DNA of 43,462 nucleotides, from positions 1 to 43,462 of the forward strand of contig JAUQWQ010000211.1 of assembly GCA_030835085.1 (NCBI GenBank). Reading direction: 5' to 3'. The stretch's first letter is position 1. Each line of letters begins with the position of its first letter. A model generated the notes under the pieces. It was not told the origin of the DNA and ran no database searches. It was given only the letters and a program-made list of their open reading frames with translations. Position numbers and translations under genes: made by a program. The stretch is from Ignavibacteria bacterium (GTDB taxonomy: Bacteria > Bacteroidota > Ignavibacteria > Tepidaquicellales > OLB5). This document shows positions 1 to 43,462 of this stretch, in pieces.

Positions 1-504
1 ACTGCTTGCCAGCTTAAAGATCCGGTTATGTTCCTTGAACATAAATTTCTCTACAGACAGGGTTATGCTAAATCACCTGAACCGAACGCAGATTATTATC
101 TCCCGTTTGGCAAGGCTGCTGTGAAGAAAGAAGGTAACGATCTTACAATAGTAGCTTACGGCGCTATGGTTGAAAAAGCGCTTAAGACTTCACGTGAAAT
201 GGAGAAAAAAGGCTACAGTGTTGAAGTAATTGATATCAGAACAATTGTGCCATTGGATATAGAAACAATCCTGGCTTCTGTTAAGAAAACAGGAAAAGTA
301 ATTGTATTCTATGAAGATACCAAATTCATGGGCTTTGGCGCAGAAATTGCTTCACAGATTGCTGAACACGCATTTGAATATCTGGACGCTCCCGTAAAAA
401 GGGTCGCGGGATTGCATGTTCATATTCCGTTCAGTCTTGAAAGTCATGCATTACCTCAGGATAGCTGGATCTTAAAAGCTGCCGAAGAGATGCTTGCTTA
501 TTAA
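1..504 (+). CDS. 2-oxoacid dehydrogenase E1 component, beta subunit (partial, C-terminal part)
   Basis: The reading frame is open from base 1, so the 5' end lies outside the window. About 167 residues are visible. They match the C-terminal part of the transketolase-like E1-beta subunit of pyruvate or branched-chain 2-oxoacid dehydrogenases: DPVMFLEHKFLYR at the end of the pyrimidine-binding domain, then PFGKAAVKKEG, TIVAYGAMVEKAL and the IDIRTIVPLD / EDTKFMGFGAEI stretches of the transketolase C-terminal domain. E1 decarboxylates the 2-oxoacid with thiamine diphosphate and passes the acyl group to E2 lipoate in the cytoplasm. Pyruvate and branched-chain substrates cannot be told apart from this fragment. 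A terminator follows 40 bases after the stop, so this is probably the last gene of its operon. Confidence 0.85.
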   Translation, partial: TACQLKDPVMFLEHKFLYRQGYAKSPEPNADYYLPFGKAAVKKEGNDLTIVAYGAMVEKALKTSREMEKKGYSVEVIDIRTIVPLDIETILASVKKTGKVIVFYEDTKFMGFGAEIASQIAEHAFEYLDAPVKRVAGLHVHIPFSLESHALPQDSWILKAAEEMLAY

Positions 505-544
505 AAAAGTGAAATAAATAAATATTGAAATAGCGATTTGAAAT

Positions 545-578
545 AAAAGCGGGGAGAGTGAATTCTTTCCGCTTTTTT
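545..578 (+). terminator. Rho-independent terminator after E1-beta
   Basis: AAAAGCGG (545-552) pairs with CCGCTTTT (569-576), with an AT-rich loop and a trailing T run. It lies 40 bases after the E1-beta stop. The long open frame of the next gene extends back into this hairpin (from 558), which argues that the real start of that gene is the later ATG at 651. Confidence 0.75.
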
Positions 579-650
579 ATTAGTAAGAAATGCAGGATTA
601 TCTCGAATTCTATATGTGAAATTCGTGTAATTAGCGGTAAAAAAAAATAT

Positions 651-2015
651 ATGAAAGAACCAATAATATCAATTTCGGGGATAAGGGGAATTTTCGGTGA
701 ATCATTAACCCCTGAAAATATTGTAAAATATGTTACAGCCTTTGCAAAATATACCGGCAGAAAAAAAATTGTTATTGGCAGAGATGGCAGAATGGGCGGT
801 GAACTGGTTGAAAAACTGATTGAAACAACATTGCTCTATTGCGGGTGCTCAGTTGTTAATATTGGTGTTGCGCCAACTCCTTCAATATCACTAGCTGTTG
901 AAACACTAAAGGTAGCAGGCGGTATTTCTATCACAGCTTCGCACAATCCGCAGGAATGGAACGGAATGAAATTCATTAACAGCAAAGGCATATTTCTTGA
1001 TACGGATGAAAATGCGGCCTTATGGAAGTACTTTGATGATACTTCCAATATTTATGTTACCGCAGATAAGGTTAAACAAATTGAATATTATCCGGGTTTT
1101 CTGGATTACCATATTTCAAGAGTTCTCAATATCAGCTCACTCAGTATTAATAAGATCAAAAAAAGAAAATTCAAAGTGGTTGTTGATTGTGTGAATGCCT
1201 CCGGCTCAAAGATCATTCCAGAGCTTCTGGAAAAGTTAGGCTGCAGGGTAATAAAAGTTGATTGTGACTCAAGCGGAATTTTCACACGTAAACCGGAACC
1301 GCTTCCCGAGAATCTTAAACGCACTTGCCGTGAAGTGAAGAAGAATAAAGCTGATATCGGCATCGTTATCGATCCGGATGCCGACAGACTTGTGATAATT
1401 ACCGAAAAAGGTGAACCCTTCGGAGAAGAAAATACAATAACTGCTGCTGTGAAACATGTACTTTCTAATGCAAAACCGGCAAAAAGAATTGCAGTAATAA
1501 ATCTTTCAACTTCACGCTCAGTAGATGATATAGTGAACTCACTTGGAGGTAAGATATTTAAATCTCCGGTAGGTGAAATAAATGTCATCAAAAAAATGAA
1601 GGCTGTAAGCGCCATTATTGGCGGTGAAGGAAGCGGGGGAGTAATTTTACCGGAAGTACATTATGGCAGAGATTCGCTTGTTGGAACTGCTATTATACTT
1701 AGTGAAATTGCTGAATCAGTCTTAAAGGTATCTGAATACAAAAATTTATTACCGCAGTATTTCATTCGAAAATCAAAGATTCAGCTTGAAAATATTAATG
1801 CTGATTCAATTTTTGAATTTTTGCGTAATAAATACAGGGAATTCAACCAAAATTTTGAAGACGGCCTAAGGCTGGATTTTAATAATGGTTGGGCAAATTT
1901 CAGAAAGTCAAATACTGAACCGATTATCAGGATCATTACCGAGGCTTCATCTTCAAAAGTAGCCGAAGAAATGCAGTTAAAATTCAACAAAGAAATAGCT
2001 GATTTTCTTAAATAA
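651..2015 (+). CDS. Phosphoglucosamine mutase / phosphomannomutase family protein
   Basis: This is a 454-residue alpha-D-phosphohexomutase that interconverts hexose-6- and hexose-1-phosphates, probably feeding cell-wall or nucleotide-sugar synthesis. All four family signatures are visible: the catalytic phosphoserine loop TASHNP (S97), the metal-binding DPDADR (241-246), the sugar-binding loop GEGSGG (325-330) and the C-terminal phosphate-binding SNTEPIIRI. The N-terminus MKEPIISISGIRGIFGESL matches the GlmM/ManB-like start. The frame is open upstream to 558, but that part lies in the previous gene's terminator and does not look like protein, so I chose the ATG at 651. Archaeal-type GlmM proteins have a similar length, so phosphoglucosamine mutase is the favoured activity. 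Substrate assignment from sequence alone is uncertain. Confidence 0.85.
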   Translation: MKEPIISISGIRGIFGESLTPENIVKYVTAFAKYTGRKKIVIGRDGRMGGELVEKLIETTLLYCGCSVVNIGVAPTPSISLAVETLKVAGGISITASHNPQEWNGMKFINSKGIFLDTDENAALWKYFDDTSNIYVTADKVKQIEYYPGFLDYHISRVLNISSLSINKIKKRKFKVVVDCVNASGSKIIPELLEKLGCRVIKVDCDSSGIFTRKPEPLPENLKRTCREVKKNKADIGIVIDPDADRLVIITEKGEPFGEENTITAAVKHVLSNAKPAKRIAVINLSTSRSVDDIVNSLGGKIFKSPVGEINVIKKMKAVSAIIGGEGSGGVILPEVHYGRDSLVGTAIILSEIAESVLKVSEYKNLLPQYFIRKSKIQLENINADSIFEFLRNKYREFNQNFEDGLRLDFNNGWANFRKSNTEPIIRIITEASSSKVAEEMQLKFNKEIADFLK

Positions 2016-2083
2016 CGGATAAATCCCTTTATTTTATCAATTATTTTTTGCTAATTTGCCAATAACATAAAATTAATTACTAT

Positions 2084-3136
2084 ATGGCTAAGTTACTCGA
2101 AGTAAAGAACCTCAAAACCTATTTTTATACCGATGATGGCGTCGCTAAAGCTGTGGATAATGTATCATATGACCTGGATAAAGGCGAAACATTAGGGCTC
2201 GTTGGCGAATCAGGCTGCGGAAAAAGTGTATCTGCGCTTTCGATTATGCGGCTTATTCCTAACCCGCCGGGTAAGATTGTTGGGGGTGAAATACTTTTTA
2301 AAGGTCAGGACTTAACCAAGTTTGACGATAAACAAATGCAGGAGATCCGCGGCAACGATGTAGCCATGATATTCCAGGAGCCAATGACCTCACTGAATCC
2401 GGTGTTTACCTGCGGTGACCAGATAGATGAAGCCGTAATGCTTCACCAGAAAGTTTCAAAAGATGAGGCTAAAAACCGTTCAATTGAAATGCTCAGACTT
2501 GTCGGCATTCCCGCGCCGGAGCAGAGATATCTTGACTATCCGCATCAGCTATCCGGCGGTTTAAGGCAAAGAGTTATGATAGCCATGGCGCTATCCTGCA
2601 ATCCCGAAATACTTATTGCCGATGAGCCTACAACTGCGCTTGATGTAACGGTGCAGGCACAGATTCTTGAGCTTATCAGAAAACTGCAGGATGAACTTGG
2701 TATGGGTGTTATCATGATCACCCACGATCTTGGAGTAATTGCTGAAGTAACAAAACGTGTTGCGGTAATGTATGCTTCCAAGGTTGCAGAGTATTCAGTA
2801 TCGGAAGAGATTTTTTACAATCCCAAACATCCGTATACTTTGGGATTGTTGAATTCTATTCCAAAGCTTAATAAAGGTCACGGCAGGCTTGCAACTATTG
2901 AAGGCAATGTACCTGCAGCTACAAATTACCCTGCAGGCTGCCATTTTTGCACAAGGTGCAAGTATGTTGACAGCAAGCTGTACACTACAGACAGCAAATG
3001 CTGGAATATTGAACCTGAACTTGAACAGGTTGGCGGAACAAGCCATATGCACACGGTAGCTTGCCATTACTGGAAAGAAATTGAAATCAGACGCATTAAA
3101 GAAGGCGACATGACACCCGCTGAAATGGCAAAATAA
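2084..3136 (+). CDS. Oligopeptide/dipeptide ABC transporter ATP-binding protein (OppD/DppD-like)
   Basis: A 350-residue ATPase of the peptide/nickel importer family. Visible motifs are Walker A GESGCGKS (41-48), Q-loop [11 protein letters not shown], signature LSGGLRQRV, Walker [13 protein letters not shown] and the H-loop MITHDLG. The C-terminus carries the oligopeptide-family extension, with [16 protein letters not shown] followed by a cysteine-containing CHFCTRC segment typical of OppD/DppD C-terminal regions. It would power uptake (or export) of peptides together with permeases that are not in this window, so here it is a detached ATPase gene. A clear terminator follows the stop, so it appears to be monocistronic or the last gene of its unit. 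Confidence 0.9.
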
Positions 3137-3143
3137 ATTTTTT

Positions 3144-3169
3144 AGCCCCGATTATTTCGGGGCTTTTTC
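3144..3169 (+). terminator. Rho-independent terminator
   Basis: AGCCCCGA (3144-3151) pairs perfectly with TCGGGGCT (3157-3164) over a five-base loop and is followed by a T run. It begins eight bases after the stop of the ABC ATPase gene. Confidence 0.9.
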
Positions 3170-3184
3170 TTAAATAATATAGAT

Positions 3185-3472
3185 ATGTTAAACATACCAA
3201 AACCCGGAAAAACGAAACAGGAACTGCTGGATAAACTTGAAGGTTTAAAAACAGAGCTTGGCAAGCAGGTTGCAGATAATGAAGTCAGTATTGAAAAGAT
3301 CACTGATGGTTATAATGTCAAAGCTGAAAAGAAAGTGTTATTTATGACTTTCTATGTTGATGCGAATATAGTCGCCAAAGACGGAAGTTATGAAATTACA
3401 TGGGAATCAAACGCTCCCGATAGCAAAGTAAACGAAGCATTGGAAAAAGTAAAAGAAGCTTTAGAGAAGTAA
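3185..3472 (+). CDS. Small hypothetical protein, possibly PHA-system/polyhydroxyalkanoate-granule-region-like
   Basis: A 95-residue protein without signal peptide or membrane segment. It is lysine/glutamate rich: an N-terminal helix (KQELLDKLEGLKTELGKQV), a central beta-rich stretch (YNVKAEKKVLFMTFYVDANIVAKDGSYEITWE) and a C-terminal helix (VNEALEKVKEALEK). This helix-strands-helix pattern resembles the small proteins annotated as putative polyhydroxyalkanoic acid system proteins, but no diagnostic residue is visible, so I treat that as a weak suggestion. It lies just after the ABC ATPase terminator and about 140 bases before the oxidoreductase genes, so it is probably transcribed alone. Confidence 0.6.
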   Translation: MLNIPKPGKTKQELLDKLEGLKTELGKQVADNEVSIEKITDGYNVKAEKKVLFMTFYVDANIVAKDGSYEITWESNAPDSKVNEALEKVKEALEK

Positions 3473-3573
3473 GTTAACTCCGCGAAAAAAATACAAATAT
3501 CATATTTATTTATGATTTTTATCCCATACCCCAAAACCAAAGATAAATCATTCTTTATATAACATATCCTCTG

Positions 3574-3581
3574 TAATTTTG
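3574..3581 (+). promoter_or_regulatory. Bacteroidota-type -7 element (TAATTTTG) for the oxidoreductase operon
   Basis: TAATTTTG fits the Bacteroidota -7 consensus TAnnTTTG and lies 32 bases before the ATG at 3614. A good -33 TTTG is not seen at the expected spacing, so the call rests on the -7 motif and its position in the only intergenic gap before the operon. Confidence 0.45.
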
Positions 3582-3613
3582 TATTACGGATATTAGCTTT
3601 TTATTATGAGGAT

Positions 3614-4768
3614 ATGAAAATGAACACAACTACCAAAAAACTTGCCCTGCGCAACGGAAATCAAATGACAGCCGAAGGTGCAATTAAAGCAGGATGCAAA
3701 TTCTTTGCAGGTTACCCCATAACACCTGCCTCGGGGATATATAAAGGCTTAATTGACCTGTTACCGCTTAATAACGGAATAGCAATAAGTTCACCCGATG
3801 AAATTTCAGCTCTTGCCTACTGTGTAGGGGCTTCTATGCGGGGAGTTAAAGCCATGACCGCTACATCAGGTCCGGGTTGGGCATTGATGATTGAAACAGT
3901 ACAATATGCAATGATAACCGAAACACCGGTGGTTATTTGTGTTGTGCAGAGGCTTGGACCATGTACAGGAGGCGCAACACAAGGCGCACAGGGCGATATA
4001 CTTATTACAGAGTTTGCCTCCAGCGGAGGTTATACTATTCCCGTTTTGTATCCAACCAATTCCAAAGAATGTTATGAACTTACAGTTGAAGCATTTAACT
4101 GGGCAGAAAAATACCGCACTCCTGTAGTACTCCTGACCGATAAAGAAGTTGGAATGACTACCGAGAGCTTAGATTATAACAAACTTAATGCCCCGCCAAA
4201 TGCCAACAGGCATGTTATTACCGATCATGACGCCGATTATGAGAACTGGAAAATGTACGGATTTGATTCACCTGATATGATCGCGAAATTCGCCCCGGTT
4301 GGAGGAAAAGTAAAAGTAACAGCAACAGGCTCAGCACACAACGCGAAAGGTTACCTAAAGAAAAATGACCCGGAAACTCTTGCAACCCTTAAGCATCTTG
4401 AGGATAAGATCCAGGCTCACAGGGATGAAATGGTTCTGGTAAAAGAGGATCATGAAAAAGATGCTGATACACTTGTGATAAGCTTTGGTATTACTGCAAG
4501 AACAATGAAGGATGCTGTAAAAAAAGCGAGGGCTCAGGGAATAAAGGTTTCATCTCTGACAATATACAGTATGTTCCCGATACCGAAAAAAGCGATTTTA
4601 AAAGCAGCCAAAGGCTGCAAAAATGTAATTATTGCCGAAGAAAATATCAACGGGCAGTACAGGATGCTGCTTGAACCGCTGCTGAAGGATTTTAATATCA
4701 TAGGGATAAATAAGCTTGGCTCAATGATAACACCTGATGAAATTACAGAAAGGATAGTTACGTTATGA
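3614..4768 (+). CDS. 2-oxoacid:ferredoxin oxidoreductase, alpha subunit
   Basis: A 384-residue alpha subunit of the PFOR superfamily, which oxidatively decarboxylates a 2-oxoacid to acyl-CoA and reduces ferredoxin in the cytoplasm. Domain I starts with NGNQMTAEGAIKAGCKFFAGYPITPAS and contains the TSGPGWALM and TPVVICVVQR stretches. Domain II (about residues 280-384) starts near DADTLVISFG and includes YSMFPIPKK and VIIAEENINGQ. Unlike many Bacteroidota KorA proteins it has no N-terminal gamma domain; that part is fused to the partner subunit instead. It overlaps the partner gene by ATGA (4765-4768), implying translational coupling. The ATG at 3620 is better spaced from a GAGGA at 3608-3612 than the ATG at 3614. 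The exact substrate (2-oxoglutarate, branched-chain or aromatic oxoacid) is not determined. Confidence 0.88.
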   Translation: MKMNTTTKKLALRNGNQMTAEGAIKAGCKFFAGYPITPASGIYKGLIDLLPLNNGIAISSPDEISALAYCVGASMRGVKAMTATSGPGWALMIETVQYAMITETPVVICVVQRLGPCTGGATQGAQGDILITEFASSGGYTIPVLYPTNSKECYELTVEAFNWAEKYRTPVVLLTDKEVGMTTESLDYNKLNAPPNANRHVITDHDADYENWKMYGFDSPDMIAKFAPVGGKVKVTATGSAHNAKGYLKKNDPETLATLKHLEDKIQAHRDEMVLVKEDHEKDADTLVISFGITARTMKDAVKKARAQGIKVSSLTIYSMFPIPKKAILKAAKGCKNVIIAEENINGQYRMLLEPLLKDFNIIGINKLGSMITPDEITERIVTL

Positions 4769-6090
4769 ATACTCCGGAACTTTGTACTTACATGACTCAA
4801 GGTGCGGTAATGCCGTTTTGCAAAGGCTGCGGACACTCAAATATTCTGAAGAAGATGAATGATGCACTGGGAAAACTCAATCTTAACCCGAATGATGTAT
4901 GCCTGGTTACAGATATTGGCTGTATCGGACTTGCTGATGCACTTTTTGATAAGGTCCATACAGTCCACACCACACACGGCCGCTCAACGGGATTTGCAAC
5001 AGGAATTGCAGTTGCTGATAAAGTTCTCGCATCCAGTAAGCTCAAAACAATTGTGCTTATCGGGGATGGCGGCTCAATGATAGGTTTGCTGCATATTGTA
5101 AATGCAGCATTAATGAATGTTGATGTTACTGTAATTGTTGCCAATAATTTTCTTTTCGGTATGACAGGCGGTCAGACATCTTCACTCACTCCCGAACATT
5201 TTAACACGGTAACCTCTCCATTTGGCAGTATGAACCCGTCGCTTGATATCTGCCAGATCGCTGATGCATCAAAAGCCGGCTTTATTGCGCGCAAAACCGC
5301 AACAGATAAAGACTTAACTGATGTAATAAGCGAAGCAATTGCGTTCAAAGGATTTTCAATTGTTGAAGTTCTTGAGCTTTGTACAGAGCATGGAACAAAA
5401 CGCAACGATCTGAAAGGCAACATGCTTTTAAAAATGGCTGAAGAAGAAGGACATAAAATTGGTGTAATTAAAAACTCTCCTGTAAGGCCCGAATTCAGTA
5501 AAAAATATGAAACGGATGTAAACAGTCACAAAGGCGAAATAAAACCGCTTAAGTATATAAATCCAAAATTTATCCATAACCTCAAAAAGCCTAATGGTAT
5601 CATATTTTCAGGAAGCGCGGGAGAGAGGGTGCAATCAACTGCGGCAATGTTTGCCGAAGCTGCGCTTATGAGCGGACTTGAAGTGACTCAAAAGAACGAT
5701 AATCCTGTGACCCAGGGCTCAGGATTTTCACTTAGTGAAGTGATAATTTCACCTGAAGAGATAAATTATACAGGGGTTGCTTCGGCTGATTATGTTATAG
5801 TCGTTTCTGAAAACGGCCTGAAGGAAATAAAGAGCCAGGATGTTTTTAACAGATTAAACGATAGATCCATATTTATTGTTGATGATTCACTGGTAATTGA
5901 AAATAAGGGACTTAATATAATTTCACTGCCGCTCAGGAAATACTGTGGCGGTGATAAAGCCGCTGTTGGTGCTGTAGATTACGTTATTAGAAAATTCGAA
6001 CCTTTCCCGCATGAAGCATTTAAGCTATTGCTTGAAAAACGCTTTGGTGAATATGGTAAGATCTTTAAGGAAGAATATTATAAGCTTTAA
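4765..6090 (+). CDS. 2-oxoacid:ferredoxin oxidoreductase, fused beta and gamma subunits
   Basis: A 441-residue protein with two parts. Residues 1 to about 230 are the thiamine-diphosphate-binding beta subunit: CKGCGH (C19, C22), C53 and C206 are positioned like the four 4Fe-4S ligands of KorB-type subunits, and GDGGS (100-104) with NNFLFGMTGGQTS gives the TPP/Mg site. Residues about 270 to 441 (IIFSGSAGERVQSTAAMFAEAAL, VTQKNDNPVTQGSGFSLSEVIIS) match a gamma domain, the CoA-handling part of these enzymes. The usual gamma partner is either separate or fused to alpha, so this arrangement is uncommon. With the overlapping alpha gene it forms a complete heterodimeric enzyme. Electrons would pass to ferredoxin. 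Confidence 0.87.
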   Translation: MNTPELCTYMTQGAVMPFCKGCGHSNILKKMNDALGKLNLNPNDVCLVTDIGCIGLADALFDKVHTVHTTHGRSTGFATGIAVADKVLASSKLKTIVLIGDGGSMIGLLHIVNAALMNVDVTVIVANNFLFGMTGGQTSSLTPEHFNTVTSPFGSMNPSLDICQIADASKAGFIARKTATDKDLTDVISEAIAFKGFSIVEVLELCTEHGTKRNDLKGNMLLKMAEEEGHKIGVIKNSPVRPEFSKKYETDVNSHKGEIKPLKYINPKFIHNLKKPNGIIFSGSAGERVQSTAAMFAEAALMSGLEVTQKNDNPVTQGSGFSLSEVIISPEEINYTGVASADYVIVVSENGLKEIKSQDVFNRLNDRSIFIVDDSLVIENKGLNIISLPLRKYCGGDKAAVGAVDYVIRKFEPFPHEAFKLLLEKRFGEYGKIFKEEYYKL

Positions 6091-6157
6091 TTAATTAATA
6101 AGTATAATTGGTTATAGTGACGTCGTAAAATGACGTCTCAATTGTTACAGCCCGGTA

Positions 6158-6658
6158 TTACGTCAGTCTGATCCCGTTTGCCTTCAGTATCCAGCTAAGC
6201 TGCCCTGTGTGAGTTGGTTCATGCCTGATAGCGTGCATAAGTACGTGGAGCTTATCTTTACTGCCCCCGAATTCTGCATCAATATTATTTTCTGATAGCA
6301 TCATTTCATCGGTCATTTTATTAAGTAATTCCATTGCCTTTTCGTGAACTTCCTCAAAACGAATATTGACTTCTTCAATTGGAGGAGGGTTCTTAATCTC
6401 TTCAGGTATTGAGCCATAGCCAAAGTCATTCAGCCATTCTATCCCCATGCTTTCACCGCCAATACCTTCAATGATAAGGAAATGTTCGGTCCATACCAGG
6501 TGTGCGATAATCCAGTAAGCGCTGTTAACCTTGACACCGCCAATTTCGTATACTTTATGTATATCAAGTCCTTCAAGCTTTGAAATGTAATACTTCGAAA
6601 GATTCCTCGCCATTTTGTAAGTTTGAATGAGTGTTTGTGTTTTAATGTTTTCTGCCAT
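6158..6658 (-). CDS. DinB-like family protein
   Basis: A 166-residue four-helix protein of the DinB/YfiT-like putative metalloenzyme superfamily. Metal-ligand-type histidines are visible in WIIAHLVWTEH and in HAIRHEPTHTGQLSW near the C-terminus. The family includes thiol-dependent S-transferases and many uncharacterised members, and no substrate can be assigned. I used the ATG at 6658 (MAENIKTQTL); the frame extends slightly upstream to 6685, but that extension overlaps a TAnnTTTG promoter element (6683-6690, minus strand). The gene converges with the oxidoreductase operon; between them is only a short GACGTC-based inverted repeat (6118-6138). Confidence 0.8.
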   Translation of the reverse strand: MAENIKTQTLIQTYKMARNLSKYYISKLEGLDIHKVYEIGGVKVNSAYWIIAHLVWTEHFLIIEGIGGESMGIEWLNDFGYGSIPEEIKNPPPIEEVNIRFEEVHEKAMELLNKMTDEMMLSENNIDAEFGGSKDKLHVLMHAIRHEPTHTGQLSWILKANGIRLT

Positions 6659-6682
6659 TGTTATATGTTTTGAATTTATATA

Positions 6683-6690
6683 CAAATATA
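6683..6690 (-). promoter_or_regulatory. Bacteroidota-type -7 element (TATATTTG) for the DinB-like gene
   Basis: On the minus strand TATATTTG matches TAnnTTTG and ends 24 bases before the ATG at 6658. No convincing -33 TTTG is present. Confidence 0.45.
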
Positions 6691-6845
6691 GATTTTACAA
6701 TAATACCACACTTCTTGAATCCTGCGAAAATAAAAAAAATTAGTTCTCTTCTTAATAGTGTTACCGGGTATTTACTTGACTCTGCAAGGAATTATCATCG
6801 AATGATTTCAAGTCATTCCGTTAGTAAAATGATGCCTTATAAATA

Positions 6846-8255
6846 TTATATCAGATCAAGCCTTACAACGTTTTCAATGTGGAATGTATGCGGAAACATA
6901 TCAACCGGCTGAATTTTACTTATTTCGTACTTATCCTTCAGCAGGGCAAGGTCTCTTGCCTGTGTGCCGGGATTGCATGAGACATAGATTATCTTTTTTG
7001 CTTCAAACTCAAGCAGATATTCAGCAGCTTTTGGGTGAATACCGCTTCTTGGCGGATCGAGTATTATTGTATCAAATCGCTTATTTTCAGGTTCAGCAAT
7101 CAATTTTTCAAGGTAATCCTTAACGTCCATATCTTTGAAATCACAATTAGTTACACCATTCAACTCAGCATTTACGTTAGCCATAGTTATTGATTCTGCA
7201 CTCAATTCAACACCGTACACACTCTTTACCATACCTGAAATATAAAGCGATATTGCTCCGCATCCGCAGTATAGATCGAGAACATTTTCATCGCTGCTGA
7301 ATTCAGCATAATTTACTACTGTATCAAAAAGTCTTTCGCACTGTTTTGAGTTGGTCTGGAAAAATGAATTCGGAGTAATTTTGAATTTGTAGCTGCCTAT
7401 TTTTTCTTCAATAAAACCATCTCCGTAAATAACGCTGTAGTTATCTGCTAAAGCAACCTGCGCTTTGGATTCAGTCAATGAATTAACCAGAGTCGTAACT
7501 TCGGGCACTTCTTTTTGCAGCATTGATGCGTATTCGTTTATCAGCTCCGGGTTTTTATCATATGTTATAAGGTTAACCATTAACCCGGTGTTGTTTACTG
7601 TTCTTCTCACAGTTAAAAATCTCAAATAACCGCTGTGAGTTTTTGTTGAATAAATGGTGGTGTCTTTCGGTTTGAAGAAATCGCGGGTTAAATTCAGTAT
7701 TCTGCTGGTTAATTCAGATTGCAGGTAGCATGCCCTGATATCGAGAATTTTTTCATAAAATCCGGGAATGTGATAACCTACAGCGAAGCTTTTATCGATA
7801 TTTTCGATCTGCATGTCTTCTGTAGTAAGCCACCGTTGATTACCGAAAGAAAACTCAAGCTTATTACGGTAGAAATATATATCCTCAGAACCAATGACAT
7901 GCGGAATACTGATATCTTCAAAACCGCCTATCCTTTCAAATGCGTTTTTTACAATGTTCTGCTTTATTTCAAGCTGTTTTGTATAATCGATATGCTGCAT
8001 TTTACAGCCGTTGCATGTACCGAAGTACTCACATTTTGGGTCTATTCTGAACGTTGAAGGATTAAGTATTTCCAGCAGTGTTGCCTCGGCAAACTTTTTT
8101 TTCTTCTTTTTTATTTTTACTCTGACTCTGTCTCCGGGAACAGATTTTGGGACAAAAACCACATATTCACCTTCAAATCTACCAACTCCATTGCCTTCAG
8201 CCCCGATATCTTCTATATCAAGCTCAATTATATCATCTTTCTTCAAATTTTCCAC
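6846..8255 (-). CDS. rlmD: 23S rRNA (uracil-5-)-methyltransferase RlmD/RumA family
   Basis: A 469-residue TrmA-class methyltransferase that makes 5-methyluridine in RNA using S-adenosylmethionine. Residues 1-65 form a TRAM domain (DIEDIGAEGNGVGRFEG, GDRVRVKI). C75, C81, C84 and C176 fit the RumA 4Fe-4S ligands. The SAM site LDLYCGCGAISL, the LDPPRSGIHP motif and the catalytic cysteine in YVSCNPGT all appear in the usual order. Length and Fe-S cysteines favour RlmD (23S U1939) over TrmA, though RlmC-like specificity cannot be excluded. It is divergent from kdsD across a 128-base gap holding opposing -7 elements. Confidence 0.9.
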   Translation of the reverse strand: MENLKKDDIIELDIEDIGAEGNGVGRFEGEYVVFVPKSVPGDRVRVKIKKKKKKFAEATLLEILNPSTFRIDPKCEYFGTCNGCKMQHIDYTKQLEIKQNIVKNAFERIGGFEDISIPHVIGSEDIYFYRNKLEFSFGNQRWLTTEDMQIENIDKSFAVGYHIPGFYEKILDIRACYLQSELTSRILNLTRDFFKPKDTTIYSTKTHSGYLRFLTVRRTVNNTGLMVNLITYDKNPELINEYASMLQKEVPEVTTLVNSLTESKAQVALADNYSVIYGDGFIEEKIGSYKFKITPNSFFQTNSKQCERLFDTVVNYAEFSSDENVLDLYCGCGAISLYISGMVKSVYGVELSAESITMANVNAELNGVTNCDFKDMDVKDYLEKLIAEPENKRFDTIILDPPRSGIHPKAAEYLLEFEAKKIIYVSCNPGTQARDLALLKDKYEISKIQPVDMFPHTFHIENVVRLDLI

Positions 8256-8340
8256 TATATTACAGTATTATTGTGTGTATAATTTATTTTATATGAAGCA
8301 ATTATAGCTTTAAATAAAATTCTAATTTTATTATAATGTA

Positions 8341-8348
8341 CAAATATA
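8341..8348 (-). promoter_or_regulatory. Bacteroidota-type -7 element (TATATTTG) for rlmD
   Basis: Reading the minus strand, TATATTTG lies 85 bases before the rlmD ATG, in the divergent rlmD-kdsD gap. The -33 element is not recognisable. Confidence 0.4.
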
Positions 8349-8368
8349 ATTATAAATACCGTGATAAA

Positions 8369-8376
8369 TAAATTTG
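8369..8376 (+). promoter_or_regulatory. Bacteroidota-type -7 element (TAAATTTG) abutting kdsD
   Basis: TAAATTTG matches TAnnTTTG and is followed after only seven bases by the GTG start of kdsD at 8384, so transcription would begin at or next to the start codon (leaderless mRNA). No -33 TTTG is visible 19 bases upstream. Confidence 0.45.
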
Positions 8377-8383
8377 ACAATAA

Positions 8384-9352
8384 GTGAAAAATAAAGCTAT
8401 ATCCGATGCAAAGCGTGTGATACAGATTGAACGTAAAGCATTAAGCCTTCTCGAAAAAAGATTAAACGGAAGTTTTTCAGAAGCTGTTGATATTATATAT
8501 AAATGTAAAGGCAGGGTAATAGTAACCGGGCTTGGTAAATCAGGCATAATAGCTCAGAAAATTGTAGCGACCCTGAATTCTACAGGTACCCCGTCAATTT
8601 TCCTGCATTCCGCTGATTCAGTTCATGGCGATCTTGGAATTATCAGGCGGGGTGATGTGGTGATATGTATTTCCAAATCAGGTGATACATATGAGCTCAT
8701 CCAGCTTCTGCTCGCCATAAACCAGTTCGATGTCAAAGTAATTTCAATAGTGGGTGATGTTGATTCCAAACTCAGGGATCTCTCTGACGTAATTATTGAT
8801 GCATCAGTTGACCAGGAGGCGTGTCCATACAATCTTGCACCAACAACCTCAACAACTGCAGCACTTGTTATGGGAGATGCACTTGCAATAGCTTTGTTAA
8901 GGAAAAAAGAATTTACCAAGGAAGAGTTCGCAATGCTTCACCCCGGGGGAATACTTGGCAGGAAACTGCTCTTAAGGGTAAGTGATCTCATGATTAGTGA
9001 CCAGCAAATTCCCAAAGTAAAGGAAAATGCACTTTTCAAAGATGTTGTATTTGAAATATCATCAAAAAGACTTGGCTGTACGTGTGTTGTAGATAAAACA
9101 GGAAAGCTTAGGGGTATAATTACTGATGGAGATATAAGGCGAACATTGCAGAAATTTGAAACTGTAGCTGATATAAAAGCAAAAGACATTATGAACACAT
9201 CTCCCAAGCTCATAAACGAAAATATGCTCGGTGAAACCGCTCTTGAGCTTATGGAAAAATATACAATTACACAGCTTATCATCACAGATAAGAAGAAAAA
9301 ACCTACAGGCGTAGTTCACATGCACGATCTTGTTAAAGCCGGCCTGGGTTAA
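8384..9352 (+). CDS. kdsD: Arabinose-5-phosphate isomerase (KpsF/GutQ/KdsD family)
   Basis: A 322-residue cytoplasmic sugar-phosphate isomerase that converts D-ribulose-5-phosphate to D-arabinose-5-phosphate, the first step to KDO for lipopolysaccharide. The SIS domain (about 30-190) shows VTGLGKSG, the ADSVHGDLG loop and ISKSGDT. Two CBS domains follow (about 200-322), with VVDKTGKLRGIITDGDIRRTL and KKKPTGVVHMHDLV. Start is GTG at 8384 with no visible Shine-Dalgarno and a -7 promoter element immediately before it. It is followed at 26 bases by lptC and lptA, forming an LPS synthesis/transport operon; the phosphatase KdsC and ATPase LptB are not adjacent. Confidence 0.92.
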   Translation: MKNKAISDAKRVIQIERKALSLLEKRLNGSFSEAVDIIYKCKGRVIVTGLGKSGIIAQKIVATLNSTGTPSIFLHSADSVHGDLGIIRRGDVVICISKSGDTYELIQLLLAINQFDVKVISIVGDVDSKLRDLSDVIIDASVDQEACPYNLAPTTSTTAALVMGDALAIALLRKKEFTKEEFAMLHPGGILGRKLLLRVSDLMISDQQIPKVKENALFKDVVFEISSKRLGCTCVVDKTGKLRGIITDGDIRRTLQKFETVADIKAKDIMNTSPKLINENMLGETALELMEKYTITQLIITDKKKKPTGVVHMHDLVKAGLG

Positions 9353-9378
9353 ATTAGAATTTAGAAATTACATTATAC

Positions 9379-9933
9379 TTGGTTAAGCAATACTCTATTA
9401 TACAGCTTCTAATTTTAATTATTTTGGGAAGTGTAACAGGGTACCTTGCGGGCTGCTCAAATGATAAAATTGAACCGCCTAAGATTAACATTACATCTGC
9501 TGATAGTATCCCTTCACAGGAAAGTTTTAACACAACCGTAACATTTTCTGACTCAGGCAGGGTGAAGGCTATACTTGTTGCCGGCAGAATAAGGGTTTTT
9601 ACAAAATTCAATTATACTCTTATTGACAGCAATGCCAAAGTTGATTTTTACAAAGATGGTGTTTACAGTTCTACGTTGACAGGCAGACGTGGAAAGATCT
9701 TTGATGCAACAAAAGATGTTGAAGTATACGAAGATGTTAAGCTTGTTTCCCAGGATGGTTCGGTTCTGACGACTAATAAGCTGCTTTGGGTAAACAAAAC
9801 CCAGCGAATTAAATCAGATGAATTTGTGCATATTACTACGAAAACTGATGATATACAGGGATACGGATTTGAAGCAGACCAGAACCTGAAAAATTATGTA
9901 ATATATAAAGTAAGCGGACAGGTTCAAAAATAA
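9379..9933 (+). CDS. lptC: LPS export periplasmic protein LptC
   Basis: A 184-residue membrane-anchored protein. An N-terminal hydrophobic stretch (residues 6-24) ends in a lipobox-like LAGC, so in this group it may be a lipoprotein rather than a bitopic protein. The rest is beta-rich and LptC-like: VTFSDSGRVKAILVAGRI, VDFYKDGVYSSTLTGRRGKIFDATKDVEVYEDV and LLWVNKTQRIKSDEFVHI. LptC links the inner-membrane ABC exporter to the LptA bridge. The start is TTG at 9379, the only plausible start before the hydrophobic segment. It lies between kdsD and the LptA-like gene, five bases upstream of the latter, which supports the assignment. Confidence 0.85.
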   Translation: MVKQYSIIQLLILIILGSVTGYLAGCSNDKIEPPKINITSADSIPSQESFNTTVTFSDSGRVKAILVAGRIRVFTKFNYTLIDSNAKVDFYKDGVYSSTLTGRRGKIFDATKDVEVYEDVKLVSQDGSVLTTNKLLWVNKTQRIKSDEFVHITTKTDDIQGYGFEADQNLKNYVIYKVSGQVQK

Positions 9934-9938
9934 GATAA

Positions 9939-11354
9939 TTGAAAAATTTACTTTTAAATATAGTTTTAATCCTTATTCTGGCAGATATATTATCTGCTCA
10001 GGATAAGATAACCATCAATCATGCTGATAGCCTTGTAGGTAAAACCATAGATGGAGAGCAGGTACGGGAGGCTGTTGGGAATGTTTCGCTTACCCACAAC
10101 AATGTTAATATAACATGTAACAGGGTTATACAGTATTACAATCTTAATAAGGCTGATCTGTATGGGAATGTAAAAGTAGTACAGGATACACTCACTATAC
10201 TTGCTCCGCAGGGTACTTATTACGGTAATGAATCAAAGGTAGTTTGTCCCGCGGGAGCTACGCTTATGGACCCTAAAACAACACTTAAAGCCAATTACGG
10301 CGTTTACCTTTTCAGCCAGGACCTGGCAAATTTCAGGGGAAATGTCAGAATTACAGATAACAGAACCTATACAATTACTTCCGATGAACTTGATTATTAC
10401 AGAGCCGTGCAGAAATCGTATGCGCGGGGTAATGTAAAAGTTGTAAGTGACTCATCTGTTATATACTCCGATAATCTTGTGTACGAAAAACTTATCGGTA
10501 TATCAACAGCTACCGGGAATGTGAAGATAGAAAGTGATTCAACAGTAATTACATCTAAGAAGGCAACATATTATGAATTTGAAAAGAAATCTATTGCTGA
10601 AGAAAATGTAAAGATCGATTTTCTGACCGAAGATGCAGTTGTTTACGGTAATTACGCAGAAAATTATGAAACAAGGAATTACTCATTCATAAAAGGGAAG
10701 GCAAGACTTATTCAAATAGAATCAAAAGAAGGCAAGATAGATACTACTTTCATCTACAGTGAAAAAATGGAATCTTACAGGAATAAACCTGAACATTATA
10801 TAGCTATAGACAGCGTCAGGACGATAAGGAATGATTTCCTTTCTGTTTCTCAGACTGGATATTACTTCAGAGATATCAGCGGTAAAGGGGGTGTAATTGC
10901 TCTTGCCCGTGACCCTGTGGTCTGGAATGAGAACCTGCAGGTTTCGGGTGATTCAATTTACGCTTTCTTTAAAGAGGACGTAGATGATATTTATATTATC
11001 CGCAGCGCATTCGCGCTGCAGCAGAACGAAATTGTCACTTCACGGTATGACCAGATATCCGGTATTTTTATGCATATAAAATTTCTTGATAACCAGGTGA
11101 ATTATATCCAGGTAGATACAAATGCGGCAAGCATTTATTTTGTATATGACTCAAATGATCCAAACGGTGCTAACAGGTCTACCGGAGATGTGATAAAACT
11201 CTTCTTCAAATATAAACAGGTCGATAAAGTCAATATTTTCGGAAAACCAAAAGGAACATATTTCCCTGAAAATCTTGTGAATACAGATGAGCTCAGGTTA
11301 CTTGGATTCAGGATAAGAACTGATAAACCCGTTAGAATCACACCTTCTCAATAA
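9939..11354 (+). CDS. Large OstA/LptA-like LPS transport protein
   Basis: A 471-residue exported protein with a signal peptide (MKNLLLNIVLILILADILSAQ) followed by repeated OstA-type beta-jellyroll turns of the form GNVxVxxDxxxIxSDxLxY: GNVSLTHNNVNITCNRV, YGNVKVVQDTLTI, RGNVRITDNRTYTI, RGNVKVVSDSSVIYSDNLVY and TGNVKIESDSTVI. E. coli LptA has about 185 residues; this long form is typical of Bacteroidota/Chlorobiota OstA-like proteins and could bridge the periplasm with more repeats or act as the N-terminal half of an LptD-like unit. No C-terminal barrel is apparent. Start is TTG at 9939, five bases after lptC. Confidence 0.85.
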   Translation: MKNLLLNIVLILILADILSAQDKITINHADSLVGKTIDGEQVREAVGNVSLTHNNVNITCNRVIQYYNLNKADLYGNVKVVQDTLTILAPQGTYYGNESKVVCPAGATLMDPKTTLKANYGVYLFSQDLANFRGNVRITDNRTYTITSDELDYYRAVQKSYARGNVKVVSDSSVIYSDNLVYEKLIGISTATGNVKIESDSTVITSKKATYYEFEKKSIAEENVKIDFLTEDAVVYGNYAENYETRNYSFIKGKARLIQIESKEGKIDTTFIYSEKMESYRNKPEHYIAIDSVRTIRNDFLSVSQTGYYFRDISGKGGVIALARDPVVWNENLQVSGDSIYAFFKEDVDDIYIIRSAFALQQNEIVTSRYDQISGIFMHIKFLDNQVNYIQVDTNAASIYFVYDSNDPNGANRSTGDVIKLFFKYKQVDKVNIFGKPKGTYFPENLVNTDELRLLGFRIRTDKPVRITPSQ

Positions 11355-11444
11355 AATTGCCAATAAATATCGTTTTAAAAATTTTGTAAATATTGCGTTT
11401 TTTGCATTATTTTGCATAATTTATTTTTTGTGTTTTTGGCACTA

Positions 11445-11475
11445 TTTGACAATAAAAAATAAATCATTATATTAG
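11445..11475 (+). promoter_or_regulatory. Promoter of the HU operon
   Basis: TTTG (11445-11448), 19 bases, then TATATTAG (11468-11475) fits the Bacteroidota TTTG-N19-TAnnTTTG layout with one mismatch. The same bases also read as TTGACA-N16-TATATT, a sigma-70 type promoter. Transcription from here would give a leader of about 180 bases before the HU start at 11663. The 11355-11662 gap holds no other gene. Confidence 0.65.
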
Positions 11476-11627
11476 TGCAGTTAGTATACCGTTTTAAAGT
11501 AAAGGTTTATATAAGGGATATATAGAGGGAAAGAAGCTTATAAAACCGTCAGAAAAGAAATACCGTTCAGTCAATATTGAAAAGTCACCCCGGGTACTAT
11601 TGATAAATTCTACCAAAAAGGGTATCT

Positions 11628-11659
11628 TTAATTGGTTTTCTATATCCAATTAATTTTTT
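11628..11659 (+). promoter_or_regulatory. Terminator-like hairpin directly before the HU start codon
   Basis: TTAATTGG (11628-11635) pairs with CCAATTAA (11646-11653) over a 10-base loop and is followed by six T's (11654-11659). The ATG of the HU gene is at 11663. The stem is AT-rich, so it would be a weak terminator, but it also covers the ribosome-binding region. A role in attenuation or translation control of the HU operon is inferred. Confidence 0.4.
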
Positions 11660-11662
11660 GAT

Positions 11663-11938
11663 ATGACAACGATAGACCTGATAAACAAACTGGCAGTTGA
11701 ACACAACATAACAACGGGGCGTGCTGAAATGATAGTAAGCATACTTGTTGAAAGACTTGTGGAAAAGCTTAAAAAAGATGGAGAAGTTCAAATTACCAAT
11801 TTCGGTACTTTCAGCATCAGGAGAAAAGACCCTGATTCATCTTCATATATGAAGCTGAACGAACCTATCCCGATGGTAAAGAACCATGTAACCTTTTTTC
11901 CTGACAAAATATTCCTTGAAAGTATTAATTCTCATTAG
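11663..11938 (+). CDS. HU/IHF family DNA-binding protein
   Basis: A 91-residue nucleoid protein. It starts MTTIDLINKLAVEHNITTGRAE in the HU helix-turn-helix dimerisation region and continues through VQITNFGTFSIRRKDPD, the family beta-sheet signature leading into the DNA-binding arm. The arm (residues 57-75) is short and atypical, without the usual RNP(x)TG motif (MKLNEPIPMVKNHVTFFP instead), so it may bend DNA differently from HU/IHF. It lies 26 bases before a second gene whose N-terminus has the same fold joined to a membrane segment and SPOR domain, so the two products may dimerise or share DNA sites. Confidence 0.88.
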   Translation: MTTIDLINKLAVEHNITTGRAEMIVSILVERLVEKLKKDGEVQITNFGTFSIRRKDPDSSSYMKLNEPIPMVKNHVTFFPDKIFLESINSH

Positions 11939-11964
11939 AAATTACCCAATTAAACCAAAGGGTT

Positions 11965-13845
11965 ATGATAAAACAGGAAATAATAGAGAAGATCAGCAAG
12001 TATTTTAAGCTCACAAGCTTTGAAGCAGAAAAGATATACGACGATATCTTCGCTGGAATAATAAAAGGTGTGAAAGAAGAAAATATAGCTGATGTTACAA
12101 ACCTTGGTGAATTTATCATTAAATATAACAGCGGTGATGAAAACAATAAGAAGACCGTTGAATTCCTGCCAACATTATCCCTTGAAGAAGAAATAAATCA
12201 GAGGGCATTTGAAGAAAGCAGACAATTCCAGCCCGGAAAATTCATTCAGTCTGAATTAACAGATAAACCTGATGCGAAAAATACAATCCCAACTGTAGTA
12301 AATGAAAATTTATCCGGAATAATTTCTGATAAGGAAAAAAACGATATTGATCAGGAGCATAATGTTGTTGAAGATGAGATCAAAAGGAGACGGGATGAGA
12401 TTTTAGGCAAAATTACTAAGCCTAAAGAAGAAATTAAAGCGGAATTTAATGAGAAAATCAACGAAAGCACAATTATTCCTCCGGTTATAATTCCGCCGGT
12501 AACAGAAAAGATCACTGAAGTTACTGTAGAACATATTGAAGCCAAAAAAACTATTGAAGAAGTGGTAAATAATCCAGATGAAGTATCTGCAAAAACTGAA
12601 ATTACAGAGAAAGCTGAAATTACGGCAAAAACTGAAGAGATTTCTAAAACATCAGAAGAAATTAAGAGTAATATAACTGAAACTTCCAAAGAAGTGGAAG
12701 AAGTAACAGAAAATTCTTTTTCTGACTTTTTCACAGAAGTTTCAAAGGAAGAACATAACGTTACTTCCTCGATCAAATCCACCATCCCCCCGTTAGAACC
12801 GCCGGTGGTACCTCCGGTTGAAACAGTTATTCCCCCCGGTGCTGTTGAGCTTCATAACCAGATAACAGGCGACCAGGGTAAAACAAACGAATATCAGACC
12901 ACAATTACCCCGATGCCATTTGCTAACGGAAACGGCAATGGTAACGGCAACGGCAGTGGTGAAAATTACGAACATAAGCTTCAGGATAATTCATATTACA
13001 TCTGGTATAAAGATAGCGAGCCCAACTCTACCGATACACAGACAATGTCTTACGAGTATGAGCTGCTTTACCAGGCCACAAAAGAAGCCGAATATAAATC
13101 AAAACTAAGGATCTATGTAACAACATTTATAATGTTCTTTTCCATAGTACTTATTCTTTTGATCTTTTCACCGGTAATTTACAAGTATTTCTTTTCACCG
13201 GCTGAAGACCAGAATTCTGAGGAAGTGCAGCAGGAAACCAGTTCTACTAATGAACCACAGAATAGTAATCAGAGTACTAACCAGGCTTCAGTTAATTCAC
13301 TGGAAAACCAGCCGCCTGTAAATAATACCACACAAGAGCAGCCTAAACAGGAAGTAACACCTCCCGTTACACAGCAGGAACAGCCAAAGCAGGAAGCTCC
13401 TAAACAGGAACAGCCAAAACAGGAAGCTCCCAAGCAGGAAGCTCCCAAGCAGGAAGCACCTAAGCAGGAGGCTCCAAAACAGGAAGCACCAAAGCAAAAT
13501 TCAACTCAGAGTGTTCCGGGAGTTACAAAAAGCTCGATGGGATGGCTTGATGATTATAATAAAGTGATTTACGTTCAGCTTGAAAATGGAAAGTTTACGA
13601 TACAGGAATCAGCATGGGACTCAGATGCCAAAGCAAACAAACGCATAAGCGCTGTAGGCGGACTGGTTCCGGGACTCAAAGGCAGTGTTTTAAAAGTTGA
13701 TCTTGGTTCAAAGGGCACTTGGTATCGTGCGAGATTTGGTGAGTTTTCTACGATTGAAGAAGCAAAGCAAAAAGCAGAAGAATTAAGGAATAAAGAAAAA
13801 AGCAGGCTTCATGCTATGCTTTTAACTTTCTTTCTGTACGCATAA
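11965..13845 (+). CDS. HU-like domain / transmembrane / SPOR-domain protein
   Basis: A 626-residue protein. Residues 1-75 look like an HU-superfamily domain (MIKQEIIEKISKYFKLTSFEAEKIYDDIFAGI, then VTNLGEFIIKYNS). A long acidic, Thr/Glu/Pro-rich, probably disordered region follows, then a transmembrane helix near residues 380-402 (FIMFFSIVLILLIFSPVIY), a Gln/Pro linker with eight KQEAP/KQEQP units, and a SPOR domain (about 527-612; VYVQLENGKFTIQES-like start, WYRARFGEFSTIEEAKQ end). SPOR binds denuded septal glycan, so the layout would tie DNA or nucleoid proteins in the cytoplasm to the division septum. HU-superfamily domains joined to SPOR are known in Bacteroidota; the function is inferred. 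Its 3' end overlaps the convergent lnt gene by 37 bases. Confidence 0.85.
   Translation: MIKQEIIEKISKYFKLTSFEAEKIYDDIFAGIIKGVKEENIADVTNLGEFIIKYNSGDENNKKTVEFLPTLSLEEEINQRAFEESRQFQPGKFIQSELTDKPDAKNTIPTVVNENLSGIISDKEKNDIDQEHNVVEDEIKRRRDEILGKITKPKEEIKAEFNEKINESTIIPPVIIPPVTEKITEVTVEHIEAKKTIEEVVNNPDEVSAKTEITEKAEITAKTEEISKTSEEIKSNITETSKEVEEVTENSFSDFFTEVSKEEHNVTSSIKSTIPPLEPPVVPPVETVIPPGAVELHNQITGDQGKTNEYQTTITPMPFANGNGNGNGNGSGENYEHKLQDNSYYIWYKDSEPNSTDTQTMSYEYELLYQATKEAEYKSKLRIYVTTFIMFFSIVLILLIFSPVIYKYFFSPAEDQNSEEVQQETSSTNEPQNSNQSTNQASVNSLENQPPVNNTTQEQPKQEVTPPVTQQEQPKQEAPKQEQPKQEAPKQEAPKQEAPKQEAPKQEAPKQNSTQSVPGVTKSSMGWLDDYNKVIYVQLENGKFTIQESAWDSDAKANKRISAVGGLVPGLKGSVLKVDLGSKGTWYRARFGEFSTIEEAKQKAEELRNKEKSRLHAMLLTFFLYA
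13375..13494 (+). repeat. Eight tandem 15-bp units coding for QEAPK/QEQPK
   Basis: Eight in-frame 15-base units beginning CAGGA (13375, 13390, 13405, 13420, 13435, 13450, 13465, 13480) encode a Gln-Glu-Ala/Gln-Pro-Lys linker between the membrane helix and SPOR domain. Units 4 and 5 are identical. Copy number could vary by slippage without a frameshift, which would change how far the SPOR domain reaches into the periplasm. Confidence 0.9.
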
Positions 13846-15479
13846 AAGCTTAAAGAACCAAGCAAAGAAATTGCAGCTGTTATAGACCCTAACAACCCGA
13901 TTATATCCCCGTGTTCGGCATAAAATGTCTTTTCCGTATTTCCAATTATATTCCTGTCCACTACACCTGATTGCCAGTATTCGATCCTGTCATAAATATT
14001 CCCCATTGGGTCAATAAAACACGATACACCTGTTTGTGCACACCGCACTATCCATTTCCTGTTTTCAATTGCTCTTAATACTGCATACTGGTTATGCTGC
14101 TCAGGCCCAGAAGTATTTCCCCACCATCCGTCATTGGTAACAATTACAAAATACTCTGCCCCGTTTTTTGTGAACTCAGTAACAAATTCACTGAATACCG
14201 ATTCATAACAGATAAGTCCGGCGAATTTTGTATTTATCCCTTTTGCAGAATCCTTCAGATCAAATACAGTCTGGTCACTTCCCATTTGCCAGCCGCTGAT
14301 CCCAACTCCCCAGGTAAACCATTTTTTTGCAAATGGTACCTTTTCCTGGTAAGGGATCCTTTCACTAAATGGCACCAGTTTAACTTTCTTGTGAATAGTC
14401 AGTTCTTTGTGGTACTTTTTAGGTTCAATTAGTATTGCTGAATTAAATACATCAAACTTTCGTTTTGAACCGTCTGTGATCCTGTGGTCCGTGGGAATGT
14501 TATCACCTTCTTTATAATAGTACTTGTGAGGGATTCCCATAAAAATATATTTGCCTGTTGAATCAGCCAAATCAAAGAATCTTTTTGATTTAAGCATGTT
14601 AATATCTTCAAGAAAATAGAACGGGGGAGCTGTTTCGTGAAGAATAAGCATATCCGGGTTGAATTTTAAGCCATCCCTCAGACCATCGATATATGTATTC
14701 AAAATCTGACTGTGTTCGCCTCCCCATTTTTTGAAAGGATCAGTATTGGTTTGTACTATGGCAGTATTAACAACCTTTGAATGATCTTTAAGATTATAGT
14801 AACCGGTATTATCAACTGAATCCAGCCGGTATGATGAATAAAAATTCGGAAGCAGGATTAATATTAAAAGTACAACAAATGATACAGCAGCTTTCGGTGA
14901 AGATACTTTCCACTGTTTATTGTATATCCTCGATAAAATATAATATAACAGAGCAGAAATTATGCATATCAGGAATGTGAGTCCGTGAACACCTGTAAAT
15001 TCAACTATCTGAATCCTGTATAAATTATAAGTCTCGCTGTTTCCTAGCTCAAGCCAGGGGAAAGCAAACTGCCAGATGTTATCAAAATACTCATAACCGA
15101 CCCATATCAAGGGAAAGAGTGCTAAAGCCAGTTCTCTTTTAATCTTTGATACACCATAAGTGATAAGAACCGGAATGAGCATAAATAGGGAATGAACAAA
15201 TACGGTTGCAACTCCGCCAATTTTCAGAAATGTATCATCTGAATGCCAGCCGGAGATCCAGTAAAGTGAGATTTCATTGAAAACCAGCATAATCACATAA
15301 GCTCTAGCAAAAGCCTGGCGGAATCTCGATGCGTTGAGTACGAGATACAGCAGGATCATAATTCCGAAATAGATGAAGAACCATGTTTTGAACGGAGGGA
15401 ATGAAAATCCTAGCAATGCTCCGCACAACAGGCACAGAATGAATGCTCTTAAATTTTTATTTTTCGGGAGTATGTTCAA
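13809..15479 (-). CDS. lnt: Apolipoprotein N-acyltransferase
   Basis: A 556-residue inner-membrane enzyme that adds the third acyl chain to lipoproteins. The N-terminal half has about six hydrophobic helices, including GALLGFSFPPFKTWFFIYF and VEFTGVHGLTFLICI. The periplasmic nitrilase-like domain shows the catalytic glutamate in LILHETAPPF, the lysine region KLVPFSERIPY and the nucleophile cysteine in GLICYESVF, followed by VTNDGWWGNTSGPEQHNQYAVLRAIENRKW. A last C-terminal helix (LLGSITAAISLLGSLSFYAY) completes the topology. The start appears to be TTG at 15479, directly after an in-frame stop. ispF ends 29 bases upstream, so the two form an operon. The abundant lipoproteins in this window are likely substrates. 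Confidence 0.92.
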   Translation of the reverse strand: MNILPKNKNLRAFILCLLCGALLGFSFPPFKTWFFIYFGIMILLYLVLNASRFRQAFARAYVIMLVFNEISLYWISGWHSDDTFLKIGGVATVFVHSLFMLIPVLITYGVSKIKRELALALFPLIWVGYEYFDNIWQFAFPWLELGNSETYNLYRIQIVEFTGVHGLTFLICIISALLYYILSRIYNKQWKVSSPKAAVSFVVLLILILLPNFYSSYRLDSVDNTGYYNLKDHSKVVNTAIVQTNTDPFKKWGGEHSQILNTYIDGLRDGLKFNPDMLILHETAPPFYFLEDINMLKSKRFFDLADSTGKYIFMGIPHKYYYKEGDNIPTDHRITDGSKRKFDVFNSAILIEPKKYHKELTIHKKVKLVPFSERIPYQEKVPFAKKWFTWGVGISGWQMGSDQTVFDLKDSAKGINTKFAGLICYESVFSEFVTEFTKNGAEYFVIVTNDGWWGNTSGPEQHNQYAVLRAIENRKWIVRCAQTGVSCFIDPMGNIYDRIEYWQSGVVDRNIIGNTEKTFYAEHGDIIGLLGSITAAISLLGSLSFYAYRKKVKSIA

Positions 15480-15508
15480 TATGATGGTAATTTATTGATG
15501 CTGAAAAA

Positions 15509-15976
15509 TTACTTTAGCAGACAAATGGAGTAAGCAGAACAACCCTGTTTTTTACCTATGAATCCCAGGCCTTCTGCAGTTGTTGATTTGATCGAGATCT
15601 GTGTTGATCTTATTCCGAGTGTTTTTGCAATGTTCTTTTTCATCTGGTCAATGTAAGGACTTATCTTTGGCTCTTCAAGAATAAGTGTAATATCAATATT
15701 GCCGACTTTCAGCTTATTTTTCCTGATAAGCTTCAGGCATTCAGCCAGAAGAACAAGGCTTGAAATATTTTTCCACCTGGAATCTTTATTGCTGAAATAA
15801 TAGCCAATATCTTTCAGTCCTGCTGCGCCAAGCATTGAATCACACAGAGCATGCAGCAATACATCAGCATCTGAGTGCCCTAAGAGCCCCTTTTTATGTG
15901 GAATTGTAACCCCGCCGAGTATCAGCTTTCTGCCTTTTACCAGCTTGTGAACGTCATATCCTAATCCTATTCGCAT
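15509..15976 (-). CDS. ispF: 2-C-methyl-D-erythritol 2,4-cyclodiphosphate synthase
   Basis: A 155-residue enzyme of the MEP isoprenoid pathway that cyclises CDP-methylerythritol phosphate and releases CMP. The start MRIGLGYDVH gives metal ligands D8 and H10, GHSDADVLLHALCDS supplies H42, and KSTTAEGLGFIGKKQG is the C-terminal signature. The usual FPDTDP loop reads YFSNKDSRWK, a divergent form. I chose ATG at 15976; three codons further upstream a TTG exists, but it lies inside the promoter -7 element (15983-15990), so the mRNA may be leaderless. It is followed by lnt on the same strand. Confidence 0.93.
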   Translation of the reverse strand: MRIGLGYDVHKLVKGRKLILGGVTIPHKKGLLGHSDADVLLHALCDSMLGAAGLKDIGYYFSNKDSRWKNISSLVLLAECLKLIRKNKLKVGNIDITLILEEPKISPYIDQMKKNIAKTLGIRSTQISIKSTTAEGLGFIGKKQGCSAYSICLLK

Positions 15977-15982
15977 AATCAC

Positions 15983-15990
15983 CAAATATA
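15983..15990 (-). promoter_or_regulatory. Bacteroidota-type -7 element (TATATTTG) abutting ispF
   Basis: On the minus strand TATATTTG is followed by six bases and then the ispF ATG (15976), so a transcript would start at or beside the start codon. Confidence 0.5.
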
Positions 15991-16136
15991 TAAATAATGT
16001 AAGATTGTTTTAAGCCATTATAATTTGACGTAAATTTATATTGTTCGTGTTCAGATTTCGTTTGTAATTTTGATGCAACATTTCAAAAATACAAGCTTAA
16101 ACTAATTAATGGTTAGTAAATAATCCTGTATTTGAG

Positions 16137-16144
16137 TAATTTTG
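16137..16144 (+). promoter_or_regulatory. Bacteroidota-type -7 element (TAATTTTG) for radA
   Basis: TAATTTTG matches TAnnTTTG and lies 16 bases before the radA ATG at 16161. A TTAG at 16113-16116 is a partial -33 match at 20-base spacing. A second TAATTTTG occurs further upstream near 16060. Confidence 0.5.
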
Positions 16145-16160
16145 CAAATTAATCAAACAT

Positions 16161-17528
16161 ATGGCTAAACCGGTTACAAAATATATCTGTCAGAATTGCG
16201 GTTATGTTTCATTGCGCTGGCTGGGCAAGTGCCCTGAGTGCGATTCATGGAATACCTTTGTGGAAGAGATCGTGCATACTGATAAACACAAGCTTAAATC
16301 AAAAAGCAGTGATATACTGAGCGCAAAACTTACCAATTTATCCAAAGTAGCCGATATAAACATCACCGAAGATAAACGAATAATCAGCACAATAGAGGAG
16401 CTTGACCGGGTGCTTGGCGGCGGAATTGTTCCTGGCTCTGTTGTACTTGTTGGCGGTGATCCGGGAATTGGTAAATCAACCCTGATGATGCAGCTCTCGG
16501 ATAAAATTAAGAACAATACAATACTATATGTTAGCGGTGAAGAATCACCCAAACAGATAAAACTTCGCTGCGAAAGGCTTGGTTTTGCGCATGACGAGTT
16601 CTATATACTTTCTGAAACCAGCCTTGAGATTATCGCGGCAATTGTTGATAAGCTTAAACCTGATATAGTGATAATTGATTCCATACAGACAATTTACCGT
16701 AATGAGCTTGAATCAAGCCCGGGGAGTGTTTCGCAATTACGCGAATCAACTGCCGCAGTAATACAAATAGCCAAAGCAAAGAATATTTCCTTCTTCTTAA
16801 TCGGCCATATTACCAAGGAAGGTTTTATTGCCGGTCCGAAAGTTTTAGAACACATGGTTGATACTGTTTTGCAGTTTGAAGGCGAAAGAACGCACGCATA
16901 TCGAGTACTTCGGGCCATTAAGAACAGGTTTGGCTCGACTAATGAAATTGGTATTTTCGAAATGACAGGCACCGGTTTGGTTGAGGTAAGGAACCCGAGT
17001 GAAGTGTTCCTTTCACAGCGCTCAAAAGGGATTTCAGGCAGTACAGTATCGGCAAGTATGGAAGGTACCCGTCCTATTCTTATAGAAGTACAGGCGCTGG
17101 TTTCCTCTTCGGGTTATTCAGTACCCCAACGGACTGCAACAGGTTTTGATTACAAAAGACTGGCAATCCTGATAGCAGTGCTTGAAAAGAAAATAGGCAT
17201 ACACCTTTCAAAATTTGATGTTTTTATTAATATTGCCGGAGGCATTAAAATTGATGAGCCTTCAATTGATCTGGCAGCGGCTATCAGTATCTGCTCAAGC
17301 TTTAAGGATACTTCAATAGATCACGATATGCTTATACTCGGTGAAATAGGCTTGAGCGGCGAGATTCGCGGTATCAGCTTCGCTGAGCGCAGGATCCAGG
17401 AAGCTATTAAGCTTGGGTTTAAAAAAGTAGTGCTCCCTAAGGGAAACATGAAGAATTTCAAGCCTTCAAAAGAAATCGAGTACATTCCCGTCGAAAGCAT
17501 TCAGGATGCAATCCGTTTAATTTTATAA
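16161..17528 (+). CDS. radA: DNA repair protein RadA/Sms
   Basis: A 455-residue RecA-like ATPase that drives branch migration during recombination repair. It has a C4 zinc finger (C10, C13, C24, C27; CQNCGY and CPECDSW), Walker A GGDPGIGKST (about 98-107), the RadA-specific KNRFG motif (about 254-258) and a C-terminal Lon-protease-like domain (EVQALVSSSGYSVPQRTATGFDYKRLAILIAVLEK, LGEIGLSGEIRGI). Length and domain order are typical. A helicase-nuclease gene starts 24 bases after its stop and is probably cotranscribed. Confidence 0.95.
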   Translation: MAKPVTKYICQNCGYVSLRWLGKCPECDSWNTFVEEIVHTDKHKLKSKSSDILSAKLTNLSKVADINITEDKRIISTIEELDRVLGGGIVPGSVVLVGGDPGIGKSTLMMQLSDKIKNNTILYVSGEESPKQIKLRCERLGFAHDEFYILSETSLEIIAAIVDKLKPDIVIIDSIQTIYRNELESSPGSVSQLRESTAAVIQIAKAKNISFFLIGHITKEGFIAGPKVLEHMVDTVLQFEGERTHAYRVLRAIKNRFGSTNEIGIFEMTGTGLVEVRNPSEVFLSQRSKGISGSTVSASMEGTRPILIEVQALVSSSGYSVPQRTATGFDYKRLAILIAVLEKKIGIHLSKFDVFINIAGGIKIDEPSIDLAAAISICSSFKDTSIDHDMLILGEIGLSGEIRGISFAERRIQEAIKLGFKKVVLPKGNMKNFKPSKEIEYIPVESIQDAIRLIL

Positions 17529-17552
17529 CCAAATTTTTATGCCCAGCCAAAA

Positions 17553-20500
17553 GTGAATACAGAGTTCCTTAAAAAACTAAAACAAAAACTCCAGGTCGGG
17601 AACACCCGTTCCATTCATTTAAATTCGTACCCCGGCAGACTTGCTGCAAGGCTTGATCTGCATGAGCTGAATTACATAAAACAAAACCTTCCAAATGACT
17701 TTCTTAAAAAACTACTGAACAACCATTCGTTTGAATTTAAGTTTAAGATAGAACAAACCGATAACCCTCAGCAATCCCAAAGTTCAGCTTCGGTAAATTC
17801 CCAACAGGGCGAACCTTCCCCGGAACATGCAAATACATCTGTTCAGGCTTTACCTTCTGAAAACAAGGATACAGCACTTAAACAGAATCTTATCTCAAAA
17901 AGGTTATCATCAATTTATTACGAAAATGAAGATACTTATCTTGAGCATGGAATTAAGACTTTCGGCTTCGGTTATCCAACTCTGATATACCGAACAAAAA
18001 GCGACCCTGATAAAATTTTAAGCGCACCTGTTTTTATCTGGATGCTGGAGCTTACCCGCGATAAGAATGAGTGGATAATTTCAAGAGATGAAGAGCAGGG
18101 GATTTCGATAAATGATGTTTTGCTTAATTACTTAGAAACTGACCTTGGTTCAACCGGTTTTTCTAAATTAAACGATGAATATTTAGCTGATAGCTTAATA
18201 GATGAAACAGAATTTATTGTAATCGTGAACAGACTCCTTGCTCAAATCAGTAGTTCAGCGCAACAAATATCCGGTGAGCATGTAATTACACCCATGCTTG
18301 ATAAGCTTAGGCGGACTGAACATGTCAATATATACGGCAACCCCTCAATAACATATTCAGGCATATTCGGACTCTTTAAAACTCCGAAAGAACCGCTGAT
18401 ACGGGATATTAAGCACTTAATTGATAACCCGGATCAATTTAGTTTTGATAAATTAAGTATTGCGCCATTCCAGGAAGTCAAATACTCCGCTGTAGAAACA
18501 GATCCCACACAGGAACATGCGTTAAAGAGTCTTGGAAGTAACAGTAAGCTCATAATCCACGGTCCGCCCGGGACGGGCAAGAGCCAGACGCTGACCGCTA
18601 TTATTGTTAATGCCCTTTTTAATAAGGCAAAGTGCCTTGTTGTGTGTGAAAAAAGAACAGCTCTTGAGGTAATCCTCAAAAATTTGAGTGCCCTGGGACT
18701 CGGAAGCCTTTGCGGTCTGATTGAAGATGTTAACCGCGACAGGAAAAAAATTGTTGATGCTGTCCGTGACCCCAAACCTGCAGCCAAACCCGTAAGAAGG
18801 AACATACTTGATAATATTTTCAAAGAAACTGACGAGACAATTGGTATCATAAACAGCAATCATAGTTTTTACAGCCGGTATCTCCTTAATGATATGACGT
18901 GGGGTGATCTTGTTGGCAAGTTCATCAGGGAAAAAGGCGAGGACGAAAACTATCTGAAGCTTTACAATGAGTTAAAAAACTGTGAAATAGATTTTACAAC
19001 CGAAGGTATCTCTGAAATTTATAATTCCACCTTAAATTTCATCAGGAAGAACAGAAAGCTGTTTAAGACAGCAAAAGCTGACCTTGAAACTTTTAAAATA
19101 CTGAATGATTCGCTGCTTGCAAACCGCTCCGCAAAAGATATTGTACTGGATCTTGAGGGAAGAATAAAAAATCTGCTGACAGAACTGAAAAAATCCATAA
19201 GTGTACTCAATTCACTTCATGATAATTATTCTGCAGCATTAAGCAAGTATTATTCAGATTATAACGGAAAGTTTAATGCAGAGTTAGTTTACATTGCTGA
19301 AATGTACAGGAAGAACTGTACTTTGAACAGAGCATTATTTGCTGAGCTAAGCGGCTGGTCAAGTTTTAAATTATCGTTGTATTCAGTTTTCTCGAAAAAA
19401 TACAAACAACTCAAAAAGGATAAAAGAGAAATTCTTCCATTGTTCTACGGACTTAAAGAATTTCATAAAAACGGATATTTTGATTTTCATATTATAGAAG
19501 TAAAAGATAATCTCTCTGAAATTGAGCCTCAACTTGAAACCATAAATACTGCCCTGCAAAGCTGGTATAATGGAGTAAATGAATACAAAGAACAGCAATT
19601 GAAGAAATATTCCGCGGCAAATTATGATAAATATGCCTTTGAGGATCTTGCTTTAATGAATGAAGCAGATGGCGCATCAGATGAAGTTCTTAAGCTGATC
19701 AATAATTCAGGACTATTTTCAAATATTTATGAATTCAAAGGTAGTTCAATAAATCAAAAAATGGACTTCCTAAGTGAGTTAACTGCCAGACTTGAAATAA
19801 TAGTAAAGGATATAAACTCATTGTATGATTATTATTACTGGCGGAGTGACTATCTGGCATGTAATGAAAACGCAAAGAAAATAATCAACAAACTAATTGA
19901 GTATGATGTTGATAACTGGGAATCGGATTCTGAACTTTATTTCGTATTCAATACTTTAATTGCCAATGAACCAAACATACGCCTCAGAGATGACGGCTTA
20001 TTTGAAGAAATTACAGGAAATCTTGATAAAATTAAAGAATTTCAGCTAAATACTATACTCGAATACTGGCAAAGCCGTCAGACTGAATCAGCCGGTAAAT
20101 TTGAAGAACGTACCGGAATAAACATTAACGCCCTTTACAATAAATCGCGTAACAGCAAATATCAAAAAAGGAATTCTTTAAGGAAAATTATAGCGGCAGA
20201 TCATGAAGTGTTTACTGATCACTTTCCGGTAATGCTGGTCAATCCGGTTGTGTGCAGCAGCCTGTTTGAGATGCGGGAAGGGATGTTTGACCTTGTGATA
20301 TTTGATGAAGCAAGTCAGCTTAGAGTGGAAGATGTATACGCCGCAAAACTGCGCGGGAAAAACCGCATTGTTTCAGGGGATGAGAACCAGATGCCTCCTT
20401 CAAGTTACTTCGCGTCTTCTCAATTGGTCATCGATAGCGATTCAATGAATGAAGATGACGAGGAAATTGTAGTAACGACAGACCCCAAAAATCTTGCTGA

Positions 20501-21617
20501 TGCCGAATCATTGCTTGAGTTCGCGATCCGCAGGGGATATGTTGAATCATTCCTTGATATTCACTACCGCTCAAGGCATCCTGATCTTATTGATTTTTCT
20601 AATGCTGCATTTTATAATTCACGCCTTAACCCGATGCCGCCTGCAAACAATTATAAAGCAATGAGGTATTTTAATGTTTGCGGAATCTACAATCAGGCCG
20701 AAGGTGTTAATAAACAGGAAGCAGAGAAAGTTATCAGCCTATTAAGTGAGCTTATCATTCCCGAAAAAGGTGATGATAATCCCAGTATAGGGGTGGCGAC
20801 ATTCAATATCTTTCAGAGGAATTATATCCTTGATATGATAAATTTTGCAGCTGATAATGACAGCGCATTTGCGCAAAAGATCAGTATTATAAGGAATAAA
20901 CAATCAGAACCGTTCTTTGTGAAGAATCTTGAAAATATACAGGGAGATGAGCGTGATGTGATAATCATTTCCACTACGTTTGGCAAACGTGCCGATGGCA
21001 GTTTCATTCAGAATTACGGACCTATAAACCAGGAAAAAGGATTCCGACTTCTGAATGTAATTGTGACAAGGGCCAAACACATGATGATAGTATGTACTTC
21101 AATTCCTGATGAATATATCAGGGAGTATCCTTCTCTTCTTTCCGCTTTGGGGAATACGGGCAAAGGAATTTTCTACGCATACCTTGCATATGTTAAAGCT
21201 GTTGAAGATTACAACCCAAAGGCTAAGAACGCTGTGCTTGAACAGCTCAGGCTAAACTCCGAAAGAAAAGAACAGGATGTAAACCCTTTGAATAAAACCA
21301 TTTTTGAAGATGAAGTTTATAACAGCCTTCGTAAACATTACACTTCTGAAAGGCTTATAGCAAATTATTCTTCAGGTGGATTTTTGGTTGATATTGCGGT
21401 CTTGCCTGAAGCAAAATCCGGTAAAATAGTCGCTATTGAGTGTGATGGAAGTGCATTCCACCTTTCACCTGAAGCGTATGCATGGGATATTTTCAGAGAA
21501 AAATATCTGGAAAAGTTCGGAATGAAATTCATAAGGATATGGTCTGTTAACTGGTGGAATAATCATGATCGGGAGCTTAAAAGACTTATTGATTTCATAG
21601 AGCAACAGGTTCTATAG
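17553..21617 (+). CDS. SF1 helicase with DUF4011-like N-terminus and C-terminal Vsr/DUF559-like nuclease
   Basis: A 1354-residue protein. The N-terminus (NTRSIHLNSYPGRLAARLDLHELNYI) resembles DUF4011-type regions. A split SF1 helicase follows: Walker A HGPPGTGKSQT near residue 336, a long helical insertion (about 430-870), Walker B FDLVIFDEASQLRVED near 917, motif III SGDENQMPPSS, then DIHYRSRHPDLI, a conserved NIQGDERDVIIIS and LNVIVTRAKH. The last about 105 residues are a small PD-(D/E)XK/Vsr-like nuclease: FEDEVYNSL, GGFLVDIAVL, AIECDGSAFHLS and FIRIWSVNWW. This helicase-plus-Vsr architecture matches proteins reported as single-gene antiphage systems; that role here is inferred. Start is GTG, since the nearby ATG at 17539 is out of frame. 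It lies 24 bases after radA and 70 before fbp. Confidence 0.85.
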   Translation: MNTEFLKKLKQKLQVGNTRSIHLNSYPGRLAARLDLHELNYIKQNLPNDFLKKLLNNHSFEFKFKIEQTDNPQQSQSSASVNSQQGEPSPEHANTSVQALPSENKDTALKQNLISKRLSSIYYENEDTYLEHGIKTFGFGYPTLIYRTKSDPDKILSAPVFIWMLELTRDKNEWIISRDEEQGISINDVLLNYLETDLGSTGFSKLNDEYLADSLIDETEFIVIVNRLLAQISSSAQQISGEHVITPMLDKLRRTEHVNIYGNPSITYSGIFGLFKTPKEPLIRDIKHLIDNPDQFSFDKLSIAPFQEVKYSAVETDPTQEHALKSLGSNSKLIIHGPPGTGKSQTLTAIIVNALFNKAKCLVVCEKRTALEVILKNLSALGLGSLCGLIEDVNRDRKKIVDAVRDPKPAAKPVRRNILDNIFKETDETIGIINSNHSFYSRYLLNDMTWGDLVGKFIREKGEDENYLKLYNELKNCEIDFTTEGISEIYNSTLNFIRKNRKLFKTAKADLETFKILNDSLLANRSAKDIVLDLEGRIKNLLTELKKSISVLNSLHDNYSAALSKYYSDYNGKFNAELVYIAEMYRKNCTLNRALFAELSGWSSFKLSLYSVFSKKYKQLKKDKREILPLFYGLKEFHKNGYFDFHIIEVKDNLSEIEPQLETINTALQSWYNGVNEYKEQQLKKYSAANYDKYAFEDLALMNEADGASDEVLKLINNSGLFSNIYEFKGSSINQKMDFLSELTARLEIIVKDINSLYDYYYWRSDYLACNENAKKIINKLIEYDVDNWESDSELYFVFNTLIANEPNIRLRDDGLFEEITGNLDKIKEFQLNTILEYWQSRQTESAGKFEERTGININALYNKSRNSKYQKRNSLRKIIAADHEVFTDHFPVMLVNPVVCSSLFEMREGMFDLVIFDEASQLRVEDVYAAKLRGKNRIVSGDENQMPPSSYFASSQLVIDSDSMNEDDEEIVVTTDPKNLADAESLLEFAIRRGYVESFLDIHYRSRHPDLIDFSNAAFYNSRLNPMPPANNYKAMRYFNVCGIYNQAEGVNKQEAEKVISLLSELIIPEKGDDNPSIGVATFNIFQRNYILDMINFAADNDSAFAQKISIIRNKQSEPFFVKNLENIQGDERDVIIISTTFGKRADGSFIQNYGPINQEKGFRLLNVIVTRAKHMMIVCTSIPDEYIREYPSLLSALGNTGKGIFYAYLAYVKAVEDYNPKAKNAVLEQLRLNSERKEQDVNPLNKTIFEDEVYNSLRKHYTSERLIANYSSGGFLVDIAVLPEAKSGKIVAIECDGSAFHLSPEAYAWDIFREKYLEKFGMKFIRIWSVNWWNNHDRELKRLIDFIEQQVL

Positions 21618-21630
21618 AAGCATTAATATG

Positions 21631-21661
21631 TTTATATTACCCATAATAATCAGTAATTTTG
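21631..21661 (+). promoter_or_regulatory. Promoter of fbp
   Basis: TTTA (21631-21634), 19 bases, then TAATTTTG (21654-21661) fits the Bacteroidota layout with one mismatch in the -33 element. The ATG of fbp follows 25 bases later. This separates fbp transcription from the upstream helicase. Confidence 0.55.
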
Positions 21662-21686
21662 CTGAAAATAATTTAAGATCTGCTGA

Positions 21687-22706
21687 ATGTTAAAGAAATT
21701 TACAACACTGTACAGGTATATTATTGATGAAGAACGCAAATATCCCGACGCAACAGGTGAACTGAGCGACCTGCTTGCTGATATTGCCCTGGCTTGCAAG
21801 GTTATTTCTCTTGAAGTGAACCGTGCAGGTTTGATTGACCTGATGGGACTGACCGGAACAGAGAACGTTCACGGGGAACAGGTAAAGAAACTTGATGAGT
21901 ACGCTCACGATACACTGGTAAGAGCTATGGAAGTCAGCGGTCATTTATGCGCCATTGCTTCTGAAGAAAGTGAAGATTTTATTCCTGTTAAAGAAAAATT
22001 TATGGGTGAGCGCCCTTTGAGCAAATACATAATCCATTTCGATCCGCTTGATGGTTCATCAAACATTGATGCCAATATAAGTATAGGTACAATATTTTCA
22101 ATCTATAAGCGCAGATCCGAAAGCGGTCCGGGTACACTTGAAGACTGCCTGCAGCAGGGTACTAACCAGGTTGCAGCAGGCTATATAATATATGGTTCAA
22201 GTACAATTATGGTGTATACAACCGGCAGGGGAGTGCATGGATTTACTTTAGACCCTACTGTAGGTGAATTCCTTTTATTCTATGAAAACATACAGATACC
22301 GAAACGCTCTAAGACATATAGTATTAACGAAGGAAATTATACAAAATGGAGCGAAGGTCTGCGCAAATACGTAGATGATCTGAAATCAGATAATAAAGCC
22401 TCAGGCAGACCCTATTCAGCGCGGTATGTAGGCTCATTGGTTGCAGATTTTCACCGTAACCTGCTCTATGGCGGGCTCTTCATGTATCCCGGTGATACAA
22501 AAAATCCGAACGGAAAGCTTAGGCTGCTTTACGAGGCCAATCCGCTTGCATTCATAGTTGAACAGGCCGGAGGCAGAGCCTCCAGCGGGACACAGAGGAT
22601 ACTTGATATCGTTCCTCTTAACCTCCACCAAAAAACCCCTCTTTTTATAGGCAGTGAAGAAGATGTCATTGAAGCAGAGAAGTTTTTGAAGGCGAATAAA
22701 AGTTGA
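21687..22706 (+). CDS. fbp: Fructose-1,6-bisphosphatase class 1
   Basis: A 339-residue gluconeogenic phosphatase that hydrolyses fructose-1,6-bisphosphate in the cytoplasm. The metal-binding and catalytic sequence FDPLDGSSNIDANISIGTIF is intact, as are ASEESED upstream, SARYVGSLVADFHRNLLYGG, and GKLRLLYEANPLAFIVEQAGG near the C-terminus. Length is normal for class 1. The next gene (DUF971) starts inside the stop codon region (TTGA overlap at 22703-22706), so the two are translationally coupled. Confidence 0.95.
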   Translation: MLKKFTTLYRYIIDEERKYPDATGELSDLLADIALACKVISLEVNRAGLIDLMGLTGTENVHGEQVKKLDEYAHDTLVRAMEVSGHLCAIASEESEDFIPVKEKFMGERPLSKYIIHFDPLDGSSNIDANISIGTIFSIYKRRSESGPGTLEDCLQQGTNQVAAGYIIYGSSTIMVYTTGRGVHGFTLDPTVGEFLLFYENIQIPKRSKTYSINEGNYTKWSEGLRKYVDDLKSDNKASGRPYSARYVGSLVADFHRNLLYGGLFMYPGDTKNPNGKLRLLYEANPLAFIVEQAGGRASSGTQRILDIVPLNLHQKTPLFIGSEEDVIEAEKFLKANKS

Positions 22707-23002
22707 TAAGTATCAGTCCGGTAAAAATAAACATAAAAGATGCACGTTATCTTTGCATAAGCTGGGATGATGGCAGTGAATCAATGCTGCAGCTTGTTAA
22801 TTTGCGCAAAAGCTGTCCCTGTGCAAGTTGTATTTCTGAAAAGGAAAATAAACCGGCAACATATATTCCGCTGCTTTCATCAGCGCAGCTTACTGTGAAA
22901 GATATCAAAATGGTCGGCAATTATGCTATACAGATTACGTGGCAGGATGGTCACGATACCGGAATCTACACATTTGATAAGCTTAAAGAAGGAAAGTATT
23001 GA
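22703..23002 (+). CDS. DUF971 / GBBH-like N-terminal domain protein
   Basis: A 99-residue soluble protein. The layout matches DUF971 (gamma-butyrobetaine-hydroxylase-like N-terminal domain): ISWDDGSESMLQLVNLRKSCPCASC, then VGNYAIQITWQDGHDTGIYTFDKL. The CxCxxC-type cysteines (CPCASC) and following residues could bind metal or an Fe-S cluster. The start is TTG at 22703 overlapping the fbp stop. The family's role is not established in general; some members are linked to Fe-S or hydroxylase functions. Association with fbp is seen here only through overlap. Confidence 0.85.
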   Translation: MISISPVKINIKDARYLCISWDDGSESMLQLVNLRKSCPCASCISEKENKPATYIPLLSSAQLTVKDIKMVGNYAIQITWQDGHDTGIYTFDKLKEGKY

Positions 23003-23043
23003 ACTAAACATTTAGATGAACGAATTAATTAATAATAATTATC

Positions 23044-23397
23044 ATGAAAACTAAACTAATTCTCTTTTTACTCTTAATTCTTGGCGTAGCAAGTGTTTCA
23101 TATTCACAGGATACCATATCATCCAAAGATGCGAAGGATTTTATCGGAGAAACAAAAATTATACGCGGAATAGTAGCATCCGTGTTTGTTTCAAATAAAG
23201 GCACTGTGCTGATAAATTTCGATGAAGCGTATCCCAATGCAACATTTGTTGCAGTAATTAAAACCGGCAACAACGGCGTAAGCTACGCTGATGTGAAGAA
23301 AGGCTCAATAATGACCATTACCGGTAAGATCGAAGAATACAAAGGCAAACCGGAGATCATTTTGAATGATCAGTCCCAAATACTGAAAGTAGAATAA
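23044..23397 (+). CDS. Small exported OB-fold-like protein
   Basis: A 117-residue protein with a clear signal peptide (MKTKLILFLLLILGVASVSYSQ, cleavage after SYS or SQ). The mature part is beta-rich: AKDFIGETKIIRGIVASVFVSNKGTVLINFDEAYPNATFVAVI, then KGSIMTITGKIEEYKGKPEIILND. That reads like the tRNA_anti-like/OB-fold proteins found in the periplasm of many Bacteroidota, where the GKIEEYKGKPEI ending is characteristic. Its ligand is unknown. It is about 40 bases after the DUF971 gene and 11 before a membrane protein gene on the same strand. Confidence 0.75.
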   Translation: MKTKLILFLLLILGVASVSYSQDTISSKDAKDFIGETKIIRGIVASVFVSNKGTVLINFDEAYPNATFVAVIKTGNNGVSYADVKKGSIMTITGKIEEYKGKPEIILNDQSQILKVE

Positions 23398-23408
23398 GCT
23401 TTCTGAAT

Positions 23409-23969
23409 TTGAGAAAATTTATATTTTTATCCAGCGGTATATTATTCATTGCAGTAGCTGTATTACTGGTTCTTATTGGCAGCGGCGAAAAGGATAACAT
23501 GCTCATAATGCTCTCAGCAGCCGCTGTTCCTTTTCTGTTTACCGCTTACTGGAATTTCTATTCAGTATATTATGAAAGCAGGATAAACACCCCGGAAGGA
23601 CATTTCACTTACAAAGGCATAGGTAATGCGGGAGTTGGTGCTTTTTATAACAAGGTCATTGCAGTACCTTTCTTTCTTGTTCTCTTTGGTTCGGTAGCTC
23701 TTGCAATAACTGCTGCATTTATGGCTTCAAATCGTTCTACTGAGGATATAGCAATAGTCATGGCCGGTGCGGGTTTCTTATATTCCCTGATAATTACAAT
23801 TTACTTCACGATCAAGATCGGCAAGGGTATAAAAGGTGATGAATCTGCATTATTGGAAAAATCAGCAAATGATACCGGATCCAGGATAGCATTCTTCTTT
23901 GCTTCAGTTGCAACTTTAGGGTTATTTCCCTTAGTATTCTTTATAGTTAAATCACTAAGGAAAAAGTAG
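23409..23969 (+). CDS. Four-helix integral membrane protein, function unknown
   Basis: A 186-residue protein with four predicted membrane segments: residues about 4-24 (FIFLSSGILFIAVAVLLVLI), 32-52 (LIMLSAAAVPFLFTAYWNFY), 83-105 (VIAVPFFLVLFGSVALAITA), 115-137 and a last one near 160-182 (IAFFFASVATLGLFPLVFFI), so possibly five. The C-terminus is basic (KSLRKK), suggesting it is cytoplasmic. I recognise no family. The start is TTG at 23409; no ATG is available before the first helix. It converges on the SpoIIE-type phosphatase gene with 16 bases between them and no terminator visible. Confidence 0.65.
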   Translation: MRKFIFLSSGILFIAVAVLLVLIGSGEKDNMLIMLSAAAVPFLFTAYWNFYSVYYESRINTPEGHFTYKGIGNAGVGAFYNKVIAVPFFLVLFGSVALAITAAFMASNRSTEDIAIVMAGAGFLYSLIITIYFTIKIGKGIKGDESALLEKSANDTGSRIAFFFASVATLGLFPLVFFIVKSLRKK

Positions 23970-23985
23970 TATACCCACTTCCTGT

Positions 23986-26514
23986 TTAACTTTTAATAAC
24001 TATCATAGTCAGGTCGTCATGCAATGGTCTGCCTGAACAGAATTCGACGGCTTTATCCTGAATAGTCTTTACAATTTCCTTTGAAGAAAGCTCTCTCGAG
24101 TGCAAGAGTGTCTCAATTATTCGTTCCTGACCGAATATCTCACCCTCAGGGTTCATGGCTTCTTCAAGTCCGTCTGTAAAGATTGCAATTACTGCACCAG
24201 GCTCTATATGAACAACTTTTCTTTCATACTGCTGACCCGGCAATACTCCCAATATTAAACCAGTTGCATCAAGCGTAGTGATTTTACCTGCCGAGTCTAT
24301 CATAACCGGAGGATTGTGCCCGGCATTGATGTAATGGAACGATTTGGTAGAAGGCTCCCATGCCCCGATAAACAAGGTTATGAATTCAGACGATGAAGTA
24401 TTCTTGAATACATGATTATTTATTCTGGCTATGAATTCAGAAAAATCTTCAGTGATTTCAAGTCCAACCCTTATTGAAGCCTGCAGGTTAGCCATTATCA
24501 TAGCGGCACCGGCGCCTTTGCCGCTTACATCCGCAATTACCATGAACGTGTTGCCTTCATCATTATTTATCACGTCATAGTAATCGCCTGCAACTTCATA
24601 ACATGGTCTTGATTCGCCGTAGACTTCAAGTCCGGTTACATGCGGGATTTCCTGCGGCATCAGCCTGCGCTGGATATTACGCGCCATTTCAAGCTCTTTA
24701 TCCATACGCTTTTTATCAATGTAGACCGATTGCAGGTTAAGATTCTGAAGCGCAAGCGCTGTATGAGCAGATGCCTGTGTGAGTATATCAAGGTCCTCCG
24801 CCGAAAAATCTTCATGGTTTTGTTTCTTGCCAAGGTTAAGTACTCCTATTAACTCACCCTGTGAGATCATTGGAATTGTCACCGATATATCATTATCGCG
24901 GATCCATTCAATTTCGTTCTCATCTACTGTAATTCTTGAGCGCTCCGAAATTTCATCCCAGAAGAATTTATTCCCTCCGCGTATCCTGTGAATTACACTT
25001 TCATTATCGTTATACCTGAAAGGTATATTACCTGCAAGCTGCGGGTTGAGTGCAAAAGGTATCACAGGATTAATACCTATGGTTTTGCTGACCCATACAC
25101 CAAGCTCTTTGAGAAGTTCCTTTGATTCTATCTGCCCTGAAATGCTGTTGCTGTACTTCTTAAGTGCTTCGGCATACTTTGTGCGCTCCGGATAGAATGT
25201 CTCATCTATCCAGGTAAGTATGCGTTTATTTATAGGTGTGAACGTTAACGAAAGTAATAATACTGATACGATTATAACAGTCGGGTCCCGGAGATCAAGC
25301 AAACTTACCGAGAGCCTGACTATAACAAATATTAAAAAGAGGTATACTCCCAATAATCCGACTGTAACCCCGAATACCCTGACCCTGCGCTTAAGAGCGC
25401 TCTCAGTTTCAAGCAGCCTGTTCTGGAAGAAGGAATTAAGGAACGTGAAGGGGATGATAAGTCCGCCGATTTCGCAAAGCAGGAATATAAGAAGGCTGAC
25501 GAGGAGCATATTTGCCCCTATCTGGTTAAGCAAAATGAATTGCGAAACTATCACCAGTATCCATCCAATGCCTATTGATATCGAACCGTATTTCACACCA
25601 AACAGCATAAGTCGTACCTGGCGTTTTTCAAGTGCAGTGTTAACTTTTTTCAGGTTCTTTGAAAGCAGTACAACCCCAACACCCATCTGGATAAAAAGCA
25701 TAAGGAATATCATGAAGGTCAGTATTTTGCTCTCAAAACTCATAAGAGATGAAATAATGATAATTAATGGCAGCAGGAATATGAAGAGAAGCGATATGAA
25801 CTTATTTTTTTCATATATCCTGTTCCTGCGGGGAAAGGTTGCAAACAGCAGTACCCAGAAGCTTGGTCCAAGCCACATGATATACGTTACAAACTCTTTA
25901 AGTGTATCAAAGTACAGGTAATTTTTTATGAATGTATCAGGGGCATCGCCAACGTTAACTGTTGCATACATAAAGCTGCCAAAACAGAAACAGAACAGAG
26001 CTATGAGGATAGTTTCTGTAGTGTAAGGACTCTTCATTATTCCCCAGATGCCTACAAGCAGGTAAGCTATGAGAAGGAAGACGGGTACTGTCCTGAAAAG
26101 GAAGACCATCAGTTTTTCCAGCGGAAGCAGCGGGGCAAGGGTAAACTCGTAATCAACAACTTGCGGCCCGCGCCTGATGGTGTAAGTGACCTTTTCACCA
26201 ATTTCTTTCCGGTTTATATCACTGCGTATAGCGGTAAGATCGCTTACAGGTTTGCCCTCAATTTTGATCAGGGTATCCCCGGGCTGAATACCGGAATTAT
26301 AAGCGGCATAATCTTCTGATACAGTAGTGATCAGAAGGTAATTGAACTTATCGGTTTCATTGATGTAACGAATACCTGTAGAGCCATCTTTATTTATATT
26401 AGAAACGGAAATGAATCCCTGAACTGCAGCCATGAGCGCAAAAATAATTAAAAAGAGCCCAAGGAACCTTGTGAGGTACGATACTATAAGCCGGGGAGTA
26501 GAAACGTCATTCAT
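23986..26514 (-). CDS. Membrane PDZ-GAF-SpoIIE (PP2C) serine phosphatase
   Basis: An 842-residue signalling protein. After a first membrane helix comes a PDZ-like domain (DYAAYNSGIQPGDTLIKIEGKPV), then a multi-helix membrane region (about 140-440), a GAF-like domain (about 500-610; IPMISQGELIGVLNLGKKQNHEDFSAEDLDILTQ), a helical linker (MDKELEMARNIQRRLMPQEIP) and a SpoIIE/PP2C phosphatase with metal motifs EVAGDYYDV, VIADVSGKGAGAAM, FTDGLEE and HDDLTMIVI. Such RsbU-like enzymes dephosphorylate anti-sigma-factor antagonists; no partner genes are adjacent. I used the ATG at 26514. An in-frame TTG at 26523 sits inside a TACATTTG -7 element, so the transcript is probably leaderless. Confidence 0.85.
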   Translation of the reverse strand: MNDVSTPRLIVSYLTRFLGLFLIIFALMAAVQGFISVSNINKDGSTGIRYINETDKFNYLLITTVSEDYAAYNSGIQPGDTLIKIEGKPVSDLTAIRSDINRKEIGEKVTYTIRRGPQVVDYEFTLAPLLPLEKLMVFLFRTVPVFLLIAYLLVGIWGIMKSPYTTETILIALFCFCFGSFMYATVNVGDAPDTFIKNYLYFDTLKEFVTYIMWLGPSFWVLLFATFPRRNRIYEKNKFISLLFIFLLPLIIIISSLMSFESKILTFMIFLMLFIQMGVGVVLLSKNLKKVNTALEKRQVRLMLFGVKYGSISIGIGWILVIVSQFILLNQIGANMLLVSLLIFLLCEIGGLIIPFTFLNSFFQNRLLETESALKRRVRVFGVTVGLLGVYLFLIFVIVRLSVSLLDLRDPTVIIVSVLLLSLTFTPINKRILTWIDETFYPERTKYAEALKKYSNSISGQIESKELLKELGVWVSKTIGINPVIPFALNPQLAGNIPFRYNDNESVIHRIRGGNKFFWDEISERSRITVDENEIEWIRDNDISVTIPMISQGELIGVLNLGKKQNHEDFSAEDLDILTQASAHTALALQNLNLQSVYIDKKRMDKELEMARNIQRRLMPQEIPHVTGLEVYGESRPCYEVAGDYYDVINNDEGNTFMVIADVSGKGAGAAMIMANLQASIRVGLEITEDFSEFIARINNHVFKNTSSSEFITLFIGAWEPSTKSFHYINAGHNPPVMIDSAGKITTLDATGLILGVLPGQQYERKVVHIEPGAVIAIFTDGLEEAMNPEGEIFGQERIIETLLHSRELSSKEIVKTIQDKAVEFCSGRPLHDDLTMIVIKS

Positions 26515-26520
26515 ATAATA

Positions 26521-26528
26521 CAAATGTA
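26521..26528 (-). promoter_or_regulatory. Bacteroidota-type -7 element (TACATTTG) abutting the SpoIIE gene
   Basis: On the minus strand TACATTTG is followed by six bases and the ATG at 26514, the same geometry as at ispF. Confidence 0.5.
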
Positions 26529-26588
26529 AGGAATTTTAAGTAATTTTCAAGTGTAAATTAAGGATGATAAGTAGTTTAACAAAATCTG

Positions 26589-26663
26589 TCGGGATAGCAG
26601 GATTCGAACCTGCGACCTCCTGCTCCCAAAGCAGGCGCGATAACCGGACTACGCTATATCCCG
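26589..26663 (-). tRNA. tRNA-Pro (anticodon TGG)
   Basis: On the minus strand the acceptor arms CGGGATA and TATCCCG pair, with discriminator A at 26589. The anticodon loop sits in CCTGC-TTTGGGA-GCAGG (anticodon TGG), and the T arm GCAGG-TTCGAAT-CCTGC is intact. Length is 75 bases, without an encoded CCA. It lies 31 bases downstream of tRNA-Phe on the same strand. Confidence 0.95.
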
Positions 26664-26694
26664 TGCGAATAACCCATTTTTGGGCAAAAAACTG

Positions 26695-26767
26695 TGGACA
26701 GGGCCGGAATCGAACCGGCGACACACGGCTTTTCAGGCCGTTGCTCTACCTACTGAGCTACCTGTCC
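26695..26767 (-). tRNA. tRNA-Phe (anticodon GAA)
   Basis: On the minus strand GGACAGG pairs with CCTGTCC. The anticodon stem-loop ACGGC-CTGAAAA-GCCGT gives anticodon GAA and the T arm is GCCGG-TTCGATT-CCGGC. Length is 73 bases and CCA is not encoded. Probably cotranscribed with tRNA-Pro. Confidence 0.95.
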
Positions 26768-26924
26768 TTGAAAATTTACAGCTATAAAGAACAAAAATAA
26801 GCAAAAATTTTATTTTTTAAAAGAACGAAATTTGGTATACTTCCAGGGTGGTAATATTCAGGCGATCTTAGCCGGATAACCGCAGGATCGGCTAAACCAA
26901 TTACAACCAATTTCAAAATACATT

Positions 26925-27154
26925 TTCTCATTTGCATTCTCATGATGAATGCGATTTTTTTTTCGGAGGAGTATTCATCTTGCGAATTCACTTTACGGGC
27001 TATAATCGCAATATTCTCACGATGAAAGCATTCCCATTATGAATAATTGATGATGAGAATCCATTTCCTCGATGATAATGTAAATGAGAAAACCCCCAAA
27101 ATAGCCTGATATCAGCACCTTCAAAATTCCCACGATGATTATTCATGTTGGGAA
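26925..27154. repeat. Cluster of degenerate TTCYCAYGATGA palindromic motifs
   Basis: The gap 26768-27368 has no gene I can support. Within it a 12-base motif recurs: TTCTCATGATGA (26937), TTCTCACGATGA (27014), TTCCCATTATGA (27031), TTCCTCGATGA (27065) and TTCCCACGATGA (27127), plus inverted forms at 27048-27059 and 27143-27154. Two make hairpins: GCATTC/GAATGC at 26934-26952, followed by a nine-T run, and the inverted pair at 27127-27154. Function is unknown; operator sites or a small-repeat family are possibilities. Confidence 0.5.
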
Positions 27155-27368
27155 AATTAACAGTAATAAGAAAAATAATTTTTAATGCGGCCGGTATGGA
27201 CATCTATAATAAAGGATGAATTGAATATAATTATGCTTTCTGCATACTGAAGGTAATATAATATATGCTAATTGCATTGTCAAGGGGATTTGGAAAAAAG
27301 TTTTTCTGCCAAGCCTCCCGCTAAATCAGCAACGCCCGGCAGATACAATTCAAAACATGGAAGACGCT

Positions 27369-28202
27369 CTATTCAACAGTAATTGTAATCTCCGGCAGGG
27401 GCGCGGGGTTATTGGTAATATATCGCCCGTTGTAATTTATGGTATCGCTAACTATCCAAATGCCATTATGCGGAGTATTGACCCTTCCATAATAAATACC
27501 GTCTTCGCCAATTACAGGATCAGTGTTTCCCGTGCTTTGGTACAGGCTATCCTGTTTATAAACATTAATGTACATTTGGGCATCTGTAATTTGGGTAAAT
27601 GATTGCTGGTAAACATCAGAGCTGTGCAGAATTACAGCAAGATCGTTTACGCCCGCAATGGGGGTAAATGGCGAGACCATGGTTAAGGTGTAATACATCG
27701 TATCAGCAAGATCATAAAAATATTTCAACTGTTTCTCAGGGTGCAGGCTGGTGTATAATGGAACAGAATCCGTCTCGTGGCTTGTACCCGAGGGCTCATA
27801 ATAAGTGAACCTGCAGCGCCATACCAGGTCCGGCGGGGTAGTTGGCATATTGAATATCATAAAACCTTCAAAGTAACCCGATGTTGCATTATAAGTAAAA
27901 CTATCAGATACCGGGGTGCTGTGTGTTATGTGCGGGGTCATGCGCATTTGCGGATATACCTTAACGTACCCGGCAGTTTGCGGTGTACTGCCTTCAGATA
28001 CCTTAAAATATACTTTATTGTACGCGTAAGTAAGTGAGTCATACCCGGTGACATAAAGCTTTATTGTATAATTATCCGGCAGGTTAACTGTCTGTATCTC
28101 GTTGTAAGTAACCGGCGAGCCTGTATTGTTATTATGTACAGAATCACTGCAGCCATATAAAAACACAGCAATGCCGCTTAGTATTATAATTATTGTTTTC
28201 AT
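27369..28202 (-). CDS. Lipoprotein with two YtkA-like beta domains
   Basis: A 277-residue exported protein whose signal sequence ends in a lipobox (FLYGC, acylated cysteine at residue 18). The mature part appears to hold two similar beta-sandwich modules. Each ends in a turn typical of YtkA/FixH-like domains: SGYFEGFMIFNMPTTPPDLVWRC near residue 110 and DGIYYGRVNTPHNGIWIV near 245. YtkA-like domains occur in envelope proteins associated with copper or electron-transfer handling, but no metal-ligand cluster is evident, so the role is open. It stands alone: 600 bases without a gene follow it and a 360-base gap precedes it. A weak CTGCC/GGCAG stem with a downstream T run (minus strand, near 27300-27345) may terminate it. 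Confidence 0.75.
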   Translation of the reverse strand: MKTIIIILSGIAVFLYGCSDSVHNNNTGSPVTYNEIQTVNLPDNYTIKLYVTGYDSLTYAYNKVYFKVSEGSTPQTAGYVKVYPQMRMTPHITHSTPVSDSFTYNATSGYFEGFMIFNMPTTPPDLVWRCRFTYYEPSGTSHETDSVPLYTSLHPEKQLKYFYDLADTMYYTLTMVSPFTPIAGVNDLAVILHSSDVYQQSFTQITDAQMYINVYKQDSLYQSTGNTDPVIGEDGIYYGRVNTPHNGIWIVSDTINYNGRYITNNPAPLPEITITVE

Positions 28203-28379
28203 TTTCTGATGAGGAAAGTTACTTCAATTTATGGGTTTATTCTACACAATAATATGAGCAGTGCAAAAAAGCTTATTGTAACTTGAAGATAACGATAGTC
28301 GTGTATGTGCGCAGAGCTAATGAGGCTTCTAAAACAGTCTTTACCCTTCTGAATTGTTTCAATTTTATGATGCATAATA

Positions 28380-28410
28380 TTTGCATTAAAAACTTTTTTT
28401 ATTATATTTG
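28380..28410 (+). promoter_or_regulatory. Perfect Bacteroidota-type promoter (TTTG-N19-TATATTTG)
   Basis: TTTG at 28380-28383, exactly 19 bases, then TATATTTG at 28403-28410 match the Bacteroidota -33/-7 consensus without mismatch. It is the best promoter in the window. Transcription should start near 28414-28417, only about ten bases before the terminator stem that follows. Confidence 0.75.
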
Positions 28411-28415
28411 TAATA

Positions 28416-28464
28416 CGCGCGTAGAGGACAACCACCAGAAATGGGGGGTTGCTCCTCTTTTTTT
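28416..28464 (+). ncRNA. Candidate short RNA or attenuated leader, about 50 bases
   Basis: From the promoter above to the T run at 28459-28464 a transcript would be about 50 bases and consist almost only of a GC-rich hairpin. No open reading frame fits inside. Either it is a small structured RNA in its own right, or it is the attenuated leader of the gene at 28564. No known RNA family is recognised. Confidence 0.4.
28423..28464 (+). terminator. Strong rho-independent terminator
   Basis: AGAGGA (28423-28428) pairs with TCCTCT (28453-28458), and the stem continues with CAACC (28429-28433) against GGTTG (28447-28451) across one bulged C. The loop is AGAAAT and a run of six T's follows. Confidence 0.85.
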
Positions 28465-28563
28465 ATTTATAGGGGTGATGTAATCGATTTTGTTTTAATT
28501 TTTAATACTCAGTTTTAAAAACACATTTTGCATATAGAAATTTTAACTAAGCAGTAATAAAAT

Positions 28564-29148
28564 ATGGATATAAAACTCTGGTTTGAACTGATCGGGTCTT
28601 TATTAACATTGGCTGCAATAATCTTTGGTATTATACAGTATATCAAAGCTCAAAAATGGAAGAGATTAGAGTTTATTTCGAAAGAAATTAACGATTTTGA
28701 AAATGATAAGGATGTCAGGAATGCGAAGTTTATGCTTGACTGGGATGAAACAGATGTTGAATTATACCATGATGCCTCTGACTGGGATTATGAAGACAGG
28801 TTCGTTACAGTAGATGACGAATTGTTAAAGTCATCATTAACCACTTATGAAAATGATCCTCAGCCTGATAAGCCATATTCTGATATTGAAAGCTGCATAA
28901 GAGATACCTTTGATATTTTGTTTGGTTATTTTGAAGGCTTTTATGCAAATATAAAGACCGGGCTTGTTACATTTGATGAATACTATCCGCATATAATGTA
29001 CTGGATAGATATACTTTCGAACCCGGATAATAATTTTAAAGATGATAAATTTAAGAATCTGCTAAAAGAGTTTCTGGAATATTACGGTTATGCCGGTGTT
29101 TTATGGATGTTTGATGAGCACCTGAAACGAATATCAAAAGCAAACTGA
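28564..29148 (+). CDS. Small protein with one N-terminal membrane helix (DUF4760-like)
   Basis: A 194-residue protein with a single N-terminal membrane helix (residues 8-26, LIGSLLTLAAIIFGIIQYI) followed by a soluble acidic helical domain (WKRLEFISKEINDFENDKDVRNAKFMLDWDE, then FLEYYGYAGVLWMFDEHLKRI). The N-terminal helix, KxxE-rich start and acidic helical body resemble the DUF4760 group, whose role is unknown; I hold that loosely. It is 100 bases after a strong terminator, so expression needs read-through from the promoter at 28380 or its own weak promoter. The next gene (C39-like) starts 14 bases after its stop, so the two are probably an operon. Confidence 0.7.
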   Translation: MDIKLWFELIGSLLTLAAIIFGIIQYIKAQKWKRLEFISKEINDFENDKDVRNAKFMLDWDETDVELYHDASDWDYEDRFVTVDDELLKSSLTTYENDPQPDKPYSDIESCIRDTFDILFGYFEGFYANIKTGLVTFDEYYPHIMYWIDILSNPDNNFKDDKFKNLLKEFLEYYGYAGVLWMFDEHLKRISKAN

Positions 29149-29162
29149 GTTTTGAAGCGAAT

Positions 29163-29762
29163 ATGAAAAATGTTAAATACATACCTGTTAAAGCCATCAA
29201 AATAAACTTACCCGAAGTAAGGCAGGAAGAAGACTGGTCATGCGGTGCGGCAGTATTGCTTTCTGTATTGCTTCACTACGGCAAGGGTCCGTTAACTGAA
29301 AAAATGGTTGGAGATAAGCTTAAAATGGATGAAACAGGAACAGATCCTTTTCAGATCAAGCGGGTTCTAATGCACTATAAAATAAAATTCCGTGAATACC
29401 GAGACATGACAATTGAGCAATTGAAACAGAATGTTAGTAAAGGGTACCCGGTTTTGATAATGCTGCAGGCATGGGGTGATAATCCTGAATTATACACTTG
29501 CTGCAAAGCAGACTGCGAAGACGGCCACTGGCTTATAGCAATTGGATATGATAAAGATAACATTTACTTCGAGGACCCTGTGCTGGATGTAAGCAGGGGG
29601 TATATCAGTATAAAAGAGCTTGATGCGCGCTGGCATGATTATGAATACCTGAGCGAAAAGGATAGTAAAGCAAGAAACAGGTATCATTCAGATCATTACG
29701 GAATTGCCATAACAGTAAGAAGACAGGGCAGTAAAAAAGTGCAGGTCGAAGCGATACTTTAA
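29163..29762 (+). CDS. C39-like cysteine peptidase-fold protein
   Basis: A 199-residue protein with the papain-like C39 layout: nucleophile cysteine in DWSCGAA (C27), histidine in DGHWLIAIGY (H122) and the aspartate in YFEDP (D138). The N-terminal VRQEEDWSCGAAVLLSVLLHYG is the family signature. C39 domains normally cleave double-glycine leaders of bacteriocin-like peptides as part of an ABC exporter; here it is free-standing, has no signal peptide and no transporter, so it may act as a cytoplasmic peptidase or on an unknown peptide. Extra cysteines (YTCCKADCED) precede the histidine. It follows the TM protein by 14 bases, implying a joint function. Confidence 0.82.
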   Translation: MKNVKYIPVKAIKINLPEVRQEEDWSCGAAVLLSVLLHYGKGPLTEKMVGDKLKMDETGTDPFQIKRVLMHYKIKFREYRDMTIEQLKQNVSKGYPVLIMLQAWGDNPELYTCCKADCEDGHWLIAIGYDKDNIYFEDPVLDVSRGYISIKELDARWHDYEYLSEKDSKARNRYHSDHYGIAITVRRQGSKKVQVEAIL

Positions 29763-29850
29763 TTTTAAAAATAATCTGAAGGAGTTTTTGAGTTAGATGT
29801 TTCATCGAAAAAATTATTTATTCATTATATAAAAAATAAAAATACTGATA

Positions 29851-30816
29851 ATGAGAAAAAACAATTTATGCTTAATTTTACTTTTAATGCTAAGTATTTG
29901 TTGTGCTGGCTGTGGGAAGGTTGACTCAAATAAGTATAAAAAGGTTGCAATACTAAAGTTCACTACACATCCAGCATTAGATGAACTTGAGAAGGGTTTT
30001 TCGCAGAAGCTGCAAAATCTTTTTAAAAACAAGAATGATTCAGTAATAATAGAATATTATAATGCGGATGGAAGAGTCCAAAATGCAAAATCAATTGCAG
30101 GATCACTTAATATATCTAAACCTGATATAATATTCGTTATAGGAACCCCTGCAGCAATCCAATTAGTCAACACCCCATCTAATATACCAATCATTTATGG
30201 TGCAGTTGCAGATCCAATTGGAGCAAAAATTATCCCTTCGGATAGAGTTACCGGGATTCAAAATGCAGGTGAGAACATTATTGTTAAAGCATTATCATTT
30301 ATAAGAATTGCTTTTCCGAATGCAAAAACAATTGGAACTATTTATAATCCTTCTGAACAAAACTCGAAATATGTTCAGACATTCATGGAAAAGAACTCAA
30401 GCAATTATGGTTTTAAGTTCATACAGGTTCCTATAACGGAGATATCTCAAATAACAAGTTCTATAGAATATTTATCAAACCAAGTCGATGTAATTTATTC
30501 TGCTAACGACAATACGGTGAACTCTGGTATTGGTTCCGTAACTACAATCTGTGAAAAGAAAAATATTCCTTTTGTAATTGGAGATCTGAGCACACTTTCA
30601 AAAGGTCCCCTATTTGCTATTGGTTTGGAGTATCTTTCTATGGGATTTGATCTTGCCGACATAACATTCAAAATTCTTAATGGAGCAAAGATAACAGATT
30701 TTCCTCCAAGAGAAGCACCTAATCCTCAAATTTGGATGAATAATTTGACAAAAAAGAAAATGGGTTATATTGAACCTGAAGGGTTAGAAATTTTAATTAA
30801 TAAATCAATTAATTAA
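29851..30816 (+). CDS. ABC transporter substrate-binding lipoprotein (ABC_sub_bind / TrpX-like)
   Basis: A 321-residue lipoprotein: the signal ends in CCAGC (acylated C21). The mature protein matches the ABC_sub_bind family, with VAILKFTTHPALDELEKGF, IIFVIGTPAAIQL, IPIIYGAVADPIGAKI, GTIYNPSEQNSKYV and IPFVIGDLSTLSKGPLFAIGLEYLSMG. Some family members (TrpX) bind aromatic amino acids, but the ligand here is unknown. It is first in a tightly spaced four-gene operon with permease (4 bases later), ATPase and an LDH-like dehydrogenase. Base composition is much more AT-rich than in flanking genes, a sign of recent acquisition. No clear promoter is seen in the 88 bases upstream. Confidence 0.88.
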   Translation: MRKNNLCLILLLMLSICCAGCGKVDSNKYKKVAILKFTTHPALDELEKGFSQKLQNLFKNKNDSVIIEYYNADGRVQNAKSIAGSLNISKPDIIFVIGTPAAIQLVNTPSNIPIIYGAVADPIGAKIIPSDRVTGIQNAGENIIVKALSFIRIAFPNAKTIGTIYNPSEQNSKYVQTFMEKNSSNYGFKFIQVPITEISQITSSIEYLSNQVDVIYSANDNTVNSGIGSVTTICEKKNIPFVIGDLSTLSKGPLFAIGLEYLSMGFDLADITFKILNGAKITDFPPREAPNPQIWMNNLTKKKMGYIEPEGLEILINKSIN

Positions 30817-30820
30817 CAAA

Positions 30821-31831
30821 ATGGAAGAATTTATAATTGATAGTATAAAATCAGCTATTTTAACAGGGTGGATATTTGGCATTGGGGCAATTGGATTAAG
30901 TCTAATTTATAAGTATCTCAATTTTCCAGATTTTACAACTATAGGTTCATTAATAGTAGGGGCAATATGTTGCATAAAATTTGGACAGGACAGTATCGTA
31001 TTAGGATTACTTGCTTCTGTAATATCAGGCATGATTTTAGGAATAGTTACGGCAATTCAAATTAATAAAATTCAAGTCCCACCTGTAATAGCGGGAATTA
31101 TTACATTTACAATATCTCAAACTATTGCATATAAATTAACTATGGACGAAGCAACTGTATTCTTTGGTGGGAATAGAGAAGTTTTAGATTTGATTATTTC
31201 CAGTGATTTTACGTGGTGGAGTGTTATCGTATTTTCTGCTATAACAATATTTATATGTACCCTAATAGCATTGTTTTTCAAAACTAAATATGGTGCTTTA
31301 ACTTTGGCTATGATAGCAGAAGATCATTACATTAAATATAGACATCATAGAAAAGAATCAACTAAGTTGATATTGTTATCAATAGGAAATAGTATTATAG
31401 GCCTAACAGGTGGTTTCTTTGCAATTCAGCAAAATTCTGCGAATACATCTAATTTTTCCGATTTTTTAATAATTGCTATAAGCGCATATGCATTAACAAA
31501 TTTTTTTATTTCATGGATAAATAAAAAACAAGTAAGAGATTACTTGAAAAAAGAAAATATACCTTCGTCAAGTTATATATTCAAAGTAATGATATTTTTT
31601 CTTCCATGGCTAAAGCTTGCCGATGAAAAACCACTTAAAATATTTACAAGTTTAATTTTAACTGTTTGCTTTTCAATTGGAATATATTCAATTTTTATGA
31701 CAGCCAATTTATATTTAAGCAAATATCAAGATTTTAAACATTTTAATTTTGCTATTCAGGGAATTTTGTTAGTAATTATTTTATTAATACCAATAATATT
31801 TGAAAAATTTTCATTTGACAACAAACTATGA
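30821..31831 (+). CDS. ABC transporter permease (TrpY-like)
   Basis: A 336-residue integral membrane protein with about nine hydrophobic segments, among them WIFGIGAIGLSLIYKYLNFPDFTTIGSLIVGAI and VIFSAITIFICTLIALFF. The order and the NFPDFTT turn after the first helix match the BPD_transp_2 permease group that partners ABC_sub_bind proteins. It would form the homodimeric channel for the substrate delivered by the upstream lipoprotein. The stop overlaps the ATPase start (ATGA, 31828-31831). The extended loop IKYRHHRKESTKLILLSIGNS carries the coupling-helix position. AT-rich like its neighbours. Confidence 0.87.
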   Translation: MEEFIIDSIKSAILTGWIFGIGAIGLSLIYKYLNFPDFTTIGSLIVGAICCIKFGQDSIVLGLLASVISGMILGIVTAIQINKIQVPPVIAGIITFTISQTIAYKLTMDEATVFFGGNREVLDLIISSDFTWWSVIVFSAITIFICTLIALFFKTKYGALTLAMIAEDHYIKYRHHRKESTKLILLSIGNSIIGLTGGFFAIQQNSANTSNFSDFLIIAISAYALTNFFISWINKKQVRDYLKKENIPSSSYIFKVMIFFLPWLKLADEKPLKIFTSLILTVCFSIGIYSIFMTANLYLSKYQDFKHFNFAIQGILLVIILLIPIIFEKFSFDNKL

Positions 31832-32634
31832 ATAATCAAACTGGGTATTCTGTAAAATTAAACAAAGTATCTTATAAACCAAATATTTTCGGAGATAGAG
31901 GTGTCTTAAATAATATTTCAATTGATATTTTGGGAGGAGAATTTGTCTCTATAATTGGAAGAAATGGTCATGGTAAGACTTCAATTATGAGAGCTATTGC
32001 AGGTGAAATTGATAATTTATTTGGTGAAGTCTATGTGAATGGTATTTTGATTAATAAACCAATTAATTCATTGATAAGTGGAGTTGGCTTCGTTCATCAG
32101 TTTGTTCAATATGATTTAATCAAAGAATTAAGTATCGAAAAAAATATTCAAATTCGTCAATTATTAGGTAATGAAAAATTTAGAAACATTGATTTTACGG
32201 ATGATCGCTGGGTAGCGCATATAAACAAAGAATTAGCACAAGTGATGGGGAGCAATAATGTATATCCTACAATAGACTATTTAGTCGATTATTTATCCGG
32301 AGGTCAACGACAATTATTGAATGTATATATTGCTTTAAAGCTTGAACATATTAAAAATGAATTTTGCAAATTATTATTGTTAGATGAACATCTAAGTAGC
32401 TTAGATTATGTTATTTCACGTAAAGTTATGACTTTAATTGAAGAGTTGTGTCCATTATCAAACGGTAAGAGATCTACTACAATAATAATGGTGACACATG
32501 ATTTCGAATGTGCTTTAAAATATTCAGATAAAATTATTATTCTAAAAGATGGAGAAGTCAAGGAAATAGTAAATAGAACTGATGCAAAAGCAAATTGGAA
32601 TGAAGGATATTTAATAAATTCTATTGAAGTATAA
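31828..32634 (+). CDS. ABC transporter ATP-binding protein (TrpZ-like)
   Basis: A 268-residue ATPase that powers the permease above. Visible motifs: Walker A GRNGHGKT (44-51), Q-loop VGFVHQF, signature LSGGQRQL (156-163), Walker B LLLLDEHLSSLD (D186, E187) and H-loop VTHDFECAL. The EHLSSLD ending (DEH instead of the usual DEP) is seen in ATPases of the ABC_sub_bind systems. It is translationally coupled to the permease and is followed at four bases by the dehydrogenase gene, so uptake and first metabolic step are probably co-produced. Confidence 0.9.
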   Translation: MNNQTGYSVKLNKVSYKPNIFGDRGVLNNISIDILGGEFVSIIGRNGHGKTSIMRAIAGEIDNLFGEVYVNGILINKPINSLISGVGFVHQFVQYDLIKELSIEKNIQIRQLLGNEKFRNIDFTDDRWVAHINKELAQVMGSNNVYPTIDYLVDYLSGGQRQLLNVYIALKLEHIKNEFCKLLLLDEHLSSLDYVISRKVMTLIEELCPLSNGKRSTTIIMVTHDFECALKYSDKIIILKDGEVKEIVNRTDAKANWNEGYLINSIEV

Positions 32635-32638
32635 ATAT

Positions 32639-33577
32639 ATGAATATAGGGATAATTGGTGCTGGTAAAATAGGATCACATATTGCAGATCAACTGTTAAT
32701 GGTCGATAATATTAAAAATATACACTTAGCTAACCGAGACAAAATAAAGTTGAAAGGCCGATTGTTGTCATTAAAACTTAAAAGTCATTATAATAATAAT
32801 CTTAAATGTATTAGCGAATTTAATTGGAGAAATATTAACTATTATGACTTAATTGTAATTTGTATAAAAGATAAGTATGATCCTAGAACTTTATTCCTAA
32901 AAAATGAAATATCATCTGGCATTCCTAAGAATCTACGATATGTAGGTTTGCAGCTTGATTTACCATTAATCAAATCTATTTGCCTTAAATTGAAAAATTA
33001 CTCAGGAAAAATAGCTGTAATAACAAATCCTGTGGAGATTGTTTCGTATTACGTAAACAAATGGATCCCAAACTCATTTGTTTTTGGTTTAGGTGTATCT
33101 GTAGATGCCGCGAGGTTAAGCTTTGTACTTAAAGAAAAAGGATTTCTTAATATCCCGAGAGAAGAAATACATCTAGCTGGAGAACATGGAAATAATTTAA
33201 TTATTGTATCAAATCTAATGAAAACAATTTTTAATAAAAGAGATTTAAATGAAAAAAAAATTAATCGTTATTTAAAGCAATCAATGAAACTTGGATTTGA
33301 TATAGCTAAATTTTTAGGCTTTACACTTCAAGATTGTACTCCAATTTTCGTTGAAGATATTCTATATATTTTAAATAATAAATATGATAATAATTATCAT
33401 TCTTTTTCGATAATCTCAAAATCAAATGCTTGCAGTTTACCCATTAAATTTGAAAAAATACATAAATATTCGCCCTATATAAATTTTACTAAAAATGAAA
33501 AAAAATCATTAGAAAAAATTCAGATTAAGTTAATGAATATCATTAGTTCAATTGATTCATCAATTTTACTAGTATAA
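32639..33577 (+). CDS. Lactate/malate dehydrogenase-superfamily protein
   Basis: A 312-residue NAD-dependent 2-hydroxyacid dehydrogenase homologue. The Rossmann fold starts with GAGKIG (7-12); TNPVEIV (129-135) matches the TNPvdi stretch; D156 and R159 (VDAAR) and H183 (AGEHGNN) keep the LDH/MDH catalytic spacing of 27 residues between Asp and His. The active-site loop arginines are not obvious: around residues 80-100 only R83 and R100 are available, so the substrate may not be lactate or malate. I used the ATG at 32639; a TTG at 32624 would overlap the ATPase gene. It ends the AT-rich operon, and a terminator follows 125 bases later. Substrate probably is what the transporter brings in. Confidence 0.8.
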   Translation: MNIGIIGAGKIGSHIADQLLMVDNIKNIHLANRDKIKLKGRLLSLKLKSHYNNNLKCISEFNWRNINYYDLIVICIKDKYDPRTLFLKNEISSGIPKNLRYVGLQLDLPLIKSICLKLKNYSGKIAVITNPVEIVSYYVNKWIPNSFVFGLGVSVDAARLSFVLKEKGFLNIPREEIHLAGEHGNNLIIVSNLMKTIFNKRDLNEKKINRYLKQSMKLGFDIAKFLGFTLQDCTPIFVEDILYILNNKYDNNYHSFSIISKSNACSLPIKFEKIHKYSPYINFTKNEKKSLEKIQIKLMNIISSIDSSILLV

Positions 33578-33701
33578 TAAAAAATTTTTGTATGATTATA
33601 TTCTTATATTAATCATGAATTCAATAATTTATTCCAAGATAATTTTGTTCCATATAGAAAATTTTACGAAGTGAAGTAGCTGCAGAAAATAGAAGGAAAC
33701 A

Positions 33702-33725
33702 AAAAGGACGCTATCGCGTCCTTTT
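33702..33725 (+). terminator. Terminator hairpin after the transporter-dehydrogenase operon
   Basis: AAAAGGACGC (33702-33711) pairs perfectly with GCGTCCTTTT (33716-33725) around a TATC loop. Its A/T flanks would let it work on both strands. Confidence 0.75.
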
Positions 33726-33813
33726 CTATGTAAATCTTTACCGGCTGAATTGAGTCCTTCGTTCGTTTCTCATTCTTTCAGCAGATGAAAGGTGTAAGTG
33801 CAAAGCTCGTATT

Positions 33814-34074
33814 GAATGCTGACCTTACTTTGCTGTGCAGAGTAAGGTCAGCATCAAACCCTGTTACATAGTTTATGACCATACTCCGTTAACACGGAGT
33901 ATGGTTTCCTTCCTACTGCAGTGCAGTAGGAAGGCACAGCGATCAAACCCTATTACTTAGTTTATGACCTTCCTCAGCAAAGCTGAGTAAGGTTTCACCT
34001 TTCACCGCTATGTCTGTTATGCTGACCTTCCTTCGCTTCGCTCAGTAAGGTTTCGATCAAGTCCTTCGGACTTG
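33814..34074. repeat. Array of variable-stem hairpins with a repeated spacer
   Basis: Five hairpins share the frame GACCwTnCT...AGTAwGGT but have different paired stems: 33816-33829/33841-33854, 33878-33888/33895-33905, 33908-33918/33924-33934, 33967-33978/33982-33993 and an imperfect one near 34024-34051. A last stem CAAGTCC/GGACTTG lies at 34058-34074. The spacer ATCAAACCCTnTTACnTAG then TTTATGACC occurs twice (about 33853-33880 and 33942-33969). The 33578-34077 gap holds no gene. Both arms change together between copies, so pairing is conserved while sequence is not. Confidence 0.8.
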
Positions 34075-34077
34075 CTC

Positions 34078-37000
34078 TCAAAAATCCGCCCCAATTGATA
34101 TCATATACCTCGGCTGGGAGAATTTCTGCATGTCGTAGGTCCATGCAATGTCGAGTTTCATGGGGAAATAGAGGAAGAATAACCTCGTACCTATTCCCAT
34201 ACTCAACAGCAAATCCTTTGTCTGGAATCCATTTACATCCTGGAATAGCTGAAGCTTTTTGTTATCGCTCCATACTGTACCCGCATCCGCAAATATTACT
34301 CCCTGTATGTTCTGGAAGCCGAAAGGCAGTAATCCCAATATCAGATATCTGAATAGAGGGAAACGAAACTCCGCGTTCATAAGCGCGAACTTGCTGCCTG
34401 AGCGCGTGTTGTAATTATAGCCTCTAAGCGGCAATACCGGTGTTGAAAATGCGAAGTCCTGAATATCCTCTATCGGAAGCTCGTCATTTTGAATTTCATA
34501 ATTTATCCAGCTTTCGGTTCCTCCAATGTAAAAGCGCTGTGGATTTTTCCCGAAACTGTAGCCGCCATTGAGCCTGAGTACAAATGTATAATCATCAGCA
34601 AGATCAAAATATGTTCTGTAATCACCAATAGCACTGAAGAAACTTACTCCGTTTGATCCAATTTTTGGCGTACCAAGAAGCGTTATGTTATACCTTGTTC
34701 CTTTTATTGGCGCAGTGTAACCCCATAATGTGTTATCATGCACGTAACTTACGGCCGGCATCACAAAATCAAGCTTCTGTGTTGGCTCAAGGGGATTATC
34801 AAGATTCTCTTTGGTTAAATGATTGTACGAAAGCGCTCCGTCTATCCTGTTGAATTTACTGAGCGGATATGAAATCGAAAGGTCACCGCCAACTGTTCTG
34901 TACCTGTAGAGCTGGGAGTTGCCTAGTGAAGGACCTACAAGCAGGAACCTTGCCGAGTGGTAACCTGAAATACCAAAGTCAATTCGTTTTGGCAGGTAGT
35001 AGTATGCGAAAGCGTAATCGCTGTTTTTCAGGTCAAGCACCGCGCTAAGTGCAGCGTATATTCTGTGGTCGCCTGTCACATCGCTGAATGCCATCTGTAT
35101 AAGACCCTGTACACCGTAAAAGCTGCTGTAATTTGCATTGCTGTAAACAAGATCGGGTGAGAATTTTATTTTGTAATTGTTAACCTTATAGCTTCCGTCC
35201 GGATTTGTATTATCTGTCAGCTGGAATTTGCTTTTATTCTTTTCCTTTAGCTTCAGCCTTTGCGATGGAGTTTGTTTGTTTGTATCAGATTTATCCGGAT
35301 TTAGATTAAGCGAAACATCGTCGCCATACAGAGATTTTGTGGAATCGGCGGTTAAGCTGCTATCCTGCGGATTTATTTTGCTGGAATCAAGTGTAAAGTA
35401 TTCATCCAATACTGTTGAATCATTGGCAAGGTTAAGCAATGAGTCCGCGATTATTTTCATCGAATCAGCGAACGTTTTTTCCCTGTCCCTGTCATCTATT
35501 CTTTTCTGCACAAACGGCGTATTGGGAAGCTCTTTCATGCCAAGATCGATATCGAACGGATTATCGAGGTAAAAAATATCATAGCCGCCCTTGTTAAGCG
35601 AAGTGAAAGCAAGCCTCTTTCCATCGGCAGAGAGCGATAAAAGAGAAATGGGATCAAGTGAATTTGTGATCGGTCTTTCTTCTCCTGTTTCCAGGTTACG
35701 CAGCCAAATGTTATCAATTCCGTTGCGGTCGGATATATACAGCACTTTTTTGCCGTCAGCTGAGCTTACCACGCTTGATTCATTTGCATGTTTATCTTCG
35801 GTAAAGCGGGTGAGCTGTTTGGTATCAACATCATAAACATAAAGATCTTTATCTTTGAAGTCGTAATCGTTCATATTAAAATCCACAGGTATATCATTCA
35901 GGTTGGTATATGTGCCTCTATCAGAAGAAAAATATATTTTCTTCCCGTCACGTGACCATTTGGGGTCAATATCAGAAAACAGGTCATTGGTAACACGGTC
36001 TAGCTTTTTCAGGTTGAGGTCGTATATCCAGATATCTGACTGCCTTGAGTTATCACCGCGAAGTACGAGCGAATTATTCACTGGGTTCCAGTCAACTGAA
36101 AATATACCGTCAAATTCAATGGGAAGCTCGCGTTCATCGCCGCTTTCTGCGTCAATAATATAAATCGCATCTTTGGCTCCGCTTTTTACTGAAATAGCTA
36201 TTTTCTTGCCGTTGGGTGACCAGCATAATCCCGGAGTAAGCAAATGAAGCTCTTCGAAATCAGCGGTTTGGTTGCCGCCGATAAGTTTTTTTATGATCTT
36301 ACCTGATTTAATATCAGCTATGTACACGCTGAAATATGTATCACGGTTAGAAATGAATACTACCTTATCACCTTTTGGAGAGATTGAAGGCGCAGTATTG
36401 TAAAAACCATCGCCTTTTCTTGAATCTGTTAGGCGCATCGCGAAATCATTCAGTTCCTGCCTTGAATTAATATCCGGCCAGTAAGTTTGTTTAAGTGATT
36501 TATGCCATTTTTCAGAAAGCTTCTCTATTCCTAAATTATAGACATCAACAAATCCTTCGTCAACATCACCAAGTCCTTTTATCTGTATCATAAGGTCGCC
36601 GATCTTTTCTTTGCCGTACTCATCGGCCAGCCAGGAAAAAAAGCTTTGCCCGCCGCGGTATGAAAGGTAGCCATCTATGTAATCAAGCTGAGGAAGGTAA
36701 TCGTATATCACCGCATCGCGGATGAACATGTCATTGGCTTTATCCATTCCGCCAAGCGACTGGTATTCTGCCATTCCCTCACTGAACCAGCCGGGGAACT
36801 GAAGTGCTATATTCTGCGAAATTATATTTTGAATTGAGCCGCCATAGTAGAGGTCATTCATATAAGCATGAAGCAGCTCATGGTGGATTACGTGGCGGAA
36901 TTTATCATAATCTCCCTCAAACGGTACGACTATTCTGTTTTTAAAAAGCTCTGTTACTCCGCCAATGCCTTCTGAAAGATATTCATCAACAGCATTGTTC

Positions 37001-37320
37001 TGCTGAAACTCATTATGAGAATTGAATACAAGTATCGGTATCCTGTTCTTAATGCCGTAGCCAATGTTATTTTCCAGGCTTACCAGTGAACTCTCGGCGG
37101 CTACTGCTGTAAACTGTGCAATGTACTCGCCGCCCTGGTTGAAATAAATATCAAAATGCTGTGACTGCAGATACTTCCAGTCAAACACCTTGTACTGAAC
37201 CTTATTCTGACCAAACTGTGAGAACACGTTTTGGGAGGCCGCAATAATCATAAATGCGGCAATAAATGATCTTATCAATAATCCGGGGCTTGGGATCTTT
37301 ATTAACTTCATTATTTCCAT
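34078..37320 (-). CDS. Zincin-like / TolB-propeller / BamA-like barrel outer-membrane protein
   Basis: A 1080-residue exported protein with a signal peptide (AAFMIIAASQNVFSQ) and three parts. Residues about 40-290 form a gluzincin-like peptidase (peptidase MA type) with HELLH at 147-151 and the glutamates of WFSEGMAEYQS (181, 185). Residues about 300-590 are a TolB/WD40-like propeller with repeated motifs such as PSISPKGDKVVFISNR, WSRDGKKIYFSSDRG and SADGKRLAFTS. After an Asp/Ser linker, residues about 710-1080 are a BamA/Omp85-like barrel (DHRIYAALSAVLDL, FYIGGTESW, LPLRGY, ISIGADF). It is probably anchored in the outer membrane with catalytic and propeller domains in the periplasm or outside. 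A start at 37311 is also possible. Function unknown. Confidence 0.82.
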   Translation of the reverse strand: MEIMKLIKIPSPGLLIRSFIAAFMIIAASQNVFSQFGQNKVQYKVFDWKYLQSQHFDIYFNQGGEYIAQFTAVAAESSLVSLENNIGYGIKNRIPILVFNSHNEFQQNNAVDEYLSEGIGGVTELFKNRIVVPFEGDYDKFRHVIHHELLHAYMNDLYYGGSIQNIISQNIALQFPGWFSEGMAEYQSLGGMDKANDMFIRDAVIYDYLPQLDYIDGYLSYRGGQSFFSWLADEYGKEKIGDLMIQIKGLGDVDEGFVDVYNLGIEKLSEKWHKSLKQTYWPDINSRQELNDFAMRLTDSRKGDGFYNTAPSISPKGDKVVFISNRDTYFSVYIADIKSGKIIKKLIGGNQTADFEELHLLTPGLCWSPNGKKIAISVKSGAKDAIYIIDAESGDERELPIEFDGIFSVDWNPVNNSLVLRGDNSRQSDIWIYDLNLKKLDRVTNDLFSDIDPKWSRDGKKIYFSSDRGTYTNLNDIPVDFNMNDYDFKDKDLYVYDVDTKQLTRFTEDKHANESSVVSSADGKKVLYISDRNGIDNIWLRNLETGEERPITNSLDPISLLSLSADGKRLAFTSLNKGGYDIFYLDNPFDIDLGMKELPNTPFVQKRIDDRDREKTFADSMKIIADSLLNLANDSTVLDEYFTLDSSKINPQDSSLTADSTKSLYGDDVSLNLNPDKSDTNKQTPSQRLKLKEKNKSKFQLTDNTNPDGSYKVNNYKIKFSPDLVYSNANYSSFYGVQGLIQMAFSDVTGDHRIYAALSAVLDLKNSDYAFAYYYLPKRIDFGISGYHSARFLLVGPSLGNSQLYRYRTVGGDLSISYPLSKFNRIDGALSYNHLTKENLDNPLEPTQKLDFVMPAVSYVHDNTLWGYTAPIKGTRYNITLLGTPKIGSNGVSFFSAIGDYRTYFDLADDYTFVLRLNGGYSFGKNPQRFYIGGTESWINYEIQNDELPIEDIQDFAFSTPVLPLRGYNYNTRSGSKFALMNAEFRFPLFRYLILGLLPFGFQNIQGVIFADAGTVWSDNKKLQLFQDVNGFQTKDLLLSMGIGTRLFFLYFPMKLDIAWTYDMQKFSQPRYMISIGADF

Positions 37321-37414
37321 TTAGTTTGGTTAATATTATAAATTATTTTGATAAAAAAACATATAAATAGTAGAAAACATTAATTTTTGTGTATTTGGTT
37401 ACATAAGACCCCTA

Positions 37415-37477
37415 TCCCGCCATGGCGGGACAAGCTATCACGCCGTTGGCGTTACACTCCCCCTTAGAAAGGGGGAG
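37415..37477. repeat. Three consecutive perfect hairpins between two outer-membrane protein genes
   Basis: TCCCGCCATGGCGGGA (37415-37430) is a perfect 16-base palindrome, ACGCC-GTT-GGCGT spans 37440-37452, and CTCCCCCTT-AGA-AAGGGGGAG spans 37457-37477. They lie downstream of the TonB receptor gene (ends 37486, minus strand) and upstream of the next minus-strand gene. They could stop or stabilise the transcript, or be a mobile miniature repeat. Confidence 0.8.
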
Positions 37478-37485
37478 ACAGTATG

Positions 37486-40029
37486 CTAAAATCTGGCATT
37501 CACCCCTATAGTTGGTAATATCGGGAACTGCCCAATTGGTTTCAATTTAACCTGAAGATTATCATCAATATAGAAATCATATCCTATAACATTCTGCCGG
37601 TTATAAACGTTTATCACATCTAAGTAAAATCCCCAGTCGATACCCCAGAATTTTGTATATGCGGTTGCACGGATATCAAGCCTGTGATAAACCGGCTTTT
37701 TATCGGCAAACTTATTTTCGTCACCGCCAAAATCAAAATCGAACTGAACCAGGTTCAGTATCGGGAGCACTGCAAGTGAATCACCCACAACCCTCGGGCG
37801 GATGCCCTTAGGCAGCGAAACCGGGAAGTTGGATGAATAGTTGAACCGTGCACCGAGTTCAAGCCAGCTAAGAAGCTTGTAATTTGCTACAAGGTTTACG
37901 GAATGCCGCTGGTCATACCTGAACGGCGTTATCACACCATCGCGGTTACGGTTCGCAAAGCTGAGCGAATAACTTAGCCACCCCGAGAATTTTGCGTTTG
38001 GGTTAACAGGTTTCTTTTCTAAGTAGAACTCAAATCCGTATGAATAGCCGCTTGCACCATTAACGGGTGTCGCCGTAACTGAATCATACGGCAGCTTTTC
38101 CGTGCTGCGGTACCAGTTATCAGGGTCGCGCAGGTATTCGGGGTCGTTGTTATTGGGGTCATACCTGTAATATTCATACCGGTAACCTGTAAGTTTTTCC
38201 TGTACAATTAAATTAGTGAACTGCTTGTAATATGTTTCAAACTTCACAAGCATATCGTTTGAAAGCCACCTTTCAGCGCCGAGAATAAAATGCACAGAGC
38301 GCTCAGCTTCAAGTTTTTTTGCAACGTCTTCGGTTAGATCAAAAAATATCTGTGCGTCAATCAGCTTTTCATAACCGGGTGACTGGTAATATATCCCTGT
38401 ACCGGCGCGTATAGTCGTGACCTTATCAATTGCATAAGATAAGTTAATGCGCGGTGAGAGATATGCCTTCTTGTTTATGGCAAAGTAATCCAGCCTTAAG
38501 CCATATTGAGTATAAAGTTTATCCGATATCTTCAGCCTGTCCTGCGCAAACACGTTTGCGCGGTAATAATCTTTGCCATCCAGCTGACCGTTTGATATCG
38601 CATTGAAGTTTGGATTGTTTTGAACAATTGCTCTAAGGCGTTCATCAAGATCAAGAGTGAATGAAAGGTCAGTTCTTAGAATATCTATTCCGGCGCCGAT
38701 CTCTGTTTTGTGGCCATCGGAAAGAAAAATTGTATTATTCTGCACTGAATATTTTCGGAATGTGTACTGAGATTTGAATCCAATGCCAAGAAAGAGCCCA
38801 AGGGCTCTGAGGCTGTCGCGTACTTCGGGTGTGTAGGTTTCTCTGTCTAATACCGGATCCAGCAGCTCACCGCCAAACTGTGCATCGCCTTTATTGCGGT
38901 ACCATGAAAGAGTTGTTTTGGTCAGGAAATTTGTATTCGGCGCGTAGTGCCAGGCGAAGCCTAAAACATCGTTTGAGGACTCGTCGCGAACTGAAACGGA
39001 ATCTTCAAGCTCCTTTGATTCACCCGGAATAATATTTACACCGTCACGGGAATAAATACCGTTCACTATAAACTTATGATCTTTGAAAGGTCCGAAAGTG
39101 ATCTTGCCCTGCACATCTTCGAAAGAGGGGAATGAGGCGCTTTCATCAATTAATCCGGATTTTTTTGCGAAAGGTCCGAGTATTAAGTCATAATAGCTTC
39201 TTCGGGTTGATACTATCCACGATCCGGGAATATTTTTAAAAGGGATCTTACCGCTGAATACAAGATTTGCGTTAGCTATGTTGACATTTGTCTGACCTGT
39301 AAAATATTTCGTTTTGCTGCCTTCGCGGTTGGAGACTTCAAGCACTGCGGAGAGTCTATCGCCATACTTCGAAGGAAATCCGCCGGTGATGAGGTTTATA
39401 TCATCAAGTGTTTCGGGGTTGAACATGCTGAACACGCCGTACAACCTGTATGGATTGAAAATTTCTATGTTATCCATCACGATCAGGTTCTGGTCGGGAC
39501 CCGAGCCGCGCACTATCAGCTGGGACGAAAAATCATTTGGCGCACTTACGCCGGGCAGGGTTTGCAGTGAGCGCAGAACATCTTCACCAACACCCGGAAT
39601 TACCCGTGTTGTTTTTGGCGAGAGGTTCTGAAGGCTGATACGCATATCGTTTTGTGCCTGGCGGAAGCGCTCTGATACAACATCAATTTCTTCGGTGGAG
39701 TAACTCTCATCATCAAGAATAATATCAAGGGTAATAGTATCATTGCCGTAAACATTTATCTTTTTGCGCTCCGCTGATTTAAATCCAATTAATTCAGCTT
39801 TCAGGTTATACACACCCGGAGAAATATTCCGGAAAATGTATTTCCCCAATGCATCTGTTTCAGTGCCAGTTTCTTTGGTATTATCTGAAGTAAGTACAAT
39901 TACAACTCCTTCAACAGGACTATCATCGGGTTTTGTGATAGTACCTTTAATTACAGAAGTACTCTGCGAAAAAACATACAGGCAGTTGAAAAGTAAAATG
40001 AGTATTATTTTGAGAGGCGAATTTTTCAT
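37486..40029 (-). CDS. TonB-dependent receptor with CarboxypepD_reg-like N-terminus
   Basis: An 847-residue outer-membrane receptor. Signal peptide (residues 1-21, ending VFSQ), then a carboxypeptidase-regulatory-like beta domain (VIKGTITKPDDSPVEGVVIVLTSDN, KYIFRNISPGVYNLKAELIGFKS), a plug (DVLRSLQTLPGVSAPNDFSSQLIVRGSGPDQNLIVMDNIEIF and FPSKYGDRLSAVLEV) and a beta barrel ending in GVNARF with the expected aromatic C-terminus. Such receptors import large or scarce substrates using TonB energy, but no SusD-like partner is adjacent, so the ligand is unknown. The next gene downstream is the zincin/propeller/barrel protein, beyond three hairpins. Confidence 0.9.
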   Translation of the reverse strand: MKNSPLKIILILLFNCLYVFSQSTSVIKGTITKPDDSPVEGVVIVLTSDNTKETGTETDALGKYIFRNISPGVYNLKAELIGFKSAERKKINVYGNDTITLDIILDDESYSTEEIDVVSERFRQAQNDMRISLQNLSPKTTRVIPGVGEDVLRSLQTLPGVSAPNDFSSQLIVRGSGPDQNLIVMDNIEIFNPYRLYGVFSMFNPETLDDINLITGGFPSKYGDRLSAVLEVSNREGSKTKYFTGQTNVNIANANLVFSGKIPFKNIPGSWIVSTRRSYYDLILGPFAKKSGLIDESASFPSFEDVQGKITFGPFKDHKFIVNGIYSRDGVNIIPGESKELEDSVSVRDESSNDVLGFAWHYAPNTNFLTKTTLSWYRNKGDAQFGGELLDPVLDRETYTPEVRDSLRALGLFLGIGFKSQYTFRKYSVQNNTIFLSDGHKTEIGAGIDILRTDLSFTLDLDERLRAIVQNNPNFNAISNGQLDGKDYYRANVFAQDRLKISDKLYTQYGLRLDYFAINKKAYLSPRINLSYAIDKVTTIRAGTGIYYQSPGYEKLIDAQIFFDLTEDVAKKLEAERSVHFILGAERWLSNDMLVKFETYYKQFTNLIVQEKLTGYRYEYYRYDPNNNDPEYLRDPDNWYRSTEKLPYDSVTATPVNGASGYSYGFEFYLEKKPVNPNAKFSGWLSYSLSFANRNRDGVITPFRYDQRHSVNLVANYKLLSWLELGARFNYSSNFPVSLPKGIRPRVVGDSLAVLPILNLVQFDFDFGGDENKFADKKPVYHRLDIRATAYTKFWGIDWGFYLDVINVYNRQNVIGYDFYIDDNLQVKLKPIGQFPILPTIGVNARF

Positions 40030-40406
40030 TTACAGGATAACGGAGAAATTACATTTAATATTTGGGAGTGCTGCAATAATTTTTGGTTGAAATCAATTTG
40101 CTGTATATAAAGAACTTAGGTCTAAAGCACAAAATTATGTTTGTTTTATTTACAATATTATATTAGACGTTTAAGTTCCTTTTTTAGCCTTATTTTACAA
40201 ATTTAATATAAAATTGATGAATATTTTGTAATATAATGTAAACCCTGCTTTTAAGTCCCCAAAACGGGATTTTTGAAATGATTTTACCACATGAAATGTT
40301 CAATGATAAAAGAAAGATATGGCTTATCAAATACTCACACCATATTTTAGTATAACCTTTAAACCACTCTTTTGAGAAATATAGGTAAAGATAGGAAAAT
40401 AATAAA
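40030..40406. other. Intergenic region without recognised gene
   Basis: AT-rich gap between the divergent TonB receptor and C39-like genes. The only structure I see is a weak TCCC/GGGA stem followed by five T's near 40254-40275. No good -7/-33 promoter pair is visible on either strand. Confidence 0.5.
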
Positions 40407-40859
40407 TTGACATTTTTCAGGCAGGAAACAAAATTCTCATGCGGACCCGCTTCTATAAGAAATTCACTTATAGCACTTGGATTTTTGTATTCAGAGCGCA
40501 GGATAAGAGAACTTGCCCATTCAGACAGACTTAGCGGAACAAGCGAAAAGAAAATCTGCAGGGCATTAAAGCAGCTGGGGTTCGGGTACAAAACTTTTCA
40601 GAACAGAACAGAAGCTGCTTTCAAGCAGCGGGTTGTTTATAATCTGAAAAAAGGCAACAAATTAATTTTGCTTACCGATCATGAAGACCACTGGATAAGT
40701 GTAGTTGATTACGGAAATAAATACCTTACAGTAATTGATCCGGAACAAAAACGCGTAAGGAAACAGCTTACTCCAAGATCTTTGGGGAAGTGGTGTCTGA
40801 ACTACAATAAACGAACCGGTGAAACTTACTATTACGGTATAATAATTTTTGCGCGATAA
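40407..40859 (+). CDS. C39-like cysteine peptidase-fold protein (short)
   Basis: A 150-residue free-standing C39-type domain: FSCGPASIRNSLIALG gives the nucleophile C12, DHWISVVDYG gives H95 and VIDPEQKRV gives D111. No signal peptide or membrane segment is present, and no ABC exporter or double-glycine peptide gene is nearby. It differs strongly from the C39-like protein at 29163, so they are not recent duplicates. Start is TTG at 40407, after an in-frame stop at 40392. It may process or guard against a peptide; the biological role is unknown. Confidence 0.75.
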   Translation: MTFFRQETKFSCGPASIRNSLIALGFLYSERRIRELAHSDRLSGTSEKKICRALKQLGFGYKTFQNRTEAAFKQRVVYNLKKGNKLILLTDHEDHWISVVDYGNKYLTVIDPEQKRVRKQLTPRSLGKWCLNYNKRTGETYYYGIIIFAR

Positions 40860-40919
40860 CCAATCACGATTCACAGCGATTGCTTATCATAATGAATAGT
40901 AAAACAATCCTCTTATACA

Positions 40920-40927
40920 TATATTTG
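40920..40927 (+). promoter_or_regulatory. Bacteroidota-type -7 element (TATATTTG) before the methyltransferase gene
   Basis: TATATTTG lies 32 bases before the TTG start at 40960. The -33 element is not evident. Confidence 0.4.
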
Positions 40928-40959
40928 TCATTAAATTTATTTACAGGGCTAATAGACTA

Positions 40960-41793
40960 TTGAACATTCTGGAAAAATATACTGATGGATTAACGGTCAA
41001 AGACGGGATCTATTTTTCAAATCAAACCAGCGAGATCTCATATCCTGAATCGGGGAATGAGAGCTGTTTCCAGATAGAGCAGGATAGCTTCTGGTTCAAC
41101 CACAGAAATAACTGCATTTTTGAAGCCGTTAAAAGATTTGCACCCAATGAGTTGTTTTTTGATATAGGCGGCGGCAACGGTTTTGTAGCCAAAGCGCTTG
41201 AAGATTCAGGCATTAATACTGTACTGATTGAACCGGGCATAAAGGGATGTTTAAATGCAAAAAAAAGGGGACTCACAAACATAGTATGCTCAACTCTTGA
41301 AAATGCCTCGTTTAAAGAAGGGCTGATAAAAGCAGCCGGACTGTTTGATGTAGTTGAGCATATCGAAAGTGATATTACTTTTTTAAAATACATCAATACT
41401 TATCTGGCCGCAAACGGACTTGTATTTATCACAGTACCGGCATTCAATTTTTTATGGTCAAACGAAGATGCTGACGCAGGGCATTACAAAAGATACACCC
41501 TGAAAAGTATGTCAAGTGTACTGAAGAACGCTGGGTTTAAGATCGAATATTCTACTTATATTTTTTCTATACTGCCTGTACCGGTTTTCCTGATGCGAAG
41601 CCTGCCGAGCAGGCTTGGGTTACACAAAAATTCAGGCGAAGTGGATAAACATTTAAAAGAACATAAAACAAAAAAGGGATTGACTGATAAACTAATGAAT
41701 GCAGTTTGGGAACGGGAAATCGAACGGATAAAAAGAGGTAAAAAGATACATGTGGGAGGAAGCTGTTTAATTGTCGCGAGAAAAACCCTGTAA
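40960..41793 (+). CDS. Class I SAM-dependent methyltransferase
   Basis: A 277-residue methyltransferase. The SAM site LFFDIGGGNGFVAKAL lies near residues 64-79, followed by TVLIEPG (acidic ribose-binding strand), FDVVEHI (motif IV region) and NGLVFITVPAFNFLWSNEDADAGHYKRYTL, which is typical of Methyltransf_12/UbiE-like members acting on small molecules or lipids. The C-terminal part has a hydrophobic helix (IFSILPVPVFLMRSL) that may touch the membrane. Start is TTG at 40960; no ATG is available before the conserved part. The product it modifies is unknown. A kinase-like gene follows at 21 bases. Confidence 0.8.
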   Translation: MNILEKYTDGLTVKDGIYFSNQTSEISYPESGNESCFQIEQDSFWFNHRNNCIFEAVKRFAPNELFFDIGGGNGFVAKALEDSGINTVLIEPGIKGCLNAKKRGLTNIVCSTLENASFKEGLIKAAGLFDVVEHIESDITFLKYINTYLAANGLVFITVPAFNFLWSNEDADAGHYKRYTLKSMSSVLKNAGFKIEYSTYIFSILPVPVFLMRSLPSRLGLHKNSGEVDKHLKEHKTKKGLTDKLMNAVWEREIERIKRGKKIHVGGSCLIVARKTL

Positions 41794-41814
41794 CTAACCT
41801 TTGCAGTAAAAAGC

Positions 41815-42378
41815 ATGCAGAAAAATAATTACTTCATCTTAACAGGCGCAATGGGCGGCGGGAAGTCAACCATACTCAATGCTTTGATCGTAAAGGGATA
41901 TACATGCATTCCGGAGCCCGCCAGGCATATTATAAAAGAACAACGGAAATCCGGAAAGGACGGCACACCTGATAAGAACCCCGCCCGGTTTAATGAATTA
42001 TTGCTTGAAAAAATGATATCGGATTTTGAAAGTAATCAGAATTTTGATGATCTTATAATTTTTGACAGGGGAATTGCTGACGTAGTTGCATACTCTGAAT
42101 TGCTTCATACGGATAGTTCCGCAGCCCTAAAGGCAGCAAATGAATATAAGTATAACAGCCATGTCTTTATGTTTGATGCGTGGAAAGAGATATATGCAAA
42201 CGATGAAGAACGGAAGATGAGCTTTCAGCTTTCAGCCGGGTTTGCCAAGAGTGTGAGGAAAGTTTATAAAAGGCTTGGCTATGAATTAATAGATGTTCCG
42301 TTCGTTTCAATTGATGAACGGGTTGAATTTATAATTGGTGCAATAAACGAATTTTCCAAAAGCAACAAAATAAAATAA
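41815..42378 (+). CDS. P-loop NTPase of the AAA_28 / small-molecule kinase type
   Basis: A 187-residue protein: P-loop GAMGGGKST (11-19), DRGIADV (a DRx loop typical of nucleoside and pantothenate-like kinases) and a lid region DEERKMSFQLSAGFAKSVRKVY. Members of this group are annotated as ATPases or predicted kinases with unknown substrate. It sits between a methyltransferase and an SDR gene on the same strand, within short gaps, so a shared pathway is possible but not shown. Confidence 0.78.
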   Translation: MQKNNYFILTGAMGGGKSTILNALIVKGYTCIPEPARHIIKEQRKSGKDGTPDKNPARFNELLLEKMISDFESNQNFDDLIIFDRGIADVVAYSELLHTDSSAALKAANEYKYNSHVFMFDAWKEIYANDEERKMSFQLSAGFAKSVRKVYKRLGYELIDVPFVSIDERVEFIIGAINEFSKSNKIK

Positions 42379-42411
42379 ACACGAAAATAATTTAAATAAA
42401 GAAATAATTAT

Positions 42412-43137
42412 ATGAAGCTATCAGGAAATAAAATACTAATCACAGGCGGCGCATCGGGAATTGGCTTTGCACTTGCCGAAAGATTCATCAATAAAGGAAA
42501 CGCTGTAATAGTGTGCGGAAGAAGAAAAGATGTGCTTGATGAAGCTGCTGCAAAATTACCAGGACTGATAACCATTCAGGCTGATCTCTCAGGTCCCGAA
42601 GGCAGGGAAGAACTCTACAGAAAAGTTCAAATGGATCATAAAGATACCAATGTACTCATTAATAATGCCGGCATTCAGCAATGGATGAAGGTATCTGACG
42701 AAAATTTTATACAGAGAGCGAAAGATGAACTTGCGATCAATGTTGAAGCTCCAGTTCATTTGACACATATGTTCCTGGATCATGAACCGCTGAGTGTCGT
42801 TATGAATGTAACTTCCGGGCTCGCATTTTCGCCCCTGGCAAAAACACCAGTATATTGCGGAACAAAAGCATTTCTGCATTCATTTACTCAATCCCTCAGA
42901 CATATACTCAGGGAAAGGAACATCGAAGTAATTGAGCTGATTCCCCCGGCATTAAATACTGATCTTGGAGGAAAAGGACTGCATGATTTTGCGCCTCCTG
43001 TGAGCGGATTCATTGAATCCGTTTTTGAGCAGCTTGCAGCCGGGAAAAACGAAATTACATACCAATTCAGTGAGGTCATGTTAAATTCAGGACCCGAAGA
43101 GAGAAAAGCTGCATTTGAAAAAATGAACCAATTATAA
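42412..43137 (+). CDS. Short-chain dehydrogenase/reductase (DltE-like)
   Basis: A 241-residue NAD(P)-dependent oxidoreductase. The cofactor motif TGGASGIG is at 11-18, NNAG at 84-87 and the catalytic Ser-Tyr-Lys at S135, Y148 and K152 (VTSGL, VYCGTKAF). The C-terminal part (VIELIPPALNTDLGGKGLHDF) matches the DltE-type SDRs. The substrate is unknown. It starts 33 bases after the kinase-like gene; a TerB-like gene follows on the same strand. Confidence 0.88.
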   Translation: MKLSGNKILITGGASGIGFALAERFINKGNAVIVCGRRKDVLDEAAAKLPGLITIQADLSGPEGREELYRKVQMDHKDTNVLINNAGIQQWMKVSDENFIQRAKDELAINVEAPVHLTHMFLDHEPLSVVMNVTSGLAFSPLAKTPVYCGTKAFLHSFTQSLRHILRERNIEVIELIPPALNTDLGGKGLHDFAPPVSGFIESVFEQLAAGKNEITYQFSEVMLNSGPEERKAAFEKMNQL

Positions 43138-43214
43138 AATTATTGTGTTAATTATTTCAGAATAAATAAAACGCAATTTTTAATATTATTTTCCAAATAT
43201 TACTCTCAAAACCA

Positions 43215-43462
43215 TTGAAAATATCTAAAATTGATGCCAGCAATTATCTGAAGGGCTTAATGCTCCTTATCAGGAAAGATCATAAGATCACTGAAACTGA
43301 GAATATTTTATTAATGCGGATAGGTAAATCATTAGGCTTTGAACCGGAATTTTGCGAAAGAACGATAAATGAAATACTGAATAATAATTTTATTGAAGAT
43401 ACCCCGCCTGTCTTTTCCGAAAAGGAACTTGCAGTCAAATTCATAAAGGATGGGCTGGCAGT
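43215..43462 (+). CDS. TerB-like domain protein (partial, N-terminus)
   Basis: The frame is open from a TTG at 43215 to the window edge, giving 82 residues. The sequence is helical and acidic, with LKGLMLLIRKDHKITETENILLMRIGKSLGFEPEFCERTINEIL, the pattern of TerB-like co-chaperone or membrane-associated domains. No ATG is present upstream in frame. The 3' part lies outside the window. Assignment is by pattern, not a diagnostic residue. Confidence 0.55.
   Translation, partial: MKISKIDASNYLKGLMLLIRKDHKITETENILLMRIGKSLGFEPEFCERTINEILNNNFIEDTPPVFSEKELAVKFIKDGLA

What the first reader, a model, noticed from the sequence alone, without database searches (positions are those of the whole stretch)
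33814..34074. Hairpin array with covarying stems
Seen: five stem-loops share the GACC...GGT edges but have different, internally paired stems, plus a near-identical spacer repeated at about 33853 and 33942. Base pairing is kept while sequence changes, so selection is on structure. Not CRISPR (no identical repeats), not attC-like in layout. It could be an RNA, a REP/BIME-like element family, or a protein-binding/insulator region between convergent units.
Basis: seen in the sequence. Interest (0 to 1): 0.65.

Follow-up and report, generated by a model that had tools for sequence, protein, structure and literature searches.

The report
Cluster of REP-like hairpin repeats
A run of short DNA hairpins downstream of one gene in an Ignavibacteria genome turns out to be a local pile-up of a small, scattered family of mobile-looking hairpin repeats that keeps the base of each hairpin fixed while its tip changes yet stays paired.

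Summary
Five strong stem-loops, plus a sixth small one, lie at 33816-34074, in the 3' UTR between the stop codon of a minus-strand gene (34078-37320) and its terminator (33701-33726). They belong to a dispersed family that I define here as tag (YG) + [A/C]CTTACT - self-complementary apex - AGGAAG[T/G]. The foot carries a fixed A.G mismatch and the apex varies. The family is abundant in three sister species (27, 24 and 30 covariance-model hits), sparse in four congeners, absent from six others. Apices pair far above chance (72% versus 26% shuffled). Copies sit mostly just after stop codons, sometimes in tandem. One orthologous site is filled in one sister and lacks the element in another; other sites differ in copy number. 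This is a REP/BIME-like repeat family, but it lacks the GTAG/CGTC tags, and no family hairpin flanks any Y1/RAYT transposase locus of the carrier genomes (17 examined) or of four congeners. Mismatches are overwhelmingly purine-purine on one strand, which fits recognition of one folded strand. Covariation alone does not prove selection, because template switching can produce it, and three window hairpins show that signature. Function and mobiliser are inferred, not shown.

The parts
33816..33854 (-). hairpin 1; foot mismatch resolved to A-T (CCTTACT...AGTAAGG), outer stem extended by TGACC/GGTCA
33853..33886 (-). spacer repeat copy 1 (ATCAAACCCTGTTACATAGTTTATGACC on the + strand, plus start of hairpin 2)
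   Evidence: family D3, 88% identity to copy 2
33878..33905 (-). hairpin 2; perfect stem CCATACTCCGT/ACGGAGTATGG; the apparent G005 counterpart keeps CCTTACT...AGGAAGG
33908..33934 (-). hairpin 3; foot mismatch resolved to C-G (CCTTCCT...AGGAAGG)
33942..33975 (-). spacer repeat copy 2
33967..33993 (-). hairpin 4; canonical family member ACCTTACT-CAGCTTTGCTG-AGGAAGGT with the A.G foot mismatch
   Evidence: 25.6 bits
34025..34051 (-). hairpin 5; canonical family member ACCTTACT-GAGCGAAGCGA-AGGAAGGT, tandem G.A mismatches and GAA loop on the minus strand
   Evidence: 24.2 bits
34058..34074 (-). small hairpin 6 CAAGTCC-GAA-GGACTTG, joined by ATCGAAAC to hairpin 5; same two-hairpin layout as dispersed subfamily A
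   Evidence: shared by G005 and nearly so by G012 in the orthologous 3' UTRs
33701..33726 (-). rho-independent terminator-like hairpin of the gene at 34078-37320; a counterpart is seen in relatives with and without an array
34078..37320 (-). host gene, 1080 aa, Peptidase_MA-like domain plus PD40 beta-propeller repeats

Best explanation
The array is a local cluster of copies of a REP/BIME-like palindromic repeat family confined, as far as searched, to one Ignavibacteria genus and expanded in three sister species. Each unit has a short 5' tag ending in G, a fixed foot [A/C]CTTACT/AGGAAG[T/G] with an A.G mismatch, and a freely diverging apex that stays paired. Shown: the family, its fixed foot and mismatch, its covarying apex, its lineage restriction, presence/absence and copy-number differences between sister species, and the preference for sites just after stop codons. 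Inferred: units spread as folded single-stranded DNA of the CTTACT strand, recognised by foot, tag and mismatch, through a HUH (Y1) type transposase acting in trans whose gene was not found. They multiplied locally by tandem duplication and are tolerated in the 3' UTR, where as a by-product they fold in the mRNA. The window copies look like an ageing cluster, because three of five have lost the mismatch. Confidence 0.75 is for the REP-like family cluster; the transposase step alone I would put at about 0.45.
For: Dispersed family: DNA and pattern matches elsewhere in G000 and in congeners, with zero matches for the reversed control pattern. CTTACTN{3,18}AGGAAG occurs 35 times in G000, 35 in G005 and 46 in G012, against 18, 7 and 11 for the reversed control; other relatives show no such excess. 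Interiors are 71.6% paired against 26.4% when shuffled, maximum 33% in 500. In A2 (27 distinct 24-nt cores), 91.9% of cells are paired and 24 cells are changed on both sides against 8.0 in shuffles; the outer pair is A-T in 17, C-G in 10 and never broken. A covariance model gives 27, 24 and 30 hits in G000, G005 and G012, 6 or fewer in G002, G009, G004 and G001, none in six others. Perfect-foot versions with a paired apex occur only in the window array. Tag: G at -2 in 27/27 subfamily-B and 24/30 other copies. Apex mismatches are 31 purine-purine against 2 pyrimidine-pyrimidine on the CTTACT strand. Site differences: a two-hairpin unit present in G005 and absent in G000 (L251/L009); extra tandem copies in G000 against G005 (L218/L252) and G012 (L210/L231). 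The window's own 3' UTR varies among sisters and lacks the array in more distant relatives.
Against: No Y1_Tnp gene in the three carrier genomes (17 of 17) is flanked by the family hairpin; those examined carry other hairpin families or none recognised. The canonical GTAG or CGTC tag is absent. Copy number is modest. The filled/unfilled pair could in principle be a deletion. Carrier genomes are draft assemblies, so a mobiliser could lie in a gap. The purine-purine bias is partly shared descent (the GAGC/GCGA group).
Confidence: 0.75

Rival explanations
1. 3'-UTR RNA element: the hairpins are kept because, in the mRNA, they protect the 3' end, stall exonucleases or tune transcription termination or translation of the upstream gene, and the pairing is kept by selection at RNA level.
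For: 49 of 82 distinct copies lie within 100 nt of a facing stop codon. The window array sits between stop and terminator. Folding is very strong on both strands.
Against: Subfamily orientation relative to the upstream gene differs (A antisense 17:1, B 13:6, C sense 8:4), while the mismatch polarity always follows the CTTACT strand, so no single RNA form is common to all copies. The orthologous gene in more distant relatives goes from stop to terminator without an array. G-T pairs are rare (1 of 270 cells in A2). Nothing significant in Rfam.
Confidence: 0.15
2. The compensatory changes are not selected at all: intrastrand template switching (quasipalindrome correction) copies one arm onto the other, so arms stay complementary while drifting. 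This competes with selection as the cause of the covariation, not with the family assignment.
For: In the window array the A.G mismatch was resolved to A-T in two hairpins and to C-G in one, whereas the apparent G005 counterparts of two of them keep A.G. The process is described as creating and maintaining hairpins (PMC8794818).
Against: It explains arm complementarity but not dispersal. The A.G mismatch is kept in nearly all dispersed copies: perfect-foot copies with paired apex were found only in the window. Mismatches are strongly strand-biased to purine-purine, which a symmetric copying process does not predict.
Confidence: 0.3
3. Simple local tandem duplication of one hairpin plus spacer at this locus.
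For: The 34-nt spacer repeat is 88% identical; tandem copies are seen elsewhere.
Against: The hairpin occurs at tens of unrelated loci in the same genome and in congeners. Duplication may account for part of the array's growth, not for the family.
Confidence: 0.05

Closest known systems
REP elements (GTAG- and CGTC-tagged palindromic repeats, PMC3733652) and their clusters (BIMEs)
   Same: 20-40 bp palindromes, mostly between unidirectional or convergent genes and downstream of coding regions, single or clustered, species- or genus-restricted, sometimes intragenic; one 5' foot carries a conserved unpaired motif
   Different: Tag is YG (CTTG, CCTG, TACG), not GTAG or CGTC; the stem foot is fixed with an A.G mismatch while the apex sequence is free to change; no transposase gene flanked by it was found
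RAYT/TnpA_REP-associated REPs and IS200/IS605 subterminal hairpins (PMC6006769)
   Same: Single-strand hairpin with a foot-adjacent guide-like motif; other hairpin families in these same genomes flank Y1 genes, in tandem with spacings of about 40 and 68 nt, similar to the 36-37 and 77-79 nt spacings seen for this family
   Different: This family does not flank any Y1 gene examined; its cognate enzyme, if any, is unknown
CGTC REPs (PMC3733652)
   Same: Palindromic repeats reported to lack a dedicated transposase
   Different: Different tag, stem and taxonomic range

Membership tests
REP elements (general) | short palindromic repeat, dispersed, many copies in one genome | tested here: met
   27 model hits in G000, 24 in G005, 30 in G012; pattern counts above the reversed control
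REP elements (general) | extragenic, preferentially 3' of genes | tested here: met
   Of 82 distinct copies, 12 fall inside a called ORF; 49 lie within 100 nt of a facing stop codon (simple ORF calls)
GTAG/CGTC REP superfamilies | GTAG or CGTC unpaired tag at one end | tested here: not met
   Consensus upstream of the foot is C-Y-Y-G or similar, and CGAAA in subfamily A
RAYT-associated REPs | copies flank a Y1 (RAYT) transposase gene | tested here: not met
   None of 17 Y1_Tnp loci in G000, G005 and G012, none of those of G002, G009, G003 and G008, and none of 3 of the 11 in G010 has a family hairpin; a RAYT-like gene in G000:C182 is flanked by CACAGACA/TGTCTGTG hairpins, the downstream one GTAG-ended
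RAYT-associated REPs | cleavage or transposition by the transposase in trans | not testable with these tools
   needs biochemistry
Integron attC sites | GTTRRRY/RYYYAAC core sites and gene cassettes between sites | tested here: not met
   read in the sequence: no such core sites at the feet and no ORF cassettes between the hairpins
CRISPR array | near-identical repeats with regular unique spacers | tested here: not met
   the hairpins differ, and it is the spacers that are duplicated
Known structured RNA (Rfam) | covariance-model match at gathering score | tested here: not met
   best sub-threshold match E = 0.07, far below its gathering score

The most novel reading that the evidence does not exclude
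A class of mobile hairpin whose identity is carried only by its foot, A.G mismatch and tag while the apex is free, spread by an enzyme other than the known Y1/RAYT transposases, with subfamilies settling at fixed orientation right after stop codons.
Probability: 0.12. Interest if true: 0.65.

Novelty: new variant of a known kind. Interest (0 to 1): 0.4.

Why it matters
It gives a natural data set, from three sister species with sites that differ in occupancy, for two open points about REP-like repeats: what part of a palindromic repeat is recognised (here apparently foot, mismatch and tag, not apex), and whether paired arms are kept by selection or by template-switch copying. It also warns against reading covariation in DNA hairpins as proof of a functional RNA.

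Tried and rejected
(1) CRISPR, attC and known RNA families: rejected. (2) Linked RAYT: looked for at all Y1_Tnp loci of the three carrier genomes and of four congeners, plus some of a fifth; none found. (3) Insertion targeted to hairpin tips: a few copies sit inside other hairpins or terminators (L226, L249, the G005 terminator in L033, L112/L114), but a test of flank complementarity gave only 2 of 78 copies, so this is not the rule. (4) The spacer ATCAAACCCT as a dispersed marker: only the two window copies match exactly; at two mismatches the pattern gives 77 hits against 26 for the reversed control, which I did not resolve. (5) Phage or plasmid origin: no match. (7) The special stability of the d(GCGAAGC) mini-hairpin is from my own knowledge; the paper search only showed, by titles and abstracts, that this hairpin is used as an extraordinarily stable DNA motif. 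It fits hairpin 5 and its relatives, not all family members.

Full report
What is in the sequence. The region 33816-34074 holds five strong stem-loops and one small one. As single strands the 411 bases 33680-34090 fold with z = -11.5 (minus) and -9.5 (plus) relative to dinucleotide shuffles. Four hairpins share GACC...GGT edges; the fifth (33908-33934) does not. A 34-nt spacer is repeated at 33853 and 33942 (88%). The array lies in the 3' UTR of the minus-strand gene 34078-37320 (Peptidase_MA-like plus PD40 repeats), between its stop codon and a rho-independent terminator-like hairpin at 33726-33701; the neighbouring gene 32624-33577 is convergent.

The same 3' UTR in relatives. The window lies in G000, a genome of 4.05 Mb in 234 contigs; it is Ignavibacteria, judged by the names of the relatives. 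In two sister species, G012 (L032, gene 94% identical) and G005 (L033, 92%), the same 3' UTR starts with the same or nearly the same CAAGTCC-GAA-GGACTTG hairpin but carries fewer and different hairpins after it. In L037 (82%) the gene runs straight into its terminator, and the other, more distant orthologues show no array of this kind either. In G005 the terminator loop itself contains a further hairpin of the family type (one search scores it at 25.9 bits). The array is therefore a recent, lineage-specific feature.

It is a dispersed family. A 25-mer from hairpin 5, with up to 3 mismatches, is found in 8 of 13 genomes of the genus and never with the reversed control. Relaxing it to the two feet only, CTTACTN{3,18}AGGAAG, gives a clear excess over the reversed control only in G000 (35 vs 18), G005 (35 vs 7) and G012 (46 vs 11) among 59 relatives. 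The pattern says nothing about the interior, yet the interiors are 71.6% self-paired against 26.4% for shuffled interiors (maximum 33.1% in 500). The alignment A2 of 27 distinct 24-nt cores shows 24 cells changed on both sides (8.0 in shuffles, 0/500 as high), a covariation score of 0.223 (0.086 in shuffles), and no comparable value when partners are slid. A covariance model from A2 finds 27, 24 and 30 copies in G000, G005 and G012, 6 in G002, 4 in G009, 2 in G004, 1 in G001 and none in the other six. It recovers two window hairpins (25.6 and 24.2 bits) and only weakly a third.

Anatomy of a unit. The foot is [A/C]CTTACT/AGGAAG[T/G], with an A.G mismatch as the fifth pair. Versions of the foot with that mismatch repaired were sought separately: with a self-complementary apex they occur only in the window array, hairpins 1 and 3; hairpin 2 is also perfect but has a further changed foot. 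The 5' side carries a tag ending in G at position -2 (27/27 in subfamily B, 24/30 in the rest). Subfamily A is a two-hairpin unit, GAG-stem-CGAAAC followed by CTTACTCC-GNA-GGAGGAAG, and the window's hairpins 6 and 5 have the same layout. Apex mismatches on the CTTACT strand are 31 purine-purine, 2 pyrimidine-pyrimidine and 7 others. This suggests that the CTTACT strand is the one that folds in a way that matters, with the caveat that related copies share some of these mismatches.

Where the units sit and how they differ between sisters. Of 82 distinct copies, 49 lie within 100 nt of a facing stop codon. Subfamily A is almost always antisense to that gene (17:1), B mostly (13:6), the rest more often sense (8:4) (ORF calls are simple). 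Tandem copies occur with spacings of 36-37, 52 and 77-79 nt. Between sister species, a complete two-hairpin unit is present in G005 and absent in G000 (L251/L009); G000 has extra tandem copies relative to G005 (L218/L252) and G012 (L210/L231); and a tandem pair has different but internally matched apices in G012 and G005 (L246/L260). One copy lies in-frame in the C-terminal region of a protein ending in a secretion-type domain (L221, L259; the domain type is my reading).

Transposase. The genus is rich in Y1_Tnp genes, many with their own flanking hairpin families: CACAGACA/TGTCTGTG, CGATGGGC, GTGTCAGG, GTTGTTGG, GCATCAAC and others. None of the 17 Y1_Tnp loci in G000, G005 and G012, none of those listed for G002, G009, G003 and G008, and none of three sampled in G010 carries the array's hairpin (the weak E = 0.45 match in L302 is at chance level; the two strong matches are L296 and L297, fetched as family copies, not as Y1 loci). 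The family is thus without a visible mobiliser in these genomes.

Mechanism. The best-supported reading is a REP/BIME-like family that spreads as folded single-stranded DNA and is tolerated after stop codons. Steps shown: family, fixed foot and mismatch, paired apex, lineage restriction, occupancy and copy-number differences. Steps inferred: single-strand transposition, a HUH enzyme in trans, neutrality in the 3' UTR. The covariation needs care. Template switching in replication can copy one arm onto the other (PMC8794818), and the window array shows the expected signature: hairpins 1 and 2 have A-T and hairpin 3 has C-G where the family has A.G, and the apparent G005 counterparts of hairpins 2 and 3 keep A.G. 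Dispersed copies keep the mismatch, so there it is probably needed.

Comparison with known systems. REP superfamilies are defined by GTAG or CGTC tags, and GTAG REPs by association with RAYTs (PMC3733652, PMC6006769). Neither feature is met here, so the family is not filed as a GTAG or CGTC REP, nor as a RAYT-associated REP. In size, location, clustering and lineage restriction it works like one. A full-text search for REPs in Ignavibacteria gave one paper, on Caldithrix, which I did not read.

Limits. Genomes are draft assemblies and were sampled in stretches; E-values from the short calibration are rough; the pattern searches fix the feet by design, so foot invariance in A2 is not evidence (the separate searches are).

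Noticed in passing
window 26800-33650: An AT-rich stretch (26-36% G+C in its core against about 42% around it) with a C39-like peptidase, ABC_sub_bind protein, permease, ABC ATPase and a dehydrogenase-like gene lies between the terminator at 33700 and two tRNA genes at 26589-26767; in L032 and L037 the terminator is followed almost directly by tRNA-like sequence, so this looks like an island next to tRNAs.
   Followed up: partly
L070 (G000:C182) 1637-2190: A RAYT-like Y1_Tnp gene (148 aa) flanked by GCACAGACA...TGTCTGTGC hairpins, the downstream one GTAG-ended: a likely ordinary RAYT-REP pair in the same genome.
   Followed up: partly
L317, L310, L284 (Y1 loci of G010, G008, G002): Tandem arrays of near-identical hairpins on both sides of Y1_Tnp genes, spaced about 40 nt in L317 and 67-68 nt in L310.
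   Followed up: no
L221:454-477 and L259:1001-1024: A family hairpin inside a coding region, near the C-terminus of otherwise different secreted-type proteins in G000 and G005.
   Followed up: partly
L226 and L249 around position 1001: Family hairpins nested in the loop of another palindrome (GTTGTTGGTS...SACCAACAAC) that elsewhere flanks a Y1_Tnp gene (L081).
   Followed up: partly
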